From Chloroflexota bacterium (GTDB lineage: Bacteria; Chloroflexota; Dehalococcoidia; CAUJGQ01), in NCBI GenBank assembly GCA_963170165.1, contig CAUJGQ010000065.1, positions 1 through 42,246 on the forward strand: a DNA stretch of 42,246 nucleotides. Direction: 5' to 3'. This document shows, piece by piece, positions 1-42,246 of the stretch (its first letter is position 1; every line of letters starts with the position of its first letter). Both the position numbers and the translations under genes were made by a program. The notes beneath the pieces were generated by a model. It did no database searches, had not been told where the DNA came from, and saw only the letters and a list, made by a program, of their open reading frames with translations.

Positions 1-944
1 TGAAGCAGCATTTCATCCTCAACGAGGAGTTCTCCTGGCGTCGTGCGCCCCGCCCCGGCGGGATCGGCCACGGATGGGCCGGCCCAACGATCATGGTCTA
101 CGGCACGCAGGAGCAGAAAGACCGCTACCTCCATCGCATCCTCAGCGGCGAAGATGCCTGGTGTCAGCTCTTCAGTGAGCCCGGCGCCGGATCCGATCTC
201 GCCTCGCTCCAGACCCGCGCAATCCGCGATGGCGACGACTACATCGTCAACGGCCAGAAGATCTGGACGTCCGGCGCACACCGCTCCGATATGGGCATCC
301 TCATCGCCCGTACGAACCCCGATGCGCCCAAGCACCGCGGCATCAGTTACTTTCTGCTCGACATGAAGACACCGGGCATCACCGTGCGTCCGCTCGTCAA
401 CATGCTCGATAGCCACGAATTCAACGAGGTCTATTTCGAGGACGTCCGCGTTCCGAAATCCCAGCTGCTTGGCGAGGAAAACCGTGGCTGGTATCTCGCC
501 GCCACGACGCTCGACTTTGAGCGCAGCGGCATCGGCCGGTTTGCCTCGACGCGCCGTGTCCTGGAAGAACTGACGGAGGCAGCCCGCGAGCGCGGGGCCA
601 GCGGCAGCGTTCGCGTCGAGCTGGCTGAGCGCGTTATCGAGAACGAGGCAGGCAAGCTGCTCGCCTACCGCGTCGCCTGGATGCAATCGGCCGGCAAGAT
701 CCCCAACTACGAAGCCTCGATGGTAAAGGTCTTCGGCTCAGAGCTGCAGCAGCGTGTGGCCAATACCGCGGTGAAGCTCCTCGGCCAGGCCGGGACTCTC
801 AGCGAAGGGTCGATGGGCGCCCCGTACGGCGGCCGCTACTCGGCCGCTTACATGGCAGCCGTCGGCAACACCATCGCCGCGGGCACCAGCGAGATTCAGC
901 GCAACATCATCGCCACACGCGGGCTGGGCCTGCCTCGGGGCTAA
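1..944 (+). CDS. acyl-CoA dehydrogenase, 5'-truncated by window edge
   Basis: C-terminal three quarters of a flavin-dependent acyl-CoA dehydrogenase, which oxidises an acyl-CoA to the 2-enoyl-CoA and passes electrons to an electron-transfer flavoprotein. The frame is open from base 3, before the first ATG at 93, so the gene starts outside the window. Visible family motifs are FSEPGAGSDLASL and NGQKIWTSGAH in the middle beta domain, a helical C-terminal domain, and a GTSEIQRNIIA segment near the end that contacts FAD. It is closely similar to the acyl-CoA dehydrogenase at 27468-28649, including the same GLGLPRG terminus, so the two are paralogues. The physiological substrate cannot be read from sequence. 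Confidence 0.95.
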   Translation, partial: KQHFILNEEFSWRRAPRPGGIGHGWAGPTIMVYGTQEQKDRYLHRILSGEDAWCQLFSEPGAGSDLASLQTRAIRDGDDYIVNGQKIWTSGAHRSDMGILIARTNPDAPKHRGISYFLLDMKTPGITVRPLVNMLDSHEFNEVYFEDVRVPKSQLLGEENRGWYLAATTLDFERSGIGRFASTRRVLEELTEAARERGASGSVRVELAERVIENEAGKLLAYRVAWMQSAGKIPNYEASMVKVFGSELQQRVANTAVKLLGQAGTLSEGSMGAPYGGRYSAAYMAAVGNTIAAGTSEIQRNIIATRGLGLPRG

Positions 945-1043
945 TCGATGACCGGCGTCCTCCAGTGAACCACGGAGGCCGGCACTGCAGGCAGGGTCAT
1001 GCGGGCGTCCTCAAGCGCCCGCGCGGCCTGTCACCACCGCAGG

Positions 1044-2552
1044 CTAGAGCGGCGCGATGCGGCTGAGGGCGGCGCGCGCGGCATGTTCTCCAGCCAGCTT
1101 GCCGTACACCGCGCCGGCCATCAGGCCGGAGCCGCCGGGATAGTTGTGGTAAAACAACCCACCCACCAGCTCTCCGGCCGCGAACAGGCCAGGCAGCGGG
1201 CGATCTTCCGTATCCAGCACCTGTGCCGTGTGCGGGTCGACGCGCAAACCGCCAAAGGTGAACGTGATGCCACAGGTGACGGCAAAGCCGGCATAGGGCG
1301 GGGTATCCAGTGGCAGCGCCCAGTTGGACTTTGGCGGCGTGATGCCCGCGGTGCGCTTGCCATCGAGGATCGCGGGATTGTACTCGCCGGGCTGCACGGC
1401 GGCATTGTATTCGCGGATCGTGCGCACCAGCCCATCACGGTCGATGCCCAGCCCATCCGCCAGCCCGGCGATGCTGTCGCTTGTCGCCTTCGTGATGGCG
1501 GTGATGCGGTATTCATCACGCAGCGCGTGCATCACCTTGGCGTCGAACAACTGGAAGGCGATGCGCTGCGGCTGGGCCAGCACGTCGCGGCCGTACTTGG
1601 CGTACGTGTAATTGCGGAAGTCGGCGCCTTCATCGACGAATCGCTCACCGTGGATGTTCACCATCAGTCCGAGCGGATAGGAGTGCTTCTGGAACAGGTC
1701 CCCGATCTTGCGGTCTCCGAACGGCGGGGAGGCGATGTCCCACTGCACGGCGTGACAGCCTGACCAATGGCCAAAGGGCTGCGCGCCGGCCTCCAGTGCC
1801 ATGCGGATGCCGTCACCGGTGTTGTAGCGCGTGCCGCGTACGCGGGCCAGTTCCCAGTCTCGACCCAGGTAGCGGGTACGCCACTCAGGGTTTGCCTCGA
1901 AGCCACCGGCGGCCAGCACCACGGCGGCGGCCTCGACATCGCGATCGCCGTCCGGCAGCCGTACCGTCAGTCCCGTGACGCGCCCGGTGCGGTGCGTGTG
2001 CAGCCGTGTAGCCTTCGCGTCGTACCACACCGAGCACCCTGCCCCGACCGCGAGCTCGAATAGGCGGTCCGAGATGCCAGCACCACCCCCAATCCCCTCC
2101 GCAATCAGACCACCCCAGAAGGTAAGAACCCCACCAACGCGATAGGCCTGGCGGCCGTAAAGCAGGACCCACCGCAGACCTCGGTCTTTCATCCACAAGA
2201 CGGTCGGGAAGGCCTGAGAGACGAGTGTCTGCGTCATCTCCTGATCAGCCAGGCCCTCAGTGACCCGCATCAGATCGTCGTAGAACTGCGCCTGTGGGTA
2301 GCTGCCCACATCAATGCCACGAACTTCCTCGTCGGTCAGATCAGGAATCAGGGCCCGGATGTCGTCGATTCCGCGGTAAGGGAAGCGATAGCCACCGCCG
2401 GTGAAGTACGTGTTGCCACCACGTAGGTGCTCCGGCGCCTTCTCCAGCACCAGCACCGCGGCACCGGCCTCGCGGGCCGCCAGCGCGGCACACAACGCGG
2501 CGTTGCCGGCGCCCACCACCACGACGTCGAATCGCAGACGCTCCGCAGTCAT
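1044..2552 (-). CDS. FAD-dependent dehydrogenase, TcuA/fumarate reductase flavoprotein-like
   Basis: A 502-residue flavoprotein of the succinate dehydrogenase/fumarate reductase flavoprotein superfamily, closest in pattern to FAD-dependent tricarballylate dehydrogenase TcuA. The N-terminal Rossmann motif VVVGAGNAAL (residues 10-19) binds the ADP part of FAD. The segments GGNTYFTGGGYRF (about 45-57), FTFGGLRVD (about 430) and the C-terminal NYPGGSGLMAG are typical of the family. It is probably a soluble oxidoreductase acting on a C4-C6 carboxylate or an enone. No tcuB-like electron-transfer partner lies next to it, so the TcuA substrate assignment is uncertain. The start is supported by a GAGG sequence 8 bases upstream. 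Confidence 0.85.
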   Translation of the reverse strand: MTAERLRFDVVVVGAGNAALCAALAAREAGAAVLVLEKAPEHLRGGNTYFTGGGYRFPYRGIDDIRALIPDLTDEEVRGIDVGSYPQAQFYDDLMRVTEGLADQEMTQTLVSQAFPTVLWMKDRGLRWVLLYGRQAYRVGGVLTFWGGLIAEGIGGGAGISDRLFELAVGAGCSVWYDAKATRLHTHRTGRVTGLTVRLPDGDRDVEAAAVVLAAGGFEANPEWRTRYLGRDWELARVRGTRYNTGDGIRMALEAGAQPFGHWSGCHAVQWDIASPPFGDRKIGDLFQKHSYPLGLMVNIHGERFVDEGADFRNYTYAKYGRDVLAQPQRIAFQLFDAKVMHALRDEYRITAITKATSDSIAGLADGLGIDRDGLVRTIREYNAAVQPGEYNPAILDGKRTAGITPPKSNWALPLDTPPYAGFAVTCGITFTFGGLRVDPHTAQVLDTEDRPLPGLFAAGELVGGLFYHNYPGGSGLMAGAVYGKLAGEHAARAALSRIAPL

Positions 2553-2602
2553 GTCCCACCCTCACTGCCCGATGCTGCTCGGTGTCGAGTTCAGCGCCGT
2601 TT

Positions 2603-2610
2603 ATCGTACC
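2603..2610 (-). promoter_or_regulatory. possible -10 element for the TcuA-like gene
   Basis: On the minus strand the bases read GGTACGAT, giving a TACGAT hexamer about 50 bases before the start codon. The same GGTAC(A/G)(A/C)T type of sequence precedes several other genes in the window. No convincing -35 box was found. Confidence 0.3.
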
Positions 2611-2645
2611 GCGGTCGCACCGCACGGGGGGAGGGTACGCGAAAG

Positions 2646-3299
2646 CTAGCCGATGGAGCGCAGCACCTCGCGGCACAGAGCCTCGATTCCGCGGCGGGCG
2701 AACTTGACCAGGCGGACTCCTGGCGGCGGTGCCGCGTACAGTGCCGACACCTTGTGCGGAAGTGGCGTCGCCCCCCAGATCACGACGATCTGAGCCCAGT
2801 GCAGGTTGGGATCAGCGTCGCGCTGCGCGTGCGAGCCGGTCGCGCCATCGACGCAGCGCAGGCTGACACCCAGCGGGGCAAGCAATCGCTCAAGCTGGCG
2901 ATGCTGCTCCGGTGTGCCACCCACCACCAGCAGCTTGGCCAACCCACGGGCACGCATTCGCTCGGCCAGGGCCAGCGCCGCCCGCTGGTTGTTCGAACCG
3001 TTACACACCGGGCAGGCGCTGGGGCTGACGGTCACGGGGGTGCGACCCGTACCGGAACTGAGTGCACTGCAGGCCGCAGCGCCACAGCTGGGCGCCAGCG
3101 CGCCACTGAGCACCGCCAGGGCAGTCTCCCGCTTCTCAGCAGCGATGGCATGTTTGCCCGGCCGGGTCAGCCGTGTCGCTTCCAGCACGGTGCGGGCGGC
3201 CTGCTGCGCCGCGGGTGTGTCATACCCGGCGCCGGCCAACAGCCGCTCGATTGGTATCGGAGCTGCCACCGCCTGGTTCCTCACGTTTGGTATCAGCAT
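2646..3299 (-). CDS. DUF2325-like protein with cysteine cluster
   Basis: A 217-residue soluble protein without a confident function. Residues about 90-115 hold two isolated cysteines followed by a CPVCNGSNNQ knuckle, suggesting a zinc site. The C-terminal ~100 residues have a Rossmann-like pattern: a glycine-rich strand (LLVVGGTPEQH), a DGA/H turn, then the hydrophobic strand AQIVVIWGATPLPHKVS and a terminal helix. That arrangement resembles DUF2325 proteins, whose role is unknown. It sits upstream of and co-directional with the TcuA-like gene (gap of about 93 bases). The ATG at 3299 lacks a clear ribosome site; a GTG at 3269 preceded by GAGG is an alternative start. Confidence 0.7.
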   Translation of the reverse strand: MLIPNVRNQAVAAPIPIERLLAGAGYDTPAAQQAARTVLEATRLTRPGKHAIAAEKRETALAVLSGALAPSCGAAACSALSSGTGRTPVTVSPSACPVCNGSNNQRAALALAERMRARGLAKLLVVGGTPEQHRQLERLLAPLGVSLRCVDGATGSHAQRDADPNLHWAQIVVIWGATPLPHKVSALYAAPPPGVRLVKFARRGIEALCREVLRSIG

Positions 3300-3411
3300 G
3301 GTAACACCGGCGGCGCTGGTCCGTAGCGCGGTCTTGGGGGATGCTGAGTCGCAGACAACATCCGGCCGGCGGAGCGCGCCGGCTCACATCATCCAGGAGG
3401 TGGGAAGGCAG

Positions 3412-4230
3412 ATGACCCAATTTGTCAAGAGTCACGGCCTGGGCAATGACTACATCGTGATGGAGCCCCAGAAGTTGCCCTTCGCCCTCACCGAAGAGAA
3501 CATTCGCCTGATCTGTCACCGCAACCTCGGGGTCGGCTCCGACGGAATTCTGGCGCTCACGACCAGTGATCGCGCGGAGTTCGGTGTTCGCATCTTCAAC
3601 CCGGACGGCTCGGAGGCGGAAAAAAGCGGCAATGGCACCCGCATCTTCGCCAAGTATCTCTACGACTATGGCCACACTCGTGCCACTCACTTCAGCATTG
3701 ATACGCTCGGCGGCATCGTCACCGCCGACCTGGATGTCGTGGACGGCCGCGTCGTGGGAGCGACGATGAACATGGGGCGTGCCCGCATCGGCGAGCTAAC
3801 GTCAATCAGCGTCGATGGCGACGACATCAGCGTCATCACCGTCGATGTCGGCAACCCCCACTGCGTGGTGCTGGTAGATGACTTGGGCGCTGTCGACTTC
3901 TACCGCCTGGGCCCGCGCATCGAGAATCATCCAGCATTCCCGCATCGGACGAACGTGCAGTTCGCTCAGGTCATGGCGGCCGATGAGGTCAGCATCCTGA
4001 TCTGGGAACGGGGCGCAGGCGAGACGATGGCCTCGGGGACGAGCGCCAGCGCTGTGGCCGCGGCCACCCGGCACGCCGGCCTAAGTGGTGATGACGTGCG
4101 CATCGTCGCCCCGGGGGGAACCCTACGGATCCGTACCGAAGCGAACGGGGAGATCTGGATGTCGGGCCCGGTAGAAGAGGTGTGCAGTGGCGACCTGAGC
4201 CCGGAAATGCTGCGGCGGCTCGGGGCTTAG
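3412..4230 (+). CDS. dapF: diaminopimelate epimerase family protein with Ser/Ser active site
   Basis: A 272-residue homologue of DapF, the PLP-independent enzyme that interconverts LL- and meso-diaminopimelate for lysine and peptidoglycan synthesis. The two-domain pattern is clear: KSHGLGNDYIVM at the N-terminus, RIFNPDGSEAEKSGNGTR (60s-70s) and WERGAGETMASGTSAS (around 200). In canonical DapF the residue before each GNG or GT is a catalytic cysteine; here both are serine (Ser72, codon agc; Ser208, codon tcg). The start at 3412 has AGGAGG 11 bases upstream and gives the usual family length. Its stop overlaps that of the convergent phosphatase gene by three bases. It may be a divergent epimerase/racemase or a serine-variant DapF. 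Confidence 0.85.
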   Translation: MTQFVKSHGLGNDYIVMEPQKLPFALTEENIRLICHRNLGVGSDGILALTTSDRAEFGVRIFNPDGSEAEKSGNGTRIFAKYLYDYGHTRATHFSIDTLGGIVTADLDVVDGRVVGATMNMGRARIGELTSISVDGDDISVITVDVGNPHCVVLVDDLGAVDFYRLGPRIENHPAFPHRTNVQFAQVMAADEVSILIWERGAGETMASGTSASAVAAATRHAGLSGDDVRIVAPGGTLRIRTEANGEIWMSGPVEEVCSGDLSPEMLRRLGA

Positions 4231-4838
4231 AGCCGGTCCAGGTGGCAGGTGTCGTTGACACTGAGCAACACGCCCCGCCCGCCACGAACCTCCACCACGG
4301 TGATTGACGCGTTGTCGCAGGCGAATGGCAGCGGACGCCGGTAGGGCAGCCCCAGGACGCTCATGCAGAACACCAGAATCGGACCGCCGTGGTTAACCAC
4401 CGCGACCGTCTGGTCTGCGTGTGTGGCCTCCAACGCCCACAGCGCCGTGCACACTCGTTCCTGGAACGCCGCGCGGCCCTCCTCGCCAGGCCAGGCAGGA
4501 AACTCGCCGCTGCGGCTGCGTTGTGCCGCAGCCAGCTCCGGATGTTGCGCCCGAATGTCAGCCCAGGTCATTCCGGAGAGGTGACCGAAGTCATACTCCA
4601 TCACCGCTTCCAGCGGCTCGATGGCGATGCGGCAGGCTTCGGCAATGTGCTCAGCGGTGTGATAGGCACGGCTGAGCGGGCTGGCGTACAGGGCATCGGG
4701 GGGGTCCACCGCCAGCCGGTCTGCCAGTCCCCGCGCCTGGCGCAGGCCGCGGTCGCTGAGCGGGTAGTCTGCTCGCCCCTGGAATCGCCCTTCGGCGTTG
4801 CCCACGCTCTCTGCGTGCCGGATCAGCAGCAGCCGCAT
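4227..4838 (-). CDS. histidine phosphatase family protein
   Basis: A 203-residue member of the phosphoglycerate-mutase-like histidine phosphatases. The catalytic motif LIRHAES lies at the N-terminus (His8 becomes phosphorylated). The later motifs YASPLSRAYHTAEHIA, MEYDFGHLSGM and VVNHGGP supply the remaining active-site Arg, Glu and His. Substrates in this family range from 2,3-bisphosphoglycerate to alpha-ribazole phosphate and cannot be decided here; no cobalamin genes are nearby. The ATG at 4838 places the motif at the usual distance from the N-terminus; an in-frame TTG two codons earlier is less likely. It follows the selenoprotein gene on the same strand with a 72-base gap. Confidence 0.88.
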   Translation of the reverse strand: MRLLLIRHAESVGNAEGRFQGRADYPLSDRGLRQARGLADRLAVDPPDALYASPLSRAYHTAEHIAEACRIAIEPLEAVMEYDFGHLSGMTWADIRAQHPELAAAQRSRSGEFPAWPGEEGRAAFQERVCTALWALEATHADQTVAVVNHGGPILVFCMSVLGLPYRRPLPFACDNASITVVEVRGGRGVLLSVNDTCHLDRL

Positions 4839-4910
4839 ACACAAGTCCTCATCAGGGCAGGGTGACAGCGCCTTGCGCTGGGACTGACGGCGTCCTCAGG
4901 GTGCTGCCGG

Positions 4911-5447
4911 CTATGTGGTTGCCTTCGTGAGCAAGTTCACCACTTGCGGCAGCGCTGCTTCGGCGCGCGCGCGCAGCTCGTCGTCGCTGGCGCTGCCTAT
5001 CGGATGGCTGATGACTGCGAATGGGTAGGCGCCGTTACCGCGCGAACGGGCCATGGCCCTGGCGGTGACGACGAATGGCTCGGTGCAGACGACCGCTGCC
5101 GGCTTGCCCCGTACCTCGACCTCAAGTCCATCGTGCAAACTGCACGAGCTGCAAGAGCCTCAATCGCCGACCGCACTGACCACCACGTCGCAGTCAGCGA
5201 CAAGCTGGTCGAGCGTCGCCGGGGGCGCCGGGCGGCTCGCGTTCAGTTTGCGCGCCCGGACGAAGCGCATTCCCTGATGGTGCTCCGCCAAGAGGCGCTC
5301 CAGGTGATCGAGGAACCGGGCGACGCCGGGCTTGCCGTTATCCAGCAGGCCGGCGCACAGGCCACTGAGTGTTTCCGGTCTGGGAGCAAGCGGGATGATG
5401 TCCGGTGCAGGATCGACGGTCGGGTCGAGCACCAATATCGTGCTCAC
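4911..5447 (-). CDS. UGSC family selenoprotein (in-frame UGA = Sec96)
   Basis: A 178-residue protein read through an in-frame TGA (5162-5160) as selenocysteine. The upstream part begins at a GTG (5447) with GGAGG six bases before it and runs through LVLDPTVDP, LAPRP, GLLDNGKPG and SRPAP to CDVVVSAVGD. After the UGA the frame continues GSCSSCSLHDGLEVEVRG and ends at the TAG at 4911-4913. The resulting U-G-S-C motif and the surrounding order of motifs match the UGSC (seleno)protein family, whose relatives often carry Cys at the Sec position. A U..C pair suggests redox chemistry; the true reaction is unknown. Conventional ORF calling would split it into a 3'-truncated and an orphan fragment. The gene directly upstream (5465-6508) is probably co-transcribed. 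Confidence 0.92.
5131..5162 (-). promoter_or_regulatory. bacterial SECIS element with Sec UGA
   Basis: Immediately after the UGA (5162-5160) the minus-strand RNA can form a perfect 7-bp hairpin (5147-5141 with 5137-5131) closed by a three-base loop GUU. The first loop base is G, and it is the 20th nucleotide after the UGA. Known bacterial SECIS elements have a small apical loop with a G at its first or second position, roughly 16-37 nucleotides downstream of the UGA, so SelB could recognise it. The stem lies inside the coding sequence. Confidence 0.85.
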
Positions 5448-5464
5448 GTGCGCCTCCTCTCTCG

Positions 5465-6508
5465 TCAGGCGGTGTTGCGGCGCAGCGGCCGCGTCACTGC
5501 GTGCGAGGATCTTCCTACCCATGGCGGGATAATACAGCCCATGCCTCCCGCAGCGCCGCCGGCCGCCAGCACATGGAGGGCGTCCGCGCCGCCGGCCACC
5601 GACACGGGTGCCTCAAGGGCCACCCGCCCAGAGACCTTGCCTGCCCGGCTGAAGTCCGCCTGGCTCACCCGTGCCTGCTCGTACAGGAACTGCTGGACCT
5701 GGCGCCGCGACCAGCCGGCCGCGGCCAGATAGCGGTAGTGCTGCGGCGGGATTACGACAGCGAACTCGGCCGGCCGAGCGGAGGACATGCCTGCCGGGTT
5801 GGCGAGCGCGGCCACGTAGCTGGCGAGCAAGGTCTCGGGCTCCTGCGCCGTCTCGTTGAACACCTGGTGCGGACCCTCGCCGGCAAACACCGTTACCGCA
5901 CTCTGCCCGGCCGCAAGACCGCGCACCACCTGGTATGGCTCCCACGGGCTGCTAGTCTCATCCTCGGCAATGCAGTAACTGTACTTCCCAGGGTGACCGA
6001 TCGTGGCCTTGTCCAGCATTCCCGGCTGTGCGCCAAAGCAGTTCATCAGCACCAGCCGCACGGCGCGGCCGATGGTCGCGTTGGCGCGGTTGCCGGGGCC
6101 AAACAGATTAACGCCGCTGTTCACACCCAGATCGGCGACGATCGGCCCGTGGACGATCACCAGTACCCCCGCTCCCCCGGTGCTGGCTGAGATGCCGTGG
6201 AGATTGAAGGCGTCGTCGCTCATCGCTTCCACGGCGGCCATGACCACACCGGTATACTCGGCCATGCAGCCGGCCATGATGGCATTGATGGCGACCTTCT
6301 CGGCAGGCACCACGCGCCGCCGGGTTTCCAGCCGCCCGACGATCTCATCCGGCTCATAGCCGGCGCGCGCCAAGAACTCACGTACACGTGACTCGGTGGG
6401 GGGCACCACCGGCAGGCCGTCCGTCCAGCCCTTCTCGTAGAAGAACTCGATGGCCTGCAGACCGTCTTGAGTCTCATGCTGGGACGCGGTGAGCGGCTTG
6501 GCGGTCAT
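5465..6508 (-). CDS. uncharacterised protein paired with UGSC selenoprotein
   Basis: A 347-residue protein that I cannot assign to a characterised enzyme. It starts with a motif-rich segment (IEFFYEKGWTDGLPVVPPTE), followed by a glycine-rich middle (SASTGGAGVLVIVHGP, GVNLFGPGNRANATIGRA) and ends with GGMGCIIPPWVGR and a basic tail. No signal peptide or membrane span is evident. Four cysteines fall in conserved-looking contexts (MAGCMAEY, LMNCFGAQ, YSYCIAED, GMGCII). It lies 17 bases upstream of the UGSC selenoprotein on the same strand, so the two probably form one operon and may act on the same substrate. The ATG at 6508 is preceded by GGAG at 7 bases. Confidence 0.85.
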   Translation of the reverse strand: MTAKPLTASQHETQDGLQAIEFFYEKGWTDGLPVVPPTESRVREFLARAGYEPDEIVGRLETRRRVVPAEKVAINAIMAGCMAEYTGVVMAAVEAMSDDAFNLHGISASTGGAGVLVIVHGPIVADLGVNSGVNLFGPGNRANATIGRAVRLVLMNCFGAQPGMLDKATIGHPGKYSYCIAEDETSSPWEPYQVVRGLAAGQSAVTVFAGEGPHQVFNETAQEPETLLASYVAALANPAGMSSARPAEFAVVIPPQHYRYLAAAGWSRRQVQQFLYEQARVSQADFSRAGKVSGRVALEAPVSVAGGADALHVLAAGGAAGGMGCIIPPWVGRSSHAVTRPLRRNTA

Positions 6509-6534
6509 GCCGTGCTCCTCGTCTGCGGGCGCGA

Positions 6535-7110
6535 TCAGCGCGGGTGCAACATGTGAAGGAATCCCTCCAGCATCCGCGCGGTGGCGCCCCAGATGCGGTG
6601 CCCTTCATACCAGTAGGCAGGTGAATGCGCCGGGCCTCCAGACCAGTTAACCCGTGGTTCCATCACCTTGTTGGCTGGGTCCAGCAGATGACGCACCGGC
6701 ACTTCTAGTACCTCGGCTACCTCATGCGGGCTGGGCACGAAATCATACGGCGCGCGCTTCAGCACGCCCACAAACGGCGCCACCCGGAAACTGGAGATGG
6801 TGATGATCTCATCCAGCCGCCCGATCAGCTCGATGTCAGCTGGGTTCACACCTACCTCTTCGTACGTCTCGCGTAATGCCGTGACCGATAGATCCTCATC
6901 CACGCCGTGGCGCCCGCCTCCGGGAAAGGAAATCTGCCCCTTGTGGGTATCCACGGTGTCGGTGCGCCGGGTGAGTAGCACCGTCTCCCGCCCGGCCAGG
7001 TGATAGACCAGCACGAGTACGGCAGCCTCACGCGCCGCATCGCCCGGGGCGGGCGCCGGGACGTAGCCGGCGAGTACAGAGCGTGAGCGGTGAATCAAAT
7101 CGTCGGTCAT
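6535..7110 (-). CDS. Nudix hydrolase, CoA pyrophosphatase (NudL/YeaB-like)
   Basis: A 191-residue Nudix enzyme expected to cleave CoA or acyl-CoA into 3',5'-ADP and (acyl-)phosphopantetheine. The Nudix box is intact: G, five residues, E, seven residues, then RETYEEVGV. Just before it, LLTRRTDTVDTHKGQISFPGG matches the extra motif that marks the CoA-pyrophosphatase subgroup. The start at 7110 (MTDDLIHRS) gives the normal family length; the open frame runs further upstream but overlaps the neighbouring gene and lacks family similarity. It lies 26 bases before the unknown partner gene in the same minus-strand series. The link to CoA fits the acyl-CoA enzymes elsewhere in the window. Confidence 0.9.
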   Translation of the reverse strand: MTDDLIHRSRSVLAGYVPAPAPGDAAREAAVLVLVYHLAGRETVLLTRRTDTVDTHKGQISFPGGGRHGVDEDLSVTALRETYEEVGVNPADIELIGRLDEIITISSFRVAPFVGVLKRAPYDFVPSPHEVAEVLEVPVRHLLDPANKVMEPRVNWSGGPAHSPAYWYEGHRIWGATARMLEGFLHMLHPR

Positions 7111-7204
7111 CGCCGGCGGTCGTCCTCTCACAGGCAGGCAGACATACGTGGAGGTATGCACAGCATAGCGCGGTTGCCTCGGTCCGGCATCTTCTATCCG
7201 CCCA

Positions 7205-7651
7205 CTAGAGCGCCCCGACCAGCCGGCGCTGGGCGCTCGTCTCCAGCGCATCTAGCAGCAGCGTCAGCAAGCCGGCCGGCGCATCCGGCGCGACCGCCAG
7301 CGGCACAAACCGGGACACCAACGCACGCAGGCGGTCGTTGGCCGGTGCGAGCGTGCTGAGCCGTACATCAGCATCCTGCTCCGCCGCGGCCTGCCGGCCG
7401 GCAGCGGCCAGGCCGGCAGCGCAGCCATCCACCAGCGTGGCGGCATGTGCCAGCAGCGCGCGTAGCGCGGCGTTGTCATCCACAAGCTGTTGTGCAGCGC
7501 CGTCTGACAGGGCCAGCAGCGCGCTCAGCACATGCGAGGCATATCCGGCCTGTGCCGCGGCATACGGCGCCGGTAGCGCCGGCACGATCTGGGCGGCGAG
7601 ACTGTGCTGCACGCCGCGGATGATCTCATCGGGTGCCGGCCTGAGCGCCAT
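7205..7651 (-). CDS. unknown helical protein
   Basis: A 148-residue, alanine- and leucine-rich protein of unknown family, apparently all helical and soluble. Its start ATG has a good GGAGG site, and it follows the phosphotransferase gene by 18 bases, so co-transcription is likely. Similar short proteins beside phosphotransferase-family genes may help bind or modify the same small molecule, but this is only suggested by position. Its C-terminus lies 94 bases before the Nudix gene. Confidence 0.72.
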   Translation of the reverse strand: MALRPAPDEIIRGVQHSLAAQIVPALPAPYAAAQAGYASHVLSALLALSDGAAQQLVDDNAALRALLAHAATLVDGCAAGLAAAGRQAAAEQDADVRLSTLAPANDRLRALVSRFVPLAVAPDAPAGLLTLLLDALETSAQRRLVGAL

Positions 7652-7669
7652 GCCCCTACCTCCGCCGCA

Positions 7670-8707
7670 TCAATCTCGGACCTCGCCGGCCTGGGGGCCG
7701 CTGCGCAACAGATGGATGATCTCAACTTCGAGCGAGGGCAGCATACGCCCGACGATTGCCATGAGCACTTCGCGCGTCCGGCCCTCGACGAATGAGCGGG
7801 CGCCGGTCAGATCAATAGCAGCCATCTTGACGTTACCGAGCAGTTCCCACCAGTGGAAGGCGGCTGGCTCCACCTCGATGCCGGAAGCTGCGCGATACAG
7901 CCGTATCGCCTCGCGCCGCGTCAGCAGGCCGCCCACCTTGCCATCGCGCGCGTATTGCCACTGCTTGATGCTGGCCCAGGCCAGGTCCTCCAGTGGGTCG
8001 CCAAAGTGCGCCATCTCCCAATCCAGGACGCCGCGGATGGTTCCGTGCCGGTCGAACAGGAAGTTGCCGGTGCGATAGTCGCCGTGCACCAGGGCGACGG
8101 CGCGGGGCGGCGGTGGAAGGTGCGTGCCCAGCCAGGCCAATGCCAGCTCAAGCACAGGCTGCGGTTCCAGCTCTTCCTTGTGCACCACCGATCGCCATTT
8201 CTCCAGTTCTGTCGCCGCACACTGCGCGGGCTCCGGCGCCGTTCCCAGCGCTGACAGGTCCAGTCTCCGCCAGTCTAGCTGGTGAATGGCGCCGAGAATC
8301 GCCATTTTCTGACGGCCAACCTCGTCATGGATGCGATGCATAGCGGGCGCCATCAGCGCGGCCGGCGCGGCGAAGCAGTGGTCGATCCGCTCCATCACGA
8401 AGAACGGCCGGTCCAGCCACCGGCCATCAAGCTCCAGCCAGTACGCCCGCGGGGCGGGGATGCTTGATCCTTCCAACGCGCGGTAGACGGCATACTCGGC
8501 GCCGCGGTCAGACTCCAGCAGTCCGGCATCAGGGTCGCGGCGGAGGATGTAACCCTGCTGCCGCGGTCCGGCGTCGCCTTCCCACGCGGCATCAAACGAC
8601 CACGTCTCACGCGAGGCGCCGCCGGGTATACGGCGCAATGCGGTCACGCGCACATCCCGCGCCCCCGCGATCTGCGTGGCGAGAAAGGCCCCGATTCGTG
8701 CTTCCAT
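7670..8707 (-). CDS. phosphotransferase family protein (APH/choline-kinase fold)
   Basis: A 345-residue kinase-like protein of the aminoglycoside-phosphotransferase fold. The catalytic loop HGDYRTGNFLFD and the metal-binding GVLDWEMAHFGDPLEDLAW are both intact, and the N-lobe shows the PGGASRETW phosphate-binding segment. Relatives of this group are often encoded with acyl-CoA dehydrogenases, and in ACAD10/11 the kinase is fused to one; that fits the acyl-CoA setting here. The likely substrate is a small hydroxylated compound rather than an antibiotic. Start 8707 (MEARIGAFL) is preferred because of AGGGG just upstream; a 14-residue longer form has no family support. Confidence 0.88.
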   Translation of the reverse strand: MEARIGAFLATQIAGARDVRVTALRRIPGGASRETWSFDAAWEGDAGPRQQGYILRRDPDAGLLESDRGAEYAVYRALEGSSIPAPRAYWLELDGRWLDRPFFVMERIDHCFAAPAALMAPAMHRIHDEVGRQKMAILGAIHQLDWRRLDLSALGTAPEPAQCAATELEKWRSVVHKEELEPQPVLELALAWLGTHLPPPPRAVALVHGDYRTGNFLFDRHGTIRGVLDWEMAHFGDPLEDLAWASIKQWQYARDGKVGGLLTRREAIRLYRAASGIEVEPAAFHWWELLGNVKMAAIDLTGARSFVEGRTREVLMAIVGRMLPSLEVEIIHLLRSGPQAGEVRD

Positions 8708-8768
8708 GTCCCCTGCCGCGCTGTGAACGGCACAATAGCATGAGCGCAAGGTCAGCGAAAGGGGCAGC

Positions 8769-9443
8769 TTACGGCGTAGGCGTGGGGCTGGGCGACGGTG
8801 ACGGCGTTGCAGTCCCGTCCGATAGCCGCACCCGTGCGGTGACGGTCACGCCCTCGGGGCCGGCGCTGACACTGGTTACGGTAGCGGGGTAGTCCTCGAC
8901 CACCGCCCGCACGCGCGAGTTGATTGGATCCTCGGCGATGCGCTCGACGTTGCCAGGAACGGGCAACGGACCAAGCTTGGCGCTGACCACTTTCATCCGC
9001 ACCATTCCCTCCTCCACCACCGGGCGCATCTCAATCGTGCTTGGCACGCCACGACCAAGCACGGCGACGTCGCCGAGCACGATCACCCGGTCTTTCTTGG
9101 TCACCACGCGCACGTTTTGGAGCGGGACCGGTGAGTTCCCTTTGGCGACGGACTGGCGTATCGAGGCGGTGAGCAGCCCGGGACTGAGCGTCATGATCAG
9201 GTCCGGCGCGGGGTCGCGCGGATCCCCGGGGACGTTGACATCGCCGAGCCGGTCCTCTAGCAGGATCTGAAAGGCGGCCAGCAACAACACGCCGGCGACC
9301 ATCCCTGCAGCGACTAGCCCCGCGGGGAAGGCCCAGGCAGTGAACTGCCGCCATCGAGTGCGCGGCGGCGGTGGTGGCCGCTGATCCGCCGGAGGTGGCG
9401 GCGGCGGCTCGTCGGCTGGGGGCAGCGGTGCCGGTACGTCCAT
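8769..9443 (-). CDS. membrane-anchored DUF2993/YpmS-like protein
   Basis: A 224-residue protein with a very proline-rich cytoplasmic N-terminus (residues 1-28), one membrane span at about 35-60, and an extracytoplasmic beta-rich domain. That domain contains the pattern LSPGLLTASIRQSV, PVPLQNVRVVTKKDRVIVLGD and LGPLPVPGNVERIAE. This resembles the lipid-binding DUF2993 (LmeA) and YpmS/DUF2140 families, which act at the cell envelope. It ends in a Ser/Pro/Thr repeat tail (TPSPSPSPTPTP). A c-di-AMP riboswitch lies in its leader, suggesting that expression follows osmotic or envelope signalling. The assignment to these families is by pattern and should be treated as tentative. Confidence 0.75.
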   Translation of the reverse strand: MDVPAPLPPADEPPPPPPADQRPPPPPRTRWRQFTAWAFPAGLVAAGMVAGVLLLAAFQILLEDRLGDVNVPGDPRDPAPDLIMTLSPGLLTASIRQSVAKGNSPVPLQNVRVVTKKDRVIVLGDVAVLGRGVPSTIEMRPVVEEGMVRMKVVSAKLGPLPVPGNVERIAEDPINSRVRAVVEDYPATVTSVSAGPEGVTVTARVRLSDGTATPSPSPSPTPTP

Positions 9444-9510
9444 GCCGCTGGCATCTCACGACAGAGCGTCGATCTGCGTGAAAGTTGACGCTGTGTGCTA
9501 TCGAACGTCA

Positions 9511-9550
9511 AGAGTGGGTGGCCGCAAGGAGCTAGCCGGCCACCCACTCT
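9511..9550 (-). terminator. 14-bp perfect hairpin, candidate riboswitch expression platform
   Basis: Bases 9511-9524 and 9537-9550 are exact inverted complements (14 bp, 12-base loop). The hairpin lies between the riboswitch aptamer and the start codon of the membrane protein gene. It is strong enough to be a transcription terminator, but no run of U follows it on the minus strand, so the mechanism is open. Confidence 0.6.
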
Positions 9551-9570
9551 CGCCCGCAACCGCCACTACT

Positions 9571-9700
9571 GGTCTGCCTACGGGGTTAGCTGTCGGGTTC
9601 GGCCCCAGCAGGTGAAGGCTCGCCTACCCCGGTCCGGGACCGGGGATTCACCCCAAGATTGGTTCCCCCGCCGGCGTCCGCCATTGGTCGAGACGCCGCT
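9571..9700 (-). promoter_or_regulatory. cyclic di-AMP riboswitch (ydaO/yuaA)
   Basis: On the minus strand this leader contains, in order, the signature blocks of the ydaO/yuaA motif: GGGGGAACC (9669-9661), GGGGTGAATCC (9654-9644), GGGGTAGGCGAGC, and GACAGCTAACC (9594-9584) followed by GTAGGC (9581-9576). The order and spacing match the known c-di-AMP aptamer with its two pseudo-symmetric ligand sites. The outer limits are approximate because the P1 stem is not clear. In known cases c-di-AMP binding switches off the downstream gene, often a cell-wall hydrolase or osmolyte/potassium transporter. Here the downstream gene is the DUF2993/YpmS-like membrane protein. The rest of the 465-base divergent intergenic region (9701-9908) shows nothing else I can name. 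Confidence 0.9.
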
Positions 9701-9908
9701 CAGCGCTGGCCATCCGGCTGCGTGGTGGCAGCGTAGCGGCCCCGCCACTGCCCTGGCAATCCCTCGTGACACGATAGGTCACCGGTCCTACCAACTCGGC
9801 GCGCGCTGCCTACGCTGTTCAGCGTATGGCGGGCGGCCACGCTCCACGGGACGGTAGAGACATGACGCCTCCACCAGCCGATATCTGGGAGGCGAAGAGG
9901 GACCAATC

Positions 9909-10316
9909 ATGACCGCTTTGGGAAGGTTCATCATACCGATCCTGGTGATGATCGCTGGGGTCGGGTTCGTCGCCTGCACGGCCGAGGATGAGGCAAGCGT
10001 CGACTCGGGTATGGCTACCGCCGAACGATCGGCAAGTGACCTGAAAGCGGATGCGAAGGATGCGTGGGCGAGCCTGCGCACTGATGGCGAACGCCTGGTC
10101 GATCGCGTACAGACCCGCAACGACACAGATGCGAAGCAGCAGTTACTGCAGAGTTGCCGTGACGCGCTGGAGCGATTGCGCAAGGCTGAGGTTGACTCCG
10201 CCGGCCGGGTGGACCAGCTCTGCACGCGGATTCGCGACACTGACGTCAACAACAGCAGCGCTTGGACGGACATCAAGTCAGAGTTGCAGCGGCTCAATAC
10301 GGAAATGGGCAGCTAA
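9909..10316 (+). CDS. small putative lipoprotein
   Basis: A 135-residue secreted protein. The N-terminus is a signal sequence ending in GFVAC, so Cys23 is a plausible lipid-attachment site, although the lipobox is not ideal. The mature part is charged and helical, with heptad-like stretches (SDLKADAKDAWASL, ALERLRKAEVDSAG) and two further cysteines that could form a disulfide. No family is recognised. It is divergent from the riboswitch-controlled gene and stands alone on the plus strand. Confidence 0.72.
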   Translation: MTALGRFIIPILVMIAGVGFVACTAEDEASVDSGMATAERSASDLKADAKDAWASLRTDGERLVDRVQTRNDTDAKQQLLQSCRDALERLRKAEVDSAGRVDQLCTRIRDTDVNNSSAWTDIKSELQRLNTEMGS

Positions 10317-10357
10317 GCCCCTCCGGTCACGGGACTCCGCCCAGCTGCACCGCGGGT

Positions 10358-10552
10358 TCAGCGGCCGGGTCCGCGCGTCAGTTCGCCTCCCGGAAAGGCG
10401 CACAGCGGATGGTAGACGATACCGTGGTAGACCAGCGCCGCCATCACCGGCACTTCGCGACCGCATAGCGGGCAAATGGCCGGGACGGCGGCAGGTTTCC
10501 CGTCCAAGGGGGCGGGCGTTGGTCTGCACGGCAAGGCCTGATCCCCAGTCAT
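10358..10552 (-). CDS. small zinc-ribbon/treble-clef-like protein
   Basis: A 64-residue protein with a CPLC knuckle (Cys27, Cys30) and a second pair YHPLC (His48, Cys51), a typical zinc-binding spacing. Its ATG lies three bases after the stop of the deaminase gene on the same strand (TGA-ATC-ATG), suggesting translational coupling. No specific family is recognised, and the N-terminal 20 residues are proline-rich and probably disordered. Confidence 0.55.
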   Translation of the reverse strand: MTGDQALPCRPTPAPLDGKPAAVPAICPLCGREVPVMAALVYHGIVYHPLCAFPGGELTRGPGR

Positions 10553-10555
10553 GAT

Positions 10556-11026
10556 TCAGTACGGCCGTCGGGCAGGTTCGGTGAGCCAGCTAGCCAGCAG
10601 TGCCCTCCCTTGCTCAGCAAGTGCGCGAGACGATGACAGGGTGCGCGCTCGGGCAGGCAGGCACACCTCACGGTAGAAAGCCGCGTCATCGAACCCCGCC
10701 GCCGCGGCATCGGCACGGTCACCTGCGTACACCAAACCTGCGATCCGTGCCCACAGGATTGCACCGAGGCACATCGGGCACGGCTCGCAGGTGCAGTAGA
10801 TGACTGCGCCGTCGAGCTGGAATGTCGCCAGGCGGTAGCAGGCGTCGCGGATGGCAACAATTTCCGCGTGCGCCGTTGGGTCATTGCCGGACGTGACGTG
10901 GTTTGCCCCTTCACCGATCACCGCGCCATCGCGCACGATGACGGCGCCAAACGGACCGCCACCAGCACGGGCATTGACCTGCGCTAGTTCAAGCGCACGC
11001 AGCATGAACGGGTTCGGTTCGGTCAT
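10556..11026 (-). CDS. nucleoside deaminase, guanine deaminase-like
   Basis: A 156-residue zinc-dependent deaminase of the cytidine/deoxycytidylate deaminase superfamily. The zinc and proton-shuttle motifs are present: TAHAEIVAI (His and catalytic Glu) and CEPCPMC (two Cys ligands). The following ARIAGLVYAG and AAAAGFDDAAFYRE segments resemble bacterial guanine deaminase GuaD more than the tRNA deaminase TadA. It would then convert guanine to xanthine. The start is taken at the ATG at 11026; a GTG at 11044 is possible. It is followed at once by the small zinc protein gene. Confidence 0.85.
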   Translation of the reverse strand: MTEPNPFMLRALELAQVNARAGGGPFGAVIVRDGAVIGEGANHVTSGNDPTAHAEIVAIRDACYRLATFQLDGAVIYCTCEPCPMCLGAILWARIAGLVYAGDRADAAAAGFDDAAFYREVCLPARARTLSSSRALAEQGRALLASWLTEPARRPY

Positions 11027-11055
11027 TGGACTCGCTGAATGCACCGGCGGGTGGG

Positions 11056-11127
11056 TGGGCCCGGCAGGATTCGAACCTGCGCGCGTTCGGTTATGAGCCG
11101 ACTGCTCTGCCGCTGAGCTACGGGCCC
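11056..11127 (-). tRNA. tRNA with CAU anticodon, probably elongator tRNA-Met
   Basis: The minus strand folds as a cloverleaf: acceptor GGGCCCG/CGGGCCC, D-stem GCTC/GAGC, anticodon loop CTCATAA, T-arm GCAGG TTCGAAT CCTGC, discriminator A. The anticodon CAU fits elongator Met; tRNA-Ile2 (lysidine-modified) cannot be ruled out by eye. The outermost pair of the anticodon stem is a G-A mismatch. The 3' CCA is not encoded. Confidence 0.93.
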
Positions 11128-11251
11128 GCGCGCTTCGAGCCTAGCGCTGGATTCGGCGAGCCGTCAACCGGTGGGGCATCGCTGGCGCATGGCCGGTAAC
11201 GTCCGGTACGTTGGCAACAGGGCCCCGCCGCCCGGCGCGCCCGGAGGATCA

Positions 11252-11926
11252 ATGCATCGCAACAGATTGCTCATTGCCGCCATCACCGGCGCCGTCACGA
11301 TGCTGGCGGCGTGCGGTGGCGACAGCAAGCAAGCGGCCAGCCCCCCCAACAACGGCCAGCCAACTGCCGCGGTCACCCCAACCCCTGGGCCGCAGGCGAC
11401 TGCCACAGGGACAGCTACGGTGATTGACTGGACACGACTGGAGAAGTACATCCCGGCAGATAAGGATCTACCGGATCGCGTCTCCTATCAGAGCAAGATC
11501 GATCTGAGCAATGAGGCAGCGGCCAACGATCAGGCACAGCTCAAGCAGTTTCAGGACAGTGGCCGGTTAGGCGGCATTCAGTTCTTCTTCTCCGTTGAGG
11601 CGGGCGCCCGCACCATTTCGGTCGGTGTGTCCTACTACAACAACCCGGCTGAGCCGAAGAAACTGCTGCGCGAGTCCGGCGATCCGGCCAACCCGAGCGG
11701 CCAGGGACGGTTCACCGTTGCGGGGCTCGGAGACGAGCACGTTGCACAGCGCGGCACACTCGGCTCGGGTGAGGCCGCCGTCGGCCTGATTCTCATCGGC
11801 TGGACGCGCGGGCCGTTCTTCGTGTCACTCGCGGATCTGGGTGGGACCGCCAGCACCTCGCCGGATGCGGCGATCAAATTGGCACAGCTGGTGGACGAGC
11901 GGATTAAGGCGGCGCCGCGTCCCTAG
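11252..11926 (+). CDS. putative lipoprotein
   Basis: A 224-residue secreted protein. The signal peptide ends in the lipobox LAAC (Cys21), followed by a low-complexity linker rich in Pro, Thr and Gln (residues about 27-55). The folded part has a beta-rich pattern (GIQFFFSVEAGARTISVGVS, VGLILIGWTRGPFFVSLAD) and resembles lipoproteins of unknown function found in actinobacteria and Chloroflexota. The ATG at 11252 has GGAGG seven bases upstream. It stands between the tRNA and the first LLM oxidoreductase. Confidence 0.8.
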   Translation: MHRNRLLIAAITGAVTMLAACGGDSKQAASPPNNGQPTAAVTPTPGPQATATGTATVIDWTRLEKYIPADKDLPDRVSYQSKIDLSNEAAANDQAQLKQFQDSGRLGGIQFFFSVEAGARTISVGVSYYNNPAEPKKLLRESGDPANPSGQGRFTVAGLGDEHVAQRGTLGSGEAAVGLILIGWTRGPFFVSLADLGGTASTSPDAAIKLAQLVDERIKAAPRP

Positions 11927-11948
11927 CCGCCGATCCTCTACACAGCAG

Positions 11949-11955
11949 CTACACT
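11949..11955 (+). promoter_or_regulatory. possible -10 element (TACACT)
   Basis: CTACACT lies 43 bases before the start of the LLM oxidoreductase. The same hexamer occurs 44 bases before the hot-dog gene at 22355. No clear -35 box was found. Confidence 0.3.
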
Positions 11956-11998
11956 CTCCGGGTGCGGGTCCCCGCACAATCCCCTTCACGGAGTCAGC

Positions 11999-12907
11999 AT
12001 GCGACCGGCGTTGAGTATGGTAGGCACGCCCGGGCGGCGAGGCGTGGCACTGGAGGCCGCGCAAGAGATTGAGCGGCGTGGCTTCAGCGGCATCTACATC
12101 CCCAGCTTCCTTGATGGCATGGGGCTATGCGAGGCAATTGCCCTGCGCACCTCCACGATTCGAATCGGCACCAGTATCGCCAACATCTATACCCGCCATG
12201 CCACGGAGTATGCAGCCACGGCGGCGTTGATTCATGAGCTGAGCGGCGGGCGGTTCGACTTTGGCATCGGCGTCAGCCATGGTCCTGTCCACCGCCGGTT
12301 GGGGGTCGATCCGGGCAAGCCACTAAGCACTATGCGCCGGTTTGTGGAGGAGCTGCGCGGGGCTGCCGGTGGCCCGGGCAGTGTGGGACCGTTGCCACCG
12401 GTGATCCTCGCGACGTTGCGTACGAGCATGGTCAAGCTGGCATCGGAGCTGGCCGAAGGGGCGGTGTGGGCCAACGGTGCACGCTCGCACATGGCGGCTT
12501 CACTGTCGCATCTCACCGAGGCACAGCGTCGCGGCGGCTTCTTCGTTGGCAACATGATCCCAACCTGCGTCTCGGACGACCGTGAGGCGGCCGCACAGGT
12601 GATGCGACGCAGCTTGCTCGGCTATGTCCAGTTGCCCAACTACCAGAACTACTGGGTTGAGGCCGGATACCAAGAGGAGATCACGGCAATACGCAGCGCA
12701 ATCGCGGCCGGGGAGCGCGAGCGGCTGCCCTCACTGATGAGCGAGCGGTGGCTGCAGGACGTGACCCTATACGGAACCGCCGCCGAGGTGCGCGATGGCC
12801 TTGAGGCATGGCGGGCCGCCGGTGTGACCACGCCGATCCTCGTGCCGTCATCGGTCAGCGGCGGCCAGTGGCAGGCGCTGGAACAGGTGATGGCGGCATT
12901 CGCATGA
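11999..12907 (+). CDS. LLM class flavin-dependent oxidoreductase
   Basis: A 302-residue member of the luciferase-like monooxygenase superfamily, a TIM-barrel fold binding F420 or FMN. The central ELSGGRFDFGIGVSHG segment is the typical LLM signature (LSGGR.xxGxG). The ending (GTAAEVRDGLEAWRAAGVTTPILVP) matches the barrel-closing helix and strand of F420-dependent reductases. The substrate is unknown. Two other LLM genes lie on the opposite strand just downstream, so this may be a small F420 enzyme cluster. Confidence 0.9.
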   Translation: MRPALSMVGTPGRRGVALEAAQEIERRGFSGIYIPSFLDGMGLCEAIALRTSTIRIGTSIANIYTRHATEYAATAALIHELSGGRFDFGIGVSHGPVHRRLGVDPGKPLSTMRRFVEELRGAAGGPGSVGPLPPVILATLRTSMVKLASELAEGAVWANGARSHMAASLSHLTEAQRRGGFFVGNMIPTCVSDDREAAAQVMRRSLLGYVQLPNYQNYWVEAGYQEEITAIRSAIAAGERERLPSLMSERWLQDVTLYGTAAEVRDGLEAWRAAGVTTPILVPSSVSGGQWQALEQVMAAFA

Positions 12908-12953
12908 GACAGCCGCCAAACCACCCCGAGTGATGCGCCCGGGCACGAGGCAA

Positions 12954-12982
12954 CGGGTGGGCACGTCGACGGCGCCCGCCCG
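12954..12982 (+). terminator. candidate terminator hairpin
   Basis: Bases 12954-12962 pair with 12974-12982 (9 bp with one G-U on the plus strand, 11-base loop) between convergent genes. No U-tract follows. Confidence 0.4.
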
Positions 12983-13006
12983 CACCCGGCCAGCCAGATC
13001 CACCCG

Positions 13007-13897
13007 TTAGCGACGGTCGATGAGTTCCTTGAAGCGGAGCACCGCGTCGATGTGCTGCCCAGGCGACGTGAAGCCGCCGCCCATGGTGTTGACGGAGAGG
13101 TGCGTTGCCCCCAGCGCCTGCCACGCCTCGTAGCTGTCGAGTAGCACCTCCGGCAGATCACTGTGCACGGATATCCGCCCTTCGATACCGACCGCGGCTG
13201 GGTCCCTCCCTGCCGCTCGGATGTAGCCATGCAGCCGCTCGATAATCGCGCGGGCATCCGCTGACGGCTGAAACTGCGGGAACCAGCCATCAGCGACCCG
13301 CGCCAGCCGGCGGAGCACCGGCTCTGCCATACCGCCCATCCACAGCGGGATTGGCCGCTGCACTGGAAGCGGGCTGATCCCAACCCGATCCAGCGTGTGC
13401 CAGCGCCCGCGAAACGTTACAACCGGCTCCGTCCACAGCCGGCGCAGCACCGCGATCTGCTCGGTCATGCGGCGGCCACGGGTGTGGAAGTCTTCCCCCA
13501 ACGCCTCATACTCAGTGAAGTTCCAGCCGATGCCGGCGCCGAGCCTGAGCCGTCCGCCTGACAAGATGTCGATGGCAGCGGCCTGCTTGGCCACCAGCGC
13601 AGTCTGGCGCTGCGGCAGGATTAGCACCCCGGTGACGAGTTCCAGCCGCTGTGTCAGCGCCGCGAGATAGCCAAACAGCGCGAACGGCTCGTGAAACGTA
13701 CTCTCATGCGTATACGGTGGCCGGCGAACGCTGCCGGTACCCTCGGTGAACCGCTCCGGCAGCGCACCCAGTACATGGTCATAGACAAGCAGGTGATCGT
13801 AGCCGGCTCGCTCGACCGCAACCGTATAGTCACGGATCGCCGCCGGGTCACTGCCGATCTCCGTCTGGGGAAACACCACGCCCAAACGCACAGTCAT
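13007..13897 (-). CDS. LLM class F420-dependent oxidoreductase (TIGR03619-like)
   Basis: A 296-residue luciferase-like flavoprotein. The N-terminal LGVVFPQTEIGSDPAAIRDY and YDHLLVYDHVLG, the ILSGGRLRLGAGIGWNFTEYEALG signature spread over residues 108-131, and PIPLWMGG in the second half match the F420-dependent subgroup typified by mycobacterial Rv2161c. It probably reduces or oxygenates an organic substrate with reduced F420. Its AGGAG ribosome site lies in the six-base gap after the upstream LLM gene, so the two are one operon. Confidence 0.9.
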   Translation of the reverse strand: MTVRLGVVFPQTEIGSDPAAIRDYTVAVERAGYDHLLVYDHVLGALPERFTEGTGSVRRPPYTHESTFHEPFALFGYLAALTQRLELVTGVLILPQRQTALVAKQAAAIDILSGGRLRLGAGIGWNFTEYEALGEDFHTRGRRMTEQIAVLRRLWTEPVVTFRGRWHTLDRVGISPLPVQRPIPLWMGGMAEPVLRRLARVADGWFPQFQPSADARAIIERLHGYIRAAGRDPAAVGIEGRISVHSDLPEVLLDSYEAWQALGATHLSVNTMGGGFTSPGQHIDAVLRFKELIDRR

Positions 13898-13903
13898 GCT
13901 CCT

Positions 13904-14884
13904 CTAAAGGAACTTGGGCATCACATCCTCGGTGAACGCCTGTAGCGCTTCGAAGTTCACCGGCGGCCGAAAGGCGATGTTCAGCGCCGTCACTCCGGCG
14001 GCAGCATACTGCTCAATCTGGCCGGCCACATCCGCCGGGCCGCCCACCAGCGAGCCGCTGGCGACACGCCGCACCGCGTCCCGATCCACCTTGCCATCCG
14101 GCCCCTGGAACCGTGCCGCAGACGGGCCCCACTGGCGCAGCAGCCCATCGACCGAAGCGTCGGATTGCGCCTGGGTGGCCGCCATGTTGAAAGACAGGTT
14201 GATCGAGCGCTTGATGGTGGTGGGGTCTCGGCCTTCTTTCTCGCACCACTGATCGAGCACCTGGCTCTTGTGCTTGAACGCGTCAGCCGAGATGTAGGGA
14301 ACATTCCAGCCATCTGCCTGTTGCGCGGCGATGCGCAGCGTGCGCTTCTCGCCCTGGCCACCGATCCACACCGGCATCGGGTTGCGCAATGGCTTTGGCA
14401 CCATCGTGGCATGGCTGATGTGGTAGTACTGCCCGTCCCAGGTGGTGCGGTCCTGCGCCATCAGCAGCCGGATGACGCGGGTGCCCTCGGCCAGTTGATC
14501 AAGCCGCTGCTTGGGCGGGTGGTAGGGGAAGCCGTAGGCGTTGTGCTCCATCTCATGCCAGCCTGCACCGAGGCCAATGGCACAACGCCCGCCGCTGAGA
14601 TGGTCGACGCTGATCAGCGACCGCAGGAGCAACGCCGGATTGCGGTAGGTCATGCAGAAGACGAGGCAGCCGATCTCGACATTGCGCGTCTCGCAGGCGA
14701 TCGCGCTCATGAGCGCCACCGCCTCGAAGTGGGGCGACGTGCCGTCGACCGGTGGCGCCTCCATGAAATGGTCCCACACCGAGATCCACTGATAGCCGTG
14801 CGTGTCGGCGTAGTTCCACAGGCGGCGAAGGTCGTCAATGCCGATGTTTTGCGGGCCGATGTGAATGCCGAAACGGATGCCCAT
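13904..14884 (-). CDS. LLM class F420-dependent oxidoreductase (TIGR03560-like)
   Basis: A 326-residue luciferase-like flavoprotein. RFGIHIGPQNIGIDDLRRLW and the following WISVWDHF form the first barrel strands; HLSGGRCAIGLGAGWHEMEH is the family signature, and PMPVWIGGQGEKRTLRIA follows. The pattern fits the TIGR03560 group of F420-dependent oxidoreductases. It is the first gene of a two-gene operon with the LLM gene at 13007. A GAGGAGAGG site precedes the ATG. It is divergent from the oxidase operon across a 298-base region. Confidence 0.9.
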   Translation of the reverse strand: MGIRFGIHIGPQNIGIDDLRRLWNYADTHGYQWISVWDHFMEAPPVDGTSPHFEAVALMSAIACETRNVEIGCLVFCMTYRNPALLLRSLISVDHLSGGRCAIGLGAGWHEMEHNAYGFPYHPPKQRLDQLAEGTRVIRLLMAQDRTTWDGQYYHISHATMVPKPLRNPMPVWIGGQGEKRTLRIAAQQADGWNVPYISADAFKHKSQVLDQWCEKEGRDPTTIKRSINLSFNMAATQAQSDASVDGLLRQWGPSAARFQGPDGKVDRDAVRRVASGSLVGGPADVAGQIEQYAAAGVTALNIAFRPPVNFEALQAFTEDVMPKFL

Positions 14885-15020
14885 GCGTTCCTCTCCTCGT
14901 TTGGCGCCCGAACTCCAGCCGCCGGACGCCGGGCGCGTCCGAGCTTAACCGGTTCTGGCGCTCCAGGCGAATTCGGGTGCCTGGTAGAGGATCGATGCCA
15001 GCGCAACCCGTACACGCTGC

Positions 15021-15131
15021 CCGGTAATCTCCTATGGGCAATTGCAGTATTGCCCGACAGACGTTACCCCACACGTGCGGGCACGCTCTACCAAGCGCGT
15101 GGTGGATTACCGGACAGAGGCCAAGTCTGTC
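15021..15131 (+). ncRNA. candidate structured leader RNA before cytochrome oxidase operon
   Basis: The 5' region of ctaC can fold into a closed multi-stem structure. A 9-bp outer stem (15021-15029 with 15105-15113) encloses a perfect 7-bp hairpin (15036-15042 with 15049-15055) and a weaker stem (15082-15086 with 15097-15101). It is followed at once by a 5-6-bp hairpin (15113-15118 with 15126-15131). I recognise none of the common riboswitch signatures in it. It could be an untranslated regulatory RNA or protein-binding leader, or chance pairing in GC-rich DNA. The strand is assumed from the downstream gene. Confidence 0.35.
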
Positions 15132-15182
15132 GCTCTGCCGATTCGTTAGGTCAAGTGCTGCACACAGGCAATGGAGAGCGGG

Positions 15183-15965
15183 ATGAAGCGTGATCTCGGC
15201 ATCGTCAGTGTCCTCTGGCTGGTGCTCATCGGCGTTGGTCTGGTGCTCGCGGGATTCGATGTCCTGCCGGAAACGCACTCGGACAAGGGCGCTGATGTCC
15301 GCCATGCCTGGGAGACGCTCGTCCTGATGGCGGTCCCGGTGATGGCATTTGTGATTGCCGTCCTCACGTACTCCTTCCTCGCCTACCGCCGCCGCGGTGA
15401 GCCTGCCGAGGACGGCCCGCCCCACACCGGCCGCAACTGGGTGCCCAAGGTCTGGTTCGTCCTGACCGGCGCACTCTCGGCGGTCGTAATCGTGTATCCC
15501 GGGCTGGTTGGCATCGATGCGGTGATGAAGAAGAACGACACCACCGACATCGTCGTCAAGCTCCAGGCCACCAAGTGGCGCTGGATTGTGCAGTACCCGG
15601 ACCAGAACGTCACCACCCTGAAGGAGCTGGTGCTGCCGGTCGACAAGCATGTCCGCTTCGAGATCCAGGCGTCTGACGTGCTGCACTCGGTGTGGGTGCC
15701 TGCCTTCCTGCTGAAGGTCGACGCCGTCCCAGGCAAGACCACCTACCTCGAGTTCAAGACCACCAAAACCGGCAGCTTTGAAGACAACGAGGCGATGCGC
15801 CTGCAATGCGCCGAGCTATGCGGGCGCGATCACGCAACCATGCAGCTGCCGGTCCGGGTCGTGGCCGCCACCGAGTTCGATCAGTGGGTTGCCGATCTCG
15901 GCGGCGAGCCTGGTCTCAAGCCCAGCGTCGCCAAGTCGAAGCCGGGCGGCCACAGCGGGCACTAG
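15183..15965 (+). CDS. ctaC: cytochrome c oxidase subunit II
   Basis: A 260-residue membrane protein carrying the CuA site that accepts electrons from cytochrome c. It has membrane segments at about 7-24, 45-66 and 88-108, then a cupredoxin domain. The CuA ligands are visible as DVLHSVWVP (His168) and CAELCGRDHATM (Cys209, Cys213, His217, Met220). KWRWIVQYPD is the aromatic segment that passes electrons on to subunit I. No cytochrome c domain is fused, so it is not a caa3 subunit. The ATG at 15183 has GGAGAG five bases upstream; an ATG four codons earlier is less favoured. First gene of the oxidase operon. Confidence 0.95.
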   Translation: MKRDLGIVSVLWLVLIGVGLVLAGFDVLPETHSDKGADVRHAWETLVLMAVPVMAFVIAVLTYSFLAYRRRGEPAEDGPPHTGRNWVPKVWFVLTGALSAVVIVYPGLVGIDAVMKKNDTTDIVVKLQATKWRWIVQYPDQNVTTLKELVLPVDKHVRFEIQASDVLHSVWVPAFLLKVDAVPGKTTYLEFKTTKTGSFEDNEAMRLQCAELCGRDHATMQLPVRVVAATEFDQWVADLGGEPGLKPSVAKSKPGGHSGH

Positions 15966-16061
15966 CCAGGCACTTCGCCAGCCTCAGCAGCGAGCAGGGC
16001 CAGCCGGCGTGCGGGCCCGGTCAGCGGATACAGTCAGCCGGTTTGTAGGGAGCATGGGGCG

Positions 16062-17954
16062 ATGACAGATGCGGTAGCGCACGCGCACGGAGCAGCAGGC
16101 GGAGACGGCCCGGCCTACACTGGCTGGTACGCCGCGGGGCGAATGGCACGCGGTGTCGCCTGGGCGGCCGTGGGATTCGCCCTCGGTGTGGCCCTGCTGG
16201 CGGTGGTCCGCAACATTACGGGTCACGATGGGTGGTCCAAGGAAGCCAGCATCTGCGCGGGTTACCTGCTGGCGCTGCCCGGCTGGCTGTTCGGCATGGG
16301 CATGTGGGACGGCTGGGGTCGCGAGTGGTTCGGGCACAAAGTCAAGCACGCGCCATCAGACTGGGGCCGGTACTTCTCCTTCTGCCACGACCATAAGGTC
16401 ATCGGTATCCAGTACCTGGCCACGTTTGTCTTCCTGTTCCTGTTCGCCGGTCTGTTCGCGATGGTGATTCGGTGGCAGCTCCTGTCGCCGAACGGCGCGA
16501 TCCTGACCAATGCGCAGTACAACAGCGTGATGAGCATGCACGGCACGGTGATGATCGCCGTGGCCGTCGCGGGAGTGGCGGGCAGCTTCGGCAACTACAT
16601 CCTGCCCCTACAGCTCGGCGCTGATGACATGGCCTTCCCCCGGCTGAATGCGATGAGCTTCTGGCTGATTCCGCCGGTGGCCGTGCTGCTGCTGGCGGCG
16701 CTGCCGATGGGTGGTTGGGACACGGGCTGGACCGCCTACCCGCCGCTCAGCACCACGAACGGCACCGGCCAGCTGATGTTCAACCTGGCGATCATCACCT
16801 TCGGCCTGTCCTCCATCCTCAGCGGCCTGAACTTCATCTGCACGTTCATCTTCATGCGCGCCGAGGGTATGACCTGGAGCCGGATCCCGGTCTTCTCCTG
16901 GTCGCTGTTTGCGATGGCGTGGATCGCGCTGCTGTTCACGCAGTTGTTCGCCGTCTCGCTGATCATGGTGACGCTGGACCGCGTGGCCGGCACCTCTTGG
17001 TTCAACGCCACCCACGGCGGTCAGCCGCTGCTGTACCAGCACGTCTTCTGGTTTTACTCCCATCCGGCGGTGTACATCTTCGTCCTGCCTGCTTTTGGCA
17101 TCATCCTGGAGATCCTGTCCCACCTGTCGCGTAAACCGCTGTTTGCCTACAAGTGGGTCGTGGGCGCGTTCTTCGGCATCTTGGGGCTGAGCGGTATCGT
17201 GTGGGCGCACCACATGTTCACCAGCACCATGGATGCCCGCCTGCTCAAGCCCTTCTTGATCACGACGGAGCTGATCTCCATCCCCACCGGCCTGATCTTC
17301 CTCGCCGCCCTGGGCACCATCTGGCAGGGCAAACTGTGGCTGCGTGTGCCGATGCTGTTCGCCCTCGGTGAAGTGTTCAACTTCCTGATCGGCGGCGTCA
17401 CCGGTATCTTCCTGGCAGACCTGCCGACTGACATCCACCTGCAGGACACGTACTTCGTCGTCGCTCACTTCCACTACACCATCGTGGGTGGTGAGATCTT
17501 CGCCCTGTTCGCGGGTATCTACTTCTGGTACCCGAAGATCACCGGCCGCATGTACAACGAACGGCTGGGGCAATGGCACTTCTGGCTGATGTTCCTGGGC
17601 TTCAACTTCACCTTCATCCCCATGTTCTGGCCCGGCATCCAGGGGATGAACCGGCGTATCGCCGAGTACACCCCCGACTTGCAGAACATCAACATCGTTG
17701 TCAGCGTGATGGCCTTCATTCTGGGCGCCAGCTTCCTACCCTTTGTATGGAACATGCTGGCCTCCCTGTTCCGCGGTGAGCGCGCTCAAGCCAACCCATG
17801 GCGCGCGCGGACGCTGGAGTGGCAGACGACATCCCCGCCGCCGGTGGAGAACTTCCCCGTGCCACCGCTGGTGACGGGCGGCCCGTACGACTACGGCGTG
17901 CCGGGCGCGGCGGTCCATGCCGCCCCCGCCTACAGCGCCGCGGCAGGCGATTAG
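16062..17954 (+). CDS. ctaD: cytochrome c oxidase subunit I, A2-like, lacking K-channel Lys
   Basis: A 630-residue catalytic subunit of an aa3-type heme-copper oxidase, which reduces O2 to water and pumps protons. The heme and copper ligands are all present: His160 (MSMHGTV), His334 and cross-linking Tyr338 (YSHPAVY), His383-His384 (AHHMFTS), His469 and His471 (HFHYT). The YSHPxV motif in place of the GHPEV glutamate marks A2-type oxidases. The D-channel entrance GADDMAFPRLNAMSF is kept. The K-channel motif PTGxK reads PTGLI, with Ile412 for the usual lysine and Glu403 six residues before Thr409. An extra membrane segment (about 31-51) and a second (about 62-82) precede the conserved core; the C-terminal 60 residues are a Pro/Ala-rich tail. 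Confidence 0.95.
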   Translation: MTDAVAHAHGAAGGDGPAYTGWYAAGRMARGVAWAAVGFALGVALLAVVRNITGHDGWSKEASICAGYLLALPGWLFGMGMWDGWGREWFGHKVKHAPSDWGRYFSFCHDHKVIGIQYLATFVFLFLFAGLFAMVIRWQLLSPNGAILTNAQYNSVMSMHGTVMIAVAVAGVAGSFGNYILPLQLGADDMAFPRLNAMSFWLIPPVAVLLLAALPMGGWDTGWTAYPPLSTTNGTGQLMFNLAIITFGLSSILSGLNFICTFIFMRAEGMTWSRIPVFSWSLFAMAWIALLFTQLFAVSLIMVTLDRVAGTSWFNATHGGQPLLYQHVFWFYSHPAVYIFVLPAFGIILEILSHLSRKPLFAYKWVVGAFFGILGLSGIVWAHHMFTSTMDARLLKPFLITTELISIPTGLIFLAALGTIWQGKLWLRVPMLFALGEVFNFLIGGVTGIFLADLPTDIHLQDTYFVVAHFHYTIVGGEIFALFAGIYFWYPKITGRMYNERLGQWHFWLMFLGFNFTFIPMFWPGIQGMNRRIAEYTPDLQNINIVVSVMAFILGASFLPFVWNMLASLFRGERAQANPWRARTLEWQTTSPPPVENFPVPPLVTGGPYDYGVPGAAVHAAPAYSAAAGD

Positions 17955-18018
17955 CGGTGGATACCGGGCGGGCTGTCACATAGCGGCCCGCCCGGCCAGC
18001 GGGTTCGAAGGAGGTCCG

Positions 18019-18255
18019 GTGCAACAGCAACATGAGGCAAACGGCCGGCTGAGCGGGGCGGGAATCGGCTGGGTGGTGTTCGTGGCGCTCGCCATCCTCA
18101 CCATCGCCGAGTACATCGTCGCCATCCAGCTCGAGAAGAACCTGATCTTGCTGATGGCGGTAGCGCTGCTAAAGGCCGCGATGATCGCCTGGTACTTCAT
18201 GCACATCAGCGGCGCATGGCGCAGCCACAACGACACCGGCGACGGAGGGCACTAA
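18019..18255 (+). CDS. ctaF: cytochrome c oxidase subunit IV
   Basis: A 78-residue protein with two membrane helices and the typical LILLMAVALLKAAMIAWYFMH segment spread over its second half, as in the small bacterial subunit IV that stabilises CuB loading. The start is the GTG at 18019, preceded by a strong AAGGAGG; no ATG lies close. Its stop codon directly abuts the GTG of ctaE, so the two are translationally coupled. Confidence 0.88.
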   Translation: MQQQHEANGRLSGAGIGWVVFVALAILTIAEYIVAIQLEKNLILLMAVALLKAAMIAWYFMHISGAWRSHNDTGDGGH

Positions 18256-18885
18256 GTGGTCACCACAGGAAACGAGGCGGCCCTGCGCACCGCACCACCC
18301 AGGCAGGCGCCCGCATACGGAGAGGCGGTGCACGCCGGGCATCAGATGCCCAAGTCCAAGCGGGCCCACATCAATCGTGTGGCGCTGTGGATGTTCTTCT
18401 TCTCCGAGTCGTTCATGTTCGGCGGCCTGCTGGCCGGCAAGTTCTACCTCGCCGGTGCCGGTCACGACGCCCACCTCGATCAGTTCCTCGGTCTGCTGAT
18501 CACCTCCATCCTGCTGCTCAGTTCCGTCACCGCCTATCAGGCCGAGACGGCAATCAAACACGGCAAGACCGGCCAATGTGTGGCATGGCTATTCCTGACC
18601 ATTGTCTTCGGCGCGATCTTTGCGGTCGGCGTCGGCTTCGAATGGGCCACCGCTCATTTCTCGGTGCACGAGCCCTTCGGCACCGCCTTCTTCGCCATGA
18701 CTGGTATTCACGCCGCCCACGTCATCTCCGGCGTCTTCATGCTCGTCCTGATCTACCGGCTGGTGCGTCGTGGCCGCTTTGGGCCGGATCACTACTGGCC
18801 GGTCGAGGCGACGGTCAAGTACTGGCACTTCGTTGACGTGGTGTGGGTGTTCTTCTATCCGGCTCTGTACCTGACGACCTGGTAG
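18256..18885 (+). CDS. ctaE: cytochrome c oxidase subunit III
   Basis: A 209-residue membrane subunit of the oxidase. It has five predicted membrane helices, beginning at NRVALWMFFFSESFMFGGLL, and ends in the characteristic YWHFVDVVWVFFYPALYL. The conserved glutamate and histidine patches of subunit III (SES, FAMTGIHAAHVISG) are present. The five-helix form is normal for oxidases of this type. It starts with GTG directly after the ctaF stop and lies 39 bases before the heme synthase fusion. Confidence 0.95.
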   Translation: MVTTGNEAALRTAPPRQAPAYGEAVHAGHQMPKSKRAHINRVALWMFFFSESFMFGGLLAGKFYLAGAGHDAHLDQFLGLLITSILLLSSVTAYQAETAIKHGKTGQCVAWLFLTIVFGAIFAVGVGFEWATAHFSVHEPFGTAFFAMTGIHAAHVISGVFMLVLIYRLVRRGRFGPDHYWPVEATVKYWHFVDVVWVFFYPALYLTTW

Positions 18886-18924
18886 CCCTCCCCAGTGATG
18901 CCGGCAGCGAGAGAGGACCGACCG

Positions 18925-20622
18925 ATGACGTGGATGCAGCGCCAAGGCGCCGCGACTGCCGTGCTCGCCTGGTTCGCCGTACTGGCCGGTGAGCTTTCGT
19001 TAGCCCTGCAACGCGGTGCGTTGGTCATCTGCGCGCTCAGCACGGTCGTGCTCGCTGTGCTGGCCGCCCGCCGCGGCAAAACGGTCCGTCCACTCACGCT
19101 GCTGACGGTGGCCGGTCTGCTGCTGATTGCCTTGTTGCTCGTCACGGGCAAGGCCGGGCCTGAGCGCAGCGCCCCGGCCTTGCGGCTCGGGTTGTCCATG
19201 GCGCTGCTCGGTGTGACGGTGACCCAGGCCGTGCTGGCTGCGGGGGCACGCCGGAAATCTGCGGCAGACGCGGGTGGCGAGGGGTTCGCGCTGCTCTGCG
19301 CCGGCACCGCTCTCGCGACCTCCATCCTGCTGCTGACCGGCGCTATCGTCACCGGCGAGAACGCCGGGCTGGCCTGCTCCGGCTGGCCGCTGTGCAATGG
19401 CGAGGTGTTCCCCGCCGGGGACCGGTTGGCCGGGATCAACGCCTTCCACCGCGTGGCATCGGCCGGCGCCGGCACGCTCGTGGCCGTCCTGCTCTGGCGG
19501 ACCTTCGCCGCCCGCCCGCGAAACCGCGCGCTGGTGCTGACCGGTGGCGCGCTTGCCGCCGTCTACGCCGCACAGGTGGTGCTTGGCGCGGTCAACGTGT
19601 GGCTGGACCTGGCGGAACCGGTGCGGGCGGCGCACCTCGGCGCAGCAGCCCTGGCGTGGGGCACCCTGGTGCTAATGACCGTGCTGGCGTTCCGCGTGGC
19701 GGCCCGGCCGGTGGCGGCGGGCGGCACCGTGGCGATTCCTACCACGAGCCGCGGCGCATCCATCCTCGCCTACATCAACCTGATGAAGCCCCGCATCATC
19801 GAGCTGCTGCTTGTCACCACCGTGCCAGCCATGGTCCTGGCCGAGCGCGGCCTGCCGTCGCTGTGGCTGATGGCCGCGACCATCGCCGGCGGTGTCCTCA
19901 CTGCCGGGGGCGCCAATGCCATCAACTGCTACATTGACCGCGACATCGACCAGGTGATGAAGCGCACGCGCCGCCGGGCGCTGCCGGGTAACCGTGTGGC
20001 GCCGGCCCGTGCACTGGCATTCGGCGTGATCATCGGCATTGTCGGGTTTCTAGAGCTGGCGATCCTGGTCAACCTGCTAGCGGCGGTGCTGTCAATCAGC
20101 GCCCTGCTGTTCTACGTGTTCGTCTATACCCTCTGGCTCAAGCGACGGTACACGCAAAACATCGTCATTGGTGGCGCCGCCGGCGCCATCCCGCCGCTGG
20201 TCGGGTGGGCCGCCGTCACCGGCCGCATCGACCTGCCCGCGCTGGTGCTGTTCTTGATCGTTGTGGTGTGGACACCACCCCATTTCTGGGCACTGGCGAT
20301 CAAGTACCGGGAGGACTACGCCGCTGCCGGTGTGCCAATGCTGCCGGTGGCGCGTGGCGACGCCGCCACCCGCGTCCAGATCTTCTGGTACACCTTGGCG
20401 CTGGTCGCCTGTTCTGTGCTGCTGTTCGTCAGCGGCGGCGCCGGTATCCTGTACCTGGCAGCAGCCGTGGCGCTGGGCATCTGGATCGTGCGCATGGCCG
20501 TGCAGCTGCTACGGCAAGGCGACGGCTTCCCCGTGATGAAGCTATTCACGTTCTCCATCAGCTATCTCGGGCTGCTGTTCGCTGCAATGATTGCCGATCA
20601 GGCAGCTCGTTCGCTGCTGTGA
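18925..20622 (+). CDS. ctaB: heme A synthase-like / protoheme IX farnesyltransferase fusion
   Basis: A 565-residue integral membrane protein making the hemes for the oxidase. The C-terminal part (about 280-565) is heme O synthase CtaB, which farnesylates protoheme IX; its Asp-rich motif NCYIDRDID (Asn334, Asp338, Asp342) and the YTQNIVIGGAAGAIPPLVGW segment are intact. The N-terminal part (1-260) is CtaA/COX15-like, with about eight helices. Only its second half carries the expected features: a Cys pair (Cys150, Cys157), His175 in INAFHR and His237. The four preceding helices have no histidine. The residue normally Glu, three before the first His, is Asn172. Start 18925 has GAGAGAGGA seven bases upstream. 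Confidence 0.92.
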   Translation: MTWMQRQGAATAVLAWFAVLAGELSLALQRGALVICALSTVVLAVLAARRGKTVRPLTLLTVAGLLLIALLLVTGKAGPERSAPALRLGLSMALLGVTVTQAVLAAGARRKSAADAGGEGFALLCAGTALATSILLLTGAIVTGENAGLACSGWPLCNGEVFPAGDRLAGINAFHRVASAGAGTLVAVLLWRTFAARPRNRALVLTGGALAAVYAAQVVLGAVNVWLDLAEPVRAAHLGAAALAWGTLVLMTVLAFRVAARPVAAGGTVAIPTTSRGASILAYINLMKPRIIELLLVTTVPAMVLAERGLPSLWLMAATIAGGVLTAGGANAINCYIDRDIDQVMKRTRRRALPGNRVAPARALAFGVIIGIVGFLELAILVNLLAAVLSISALLFYVFVYTLWLKRRYTQNIVIGGAAGAIPPLVGWAAVTGRIDLPALVLFLIVVVWTPPHFWALAIKYREDYAAAGVPMLPVARGDAATRVQIFWYTLALVACSVLLFVSGGAGILYLAAAVALGIWIVRMAVQLLRQGDGFPVMKLFTFSISYLGLLFAAMIADQAARSLL

Positions 20623-20623
20623 C

Positions 20624-20685
20624 GTTGGGGAACGCGGCCCCGCTCCCCAACCAGCCCCCTGCTTCAGGCCCGTGGAGCAGGGGGC
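20624..20685 (+). terminator. tandem hairpins ending the oxidase operon
   Basis: Just after ctaAB, 20624-20631 pairs with 20644-20651 (8 bp, with an inner GCGG/CCGC). A second hairpin pairs 20654-20663 with 20676-20685 (10 bp perfect, 12-base loop) and is followed by CTTCTT. This is a good candidate for intrinsic termination. Confidence 0.65.
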
Positions 20686-20773
20686 GCTTCTTGCGTTCCG
20701 ATGCACCCTCCCATCAAGCGCTTGCGCGGCGTATCTTCCTTGCAGCCACTCTTGGCGAGCGAGGGAGGGAGTG

Positions 20774-21511
20774 ATGGCACGGCTGGAGGGGAAGGTCGCC
20801 CTGGTGACCGGCGGCGCGCGCGGCCAGGGCGCGGCGGAGGCGGCGCTGTTCGCCGCGGAGGGCGCGGCGGTGGTGCTGACAGATGTGCTGGACGCCGAGG
20901 GCGAGCGTACTGCGGCGGCCATCAGCGGTCGCTATCTGCACCACGATGTTACCAGCGAAAAGGACTGGACCCGCGTCGTCGAGGCGGTGATCGACCGCCA
21001 TGGCAGGCTGGATGTGCTGGTCAACAATGCTGGCATCTGGGTGACGGGGCGGCTAACCGACACCGCGCTCGCGGACTACCGTCGCGTGATCGAGGTTAAT
21101 CAGGTCGGGGTGTTCCTTGGCATGCAGGCCGCTTCCCGGCCAATGCGTGAAGCCCGCTCCGGCTCAATCATCAACATCTCTTCGATCGCGGGACTGCGCG
21201 GCGCGATGTCCGGCTTCGCCTACGGTGCGAGCAAATGGGCCGTGCGTGGCATGACCAAGTCTGCCGCCCAGGAATTGGGACCGTACGGCGTCCGAGTCAA
21301 CTCGATCCACCCAGGGTTGATCGAGACGGCCATGCTCCATCAGCTTCCCGGCTGGGATGCAGGCGCCACACCGGCCTACCTCCAGCGCATCCCGCTCGGC
21401 CGCACCGCCGAGGCTGAGGAGGTGGCGAGGTTGGCGCTCTTCCTGGCGTCCGATGACAGTGTCTATTGCACCGGCTCGGAGTTCATCATCGACGGTGGCA
21501 TGACAGCCTGA
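20774..21511 (+). CDS. short-chain dehydrogenase/reductase
   Basis: A 245-residue classical SDR using NAD(P)H. The cofactor motif TGGARGQG (about 12-19), NNAG and the catalytic Ser-Tyr-Lys set (INISSIAG, then YGASK) are intact, and PGLIETAM follows as usual. These enzymes oxidise or reduce an alcohol/ketone group; the nearby hot-dog and acyl-CoA enzymes suggest a hydroxyacyl or sterol-like substrate, without proof. Start 20774 gives the family's usual N-terminus; the upstream in-frame extension covers the operon terminator and is not coding. Confidence 0.92.
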   Translation: MARLEGKVALVTGGARGQGAAEAALFAAEGAAVVLTDVLDAEGERTAAAISGRYLHHDVTSEKDWTRVVEAVIDRHGRLDVLVNNAGIWVTGRLTDTALADYRRVIEVNQVGVFLGMQAASRPMREARSGSIINISSIAGLRGAMSGFAYGASKWAVRGMTKSAAQELGPYGVRVNSIHPGLIETAMLHQLPGWDAGATPAYLQRIPLGRTAEAEEVARLALFLASDDSVYCTGSEFIIDGGMTA

Positions 21512-21623
21512 GTGCACCGTGAGGGAGCCATCACCGAGCATCTTGGTGCGGCGCTGTGAAGAGTGGATACGAGATGGCCGGGTGTGAGGGTGGGCCCCCC
21601 GGCACCGGCAGATAGGAGACCCC

Positions 21624-22289
21624 ATGACCGCCGAGGGTTTCGTCCCGCTGGATTTCCACGAGCTCGCACCCGAGGAGATGCGCCGGCGCGCGGCGGAGTT
21701 TTACGCGGAGATCCGGCGCCGGCGCACCGTTCGTGAATTTTCGGCCCGGCCGGTAGACCGGGGTGTCATCGAAGACGCGCTGCGCGCCGCGGGAACCGCT
21801 CCAAACGGCGCCAACCTGCAGCCCTGGCACTTCGTCGTCGTGCAGGATCCAGCGACCAGGCACCGCATCCGCGATGCGGCGGAGGTTGAGGAACGGGCGT
21901 TTTACGCCGGTCGGGCGGGGGAAGAGTGGCTGAACGCACTCGCCCCACTCGGCACCAACTGGCAGAAGCCATTCCTCGAAACCGCGCCGTATCTGATCGT
22001 CGTGTTCGCAAAGGCGTACGGGAAGGATGCGAGCGGCAAGAAGATCAAGCATTATTACGTGCAGGAGTCCACCGGCATTGCGACCGGCTTTCTGATCGCG
22101 GCGCTGCACCACGCCGGGCTAGCGACACTCACCCACACACCCAGCCCGATGGGCTTCCTGAATGCAGAGCTGAGGCGGCCCGCCAACGAGCGCCCGTTTC
22201 TGATCCTTGTCGCGGGATATCCAGCGGCGGATGCCACCGTTCCCGTCATCACGAAGAAGCCGCTGCACGACATCGCTACGTTCGTCTAG
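21624..22289 (+). CDS. nitroreductase family protein, iodotyrosine deiodinase-like
   Basis: A 221-residue FMN-dependent enzyme. The order of motifs [76 protein letters not shown] and [12 protein letters not shown] closely follows the iodotyrosine deiodinase (IYD) branch of the nitroreductase superfamily, rather than drug nitroreductases. IYD enzymes remove halide reductively from halotyrosines, and bacterial relatives are known. The KxxTNWQKP loop includes a lysine comparable to the substrate-clamping lysine of IYD. The true substrate is not known. AGGAG precedes the ATG. Confidence 0.88.
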
Positions 22290-22302
22290 CGCGCTCGGGC
22301 AT

Positions 22303-22310
22303 GGTACACT
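22303..22310 (+). promoter_or_regulatory. possible -10 element (GGTACACT)
   Basis: TACACT with a preceding TGG lies 44 bases before the hot-dog gene. It is one of several similar elements in this window. No good -35 box is seen. Confidence 0.35.
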
Positions 22311-22354
22311 CCCGGCCGAGCACGAGCCGCCCGTGCATCTGGAGGCTACCCACG

Positions 22355-23248
22355 ATGACGACCGCTGGCGTTGATCTGAGCCGGTTCTCCACCGGGCTGC
22401 AACTTGCACCTGGCACCGTCCGGGCGCACAACACCTCCTCCGCATCCGAGAACAAGATCCATGACGATGAGGTCGCTCGTCAGTACGGCTTCGGCGGCGG
22501 CCTGGTACCGGGCGCCACGAGCTATGCATACCTGGCCTCCTGGCTGGTGCAAACGCTCGGCGTTGAATGGGCGATGCACGGATCATCGAGCATCGCGCTT
22601 ATCCGGCCGGTGTATGAGGGCGAATCCGTGACGCTCGGCGGAAGCGTGCGCGAGGCGAGCGGCGATGCCCAGCGCGGCGCGCTGACCGTAGACTGCCACG
22701 TCGCTGGTCCGGACGGCGAGATTCGTGCACCGGGAACGGCCGGGCTCACCTGGGGCGCGGACCCGGTACCGGCGCCACGGCCCGCGTTTGCCGCACCGGG
22801 TAGCACACCTCGCCTGCGCGACCAGCGCCCCACGATCAGCAAGGCGACGGCGCCGCTGGGCGAGCCGCTGCCGCCGGTGCTGCTCGACGCCGGGCCCGAC
22901 GCCACGACGGCATATCTCGACGGTATTGGCAACCAGGACCCGCTGTTCCGAGCCGGATCCCCCTTCGGCGGGCCGCTGGCGCATCCCGGCTGGTGGCCGG
23001 GGATCGCCAACCGGGTGCTAGCGGAGAATTTTGCTCTCGGTCCGTGGATCCACACCCGCAGCGAGATCCAGCATCTCGGTCCGGCGCTGGTGGGTGGCCG
23101 GTACCATGCCTACGGTGTCATCACGGACGCTTTCGAGAAGCGTGGCCACGAGTACGTGACGGCCGACGTCTTGATCACGGATGCGGCCGATGTGCCCGTG
23201 GTGCGCATGTCACACACTGCCATCGTCGTGGTGGCGCGTCGAGCCTGA
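22355..23248 (+). CDS. MaoC-like hot-dog domain protein
   Basis: A 297-residue protein that looks like two hot-dog folds. The first contains NKIHDDEVARQYGFGGGLVPG, the usual hydratase-2/MaoC loop with the His-Asp pair and a conserved glycine-rich turn. The second half is less conserved. Such proteins hydrate enoyl-CoAs or dehydrate hydroxyacyl-CoAs; the acyl-CoA genes around it fit that. Start 22355 has GGAGG at 22341-22345; the long in-frame upstream ORF overlaps the neighbouring gene and is not real. Confidence 0.82.
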   Translation: MTTAGVDLSRFSTGLQLAPGTVRAHNTSSASENKIHDDEVARQYGFGGGLVPGATSYAYLASWLVQTLGVEWAMHGSSSIALIRPVYEGESVTLGGSVREASGDAQRGALTVDCHVAGPDGEIRAPGTAGLTWGADPVPAPRPAFAAPGSTPRLRDQRPTISKATAPLGEPLPPVLLDAGPDATTAYLDGIGNQDPLFRAGSPFGGPLAHPGWWPGIANRVLAENFALGPWIHTRSEIQHLGPALVGGRYHAYGVITDAFEKRGHEYVTADVLITDAADVPVVRMSHTAIVVVARRA

Positions 23249-23257
23249 CGGGCTAGC

Positions 23258-23293
23258 AGGCGGGCCGCGCCTGCACCGACGCCCGGCCCGCCT
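23258..23293. terminator. bidirectional terminator hairpin between convergent genes
   Basis: Bases 23258-23267 pair perfectly with 23284-23293 (10 bp, GC-rich). The hairpin lies between the hot-dog gene (plus) and the nitroreductase (minus), so it may end both transcripts. There is no U-tract. Confidence 0.5.
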
Positions 23294-23303
23294 CGCTATA
23301 CGT

Positions 23304-23990
23304 TCAGGCACGCGGCTGCGCCGGCGCCCATCGGTCGCGCAGCCCCTCCTCCGGTTGGGTACGGGCGTACTCCCACGGGTTGCCCCACGTATCAAGGCTT
23401 GTGACCTTCGAAACCGGGCGGCGGTTGACCGGGCCGAATCGGTCGCGCGGCCAGCCGATGGGCAACAGCCCGTGCGCCTCCTGATCATCGGGGATGCCGA
23501 GCAGCGCATTCACCTTCTCCTCGTGGCGCCGGTGGAAGCCGGTGAGCACCGTACCAAGCCCCAGCCCGCGGCACGCGAGCAGGATGTTCTGAATCGCAGG
23601 ATAGATCGTGCCGGCTGCGGTCTTCGGTCCACAAACGAACAGGTGCACCGGCACTTCGGCGATCGTGCGCGCCAGCTCGTCCGTCGAGCGCACCACCAGC
23701 CGCATCTGCCGGGGCAGCGCATCGATGCGCGACGGGTCTTCGACGTACTGGCGGCCATAGTCGGCCCAGGTCTGCCAGTACCACTCGCCGATCTGCCGGC
23801 GTTTCTCGGGATCGCGCACGATCAGGAAGTGCCACACCTGCATATTGCTGCCGGCGGGAGCGCGCACCGCGGCATCGAGCACCTGAAACAGTACCTCGTC
23901 GGGCACCGGATCGGCCGTGAAACGGCGGATCGCCCGCGTCGAGTACAGCGCCTCAAACAGGCCGATGGTTGCGGGGTTGGCAGGCTCCAT
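23304..23990 (-). CDS. nitroreductase family protein
   Basis: A 228-residue FMN-binding nitroreductase. FEALYSTRAIRRFTADPVPD is the phosphate-binding N-terminal segment, followed by APAGSNMQVWHFLIVRDPEK, and the C-terminal half shows IQNILLACRGLGLGTVLTG, a standard FMN-site helix. It is a different subgroup from the IYD-like gene at 21624. The reaction (nitro, quinone or enone reduction) cannot be fixed. Start 23990 has GGAGG five bases upstream; the upstream extension in frame is low-complexity and not part of the family. Confidence 0.9.
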   Translation of the reverse strand: MEPANPATIGLFEALYSTRAIRRFTADPVPDEVLFQVLDAAVRAPAGSNMQVWHFLIVRDPEKRRQIGEWYWQTWADYGRQYVEDPSRIDALPRQMRLVVRSTDELARTIAEVPVHLFVCGPKTAAGTIYPAIQNILLACRGLGLGTVLTGFHRRHEEKVNALLGIPDDQEAHGLLPIGWPRDRFGPVNRRPVSKVTSLDTWGNPWEYARTQPEEGLRDRWAPAQPRA

Positions 23991-24075
23991 GCTACCTCCA
24001 GGGGTCATGTCTCCCATCGAGCATACCCCGCCCGCCCCGATGGCGGCAGGCTGCGCAAGCCAGAGACGTCGATGA

Positions 24076-24083
24076 GGTACAAT
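24076..24083 (+). promoter_or_regulatory. possible -10 element (GGTACAAT)
   Basis: TACAAT lies 43 bases before the sunset-domain gene, at nearly the same distance as similar elements before other genes here. No clear -35 box. Confidence 0.4.
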
Positions 24084-24126
24084 CGGCCTGGTCGCCGGTA
24101 GTTGAGAACGATAGCGGAGGTGGACC

Positions 24127-24534
24127 ATGCGGATTCGCCGGCTGGCAGTTGCGGTCGCCATGGGCGCGATGGGACTGGTCGCGGTGCGTAAGCTCACCGG
24201 CCGTGGCAAGCGCAACGAGGACGACGACATCTGGGACGCATCACCGCCGCCATCAGACGGCCCCCAACCGGCGGCTTTCGCCGGTGGCGCTCCCGCGGCC
24301 ACCGAGGCGCCTGCTCCGGCTGCCACCGAGGCAGCCGTGCCTGATCCCTCCGCGCCCAGCACGGGCAAGATCAAGGGCAATGTCCGCAGTGACGGCGAGA
24401 AGATCTATCACATGCCAGGTGACGCCATGTATGAGCGCACCAAGGCCGAGCAGGAGTTCGACTCAGCGGAGGAGGCCGAGGCGGCGGGCTTCCGGCGGGT
24501 TGGCTCTCCCCGTGCCCAGAGCGACGACGCCTAG
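24127..24534 (+). CDS. sunset domain-containing protein
   Basis: A 135-residue protein. Residues about 3-22 form a hydrophobic N-terminal segment that may anchor it in the membrane, followed by an Ala/Pro-rich disordered region (about 40-80). The C-terminus has the sunset motif: IKGNVRSDGEKIYHMPGD, YERTKAE, and the ending EAEAAGFRRV. This small domain is often attached to nucleases or found alone; its role is unknown. The gene stands alone, with a possible promoter 43 bases upstream. Confidence 0.85.
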   Translation: MRIRRLAVAVAMGAMGLVAVRKLTGRGKRNEDDDIWDASPPPSDGPQPAAFAGGAPAATEAPAPAATEAAVPDPSAPSTGKIKGNVRSDGEKIYHMPGDAMYERTKAEQEFDSAEEAEAAGFRRVGSPRAQSDDA

Positions 24535-24556
24535 CCTCCCAGCAGCTCGGGCAGGG

Positions 24557-25555
24557 CTAGGCAAAGTGGCAGGCAGCGGTCTGGCCGGGACCGACGACGC
24601 GCAGCTCCGGCTCCTCCTGTGTGCACCGATCCGCGGCGATTGGGCAGCGCGGATGGAACCGGCAGCCGGTCGGCGGGTTGAGCGGGCTCGGCACCTCACC
24701 ACGCAGGATGATGCGCTCCCGGCGTAGGTGACGCTGCGGGATGGGCGCTGCCGACAGCAAGGCCTTGGTGTACGGGTGTCTGGGGTCGGTGGTGATCGCT
24801 TTGGTGCTGCCCACTTCGACCATCTTGCCCAGATACATGACCCCGATGCGATCGGAGATGTGCGCCACGACCGCCAGGTTGTGGGCGATGAACAGGTAAG
24901 TTAGACCCTTCTCCTGCTGCAATCCACGGAGCAGATTGAGCACCTGCGCCTGAATCGATACGTCAAGCGCCGACACCGGCTCGTCGCAGACGACCAGCTT
25001 GGGGTTGAGCGCGATGGCGCGGGCGATGCCGATGCGCTGGCGCTGGCCGCCTGAGAACTCGTGCGGGTACCGGTTGACGAAGTAGGCGTTGAGCCCGACC
25101 TGCAACAGCAGCTCACGCACCCGCTCGCGGCGGTCTGGTTCGCCATAGTTGCGCAGCGGCTCCTCAACGATGCCGCCCACTGTCATCCGTGGGTCAAGCG
25201 ACGAATACGGATCCTGGAAGATCATCTGAATCTCGCGGCGGTGCGGGCGCAAGCGGGACGCCGAGAGCGCTGAAAGATCATTGCCGTTGAAATTGATGGT
25301 CCCGGCAGTGGGCTCGTACAGGCGCACAATCGTCTGCGCCAGCGTCGATTTACCACAGCCGGACTCTCCCACCAACCCGAACGTCTCGCCCGGATAGACG
25401 TCAAACGAGACGCCGTCCACCGCCTTGAGAATGGACGCCTTGCGCAGGAAGCCTCCGCCAACCGGGAAGTGCTTCTTCAGGCCCTGAACCCGCAGAATGG
25501 GATCACCGCTCGGCGGAGCCTCTGTCGGGCGCGCATCTCGTGTCTGCTGCGTCAT
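24557..25555 (-). CDS. oligopeptide/dipeptide ABC transporter ATPase (OppF/DppF-like)
   Basis: A 332-residue ABC ATPase. Walker [10 protein letters not shown] (63-71), Q-loop FQDPYSS, signature [13 protein letters not shown] (168-180) and Walker B LVVCDEP (187-193) are intact. The C-terminal extension with [14 protein letters not shown] (a four-cysteine pattern) is specific to peptide/nickel-transporter ATPases. It pairs with the OppD-like gene 37 bases upstream to form the motor of a peptide-type importer. No permease lies next to it; two OppBC sets at 36-42 kb may use it. GGAGG lies six bases before the ATG. Confidence 0.92.
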
Positions 25556-25592
25556 CGTTCACCTCCCCTGCACCGCCACCACCGCTGCGTCG

Positions 25593-26615
<1,023 letters not shown>

Positions 26616-26927
26616 AGTCCACCTCCGCTCCATCACGCCCGTATGTGCGCGGAGTGTCGCAGCACTCCCGGCCGTTGGCAAGCGGCGAATGCGCGCATCC
26701 AACGTTGGGGCTCACCATAGCTTCGGAGCGGCACAGACACAAGTAGCTGCCCGTAAACACCTTTGAACATCGCCGTCGGGATGGCAGGTTCTGCCGGCCA
26801 TTGCCGGTTGGAGGGCGGCCGGCACATGGCTAACAGCCGGTGCATGGCTGCTCGCGTCCGTCAATGTGCTGCTGCCTCTTCCGTCAAACGCATCATTGAG
26901 AAACACTGGTGATGGGGGAAGGCTGGC
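26616..26927. other. 312-base divergent intergenic region
   Basis: This stretch separates the oppD and rlpA-like genes. On the minus strand a weak promoter candidate exists, with TTGTGT (26742-26737), 17 bases, then TATGGT (26719-26714), about 100 bases before oppD. I see no RNA gene, repeat or small ORF with support. Confidence 0.4.
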
Positions 26928-27437
26928 ATGCAAAGGAATACCGGACTGTTTGTCCTGGCCCTTGTGTTCGGGGCGGCAATGCTGGCCGCCTTCGAGCGGC
27001 CACGCCCCGCCCAGACCATCGAATCGCGCCACTCCGCAGTGAGTGTAGCGCCGTGGCAAGGCGCTACCGGAGGCGAAGTGCCGATCGATACCGTGGCGGG
27101 AGCGCGTACCAGTGGCCTGGCGACGTTCTACGCGGATGAATTTGATGGCCGGCTGATGGCCAGTGGCAAACGATTTGATATGACCGACCCCAACGTCGCC
27201 GCCTCAAACCGCTGGCCGCTGGGCACCCGCCTGCTGGTGCGGCGCCTGCCCAACAGTCCCTGGGATGCCCAGCTTGCGCCGGACGACCTCGCCGCTTTCC
27301 GCGCGCGAAGCATCGTCGTCACCGTCGAAGACCGGGGCGCATTCCAGCACGAGCTGGATCTGAGCGCCTCCGCCTTCGCCCAACTCGCCTATCCAGATGA
27401 AGGCGTGATTCACGTCCAGGTTGAGCTGCTGGACTGA
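26928..27437 (+). CDS. RlpA-like double-psi beta-barrel protein
   Basis: A 169-residue secreted protein. The hydrophobic start (residues 6-22) is a signal or anchor. From about 60 it follows the RlpA pattern: GLATFYADEFDGRLMASGKRF, WPLGTRLLVRRL, then VVTVEDRGAFQ and the ending LDLSASAFAQLAY. RlpA proteins bind or cleave denuded glycan strands at the septum. No SPOR domain is present. The catalytic fitness of this copy cannot be judged by eye. Its stop is 30 bases from the convergent acyl-CoA dehydrogenase. Confidence 0.85.
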   Translation: MQRNTGLFVLALVFGAAMLAAFERPRPAQTIESRHSAVSVAPWQGATGGEVPIDTVAGARTSGLATFYADEFDGRLMASGKRFDMTDPNVAASNRWPLGTRLLVRRLPNSPWDAQLAPDDLAAFRARSIVVTVEDRGAFQHELDLSASAFAQLAYPDEGVIHVQVELLD

Positions 27438-27467
27438 GCCCTACGAGATGTCTCGCGGCGTACCGAG

Positions 27468-28649
27468 TCAGCCGCGCGGCAGACCGAGCCCGCGCTGCGC
27501 GATGATGTTGCGCTGAATCTCGCTGGTGCCGCCGGCGATGGTGTAGGACAGCCCCGCCTGATAGGTGCGCTCCAGCCGCCCCTGAAGCGGCGCGCGCCGG
27601 CACTCCGGCTCGAGCTGGCCGGCCATCCCCAAGATGTTAACCGCCGCCGCCCCGAACCGCTGTATCAGTTCGGTACCATACAGCTTCGCCATCGAGGCCT
27701 CGTAGTTTGGCACGATGCCGTTCGTCTGCAGCCAGCCAACGCGATAGCACAGCAGTCGGGCGATCTCGAACTCAATGCGTAGCTCTGCCAGCCGGTTGCG
27801 CAGCTGCCCACCGGACGGCCAGGTTACCCCCGCCTGCCGCTCACGCCGCACCGACCCCACCAGCTCTTCAAACTGGCGGAGCGACCAGATCACCCGTGCG
27901 ATGCCGGTCCGCTCGAAGTCCAGGGTGGTCGTGGCTACATACCAGCCGCGATTTTCCTGGCCGACGAGATTGGCGGCCGGCACCCGCACGCTATCGAAGA
28001 ACACCTGGTTGAAGGCATGCGAGCCCATCAGATTGATCAACGGCGACAGCGTGATGCCGGGTGACTTCATGTCCACGAGGAAGTAGCTGATGCCGCGATG
28101 CTTGGGCGCCTCCTGGTCGGTACGGGCCAGCAGGATCATCCAGTCCGCGTACTGCCCCTCACTGGTCCAGATCTTCTGCCCGTTGATGATGTAGTCATCG
28201 CCCTGGCGCTCCGCCCGCGTCTGGAGGCCGGCGAGGTCGGAACCGGCGCCCGGCTCGCTGAATCCCTGGCACCAGAACACCTCGGAGCGGGCGATCGGTG
28301 GAAGGAAGCGTGCCTTCTGCTCCTCGTTTCCCCAGACCATCAACGTCGGACCGACAAGCTGCGTGCCGAAGCCAAAGCCGAGCGGCGCGCCAGCCCACGC
28401 CATCTCCTCGGCAAAGATCATCTGCTCGATGTGGGAGGCCGCCCGCCCGCCATACTCAACCGGCCACTGCATCGTCAGCCAGCCGCGCTCGCCCAGCTTA
28501 TGCGCGAAATGCTGGCTGTAGGCGAATTCGGCGTCGGTCATCGCCTCCCGATCGTTCTTGACCTGCCAGTCAGCCGGTAGTTGCGCCGCCAAAAAGGCGC
28601 GCAACTCCTCACGGAACGCGTCTTGCTCGGGCGTGAAGGCAAACTGCAT
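27468..28649 (-). CDS. acyl-CoA dehydrogenase family protein
   Basis: A full-length 393-residue acyl-CoA dehydrogenase. The N-terminal helical domain is followed by FSEPGAGSDLAGL and GQKIWTSEGQYADW in the middle beta domain, and by the C-terminal GGTSEIQRNIIAQRGLG. It oxidises an acyl-CoA to the enoyl-CoA with FAD. It is a paralogue of the gene at the window start and shares its terminal motif. A crotonase gene lies next upstream on the same strand with a 92-base gap, so the pair could act in sequence. GGAG precedes the ATG. Confidence 0.93.
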   Translation of the reverse strand: MQFAFTPEQDAFREELRAFLAAQLPADWQVKNDREAMTDAEFAYSQHFAHKLGERGWLTMQWPVEYGGRAASHIEQMIFAEEMAWAGAPLGFGFGTQLVGPTLMVWGNEEQKARFLPPIARSEVFWCQGFSEPGAGSDLAGLQTRAERQGDDYIINGQKIWTSEGQYADWMILLARTDQEAPKHRGISYFLVDMKSPGITLSPLINLMGSHAFNQVFFDSVRVPAANLVGQENRGWYVATTTLDFERTGIARVIWSLRQFEELVGSVRRERQAGVTWPSGGQLRNRLAELRIEFEIARLLCYRVGWLQTNGIVPNYEASMAKLYGTELIQRFGAAAVNILGMAGQLEPECRRAPLQGRLERTYQAGLSYTIAGGTSEIQRNIIAQRGLGLPRG

Positions 28650-28741
28650 GGGTGATGCTCCGTCACCAGTCTGGTGCCATCATCAAGCGACGGCGTGATG
28701 CGGGCAACCAGCCTGGCGCGTTTCCCAGATGCCGGCTGCGC

Positions 28742-29557
28742 TCAGCGACCTTTGAAATTCGGTGTCCGCTTCTCGACAAAGGCCTTCGGCCCTTCGACCG
28801 CATCGTCGGTGGACTGGGCAATCACCATCGCGGTCTGCGCCAGGTCCAGGGCATGGTCCAGGTCCGTTTCTAGCGAGCGATAGACGAGGCGCTTGGCAAG
28901 CTGGATAGCGACACCCGGGCCCTGGGCAAGTTGCGCAGCGTAGGCGCGCGTCTCCTCCATCAGCTTCTCGGCCGGTACCACCCGTGAGACATAGCCCCAC
29001 TCCAGCGCCTGCTGTGCGGTAAACAGTTCGCCCGTCCAGATCAAGTGCAGCGCGCGCGCCAGCCCCACCAGCCGCGGCAGGAAGAACGCGCCCGCATCAC
29101 CGGGGATCAGGCCCATCCGCACGTACGCCATGCCGAAACGCGCGTTGCCGGCGGCGAAGCGCATGTCGGCCATCGAGGCCATATCCATGCCTGCCCCGAC
29201 GGCGGCGCCGTTGACCGCCGCGATGTACGGCTTGTCCAGCAAGGCCAGCGCGCGCGGCACCTTGTGCACGTTGTACCGCAGCGAGTTGCGCCGTTCGGCC
29301 GGACCGGCGGTCGCCGTTCGCAATACACCTTCACCGGCTGCTTCCTGCTGGACATCCATCCCGGCACAGAAGGCCCGGCCGCCGGCGCCGGTCACCACCA
29401 CTGCGCGCACGCGGTCGTCCTCACGCGCCTGCTCGATAGCCCAGGCCCACTCTTCGATCATTCGTGTGGTAAAGGAGTTCATCTTCTCGGGCCGGTTGAG
29501 CGTGATCACTGCCACGCCGTCATCACCGGCCTCATAAAGGATCTCTTGGAGCTCCAT
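28742..29557 (-). CDS. enoyl-CoA hydratase/isomerase (crotonase) family protein
   Basis: A 271-residue crotonase. The oxyanion-hole segments GGRAFCAGMDV and AAVNGAAVGAGMDMA are present. Of the two catalytic glutamates of classical enoyl-CoA hydratase, the first is replaced by Asp125 and the second by Tyr145 (FGMAYVRMG), while Asp154 follows in IPGDAG. It may therefore be an isomerase, hydrolase or another crotonase activity. Start 29557 has AGGAGG eight bases upstream and a TACAAT element before it; the in-frame upstream ORF is not part of the family. Confidence 0.9.
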   Translation of the reverse strand: MELQEILYEAGDDGVAVITLNRPEKMNSFTTRMIEEWAWAIEQAREDDRVRAVVVTGAGGRAFCAGMDVQQEAAGEGVLRTATAGPAERRNSLRYNVHKVPRALALLDKPYIAAVNGAAVGAGMDMASMADMRFAAGNARFGMAYVRMGLIPGDAGAFFLPRLVGLARALHLIWTGELFTAQQALEWGYVSRVVPAEKLMEETRAYAAQLAQGPGVAIQLAKRLVYRSLETDLDHALDLAQTAMVIAQSTDDAVEGPKAFVEKRTPNFKGR

Positions 29558-29581
29558 AGTGTCCTCCTGTGATTCTGCGGG

Positions 29582-29589
29582 ATTGTACC
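29582..29589 (-). promoter_or_regulatory. possible -10 element (GGTACAAT)
   Basis: On the minus strand GGTACAAT lies 24 bases before the crotonase start, leaving a short leader that holds AGGAGG. Confidence 0.4.
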
Positions 29590-29655
29590 ATCGCCCCCAG
29601 ATACGAACAGCGAGCCGCCGCCACAGCAACAGCCGAACGCGGTACCATAGGAGAG

Positions 29656-31101
29656 ATGGACGTTCGCCCGCCCCTTCGTCGCCCGTGGTGGATCGCACTC
29701 ATCGCGGCCCTCGCGTTGCTGCTTGGCGCCTGTGCCGGGTCGTCGGTGCGGCCGGCGACATCCGACGATGCGCATGCTCTCGCCCCGACTACTCCGTCCT
29801 CGCAGCCGGCCGCCGCCAGCGAGGACGCCGCCGCCCTTCCGGCGCTCCCACCGGTGCTCGCCCCGGAGGTCGTGCGTGACGCCTATCGCCAGATCACGGC
29901 ACAGTTGTACCGCGAGGTGTCACCGCGCGAGTTGCTGGTCTCCGCTTGGAAGGCCGTTGGCGATGAGGCGCGCCGGCAGGGTCTGCGCAGCCTGAACCTC
30001 GACTTGTACCAGCGGCATGGCGCCGACGACATCGACGGCTTCTTGCGGGAGTTCGAATCGCTACTAGCCGGGCCGGCCAGGAACCTGGATCACGTCAAGC
30101 TGAGCCAGGCGGCGGTGCGGGGCATGGCCGGTGCGGTTGGTGACTCGCACACCCGCTTTCTCACCCCTGAGCAGGCCGAAAGCCAGCGGCGCGCCGCCGA
30201 GGGACAGCTTGACACGTACAGCGGCATCGGCGTGCGCATCGACCAGGATCCAAGCGGCATCGCCATCGCCGAGGTGTACAGGGGCAGCCCGGCAGAGAAG
30301 GCCGGTTTGCGGCCAGGTGATGTCATCGTTGCGGTTGATGGCGAGACGATTACGTCGCGTGACGTGGGAGAAGTGTCGTCGCGGGTGCGGGGACGCGAGG
30401 GGACAGACGTACGGTTATCGATTCTGCGCGAGGGCGAGCGGCTTGGTGACATCACGGTGGTGCGTGGCCGCGTGGTGCCGCCGACGGCGCCGATCGTCAG
30501 CTCGAACCTGCTCGAAAGCGGAATTGGCTACATCCGCATCCGCTCATTCCCACGCCGGTCCGCTCAGGTTGACGCTGCGCGGGAATTCGACGAGCAGCTT
30601 GCCGCTCTGCTCGCCCAGGGCGCCAGGGGGATTGTGCTCGACCTTCGAGGCAACCCCGGCGGGGATCCATTCACGGCGGTGAGCGTGGCCAGCAACTTCG
30701 TTCCCCAAGGAGTGATCTTCGTCTCCATCAATCGTGAAGGCAAGCGCACTATCTACAACGCCGTCAGCCGCGCCACGGTGTTCACGGGCCCGCTGGCGGT
30801 GCTCACCGACCGGGGCAGCGCATCCGGCGCTGAAGTCGTCGCCTCCGCAATTCAGGAGTACGATGCCGGTCGGGTGATTGGCGGGCGCACCTGTGGTTGC
30901 CTGTCCGTTGGCCGGCCGCTGACGCTGGGTGATGACTCCGGGTTGATTGTCACCGTCGAGCAGGCTGTCACCGGCCGCTTCGAGCGTTCACTGGAAGGGG
31001 TCGGGCTGGCGCCGGATGAGGCGATCCGGGGCGTTGCCTCGCCAACCACTGATCCGGTGAGGGAGCGCGCCGTCACCTACCTGCGCGGGCAGGTGCGCTA
31101 G
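29656..31101 (+). CDS. S41-type protease-like lipoprotein, catalytic Lys replaced
   Basis: A 481-residue envelope protein. The signal peptide ends in LGAC (Cys26 lipobox). After a Pro/Ala-rich stretch come a helical region, a PDZ domain (about 188-272; YSGIGVRIDQD, AEKAGLRPGDVIVAVDGE) and the S41 core (IVLDLRGNPGG at 326-336). The nucleophile Ser390 sits in DRGSASGAE. The lysine expected 25 residues later (in GKG of CtpA) is Cys415 in RTCGCLSVG. So the Ser-Lys dyad is incomplete and the protein may be inactive or use another base. It is directly followed by the TlpA gene, which starts right after its stop. Confidence 0.88.
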   Translation: MDVRPPLRRPWWIALIAALALLLGACAGSSVRPATSDDAHALAPTTPSSQPAAASEDAAALPALPPVLAPEVVRDAYRQITAQLYREVSPRELLVSAWKAVGDEARRQGLRSLNLDLYQRHGADDIDGFLREFESLLAGPARNLDHVKLSQAAVRGMAGAVGDSHTRFLTPEQAESQRRAAEGQLDTYSGIGVRIDQDPSGIAIAEVYRGSPAEKAGLRPGDVIVAVDGETITSRDVGEVSSRVRGREGTDVRLSILREGERLGDITVVRGRVVPPTAPIVSSNLLESGIGYIRIRSFPRRSAQVDAAREFDEQLAALLAQGARGIVLDLRGNPGGDPFTAVSVASNFVPQGVIFVSINREGKRTIYNAVSRATVFTGPLAVLTDRGSASGAEVVASAIQEYDAGRVIGGRTCGCLSVGRPLTLGDDSGLIVTVEQAVTGRFERSLEGVGLAPDEAIRGVASPTTDPVRERAVTYLRGQVR

Positions 31102-31788
31102 GTGAGCGCCGGCACGCCAGAGCCCGCCGGTTCGCCTGCGCCGGCCACCGCGGCCCCGCGCCGTAATCCGTGGTTCCGGTACGGAACACCATTCGCCGGC
31201 ATCGCCGCGGTGACGCTGGTCGTCCTGCTACTCAGCCGCCCGTGGCAGAGCCAATCGAGTGAGCCGCCGGGAAGCGCCGCCCGCCGTGAGGCTGAGCGGT
31301 TGGGAGCGCTCGACCCGCTGTCGCCCAAGCGCGGCCAGCCGGCGCCGGACTTCGCCCTACGATCGCTTGATGGCCAAACCGTGCGGCTTTCCGAGCTGCG
31401 CGGACAGACGGTGCTCGTCAACTTCTGGGCAACGTGGTGCGGGCCGTGCCGGGCGGAGATGCCCGATATCGAAGCCGTGTACCAGCAGCAGAAGGATCTT
31501 CCCGGTGCCGCCGGGTTGATCGTGCTGGCGATCAACGAGGACAACGCTCCGTATGAGCAGGCACGGGAGCTGGCAAAAGACTTCCGCGATGAGCTAGGGC
31601 TGTCGTTCCCGATGCTGATGGATGCGCCGTCCGGCGAAGTGTTCCAGCAGTACCGGCTGCGGGGAATGCCTAACAGCTTCATCATCGACGCCGCGGGCGT
31701 TATCCGCGACATCAAGTACGGGCCCTACGCGCGGGAAGAGCTGCTCAGGAAGCTGGAAGAGGCGCGCAAAACCGCCGCGGGCGGCTAG
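31102..31788 (+). CDS. TlpA/ResA-family thiol-disulfide oxidoreductase
   Basis: A 228-residue membrane-anchored thioredoxin-like protein. A single membrane span at about 29-46 places the domain outside the cell. The active site is NFWATWCGPCRAEM (Cys113, Cys116), with the cis-proline in GMPNSF. These proteins reduce disulfides in the envelope, for example in cytochrome maturation or oxidase CuA insertion; an oxidase operon is in this window. The GTG start immediately follows the stop of the S41 gene, so translation is probably coupled. Confidence 0.9.
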   Translation: MSAGTPEPAGSPAPATAAPRRNPWFRYGTPFAGIAAVTLVVLLLSRPWQSQSSEPPGSAARREAERLGALDPLSPKRGQPAPDFALRSLDGQTVRLSELRGQTVLVNFWATWCGPCRAEMPDIEAVYQQQKDLPGAAGLIVLAINEDNAPYEQARELAKDFRDELGLSFPMLMDAPSGEVFQQYRLRGMPNSFIIDAAGVIRDIKYGPYAREELLRKLEEARKTAAGG

Positions 31789-31802
31789 GCCACGCTCCCC
31801 GC

Positions 31803-32066
31803 TCAGGCCCACTCCGGGTCAACCACACCCTCGGTCTCAATCGCCGTGATCTCCGGCACACGCTCGCGCAGCAGACGCTCGATGCCGAGCTTCATCGTCA
31901 AAGCACTGAGCGGACAGCCGGAGCATGCCCCGGCCATCGCCAGTTTGACCACGTTCTCGGGCGTGATTTCTACCAGCTCAACCGTGCCGCCGTCCATGTT
32001 CAGCGCGGGACGGATCTCATCGAGCGCCGACTCAATGCGCTCAACCATTTGAGGATGCATGACCAT
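31803..32066 (-). CDS. NifU C-terminal-domain iron-sulfur scaffold protein
   Basis: An 87-residue Nfu-type protein. The ACSGCPLS motif (Cys48, Cys51) binds a [4Fe-4S] cluster between two subunits for delivery to other proteins. The helix before it (VERIESALDEIRPALNMDGG) is typical. I chose the ATG at 32066, since GGAGGAGG lies about ten bases before it. The frame remains open to ATG codons at 32120 and 32129, giving up to 21 extra residues without family similarity. It is convergent with the TlpA gene, 14 bases away. Confidence 0.88.
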   Translation of the reverse strand: MVMHPQMVERIESALDEIRPALNMDGGTVELVEITPENVVKLAMAGACSGCPLSALTMKLGIERLLRERVPEITAIETEGVVDPEWA

Positions 32067-32302
32067 CGCCAGCGGGCCTCCTCCCGAGCCGCTCGGGGGA
32101 AAGTTGACTAGATTAGTCATCAATAGCATAGCGCCCGGCGCCGGGACCTGTCAAACAAGCAGCAGCGGGCGACGCTAGTGACAACCGCTGGTAAGCTGGG
32201 GGCACCCTCTCGCTCCGGTGCGTCCCGCTGGGAGCCGCTCGCGCCTGCCATGCATGCAGGGGTTTGCTCCCGGTCCCGCGCTGCCGCGCACGGAGGTTCG
32301 TA

Positions 32303-33547
32303 GTGTTCCGTGAGCAGTGGCGCCGCAACCTCGTTGGCGTGCTGATTGCTGCATTTGTCAGCATTCTCGGCTTCAATCTCGTCTTCCCCTTCTTGCCGCT
32401 GTATATCCAGACTCTAGGCGACTACGACGCCGGTGAGGCAGCCTTCTGGACCGGCATGATCTCGCTGATGACGGGCCTGGCCGGCTCTATCGCGGCGCTG
32501 GTCTGGGGCCAGCTTGCCGACCGGCGGGGCCGCCGGCCGATGCTGATCCGCGCTACAGCCGGGGCGGCGGCCGGTCTGGCGGTGATGGGCATTGCCGGTA
32601 ATCTGTGGCAATTGCTGTTGGGCCGGCTGATGTTCTCGCTGCTGGCCGGCACAGTCCCCGCAGCGAATCCGTTGATCGCCGCCAATACGCCACCACAACA
32701 TCTCAGCTCCGCCATGGGCGCGCTGCAAAGCTCTGTCTACCTCTCGAACACCTTGGGCCCGCTGATCGGCGGTGGTTTGGCGGTGGCGGCCGGCTACCGG
32801 GCGGCGTTCCTGATCACGGCGCTGCTGTACATGCTGTCGGCCATCCCCGTGATCGTGCTGGTGCGTGAGCGGTTCGTGCGTCCGCCGATCACACGCAGCC
32901 TGGGGTCGGCGGTCCGATCCGATTTCGCGCAGGTGCTGCGCGAGCGACCGCTTCTGTTTCCGATCATGGCGAACGTGCTGGCCCTCCTGGGCGCGAACGT
33001 CGCCACCCCTGTGCTGTCGCTGCTGATCGCCGATATCGCCGGCGACCGGCACGCCGAGGCACTGGCTGGTGTGGCGTTCTTCGCGATGGGATTGGCCAGC
33101 GCCGTGGCCGCGGTGTTCGTCGGGCGGCTGGTGGCACGCGCCGGCTACCGGCGGTTGATCGGCCTGTCGGCGCCGATCTCCGTGCTCATCTATCTGGCCC
33201 TGTGGGTGGCGCCGAACCTGCCGGCCCTCATCGCCTTGCTGGCGGCACTGGGCGGCGTCCAGGGCATCCAGGTCCCGGCGCTCAACGCGCTGATCGCCTC
33301 GCGCGCCCCGCGTGAGCGGGCTGGGGCAGTGTTTGGCGCGGTGACCGCGATCAACTCCATCGCCTTCTCGGGCGGGCCCTTTCTTGGCGGGATGCTGGCC
33401 CGCTCACTGGGGCTACGCGCCGTATTCCCGGTAGCGGCACTGCTCCTGCTGGCGATGGCGCTGGTCGCCGGGCGGGCAACCGCCCAGGCAGCTGGTCGAG
33501 CGCCGGTCGAACCGCAACGACAAACGTCTGTCACGGAGGATGTCTAG
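32303..33547 (+). CDS. MFS transporter, drug-efflux type
   Basis: A 414-residue permease of the major facilitator superfamily with twelve predicted membrane helices. WGQLADRRGRRPML is the conserved loop between helices 2 and 3, and FGAVTAINSIAFSGGPFLGG in the second half resembles a multidrug exporter of the DHA1 type. It probably exchanges protons for a small molecule. The substrate is unknown. It starts at a GTG (32303) with GGAGG six bases upstream. The 285 bases after it, up to 33833, hold no gene I can support; a weak stem (GTGCCGCTG with CAGTGGCAC) is present there. Confidence 0.88.
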   Translation: MFREQWRRNLVGVLIAAFVSILGFNLVFPFLPLYIQTLGDYDAGEAAFWTGMISLMTGLAGSIAALVWGQLADRRGRRPMLIRATAGAAAGLAVMGIAGNLWQLLLGRLMFSLLAGTVPAANPLIAANTPPQHLSSAMGALQSSVYLSNTLGPLIGGGLAVAAGYRAAFLITALLYMLSAIPVIVLVRERFVRPPITRSLGSAVRSDFAQVLRERPLLFPIMANVLALLGANVATPVLSLLIADIAGDRHAEALAGVAFFAMGLASAVAAVFVGRLVARAGYRRLIGLSAPISVLIYLALWVAPNLPALIALLAALGGVQGIQVPALNALIASRAPRERAGAVFGAVTAINSIAFSGGPFLGGMLARSLGLRAVFPVAALLLLAMALVAGRATAQAAGRAPVEPQRQTSVTEDV

Positions 33548-33832
33548 CGGCAACGGGGATAACCCGGTGCGCTTGGCCTCTGACCGTTTGCTGCATCAGC
33601 GCCGTGCTCAGCTGACCGGCACGCTCGGGAATTGCCTGTGTCGTGGCTCAGAACGTGCCGCTGCCTGGCGGTTGCGCTTCAGTGGCACCCGCTCCTCACC
33701 TCGGAGGGTCACATTCCGTTCCTCATAGCGGCGGGGCCCGCCGGTTTTGATAGCATATGGTGTGCCAATCCCGCCACGGTCGCAGCCGCTGACCCGCAAC
33801 AGCGCTACCGCATCCGGCGCACGAGGATTACG

Positions 33833-35731
33833 ATGCCAGTCAATATCGAGCCGCTGCTGCCGCGCGTTGCCAAGGCCGCCCGCTACACCGGCGGCGAGTG
33901 GAACACTACTGCCAAGGATTGGGACCGCACGTCCGTCCGCTTCCTCCTGGCGTATCCGGACGTCTACGACGTGGGTCAATCCAATCTCGGCGTCAACGTC
34001 CTGTATGACATCCTCAATCGCGAGCCTGACGTGCTGTGCGAGCGGGCCTTCGCCCCCTGGCCGGATATGGAAGCGGAGATGCGCGCCGCAGGTGTGCCGC
34101 TCTACGGCCTGGAGTCCCGGCACGCTGCCCGCGAGTTTGATGTAATCGGCTTCTCGCTCTCCTATGAGCTGACCTGCACCAACGTCCTCAACATGCTGGA
34201 TCTTGCGGGGCTGCCGGTGCTGGCGGCAGACCGTGCCGATGGTGACCCAATCGTCATCGCCGGCGGGTCGGGTGCGCTCAACCCGGAGCCGATGCATGCC
34301 TTCATCGATGCCTTTGCGCTGGGCGAGGGTGAGGAAGTCATCATCGAGCTGGCGGATGCCGTCCGGCGATGGAAGGTGGTGGGGGGCGGCCGCCGCGAGT
34401 TCTTGCGCCGTCTGGCGCAGATCGACGGGGTGTACGTGCCGTCGCTGTACAGCTGCGAGTACCACGAGGATGGCACCCTGCGCCGGTTCTATCCCGTGGC
34501 CGAGGGCGCTCCGGAGCGCATCCGGCGGCGGACGCTGAACGCGATGCCGCTGCCCCTTACCCGGCCAATCGTCCCCTACGTGCAAACGATCCACGACCGC
34601 GCCGCCATCGAGATCCAGCGCGGCTGTACCCAGGGGTGCCGCTTCTGCCAGGCGGGGATGATCTACCGCCCTACGCGCGAACGTTACACCGAGATGGTGA
34701 TCGCTGCGGCGCGCGAGGTGCTGGCAAACACCGGCTACGACGAGCTGTCGCTGATGTCCCTGTCCACCACCGACCATACCCAGGTGGTGGAGATCGTGAC
34801 GGCGCTGACCAGCGAGTTCCCCTGGCTGAAAGTCTCTATCCCCTCCACGCGCGTGGACTCGTTCTCAGTGGTGGTGGCCGAGGCGGTCGCGAAGGGCAAG
34901 AAGCACAACCTGACACTGGCGCCGGAGGCCGGCACCCAGCGGATGCGGGACGTGATCAACAAGCTGGTGCTGGATAGCGACATCCTGGCTGCTGCCGAGC
35001 ACGCCTTCAGTAATGGCTGGACGAGCATCAAGATGTATTTCATGGTCGGTCTGCCCACGGAGACGCTGGCCGATGTCGAAGGTATTGCCGAGTTGGGGGC
35101 GAAGGTGCGCGCCATCGGCCGTCGCTACGTTGGTAACCGGGCACGGGTGCGCGTGTCCACCTCCAACTTCATCCCAAAGCCGCACACGCCGTTTCAGTGG
35201 GCGGCGCAGATGTCGCCGGAGGAACTGGAGCCCCGTCATCGCATCCTGCGCGAGGGCTGTCGCAAGGCCGGGGTGGAACTCACCTGGAACGACCCGCACG
35301 AGTCAACGTTGGAGGCGGTTCTGTCACGTGGCGACCGGCGGCTTTCCGCGGTGGTGCATCGCGCCTGGCAGCTCGGCGCAAAATTCGACGCCTGGGGCGA
35401 GCACCACCGCTGGGAACGCTGGACGCAGGCGCTGGCAGAGTGCGGGCTGTCGGCAGAGTGGTACGCCTACCGCGAGCGCGACCTGTGGGAAACGGTGCCG
35501 TGGAGCCACATTGATCCCGGCACCACCACCGCCTATCTCCGCAAGGAATGGCACCGCACGCTCAACCGCGCCAAGACGTTAGACTGCCATCGCGGCGACT
35601 GCAACGTCTGCGGCATGCAGAACTTCGGCATGGAGCAGTGCGCGCTCCAGGTGAACGAACTGGCCGAGACCCGGCGCAACGGTGGACAGCGTCCGCCAGA
35701 GATGATCCCGCTAACGGTGCTCACAGCCTAG
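33833..35731 (+). CDS. TIGR03960 family B12-binding radical SAM protein
   Basis: A 632-residue radical SAM enzyme. The N-terminal part (about 1-200) has the cobalamin-binding-like region seen in this family (AYPDVYDVGQSNLGVNVLY, GGSGALNPEPM). The radical SAM cluster motif is IEIQRGCTQGCRFCQAG (CxxxCxxC), followed by the TIM-barrel segments LSLMSLSTTDH and LTLAPEAGTQRMRDVINK. A Cys-rich end (CHRGDCNVCGMQNF) may bind a second metal centre. Members of TIGR03960 often occur with or fused to a TIGR03936 protein, but no such partner is here. Start 33833 has GAGG upstream; the in-frame extension is not conserved. Confidence 0.92.
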   Translation: MPVNIEPLLPRVAKAARYTGGEWNTTAKDWDRTSVRFLLAYPDVYDVGQSNLGVNVLYDILNREPDVLCERAFAPWPDMEAEMRAAGVPLYGLESRHAAREFDVIGFSLSYELTCTNVLNMLDLAGLPVLAADRADGDPIVIAGGSGALNPEPMHAFIDAFALGEGEEVIIELADAVRRWKVVGGGRREFLRRLAQIDGVYVPSLYSCEYHEDGTLRRFYPVAEGAPERIRRRTLNAMPLPLTRPIVPYVQTIHDRAAIEIQRGCTQGCRFCQAGMIYRPTRERYTEMVIAAAREVLANTGYDELSLMSLSTTDHTQVVEIVTALTSEFPWLKVSIPSTRVDSFSVVVAEAVAKGKKHNLTLAPEAGTQRMRDVINKLVLDSDILAAAEHAFSNGWTSIKMYFMVGLPTETLADVEGIAELGAKVRAIGRRYVGNRARVRVSTSNFIPKPHTPFQWAAQMSPEELEPRHRILREGCRKAGVELTWNDPHESTLEAVLSRGDRRLSAVVHRAWQLGAKFDAWGEHHRWERWTQALAECGLSAEWYAYRERDLWETVPWSHIDPGTTTAYLRKEWHRTLNRAKTLDCHRGDCNVCGMQNFGMEQCALQVNELAETRRNGGQRPPEMIPLTVLTA

Positions 35732-35738
35732 ATGATAG

Positions 35739-35770
35739 GCACGGGCGGCCGGTAACTCAGCCGCCCGTGC
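35739..35770. terminator. bidirectional terminator hairpin
   Basis: Bases 35739-35749 pair perfectly with 35760-35770 (11 bp, 10-base loop) in the 66-base gap between two convergent genes. There is no U-tract on either side. Confidence 0.6.
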
Positions 35771-35797
35771 GTCGCTGCCGCGGACCGGCACGAACGG

Positions 35798-36808
35798 TCA
35801 GCGACCACGCAGCCGTGGATCGAGCTCATCGCGGATTGCGTCCCCCGCCAGGTTGAAGCCCAAAACCGTAACCGTGATCGCCAGACCGGAGAATAGCGCC
35901 TCCCAGGGATGCAGGTCCACGGCGTTTCGGCCGGCGTTGACCATCTTTCCCCAGGTCGTCTTGTCCGCTGGGCCAAAGCCGAGGAAAGAGAGTGACGCCT
36001 CTGCCAGGATGTACACACCGATGCTGATCGAGAAGACGATGATCAGGGGCGCGACTACATTCGGGACGATGTGCTGCATCATGATGCGGAGACTGGACGC
36101 GCCGAACGACTTAGCAGCCTCGATGTATGGCTGCTGGGCAATGGACAGCACAGCTGACCGCACGATCCGAACCGACGTCGCCCAACCCAGGAACCCCAGC
36201 CCGGCGATGGTCAGCCACAGGGGCGGCTCCTCCATCACTTGCACGATCAGCAGCAGCAGCACCAGCGCCGGAAACGCTTGCAGGCCATCGACGAAGCGCT
36301 GCACCAGCAGGTCGACCGCGCCGCCAAAATAGCCGGAGATGACGCCGATGAACAGACCAGCGACGACGGCGATTGCGGAAGCGCCGACACCGATCAACAC
36401 CGCCAGCCGCGCGCCTACGATCACCCGCGCGTAGATGTCGCGCCCGAACTGGTCGGTGCCCAGCCAGTGCCTGCCGGAGGGCGCCTCAAAGCGGTCGATG
36501 TTGAACTCGGCGATCTCTTTTTCGCTCTTGCCCTGTTGGAGCTGCTCGAGAATGCTGGCCCCGCCCGAGGAAGTGGAGGTCTGAAAGTTCGGGTTGCGTG
36601 ACTGGAACTGGCGGTTATCGTCATAGCGCTGAATCAGCGGCGAGACAATGGCGATGGCCAGCACGAACAGCACCACCAGCACACCGAAGGCGCCCAGCTT
36701 GCGCTTGCGGGCGAAGCGCACCGCGTGCGTGAGGAAGCCCTTGCGGCGGCCTCCCCCCTCGATGGACACAGACTCAGGCAGAATCGAAACGGCGTCGGAT
36801 TGCGCCAT
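35798..36808 (-). CDS. ABC transporter permease (OppC/DppC-like)
   Basis: A 336-residue peptide-transporter permease. It has a membrane segment near residue 40-60 and then five more helices. The EAA loop is EAAKSFGASSLRIMMQHIVPN spread over the last third. About 50 residues between helix 1 and the GTDQFGRDIYAR motif form an unusual, charged insert (SSGGASILEQLQQGKSEKEI) not found in the sister permease at 39995. It ends an operon with the OppB-like gene (12 bases before) and the substrate-binding protein. GGAG precedes the ATG. Confidence 0.92.
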   Translation of the reverse strand: MAQSDAVSILPESVSIEGGGRRKGFLTHAVRFARKRKLGAFGVLVVLFVLAIAIVSPLIQRYDDNRQFQSRNPNFQTSTSSGGASILEQLQQGKSEKEIAEFNIDRFEAPSGRHWLGTDQFGRDIYARVIVGARLAVLIGVGASAIAVVAGLFIGVISGYFGGAVDLLVQRFVDGLQAFPALVLLLLIVQVMEEPPLWLTIAGLGFLGWATSVRIVRSAVLSIAQQPYIEAAKSFGASSLRIMMQHIVPNVVAPLIIVFSISIGVYILAEASLSFLGFGPADKTTWGKMVNAGRNAVDLHPWEALFSGLAITVTVLGFNLAGDAIRDELDPRLRGR

Positions 36809-36820
36809 GGGTGCTCCGTC

Positions 36821-37780
36821 CTAGGAATAGCGGATGCGCGGGTCCAACCACGCATACAGCACGTCCACCAGCAGGTTGACGGTTACAATCACGATCGCGA
36901 TCAGGACGACCGTCCCCTGAAATGGCGGGAAGTCCCGCGCCACCAGCCGCGACAGCAGGAAGTTGCCGACACCGCGGATGGCAAACATGTTTTCCAGGAT
37001 CACTTGACCGCCGACGATGCCGGAAATGGTGATCCCCATGACCGTGAGCACCGGGATCATGGCATTCTTCAGCGCATGCCGGTAGATAACGCTGCGCTCC
37101 CTCAGTCCCTTTGCCTGTGCCGTGCGGATGTAGTCCATGCGCAGCACTTCCAGCATCTGCGAGCGCAGCAGACGCATGATGCCTGCGCCACCGGCGATGC
37201 CACCCGCCACAGCCGGGATGAGGTATTTGAAGAAGGCGGACTTCGGGTCAGTCCAAAAGTGCGGCGCGTTGACGATATCGATGGTGAACAGCCGGTACTT
37301 CAGCACGACCAGTGTCATCAGCACGGCCACGAAGAATACCGGCGTGGCCACCGCCAGAATGGCGAAGCCGCGCAGCAGGTAGTCTATCGCCGTGTCCTGG
37401 CGCACAGCGCTAATGATGCCGATGGGAATGCTGATGCTAAAGGCGATCAGGACAATCAGGCCGCCCAATTCCAGCGTGTAGGGAATACGTTCGCCCAGTT
37501 CGGTCCAAGTGGAGCGGCGGGTTTGGTACGACGTCCCCAGGTCTCCACGCACCAGCTCACCCATAAAGGTGGCGTACTGGCGCCACAGCGGCTTGTCCAG
37601 TCCCAGCTGCTTCTTGGCGACGCGGATCGCCTCTTCGTTCGAGCCCAGCTCCAGATTCGTGGCCACCTGATTGAGCACGAAATCGCCCGGCAACCCGCGT
37701 ACGGCGAGGAACACCAGAGACGCCACGATCCAGAGGACAACGACATTCAGCATCAGCCGGCGAAGAATATAGCGGCCCAT
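36821..37780 (-). CDS. ABC transporter permease (OppB/DppB-like)
   Basis: A 319-residue permease with six predicted membrane helices. The N-terminus YILRRLMLNVVVLWIVASLV and the EAA-region YIRTAQAKGLRERSVIYRHA are characteristic of OppB/DppB. It would form the membrane channel with the OppC-like protein next to it. The ATG at 37780 gives the usual start; an in-frame GTG two codons earlier is possible. A 9-bp hairpin separates it from the substrate-binding protein gene upstream. Confidence 0.92.
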   Translation of the reverse strand: MGRYILRRLMLNVVVLWIVASLVFLAVRGLPGDFVLNQVATNLELGSNEEAIRVAKKQLGLDKPLWRQYATFMGELVRGDLGTSYQTRRSTWTELGERIPYTLELGGLIVLIAFSISIPIGIISAVRQDTAIDYLLRGFAILAVATPVFFVAVLMTLVVLKYRLFTIDIVNAPHFWTDPKSAFFKYLIPAVAGGIAGGAGIMRLLRSQMLEVLRMDYIRTAQAKGLRERSVIYRHALKNAMIPVLTVMGITISGIVGGQVILENMFAIRGVGNFLLSRLVARDFPPFQGTVVLIAIVIVTVNLLVDVLYAWLDPRIRYS

Positions 37781-37793
37781 GAACACCCACCAT

Positions 37794-37824
37794 CGCGGGG
37801 AACCGGTGGAACCGATTCCCCGCG
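37794..37824 (-). other. intercistronic hairpin between binding protein and permease genes
   Basis: Bases 37794-37802 pair perfectly with 37816-37824 (9 bp, 13-base loop). Hairpins at this position in ABC operons often lower permease expression relative to the binding protein or protect the upstream mRNA. A larger hairpin occupies the same place in the next operon (41919-41959). Confidence 0.5.
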
Positions 37825-37848
37825 TGCTGCAACAGGGTTGCGCTTGGA

Positions 37849-39693
37849 CTACAGACCGGCGGGCGGGCGGCCCTGATACGAGGGATCCTTGGTGTCAATC
37901 CAGGTGTTCCTGGCGGTCAGGTGCCCGGCGAAGATGTTGTACCCAGCGCCCGGCCGGCCGCCGGAGGCCTGGCTCTTGAGGTTCGCCTTGTAGTAGTTCC
38001 AGTTGGCGCTGCGGCCGATGTAGTTGTACAGGACGATGTTCCCGAACTGCGCGTTGTCCATGATGATGTTCTGGATCTCGCGTACCTTCGCGACCGCCTG
38101 CTTGAGGTCGGTAAGGTTCATCACCGCGTCGATCTGGGCGTCCAGGTTCGGGTCGCCGGGCAGAGAGCCGACTTTGTTGAAGTTGAGGCTGCCCTTGGTG
38201 TGATAGACATTCCGCAGGTCGTTGCGCGGATCGGGTGAGTTCACCTGCGACGTCCAGGCGAACCAGTTGGGGAAGTTGCCGTTGGCCAGATTGGGGATGA
38301 TCTCCTCGTTGTAGGAGCTCTTAGTAGACTTGAACTGGCTGACGCCCAATGCCTCGTTGAACATCTTAGGCAGAATCTGGGTGGTATCGGGCCAGTTCGC
38401 CAGCCACGTATCCGGCACCTTGATATCGACTTCGCCGAGCGCTGGGCCACCACCGGCCTCCCACAGCGCGCGCGCTTCCTTCTTCGCTGCCTCGCGGTCC
38501 TTGGTGTAGCCCGCCAGCTTCTCCAGGTCTGCCGGTGGAATGGCGAAGCCTTCCTGCAGCCAGGTCACCGCGCCCGATTTCTGGCCGAGACCCTGATGGA
38601 AGGTCTGGATCATCTGATCGCGGTCGAAGGCCAGGTTCAACGCCTTGATCAGGCGGATATCCTTAAACTGCTTGTTGCGGTTGAGGTGCAGGTACACGGT
38701 GTTCGCCGTGCCGGTCAAAACCTCGTACATGGCGCCCTTGTTCGCATCCAGGATCGCCTTGGTCTGGGAAGGATCGGGGCTGCCGTAGCCGTCGACTTGC
38801 TTCTGCTGGAAGGCTGCGCGGTAGGCGTTCGGGTCCTCGAACAGCAACGGCGCCAGCCAGCCGTCGAGGTTGGGCTCGTCCTTTTTGAAGTACTCCGGGT
38901 TCTTCTTGAGCTTGACTTCCTGGCCGGCGCGCAGCTGCTGGAGAATGAACGGGCCGGTGCCCACCAGCGCCTGCTCGGTCAATGTCCGGTGGTCGGTCTC
39001 GAACTTCTCGGTAGTCTCGCGATTGGGCAGGGTGGAGAAGTACGCGGCCAGCCGGTCAAGGAAGGTGCCGTTCGGCGCGTTGAGCGTTAGCCGCACCGTG
39101 TGGTTATCAGGGGTCTCGATCTTGGTGACGGACTTGTAGAACGCCGAGCGGGTGAAGGCGCCTTCCGAGCCATCCTTCAGTTTGCCGCCGGCCTGCCGCT
39201 CAATATGCCACTTGACATCCTCGGCGGTGAACTCGCGGCTGACCGGCGGATGCCACTTGACGCCCTTGCGCAGGTTGAACACGTACGTCCCGGCGTCGAC
39301 GGCCTCGAACTTCTCGGCCAGATCCGGCTCGATCTCGCCGGTATCCGGGTTTTTGTACATCACCAGCTTGTTGTAGACGTAGTTCGAGGTCCACAAGGTG
39401 GGATCGCCCAACGCCCGGTGCACGTCGGTGGAGTCGAACACGTTCGGGATCTGGGCGCGCAGCACGCCACCCTTGACCGGCGCCGCCGCGGCCGGTGATG
39501 CGGCGGGCGCGGTTGTCGCCTGTGCGGCAGCTGGGCTGCCACTGGTAGACGGGGCAGTGGTGGCGTTGCCGCTGGTGGTTGACTTGTTATCATCTCCACC
39601 ACATGCGGCGGCGAACGCTGCGGCGCCGGCCAGCGCCAGCCCCCCATGCAGCAACTGTCGGCGGCCGATGGCACGCCGGAACCCCTGGCTCAT
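37849..39693 (-). CDS. ABC transporter substrate-binding protein (family 5)
   Basis: A 614-residue extracytoplasmic binding protein for a peptide-type or related substrate. The signal region has GRRQLLHGG (a possible twin-Arg type) and a lipid-attachment Cys31 (FAAAC). A Ser/Thr/Ala-rich linker (about 36-72) tethers the folded part, which contains YVYNKLVMYKNPDTGEIEPDL and YVFNLRKGVKWHPP, typical of family 5. It delivers the ligand to the OppB/OppC pair encoded just downstream. Start 39693 (MSQGFRRAIG) is supported by AGGGA upstream; the longer in-frame form is less likely. Confidence 0.92.
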   Translation of the reverse strand: MSQGFRRAIGRRQLLHGGLALAGAAAFAAACGGDDNKSTTSGNATTAPSTSGSPAAAQATTAPAASPAAAAPVKGGVLRAQIPNVFDSTDVHRALGDPTLWTSNYVYNKLVMYKNPDTGEIEPDLAEKFEAVDAGTYVFNLRKGVKWHPPVSREFTAEDVKWHIERQAGGKLKDGSEGAFTRSAFYKSVTKIETPDNHTVRLTLNAPNGTFLDRLAAYFSTLPNRETTEKFETDHRTLTEQALVGTGPFILQQLRAGQEVKLKKNPEYFKKDEPNLDGWLAPLLFEDPNAYRAAFQQKQVDGYGSPDPSQTKAILDANKGAMYEVLTGTANTVYLHLNRNKQFKDIRLIKALNLAFDRDQMIQTFHQGLGQKSGAVTWLQEGFAIPPADLEKLAGYTKDREAAKKEARALWEAGGGPALGEVDIKVPDTWLANWPDTTQILPKMFNEALGVSQFKSTKSSYNEEIIPNLANGNFPNWFAWTSQVNSPDPRNDLRNVYHTKGSLNFNKVGSLPGDPNLDAQIDAVMNLTDLKQAVAKVREIQNIIMDNAQFGNIVLYNYIGRSANWNYYKANLKSQASGGRPGAGYNIFAGHLTARNTWIDTKDPSYQGRPPAGL

Positions 39694-39777
39694 TTGGTTG
39701 TCCCTCCCCTGATGGATGCCGTGCGGCACCCCCTGCCGTCAGCACGCGCGCATCCCCTCCGAATACGCGTACCCGGT

Positions 39778-39806
39778 AGTATATGCAGCCCACCAGAGGC
39801 ATTCAA
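39778..39806 (-). promoter_or_regulatory. sigma-70-type promoter for the binding-protein operon
   Basis: On the minus strand TTGAAT (39806-39801), then exactly 17 bases, then TATACT (39783-39778). This is the best housekeeping-type promoter match in the window, in a locally AT-rich stretch, about 85 bases before the start codon. Confidence 0.7.
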
Positions 39807-39938
39807 CCATTGATTTACTGTTCGGTTGAGGCTGTGCAACCGTGATAGTTGTGCCTTTTGTTACAAACGAGTGGATTTGGCAGCCGCCAACCATACGATC
39901 ACCAGAGACAGCGTGATTGGAAAGTGGTGGATGCGCAA

Positions 39939-39970
39939 AGGCCGTGACTGCCTCCCGGCGGTCACGGCCT
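39939..39970 (-). terminator. rho-independent-like terminator after OppC
   Basis: Bases 39939-39948 pair perfectly with 39961-39970 (10 bp, 12-base loop), 24 bases past the stop of the permease at 39995. On the minus strand the stem ends in CCTTTG, a short U run. It separates the two tandem transporter operons. Confidence 0.65.
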
Positions 39971-39994
39971 GCCTTGGCATTGATCCGGTGTAGG

Positions 39995-40915
39995 TCAGCG
40001 GGTCCGTGGGTCCAGCGCGTCGCGAAGGCCGTCACCGATAAAGGTGAAGCTCAGCATCAGTAAGGCAATTGCCCCTGCGGGAAACAGGATCACCGACGGG
40101 TTGACCTGTACATAGGCGCGGCCATCGGCAACCAGCCGGCCAAGGCTGGTCTGCGGCGGCGGCAGCCCGACACCGATGAACGACAGCGCCGCCTCAGCGA
40201 AGATGGCCGCCGGAACCGCGAAGGTGATGGCGACGATCACCGGGCTCAGCGTGTTGGGCAAGAGATGATAGAAGACGATCCGGCCCTCACTGGCGCCCAT
40301 CGAGCGGGCAGCCTGCACGTAGTCCCGTTCCTTGAGCGACAGCATCTGGCCACGAATCAGCCGCGCGACAGTCACCCAGGCGACTACGGCGATGGCAAAC
40401 ACGACCTGGAGCACGGCCGGCGGGAACTTACGGCCCGAGAAGACGGCGTTGACCAGGATGATCAGCAGCAGGTCGGGGAAGGCATAGGTGATGTCCGTGA
40501 AGCGCATCAGCAGGTTATCAGTCATCTTACCGCCGAGCGCGGCCAGGCCGCCGATAGCGGCGCCGATAACGAACACAGAGACGGCGACGCCCATACCAAC
40601 CTGCAACGACAGGCCGATGCCGGTGAGCACGCGGCTCCAGTTGTCGCGGCCCAGGTTGTCCGTCCCAAACCAGTGCGTGGCGCTGGGGCCCTGGTTGAGA
40701 GCGTCATAGTTCTGGTAGCGATACGGGTCGTATCGGCGGATCAGCGGACTGAAGACGGCGGCGGCAACGAACAGGGCGACGATCGTAAATCCGAGGATAG
40801 CCAGCTTGTTCTTCAGCAGCCGCTGGAAGGCCATCCCCCACAGCGATCGTTGCTTTGATGGCAGCTCACCTGCGCTGAAGAGGGCGGGGTCGGTGACGGC
40901 GCTCGACTGTGCCAT
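39995..40915 (-). CDS. ABC transporter permease (OppC/DppC-like), second copy
   Basis: A 306-residue permease with six membrane helices. The GTDNLGRDNWSRVLTG motif after helix 1 and the EAA loop QAARSMGASEGRIVFYHLLPN in the second half mark it as OppC-like. It lacks the insert seen in the permease at 35798. It lies 13 bases after the OppB-like gene and is the last gene of the second operon, ended by a hairpin. The ATG at 40915 gives the normal family start. Confidence 0.92.
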   Translation of the reverse strand: MAQSSAVTDPALFSAGELPSKQRSLWGMAFQRLLKNKLAILGFTIVALFVAAAVFSPLIRRYDPYRYQNYDALNQGPSATHWFGTDNLGRDNWSRVLTGIGLSLQVGMGVAVSVFVIGAAIGGLAALGGKMTDNLLMRFTDITYAFPDLLLIILVNAVFSGRKFPPAVLQVVFAIAVVAWVTVARLIRGQMLSLKERDYVQAARSMGASEGRIVFYHLLPNTLSPVIVAITFAVPAAIFAEAALSFIGVGLPPPQTSLGRLVADGRAYVQVNPSVILFPAGAIALLMLSFTFIGDGLRDALDPRTR

Positions 40916-40928
40916 GCTGCTGCTCCGC

Positions 40929-41864
40929 CTAGCTGAACCGAATGCGCGGATCGACCACGCCGTACAGCACATCAACCACGAGATTGGCGAACGCCACCAG
41001 CGTCGCGTAGAACAGCGTGGTGCCCATGATCATGCCATAGTCGCGCTGCACCACCGCATCAACGAAGGCCCGCCCGATCCCAGGAATCGAGAAGATGTAC
41101 TCGATGATGAACGAACCGGTCACCAGCGCCGCCAGCAGCGGCCCCAGCAAGGTGAGGATCGGGATCAGCGCGTTCTTGATCAGGTGCCGCAGCACGACTA
41201 CTCGCTCCATCAGTCCCTTGGCGCGCGCGGTGCGGATATAGTCCTGGCGCACGACCTCCAACACACTGGCACGGGTGACGCGGGTCAAGAAAGCCGTCTC
41301 GCGCATACTCAGCGCGATGATCGGCATCACCGCCACCTTTGGGTCGGTGAACAGCTGCATCGGCTCGCGCCAGCCAATAATCGGAAACCAGTGGAGCTTG
41401 ACCGCAAAGGTGACGATCAGAAAGGTCGCCACGACAAAACTGGGCATGCTGGCGCCCAGCGTGGAGATGACGACGGTGACGTAGTCCACCCAGGAGTTCT
41501 GGCGCAGTGCTGCAACCGTTCCCAGGGCGATGCCGAGTGTGGTTCCTACGGCAAATGAGGCGAGACCCAACGCCACGGTGATCGGCAGGCCGTCCATGAT
41601 GCGGTCGGTTACCGCCCGATCACCGCGGAAGGACTGACCAAGGTCACCGCGCAGCAGATTCTTCATATACAGGGCGAACTGCACCGGCACCGGCTTGTCC
41701 AGGTTGTAGACACGGTTGAGATTAGCGATGGCCCCCGGTGGCAGCTTGCGGTCAGCGTCCCAGGGGCCGCCCGGCACCAGGTGCATCAGGAAGAAGGTAA
41801 TCGCGGCGACGAAGAACAGCACCGGGATCATCCACAGGAGCCGGCGAATCACATAGCCCGTCAT
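40929..41864 (-). CDS. ABC transporter permease (OppB/DppB-like), second copy
   Basis: A 311-residue permease. YVIRRLLWMIPVLFFVAAI is the first membrane helix, MHLVPGGPWDADR follows it, and the EAA region reads YIRTARAKGLMERVVVLRHL. It pairs with the OppC-like protein directly downstream. A long hairpin (41919-41959) precedes it in the gap after the binding-protein gene. The start has AAGGCGG about eight bases upstream. Confidence 0.92.
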   Translation of the reverse strand: MTGYVIRRLLWMIPVLFFVAAITFFLMHLVPGGPWDADRKLPPGAIANLNRVYNLDKPVPVQFALYMKNLLRGDLGQSFRGDRAVTDRIMDGLPITVALGLASFAVGTTLGIALGTVAALRQNSWVDYVTVVISTLGASMPSFVVATFLIVTFAVKLHWFPIIGWREPMQLFTDPKVAVMPIIALSMRETAFLTRVTRASVLEVVRQDYIRTARAKGLMERVVVLRHLIKNALIPILTLLGPLLAALVTGSFIIEYIFSIPGIGRAFVDAVVQRDYGMIMGTTLFYATLVAFANLVVDVLYGVVDPRIRFS

Positions 41865-41918
41865 GGTGGACCGCCTTTGCGCAGTGCCAGTATGCGCGCC
41901 TGGCCGGGAATCCTAAGC

Positions 41919-41959
41919 GAGGCGGGGCATCCAGCACAGTTTGCTGAATGGCCCGCCTC
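41919..41959 (-). other. intercistronic hairpin
   Basis: Bases 41919-41926 pair with 41952-41959 (GAGGCGGG/CCCGCCTC), and the inner GCATCCAGCA/TGCTGAATGGC continues the stem with one bulge and one mismatch. It sits between the binding-protein gene and the permease, as does the hairpin at 37794. Confidence 0.5.
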
Positions 41960-42065
41960 ACCCAGCATGTCACGCGCCCGCAGGGGCGCACATACCGCGA
42001 CTGGTAGGGTGCAAAGGTGAGAGCGGGCCCCCCACCAGGTGAGGAACCCGCCCCGCTAGCTCGCG

Positions 42066-42246
42066 CTATTCCTTGGCGATCTCGATCTTGAGCAGGTTGA
42101 AGTTGCCGGTGAAACCGGAATCCTGCCCGTTCGGGATCAGGTTCTTCACCTTGCTCTTGACCACGACGTTGGCCGTGGTGTTCTCAACATTGACGCGCGC
42201 GAAGTCGTCCATCAGGATCTTATGACCCTGGCGGTAGAGATCGATG
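42066..42246 (-). CDS. ABC substrate-binding protein, C-terminal fragment at window edge
   Basis: Sixty codons and a stop (TAG at 42068-42066) continuing beyond the window. The translation reads IDLYRQGHKILMDD, VVVKSKVKNLIPNG and ends LLKIEIAKE, which is the usual ending of family 5 peptide/nickel-binding proteins. It lies upstream of the second OppB/OppC pair on the same strand, so it is most likely their binding protein. Only the end is visible. Confidence 0.75.
   Translation of the reverse strand, partial: IDLYRQGHKILMDDFARVNVENTTANVVVKSKVKNLIPNGQDSGFTGNFNLLKIEIAKE

Follow-up and report, generated by a model that had tools for sequence, protein, structure and literature searches.

Proteins of the UGSC family were recognised as one of the major selenoprotein families in the GOS survey, and fusions of UGSC to a second domain designated 'Unknown_1' were already described in 2008 (PMC2398784). 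The texts consulted on this family (PF24696/NF041046) contain no description of a constant partner gene or of a predicted fold other than a thioredoxin one. The other described system of relevance here is the selenocysteine (Sec) domain of GrdB and PrdB from glycine and D-proline reductase (PF07355 and its relatives), for which a cleavage of the selenium-carbon bond coupled to a selenenyl sulfide has been proposed (PMC10298544). In the literature, represented for most papers by partial texts, we found neither a named partner of UGSC nor a link between UGSC and GrdB.

We analysed a window of 42,246 nucleotides from a Chloroflexota genome (4.4 Mb in 213 contigs, 97% complete), in which a UGSC-family selenoprotein gene of 178 codons is located at 4911..5447 on the minus strand. 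Its frame, read directly from the window DNA, runs from GTG at 5447 through an in-frame TGA at 5162-5160 to TAG at 4913-4911, with the junction peptide GD-U-GSCSSC and the putative selenocysteine (5160..5162, minus strand) as residue 96 of the translation; the positions and the peptide given in the preliminary description proved exact when re-read and translated. A mechanical open reading frame, 5160-5522, stops at the TGA and may start from ATG at 5522, but we prefer GTG 5447, since a Shine-Dalgarno-like AGGAGG (5453..5458, minus strand) lies five bases ahead of it; the ATG start would overlap the gene upstream of UGSC. The assignment to the UGSC family, proposed from the letters of the DNA, is borne out by two models, Pfam UGSC PF24696 (E 5.4e-53, 180 bits at a cut-off of 25, residues 6-174 of the read-through protein) and NCBIfam NF041046 'UGSC family (seleno)protein' (139 bits at a cut-off of 125), and the single PF24696 profile covers both sides of the UGA. 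The motif reads D-U-GSC here, and among 46 aligned sequences its C/U, G and C positions are invariant. No difference from the family is seen at the sequence level, as the full-length match, the U/C-G-S-C motif, the SECIS directly after the UGA and the existence of Cys homologues are all shared.

The host was presumed to possess SelA, SelB, SelC and SelD, and the genome indeed contains selA, selB, selD and a tRNA-Sec gene, all scoring over curated cut-offs, the latter with the anticodon TCA (ARAGORN); selB and selC, on whose presence the preliminary description had made its reading dependent, are thus both there. The host selD is itself a selenoprotein gene, with an in-frame TGA in SCGG-U-ASK (L018, G000:C150, 1501-2433). 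Three UGSC copies occur in the host genome and the two paralogues also carry TGA at the Sec column, while in one other genome of the same family all four UGSC copies possess one in-frame TGA. UGSC was found in 42 of 400 genomes of the phylum, and 86 of the 91 UGSC matches in this sample have exactly one in-frame TGA, with no other stop in any of them. Among 80 loci from named genomes the Sec column holds UGA in 50 and Cys in 30, which agrees with the expectation of Cys at position 96 in relatives; Cys forms occur in haloarchaea, actinobacteria and sphingomonads and include those of Natrinema, Natrialba, Halorubrum, Natronomonas, Sphingobium, Pseudonocardia and Nonomuraea. Downstream of the UGA the coding sequence is conserved and has many synonymous changes, and in six of seven comparisons with relatives it is the part behind the UGA that shows the greater amino-acid identity (L028, where it is slightly lower, being the exception), so that the loss of conservation named beforehand as contrary evidence is not what was found.

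The bacterial SECIS hairpin, TCGTGCA-GUU-TGCACGA, occupies 5131..5147 on the minus strand and consists of a perfect 7-bp stem with arms 5147-5141 and 5137-5131 and the loop GUU at 5140-5138. Its first base is nucleotide 13 after the UGA and the loop G (5140) is nucleotide 20, so stem, loop and spacing are as the preliminary description had them, and RNA folding reproduces the structure. Published bSECIS criteria (PMC13188914) call for a loop of 3-9 nt with a G as its first or second base, a stem of 4-16 bp, a distance of 16-37 nt from the UGA and an MFE <= -7.5 kcal/mol. The element lies within every limit: its loop has 3 nt, opens with G and begins at nucleotide 20, its stem has 7 bp, and the MFE is -12.0 kcal/mol for the 42 bases downstream of the UGA. 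When the UGSC peptide was resampled synonymously, 1.1% of the trials produced a GU-loop stem of at least 6 bp at this site and 0.7% one of 7 perfect base pairs, and the hairpin is more than chance. The Rfam model RF00031 (SECIS_1) had no match in the genome, this model being of the wrong type and leaving the controls unmatched as well.

The DNA behind the codon sets Sec genes apart from Cys genes, with counts that do not represent independent events because the sequences are related: the loop dinucleotide at nucleotides 20-21 is GU in 71 of 71 distinct Sec sequences versus 0 of 27 Cys sequences, and a stem of at least 6 bp is present at the hairpin site in 67 of 71 Sec loci versus 1 of 27 Cys loci. 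The stem pair 18-24 is paired in all 68 of 68 Sec sequences, as CG (52), GC (14), TG or TA, and in just 17 of the 27 Cys sequences. Covariation is exemplified by Cys (TGC), Ser, Val (GTG) changing to Trp (TGG), Ser, Val (GTC). This split of the GU loop between Sec and Cys genes provides a clean comparative test case for the bacterial SECIS function.

Two other readings of the UGA have to be weighed against these data. It could be a genuine stop that leaves a 95-aa product, a pseudogene or a sequencing error, and the mechanical frame does end there, which is all that speaks for it; the TGA that the two paralogues and dozens of loci share at this column, the single in-frame TGA in each of the four UGSC copies of the family relative, and the conserved, synonymously changing downstream sequence spanned together with the upstream half by one profile make this reading very improbable, and on comparative grounds we consider it refuted. 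Even less credit can be given to a changed genetic code, by which TGA would mean Trp, Gly or Cys rather than a SelB-inserted Sec: such codes would leave the frame open, but TGA terminates 4 of 10 surveyed genes, the partner gene included, the relatives carry Cys, which is the usual exchange partner of Sec, and the complete Sec machinery and a SECIS are present. Real stop, sequencing error and global recoding are therefore rejected, because of the Cys/Sec exchange, the SECIS contrast and the downstream conservation, and the reading of the UGA as selenocysteine is supported by genomic and comparative evidence. Given the family match, the SECIS, the machinery, the UGAs of the paralogues, the Cys relatives and the GU-loop contrast, the window gene is, judging by sequence, a new member of a known, functionally uncharacterised redox selenoprotein family. 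The selenoprotein as such is to be expected, UGSC being already listed as a selenoprotein family.

Immediately upstream of UGSC lies a gene for a 347-aa protein (5465..6508, minus strand), whose own TGA stop is 17 nt before the UGSC start. We name it the partner, since a homologue detected by the partner profile is adjacent to UGSC or fused with it, on the same strand, in 106 of 116 UGSC loci; the division into fused and adjacent is approximate, as some of the 'fused' rows are read-through artefacts of TGA stops, while the total stands. Of the 36 loci from the family search, none of which except the window's own had contributed to the partner profile, 30 have the partner within flanks no longer than about 1.5 kb. 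It is located upstream of UGSC at some loci and downstream at others, with a gap of 400 to 1,430 bases in about five, and accompanies both the Sec and the Cys forms; each of the three UGSC genes of the host genome has a partner of its own. Among the 400 phylum genomes UGSC occurs in 42, the partner in 42 and both in 41, that is in 41 of the 43 with either, the exceptions being G252 (UGSC without partner) and G074 (partner without UGSC); with such an almost absolute co-occurrence the partner family deserves a family model of its own. It is highly probable, taking both parts of the statement together, that the window gene is a UGSC selenoprotein partnered with the upstream gene.

Pfam holds no credible match for the partner by itself or for 26 homologues taken together, and NCBIfam none either. 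Residues D30, G31, P33, C81, E182 and W189 of the partner are invariant. The host genome also contains a natural UGSC fusion whose C-terminal domain shares 44% identity with the partner (E 2e-78), and the 'Unknown_1' fusion domain of the 2008 report (PMC2398784) is probably this partner. The natural fusion, of about 530 aa, is encoded at L026 (G000:C56, 436-2010, minus strand); its codon at the Sec site is TGA, and motif position +6 holds W in place of C. At least two partner genes are found near one UGSC at L128 (3586-5789), L106 (3564-6520), L101 (849-2948) and L108 (860-2947), which suggests either a duplication or that the partner itself consists of two subunits. Another cluster of neighbours of about 400 aa, seen at 24 loci, was set aside as likely shadow ORFs because at least one member is antisense to a partner gene.

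The AlphaFold2 model of UGSC (mean pLDDT 92.6, pTM 0.86) has alternating strands and helices; strand 88-94 precedes the Sec and helix 97-112 follows it. The nearest solved folds among the matches listed are flavodoxins, receivers and Rossmann proteins with middling scores, and the matches from Foldseek and VIA, being generic, indicate no function; neither GrdB/PrdB nor thioredoxin is among the structure matches listed, the latter observation not excluding a thioredoxin match. A sequence search of UGSC and partner against the PDB returned nothing credible, so no solved structure is available for either. The model of a UGSC-partner fusion scored pLDDT 87.1 and pTM 0.86, and the structure searches made with it covered the UGSC domain only. 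The fold is thus predicted to be a Rossmann/flavodoxin-like alpha/beta one, and the earlier thioredoxin-like suggestion is not favoured.

That UGSC may be a thioredoxin-like thiol oxidoreductase is suggested by its UxxC motif, since most UxxC selenoproteins are thiol oxidoreductases, but we regard this as rather unlikely: the confident model is Rossmann/flavodoxin-like, with no thioredoxin among the matches listed (one may still exist), profile similarity points to GrdB/PrdB, and a dedicated enzyme would better account for the near-absolute tie to a single partner. We consider a two-subunit selenolate enzyme composed of UGSC and its partner to be most likely on the present sequence data.

The similarity to GrdB/PrdB was found with hhalign, where UGSC aligned with the GrdB/PrdB Sec domain at 96% probability (E 2.6e-9), and the spacing U-x2-C-x11-E-x2-G-x-P is common to the UGSC proteins and the GrdB/PrdB group when aligned on Sec. 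As controls, the partner profile gave 1.3%, 100 column shuffles a best E of 0.027, and shuffles that kept the motif a best E of 6.5e-4. With the motif masked in both profiles the alignment persisted in the same register (58%, E 1e-4), and with the motif and the following helix masked together the signal was gone (0.2%); convergence on a single beta-alpha-beta active-site unit could thus account for the shared stretch. UGSC scores 13.5 bits with the GrdB model TIGR01917, far under its cut-off of 602.2. We conclude that UGSC and the GrdB/PrdB Sec domain are probably remotely related through local homology, without UGSC being a member of that group. Both have UxxC after a strand; UGSC, however, lacks the remainder of GrdB and is found, for example, in haloarchaea and Burkholderiales. 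For the partner no resemblance to GrdE/PrdA, the pyruvoyl-type subunit, was detected (the 26 partner proteins gave nothing GrdE/PrdA-like in Pfam up to E 1), though distant homology is possible. Two GrdB-family genes of the phylum, L142 and L143, have U-G-S-C and not U-G-T-C at the Sec site, and possession of U-G-S-C is therefore not enough by itself to define the UGSC family.

We propose that SelB with Sec-tRNA-Sec would recognise the GU-loop hairpin after the UGA and insert Sec at residue 96, where it would end a strand just before a helix, placing the selenolate at the helix N-terminus with the invariant Cys three residues on. UGSC and the 347-aa protein encoded upstream would be the two subunits of one enzyme, the association of their genes suggesting a physical complex. 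Because of the probable homology to the GrdB/PrdB Sec domain, the selenolate may attack a substrate held between the two subunits, the +3 Cys may then resolve the intermediate as a selenenyl sulfide, and the outcome may be, by analogy with GrdB/PrdB, a reductive cleavage of the substrate. Such GrdB-like chemistry in UGSC is put forward tentatively, as an analogy that could well fail. At other loci the UGSC neighbours comprise tripartite tricarboxylate receptors, a CoA-transferase, enoyl-CoA hydratase, dehydrogenases and DUF6282, which hints at catabolism. A broader picture, in which UGSC and partner form a widespread, sometimes fused enzyme whose Sec site is kin to that of glycine/proline reductase and which makes and breaks a selenium-carbon bond in a new class of substrates, is a conjecture that we ourselves hold to be unlikely; if true, it would extend selenium-carbon chemistry across bacteria and archaea, including organisms outside the anaerobic fermenters where it is known. 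The partner, present almost everywhere that UGSC is, and the probable link to glycine/proline reductase offer a testable handle on the function of an orphan selenoprotein, and together they make of UGSC a system of two defined proteins amenable to expression and assay.

Next to the pair, a NUDIX hydrolase gene (6535..7251, minus strand; PF00293, E 3.9e-12) is the next one upstream of the partner, with a 26-nt gap, and a gene of the histidine phosphatase family (4227..4844, minus strand; PF00300, E 3e-54) is the next downstream of UGSC; both may belong to one operon with UGSC, as we infer from the arrangement. Farther along, the window encodes cytochrome oxidase subunit I (COX1, 16062-17954), and the host therefore probably respires oxygen. 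Downstream of COX1, one frame of 575 aa (18895-20622, plus strand) joins a COX15/CtaA domain with a UbiA prenyltransferase domain and is apparently a fused haem A/haem O synthase. Three luciferase-like monooxygenase genes stand side by side at 11999-14884, two on the minus strand and one on the plus strand.

Follow-up and report, generated by a model that had tools for sequence, protein, structure and literature searches.

A predicted c-di-AMP riboswitch ahead of a YpmS/LmeA-type membrane protein gene in a Chloroflexota bacterium

The minus strand of a 42,246-nt contig from a Chloroflexota bacterium of the class Dehalococcoidia (the whole stretch analysed, hereafter the window) carries a c-di-AMP riboswitch aptamer in what we take to be the leader of the mRNA for a YpmS/LmeA-type membrane protein. 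We favor the reading, with a probability of about 0.68, that this is a functional riboswitch that operates as an OFF switch through a strong hairpin close behind the aptamer. The element is confirmed, at the level of sequence, as a genuine further case of a known riboswitch class and is predicted to bind c-di-AMP, and the position of the YpmS-like gene makes it a plausible, if unusual, target. The features of the locus are collected in Table 1.

Table 1. Features of the riboswitch locus in the window
Feature	Position	Strand	Evidence
Candidate promoter, TTGCCA-18-TACGCT, ~30 nt upstream of the aptamer match	9730..9759	-	Read from sequence; below the consensus-scan threshold
c-di-AMP (ydaO/yuaA) riboswitch aptamer	9559..9700	-	RF00379, 66.0 bits, full length; 45/46 conserved class columns
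Aptamer pseudoknot, 5' strand, CUGCUGG	9605..9611	-	Complementarity test; pseudoknot of the ydaO crystal structure (PMC5393176)
Aptamer pseudoknot, 3' strand, CCAGUAG	9566..9572	-	Complementarity test
Putative expression platform, 16-bp hairpin with 12-nt loop, no U-tract	9509..9552	-	z = -4.83; 0/200 shuffles as stable
Putative regulated gene, 224-aa single-pass membrane protein with YpmS/DUF2140-like outer domain	8769..9443	-	ORF; Pfam DUF2140, E 9e-6; phylum homologues
APH-type phosphotransferase gene, possibly co-transcribed	7670..8707	-	Pfam APH, 1.8e-30; start read from sequence

Results

The aptamer is full length with an intact core

A covariance-model search of the window matched the Rfam c-di-AMP riboswitch model (RF00379) over its entire length (model positions 1-134), with a score 28 bits above the gathering score of 38 bits and E-values of 2.9e-13 in the window search and 7.1e-15 in a search of the whole genome. 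Conserved columns were defined as those with at least 90% conservation among 56 aptamers from the same bacterial class (n = 46), and the single mismatch of the window aptamer to these columns falls on a base of P1. This helix is weak, with two non-standard pairs in the alignment to the RF00379 model. The good score and intact core bear out the preliminary description of the element as a riboswitch of this class on this strand, for which the covariance-model scan had been proposed as a check. The interval given there (9571-9700) designates the same element, although its 3' edge lies 12 nt short of the end of the match. Within the class set of 56 the window aptamer is closest, at 58% identity, to a sibling in the same genome (L005). 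Two other riboswitches of the class (L027 and L064) are without the exact AGCT core word in their 3' part.

The 3' tail of the aptamer is predicted to close a pseudoknot. A complementarity test identified a 7-bp helix between the two strands listed in Table 1, at the position of the ydaO pseudoknot. The ydaO crystal structure contains such a pseudoknot, which we read from the crystallised sequence as a pairing between CUCCUUCG in the loop of the last hairpin and CGAAGGAG in the 3' tail (PMC5393176). As the helix lies outside the scored Rfam structure, it provides independent support for the riboswitch. None of the loops from the 55 other aptamers in the same-class set forms a 7-nt pairing with the window tail, and the helix has therefore been kept through changes specific to the window. 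This cross-pairing test was applied to the window only, whose pseudoknot sequence differs from the common CUCUUU/AAAGAG; in an all-versus-all comparison of the 56 aptamers the separation is only moderate, with 48% of cross pairs reaching 7 bp because most aptamers share CUCUUU/AAAGAG.

c-di-AMP signalling in the genome and the class

The genome encodes a CdaA-type diadenylate cyclase (TIGR00159, 237.6 bits relative to a cut-off of 188.8), the kind of enzyme for which a search had been suggested. Neither of the two outcomes named beforehand as refuting the riboswitch, a poor covariance-model score or a genome with no such cyclase, was thus obtained. The gene cdaA directly precedes one whose product looks like CdaR/YbbR, and the genome further encodes a PgpH-like phosphodiesterase with 7TM and HD domains. 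The genome search returned four RF00379 matches including that of the window, and the three siblings precede a CPA2 cation/proton antiporter (L005), which is a usual c-di-AMP theme, a membrane glycosyltransferase of family 2 (L003) and a Cys-containing protein of 115 aa with no recognised family (L002). L002 is the highest-scoring riboswitch in the genome; the 115-aa protein, which contains a CDIC...CNDC motif, is encoded by the first plausible ORF downstream of it (L006:5699-6046).

Across the class, c-di-AMP riboswitches are present in 127 of 294 genomes, with up to 10 in a single genome. The ORFs 3' of these riboswitches (loci L015-L070) include members of glycosyltransferase family 20 (6 of 75), which is the trehalose-6-phosphate synthase family and represents an osmolyte route, and family-2 membrane glycosyltransferases (4 of 75). 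Little literature on c-di-AMP riboswitches before glycosyltransferase families 20 and 2 was found in the library searched.

The expression platform is a strong hairpin without a U-tract

The leader is bounded upstream by the candidate promoter, and two of the sibling riboswitches have related sequences at similar places (TTGACA-18-TAGGCT and TTGACA-17-TAAGCT). Downstream, the hairpin begins 6 nt 3' of the aptamer match, has a folding energy of -35.9 kcal/mol with its flanks, and forms part of the minimum-energy structure computed for the complete leader. A consensus scan found neither a terminator-like site nor a U-tract 3' of the hairpin. The hairpin looks too stable for an antiterminator to compete at equilibrium, and equilibrium folding of the leader gave no clean terminator/antiterminator switch. 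When the RNA is folded without the 3' arm of the hairpin, the GGGUGGC sequence of the 5' arm may pair with the GCCGAACCC strand of the aptamer. For at least 21 of the 56 riboswitches in the class set, the aptamer has a hairpin shortly after it and then a U-rich tail, an arrangement that fits a termination OFF switch. Intrinsic terminators are the typical, though not universal, OFF platform of this riboswitch class in Firmicutes.

The window aptamer and L005 (L005:1501-1652, 65.9 bits) are the two lower-scoring riboswitches of the genome. They have GUAGGCAGACCAG in common after the core, and strong hairpins without a U-tract follow in both, which suggests a common variant platform.

These features can be assembled into a working model. 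Transcription would start about 25-30 nt upstream of the aptamer, and at high K+ or turgor CdaA would make c-di-AMP, two molecules of which would be expected to occupy the pseudo-symmetric aptamer, locking both P1 and the pseudoknot in place. The locked aptamer would free the hairpin to form, so that expression of the YpmS-like gene is presumably lowered, through early termination even though no U-tract is present, or because the start region becomes inaccessible. At low c-di-AMP the GGGUGGC arm would instead be held by the GCCGAACCC strand and the gene would be read.

The absence of a U-tract would also suit an arrangement in which c-di-AMP is bound by the aptamer and acts on translation, or by some other route independent of termination, with the hairpin as a structural spacer and the start region as the part that is switched. 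The L005 sibling before the antiporter shares this lack, and there is precedent in the c-di-AMP riboswitches of Streptomyces coelicolor rpfA and Corynebacterium glutamicum nlpC, both without canonical terminators, the latter of which appears to act on translation (PMC9960051). However, no clear Shine-Dalgarno sequence that could be sequestered precedes the start codon of the YpmS-like gene, about 115 nt separate the aptamer from that codon, and the terminators behind many class riboswitches argue for a transcriptional ancestry. Control of this kind is a real contender to which we would give somewhat less than an even chance.

The downstream gene encodes a YpmS-like membrane protein

Reading on from the leader in the same direction, the YpmS-like gene is the first ORF to have family support. 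The sequence of its product shows a proline-rich N-terminal part, a single hydrophobic helix and, after it, an outer domain. The hydrophobic stretch spans approximately residues 36-60, and a helix is placed at residues 31-66 in an otherwise poor AlphaFold2 model that was built on the single sequence and is unusable (mean pLDDT of 45). A search of PDB sequences with the protein found no meaningful relative. The match to DUF2140 (PF09911, 25.8 bits) lies below the curated cut-off of 34.3, and LmeA/DUF2993 (PF11209) gave no match at E-values up to 0.1. In a six-member alignment of the family five members match DUF2140 (one of them above the cut-off) and three match LmeA, formerly DUF2993. Of the original designation as a DUF2993/YpmS-like membrane protein, the single-pass topology and YpmS likeness are therefore retained, while DUF2993/LmeA is matched by relatives alone. 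Of 60 near genomes searched with the protein itself, 5 (counting its own) gave a match, and the family profile recovered members in 132 of the 400 phylum genomes searched. The second match of this profile in the window's genome is an LmeA protein.

Both DUF2140 and DUF2993 are predicted to contain TULIP lipid-binding domains, with DUF2140 located outside the membrane of monoderms (Levine, PMC6791001), and LmeA supports envelope lipoglycan synthesis under stress (PMC7643837). By this kinship lipid is a probable ligand of the window protein, on the outer side of the membrane, and the description of its outer domain as lipid-binding-like is a reasonable one.

The YpmS-like gene had been taken to be the only one downstream of the riboswitch, but the APH-type phosphotransferase gene lies 61 nt further on in the same orientation and has an AGGGGA ribosome site of its own ahead of the ATG at 8707. 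On the other side of the riboswitch, a divergent plus-strand ORF (9909-10316) starts about 150 bp from the candidate promoter and encodes a small lipoprotein-like protein of 135 aa (VACTAEDE) with no convincing family.

The riboswitch-gene pair was found in one genome among those checked

Pairing of the riboswitch with a YpmS/LmeA-like gene was found only in the window's genome, among about 95 other such genes checked. No RF00379 match turned up beside the DUF2140-like genes of relatives in the class, and the covariance model found no match near the first 20 phylum loci except at the window itself. An aptamer motif that detects all 56 known aptamers and has zero matches in shuffled sequence likewise gave no match around 29 of 30 phylum loci, the thirtieth being the window, or in 60 further upstream regions. 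The nearest genome, from the same family (G001), has three c-di-AMP riboswitches, and a YpmS-like gene was not detected in it. The suggested search for the same pair in relatives thus found none, and comparative evidence for control of the YpmS-like gene is therefore lacking. The broader proposal, which links c-di-AMP to an envelope lipid or cell-wall function throughout the lineage, is not supported at that level. Similarity of the leader DNA to plasmids was searched for and none was found. In two genomes of another family of the class (f33; L045 and L014/L072) the YpmS-like gene directly adjoins a 5S rRNA gene on the opposite strand.

The uniqueness of the pair among the homologues would also be expected if an intact riboswitch did not control the YpmS-like gene at all, with transcripts ending at the hairpin, constitutively or under regulation, and the gene transcribed from a promoter of its own in 9445-9510; the riboswitch might then have been left behind by a rearrangement or the loss of a gene. 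That the complete leader folds with this hairpin at minimum energy is compatible with such an ending, and a TTGACG sequence directly after the stem could serve as a -35 element. However, no acceptable -10 element lies 16-18 nt after TTGACG and the scan found no promoter-like site, there is no other co-directional gene with family support in between, and the near-perfect conservation of the aptamer core and the pseudoknot argues against a relic. We consider this explanation unlikely. That the RF00379 match arose by chance or belongs to a different RNA class is refuted by its E-value of 2.9e-13, its margin over the gathering score, the intact core and a pseudoknot outside the scored model, even though the aptamer falls in the lowest-scoring riboswitch tier of the genome and has a weak P1.

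Discussion

c-di-AMP is best known for the control of potassium, osmolytes and cell-wall hydrolases. The favored reading of the locus, an OFF switch in the leader of the YpmS-like gene, carries a further proposal, namely that c-di-AMP acts directly on the RNA for a membrane-anchored protein of the TULIP lipid-binding type and switches it by means of a platform that has no U-tract terminator. We advance this proposal tentatively and regard it as somewhat less likely than not. If true, envelope lipid handling would join K+, osmolytes and wall hydrolases in the c-di-AMP regulon, and a riboswitch on a TULIP-like protein would offer one of the few hints at what YpmS/LmeA proteins do. With one genome found to carry it, the pairing represents a lead rather than a rule.

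Among characterized protein families, the window protein shares with YpmS/DUF2140 (PF09911) the single N-terminal membrane helix and a weak but significant match in the outer domain, while differing in its score below the Pfam cut-off and in its proline-rich N-terminus; we know of no link between YpmS and c-di-AMP riboswitches. LmeA (PF11209), the mycobacterial envelope lipid-binding protein, is matched by relatives in the window protein's alignment and not by the window protein. Among RNA elements, the closest parallel is the ydaO/yuaA (kimA) riboswitch (RF00379), with which the window has in common the full-length aptamer, the core sequence, the position of the pseudoknot and a hairpin close behind the aptamer, whereas the imperfect P1 and the hairpin without a U-tract set the window apart. 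To our knowledge a YpmS-like target is not of the kind reported for that riboswitch. The C. glutamicum nlpC and S. coelicolor rpfA riboswitches resemble the window in having no canonical terminator and an envelope-facing target, but the genes behind them encode a cell-wall peptidase and a resuscitation-promoting factor, respectively, whereas the target in the window is a candidate TULIP-like lipid-binding protein.
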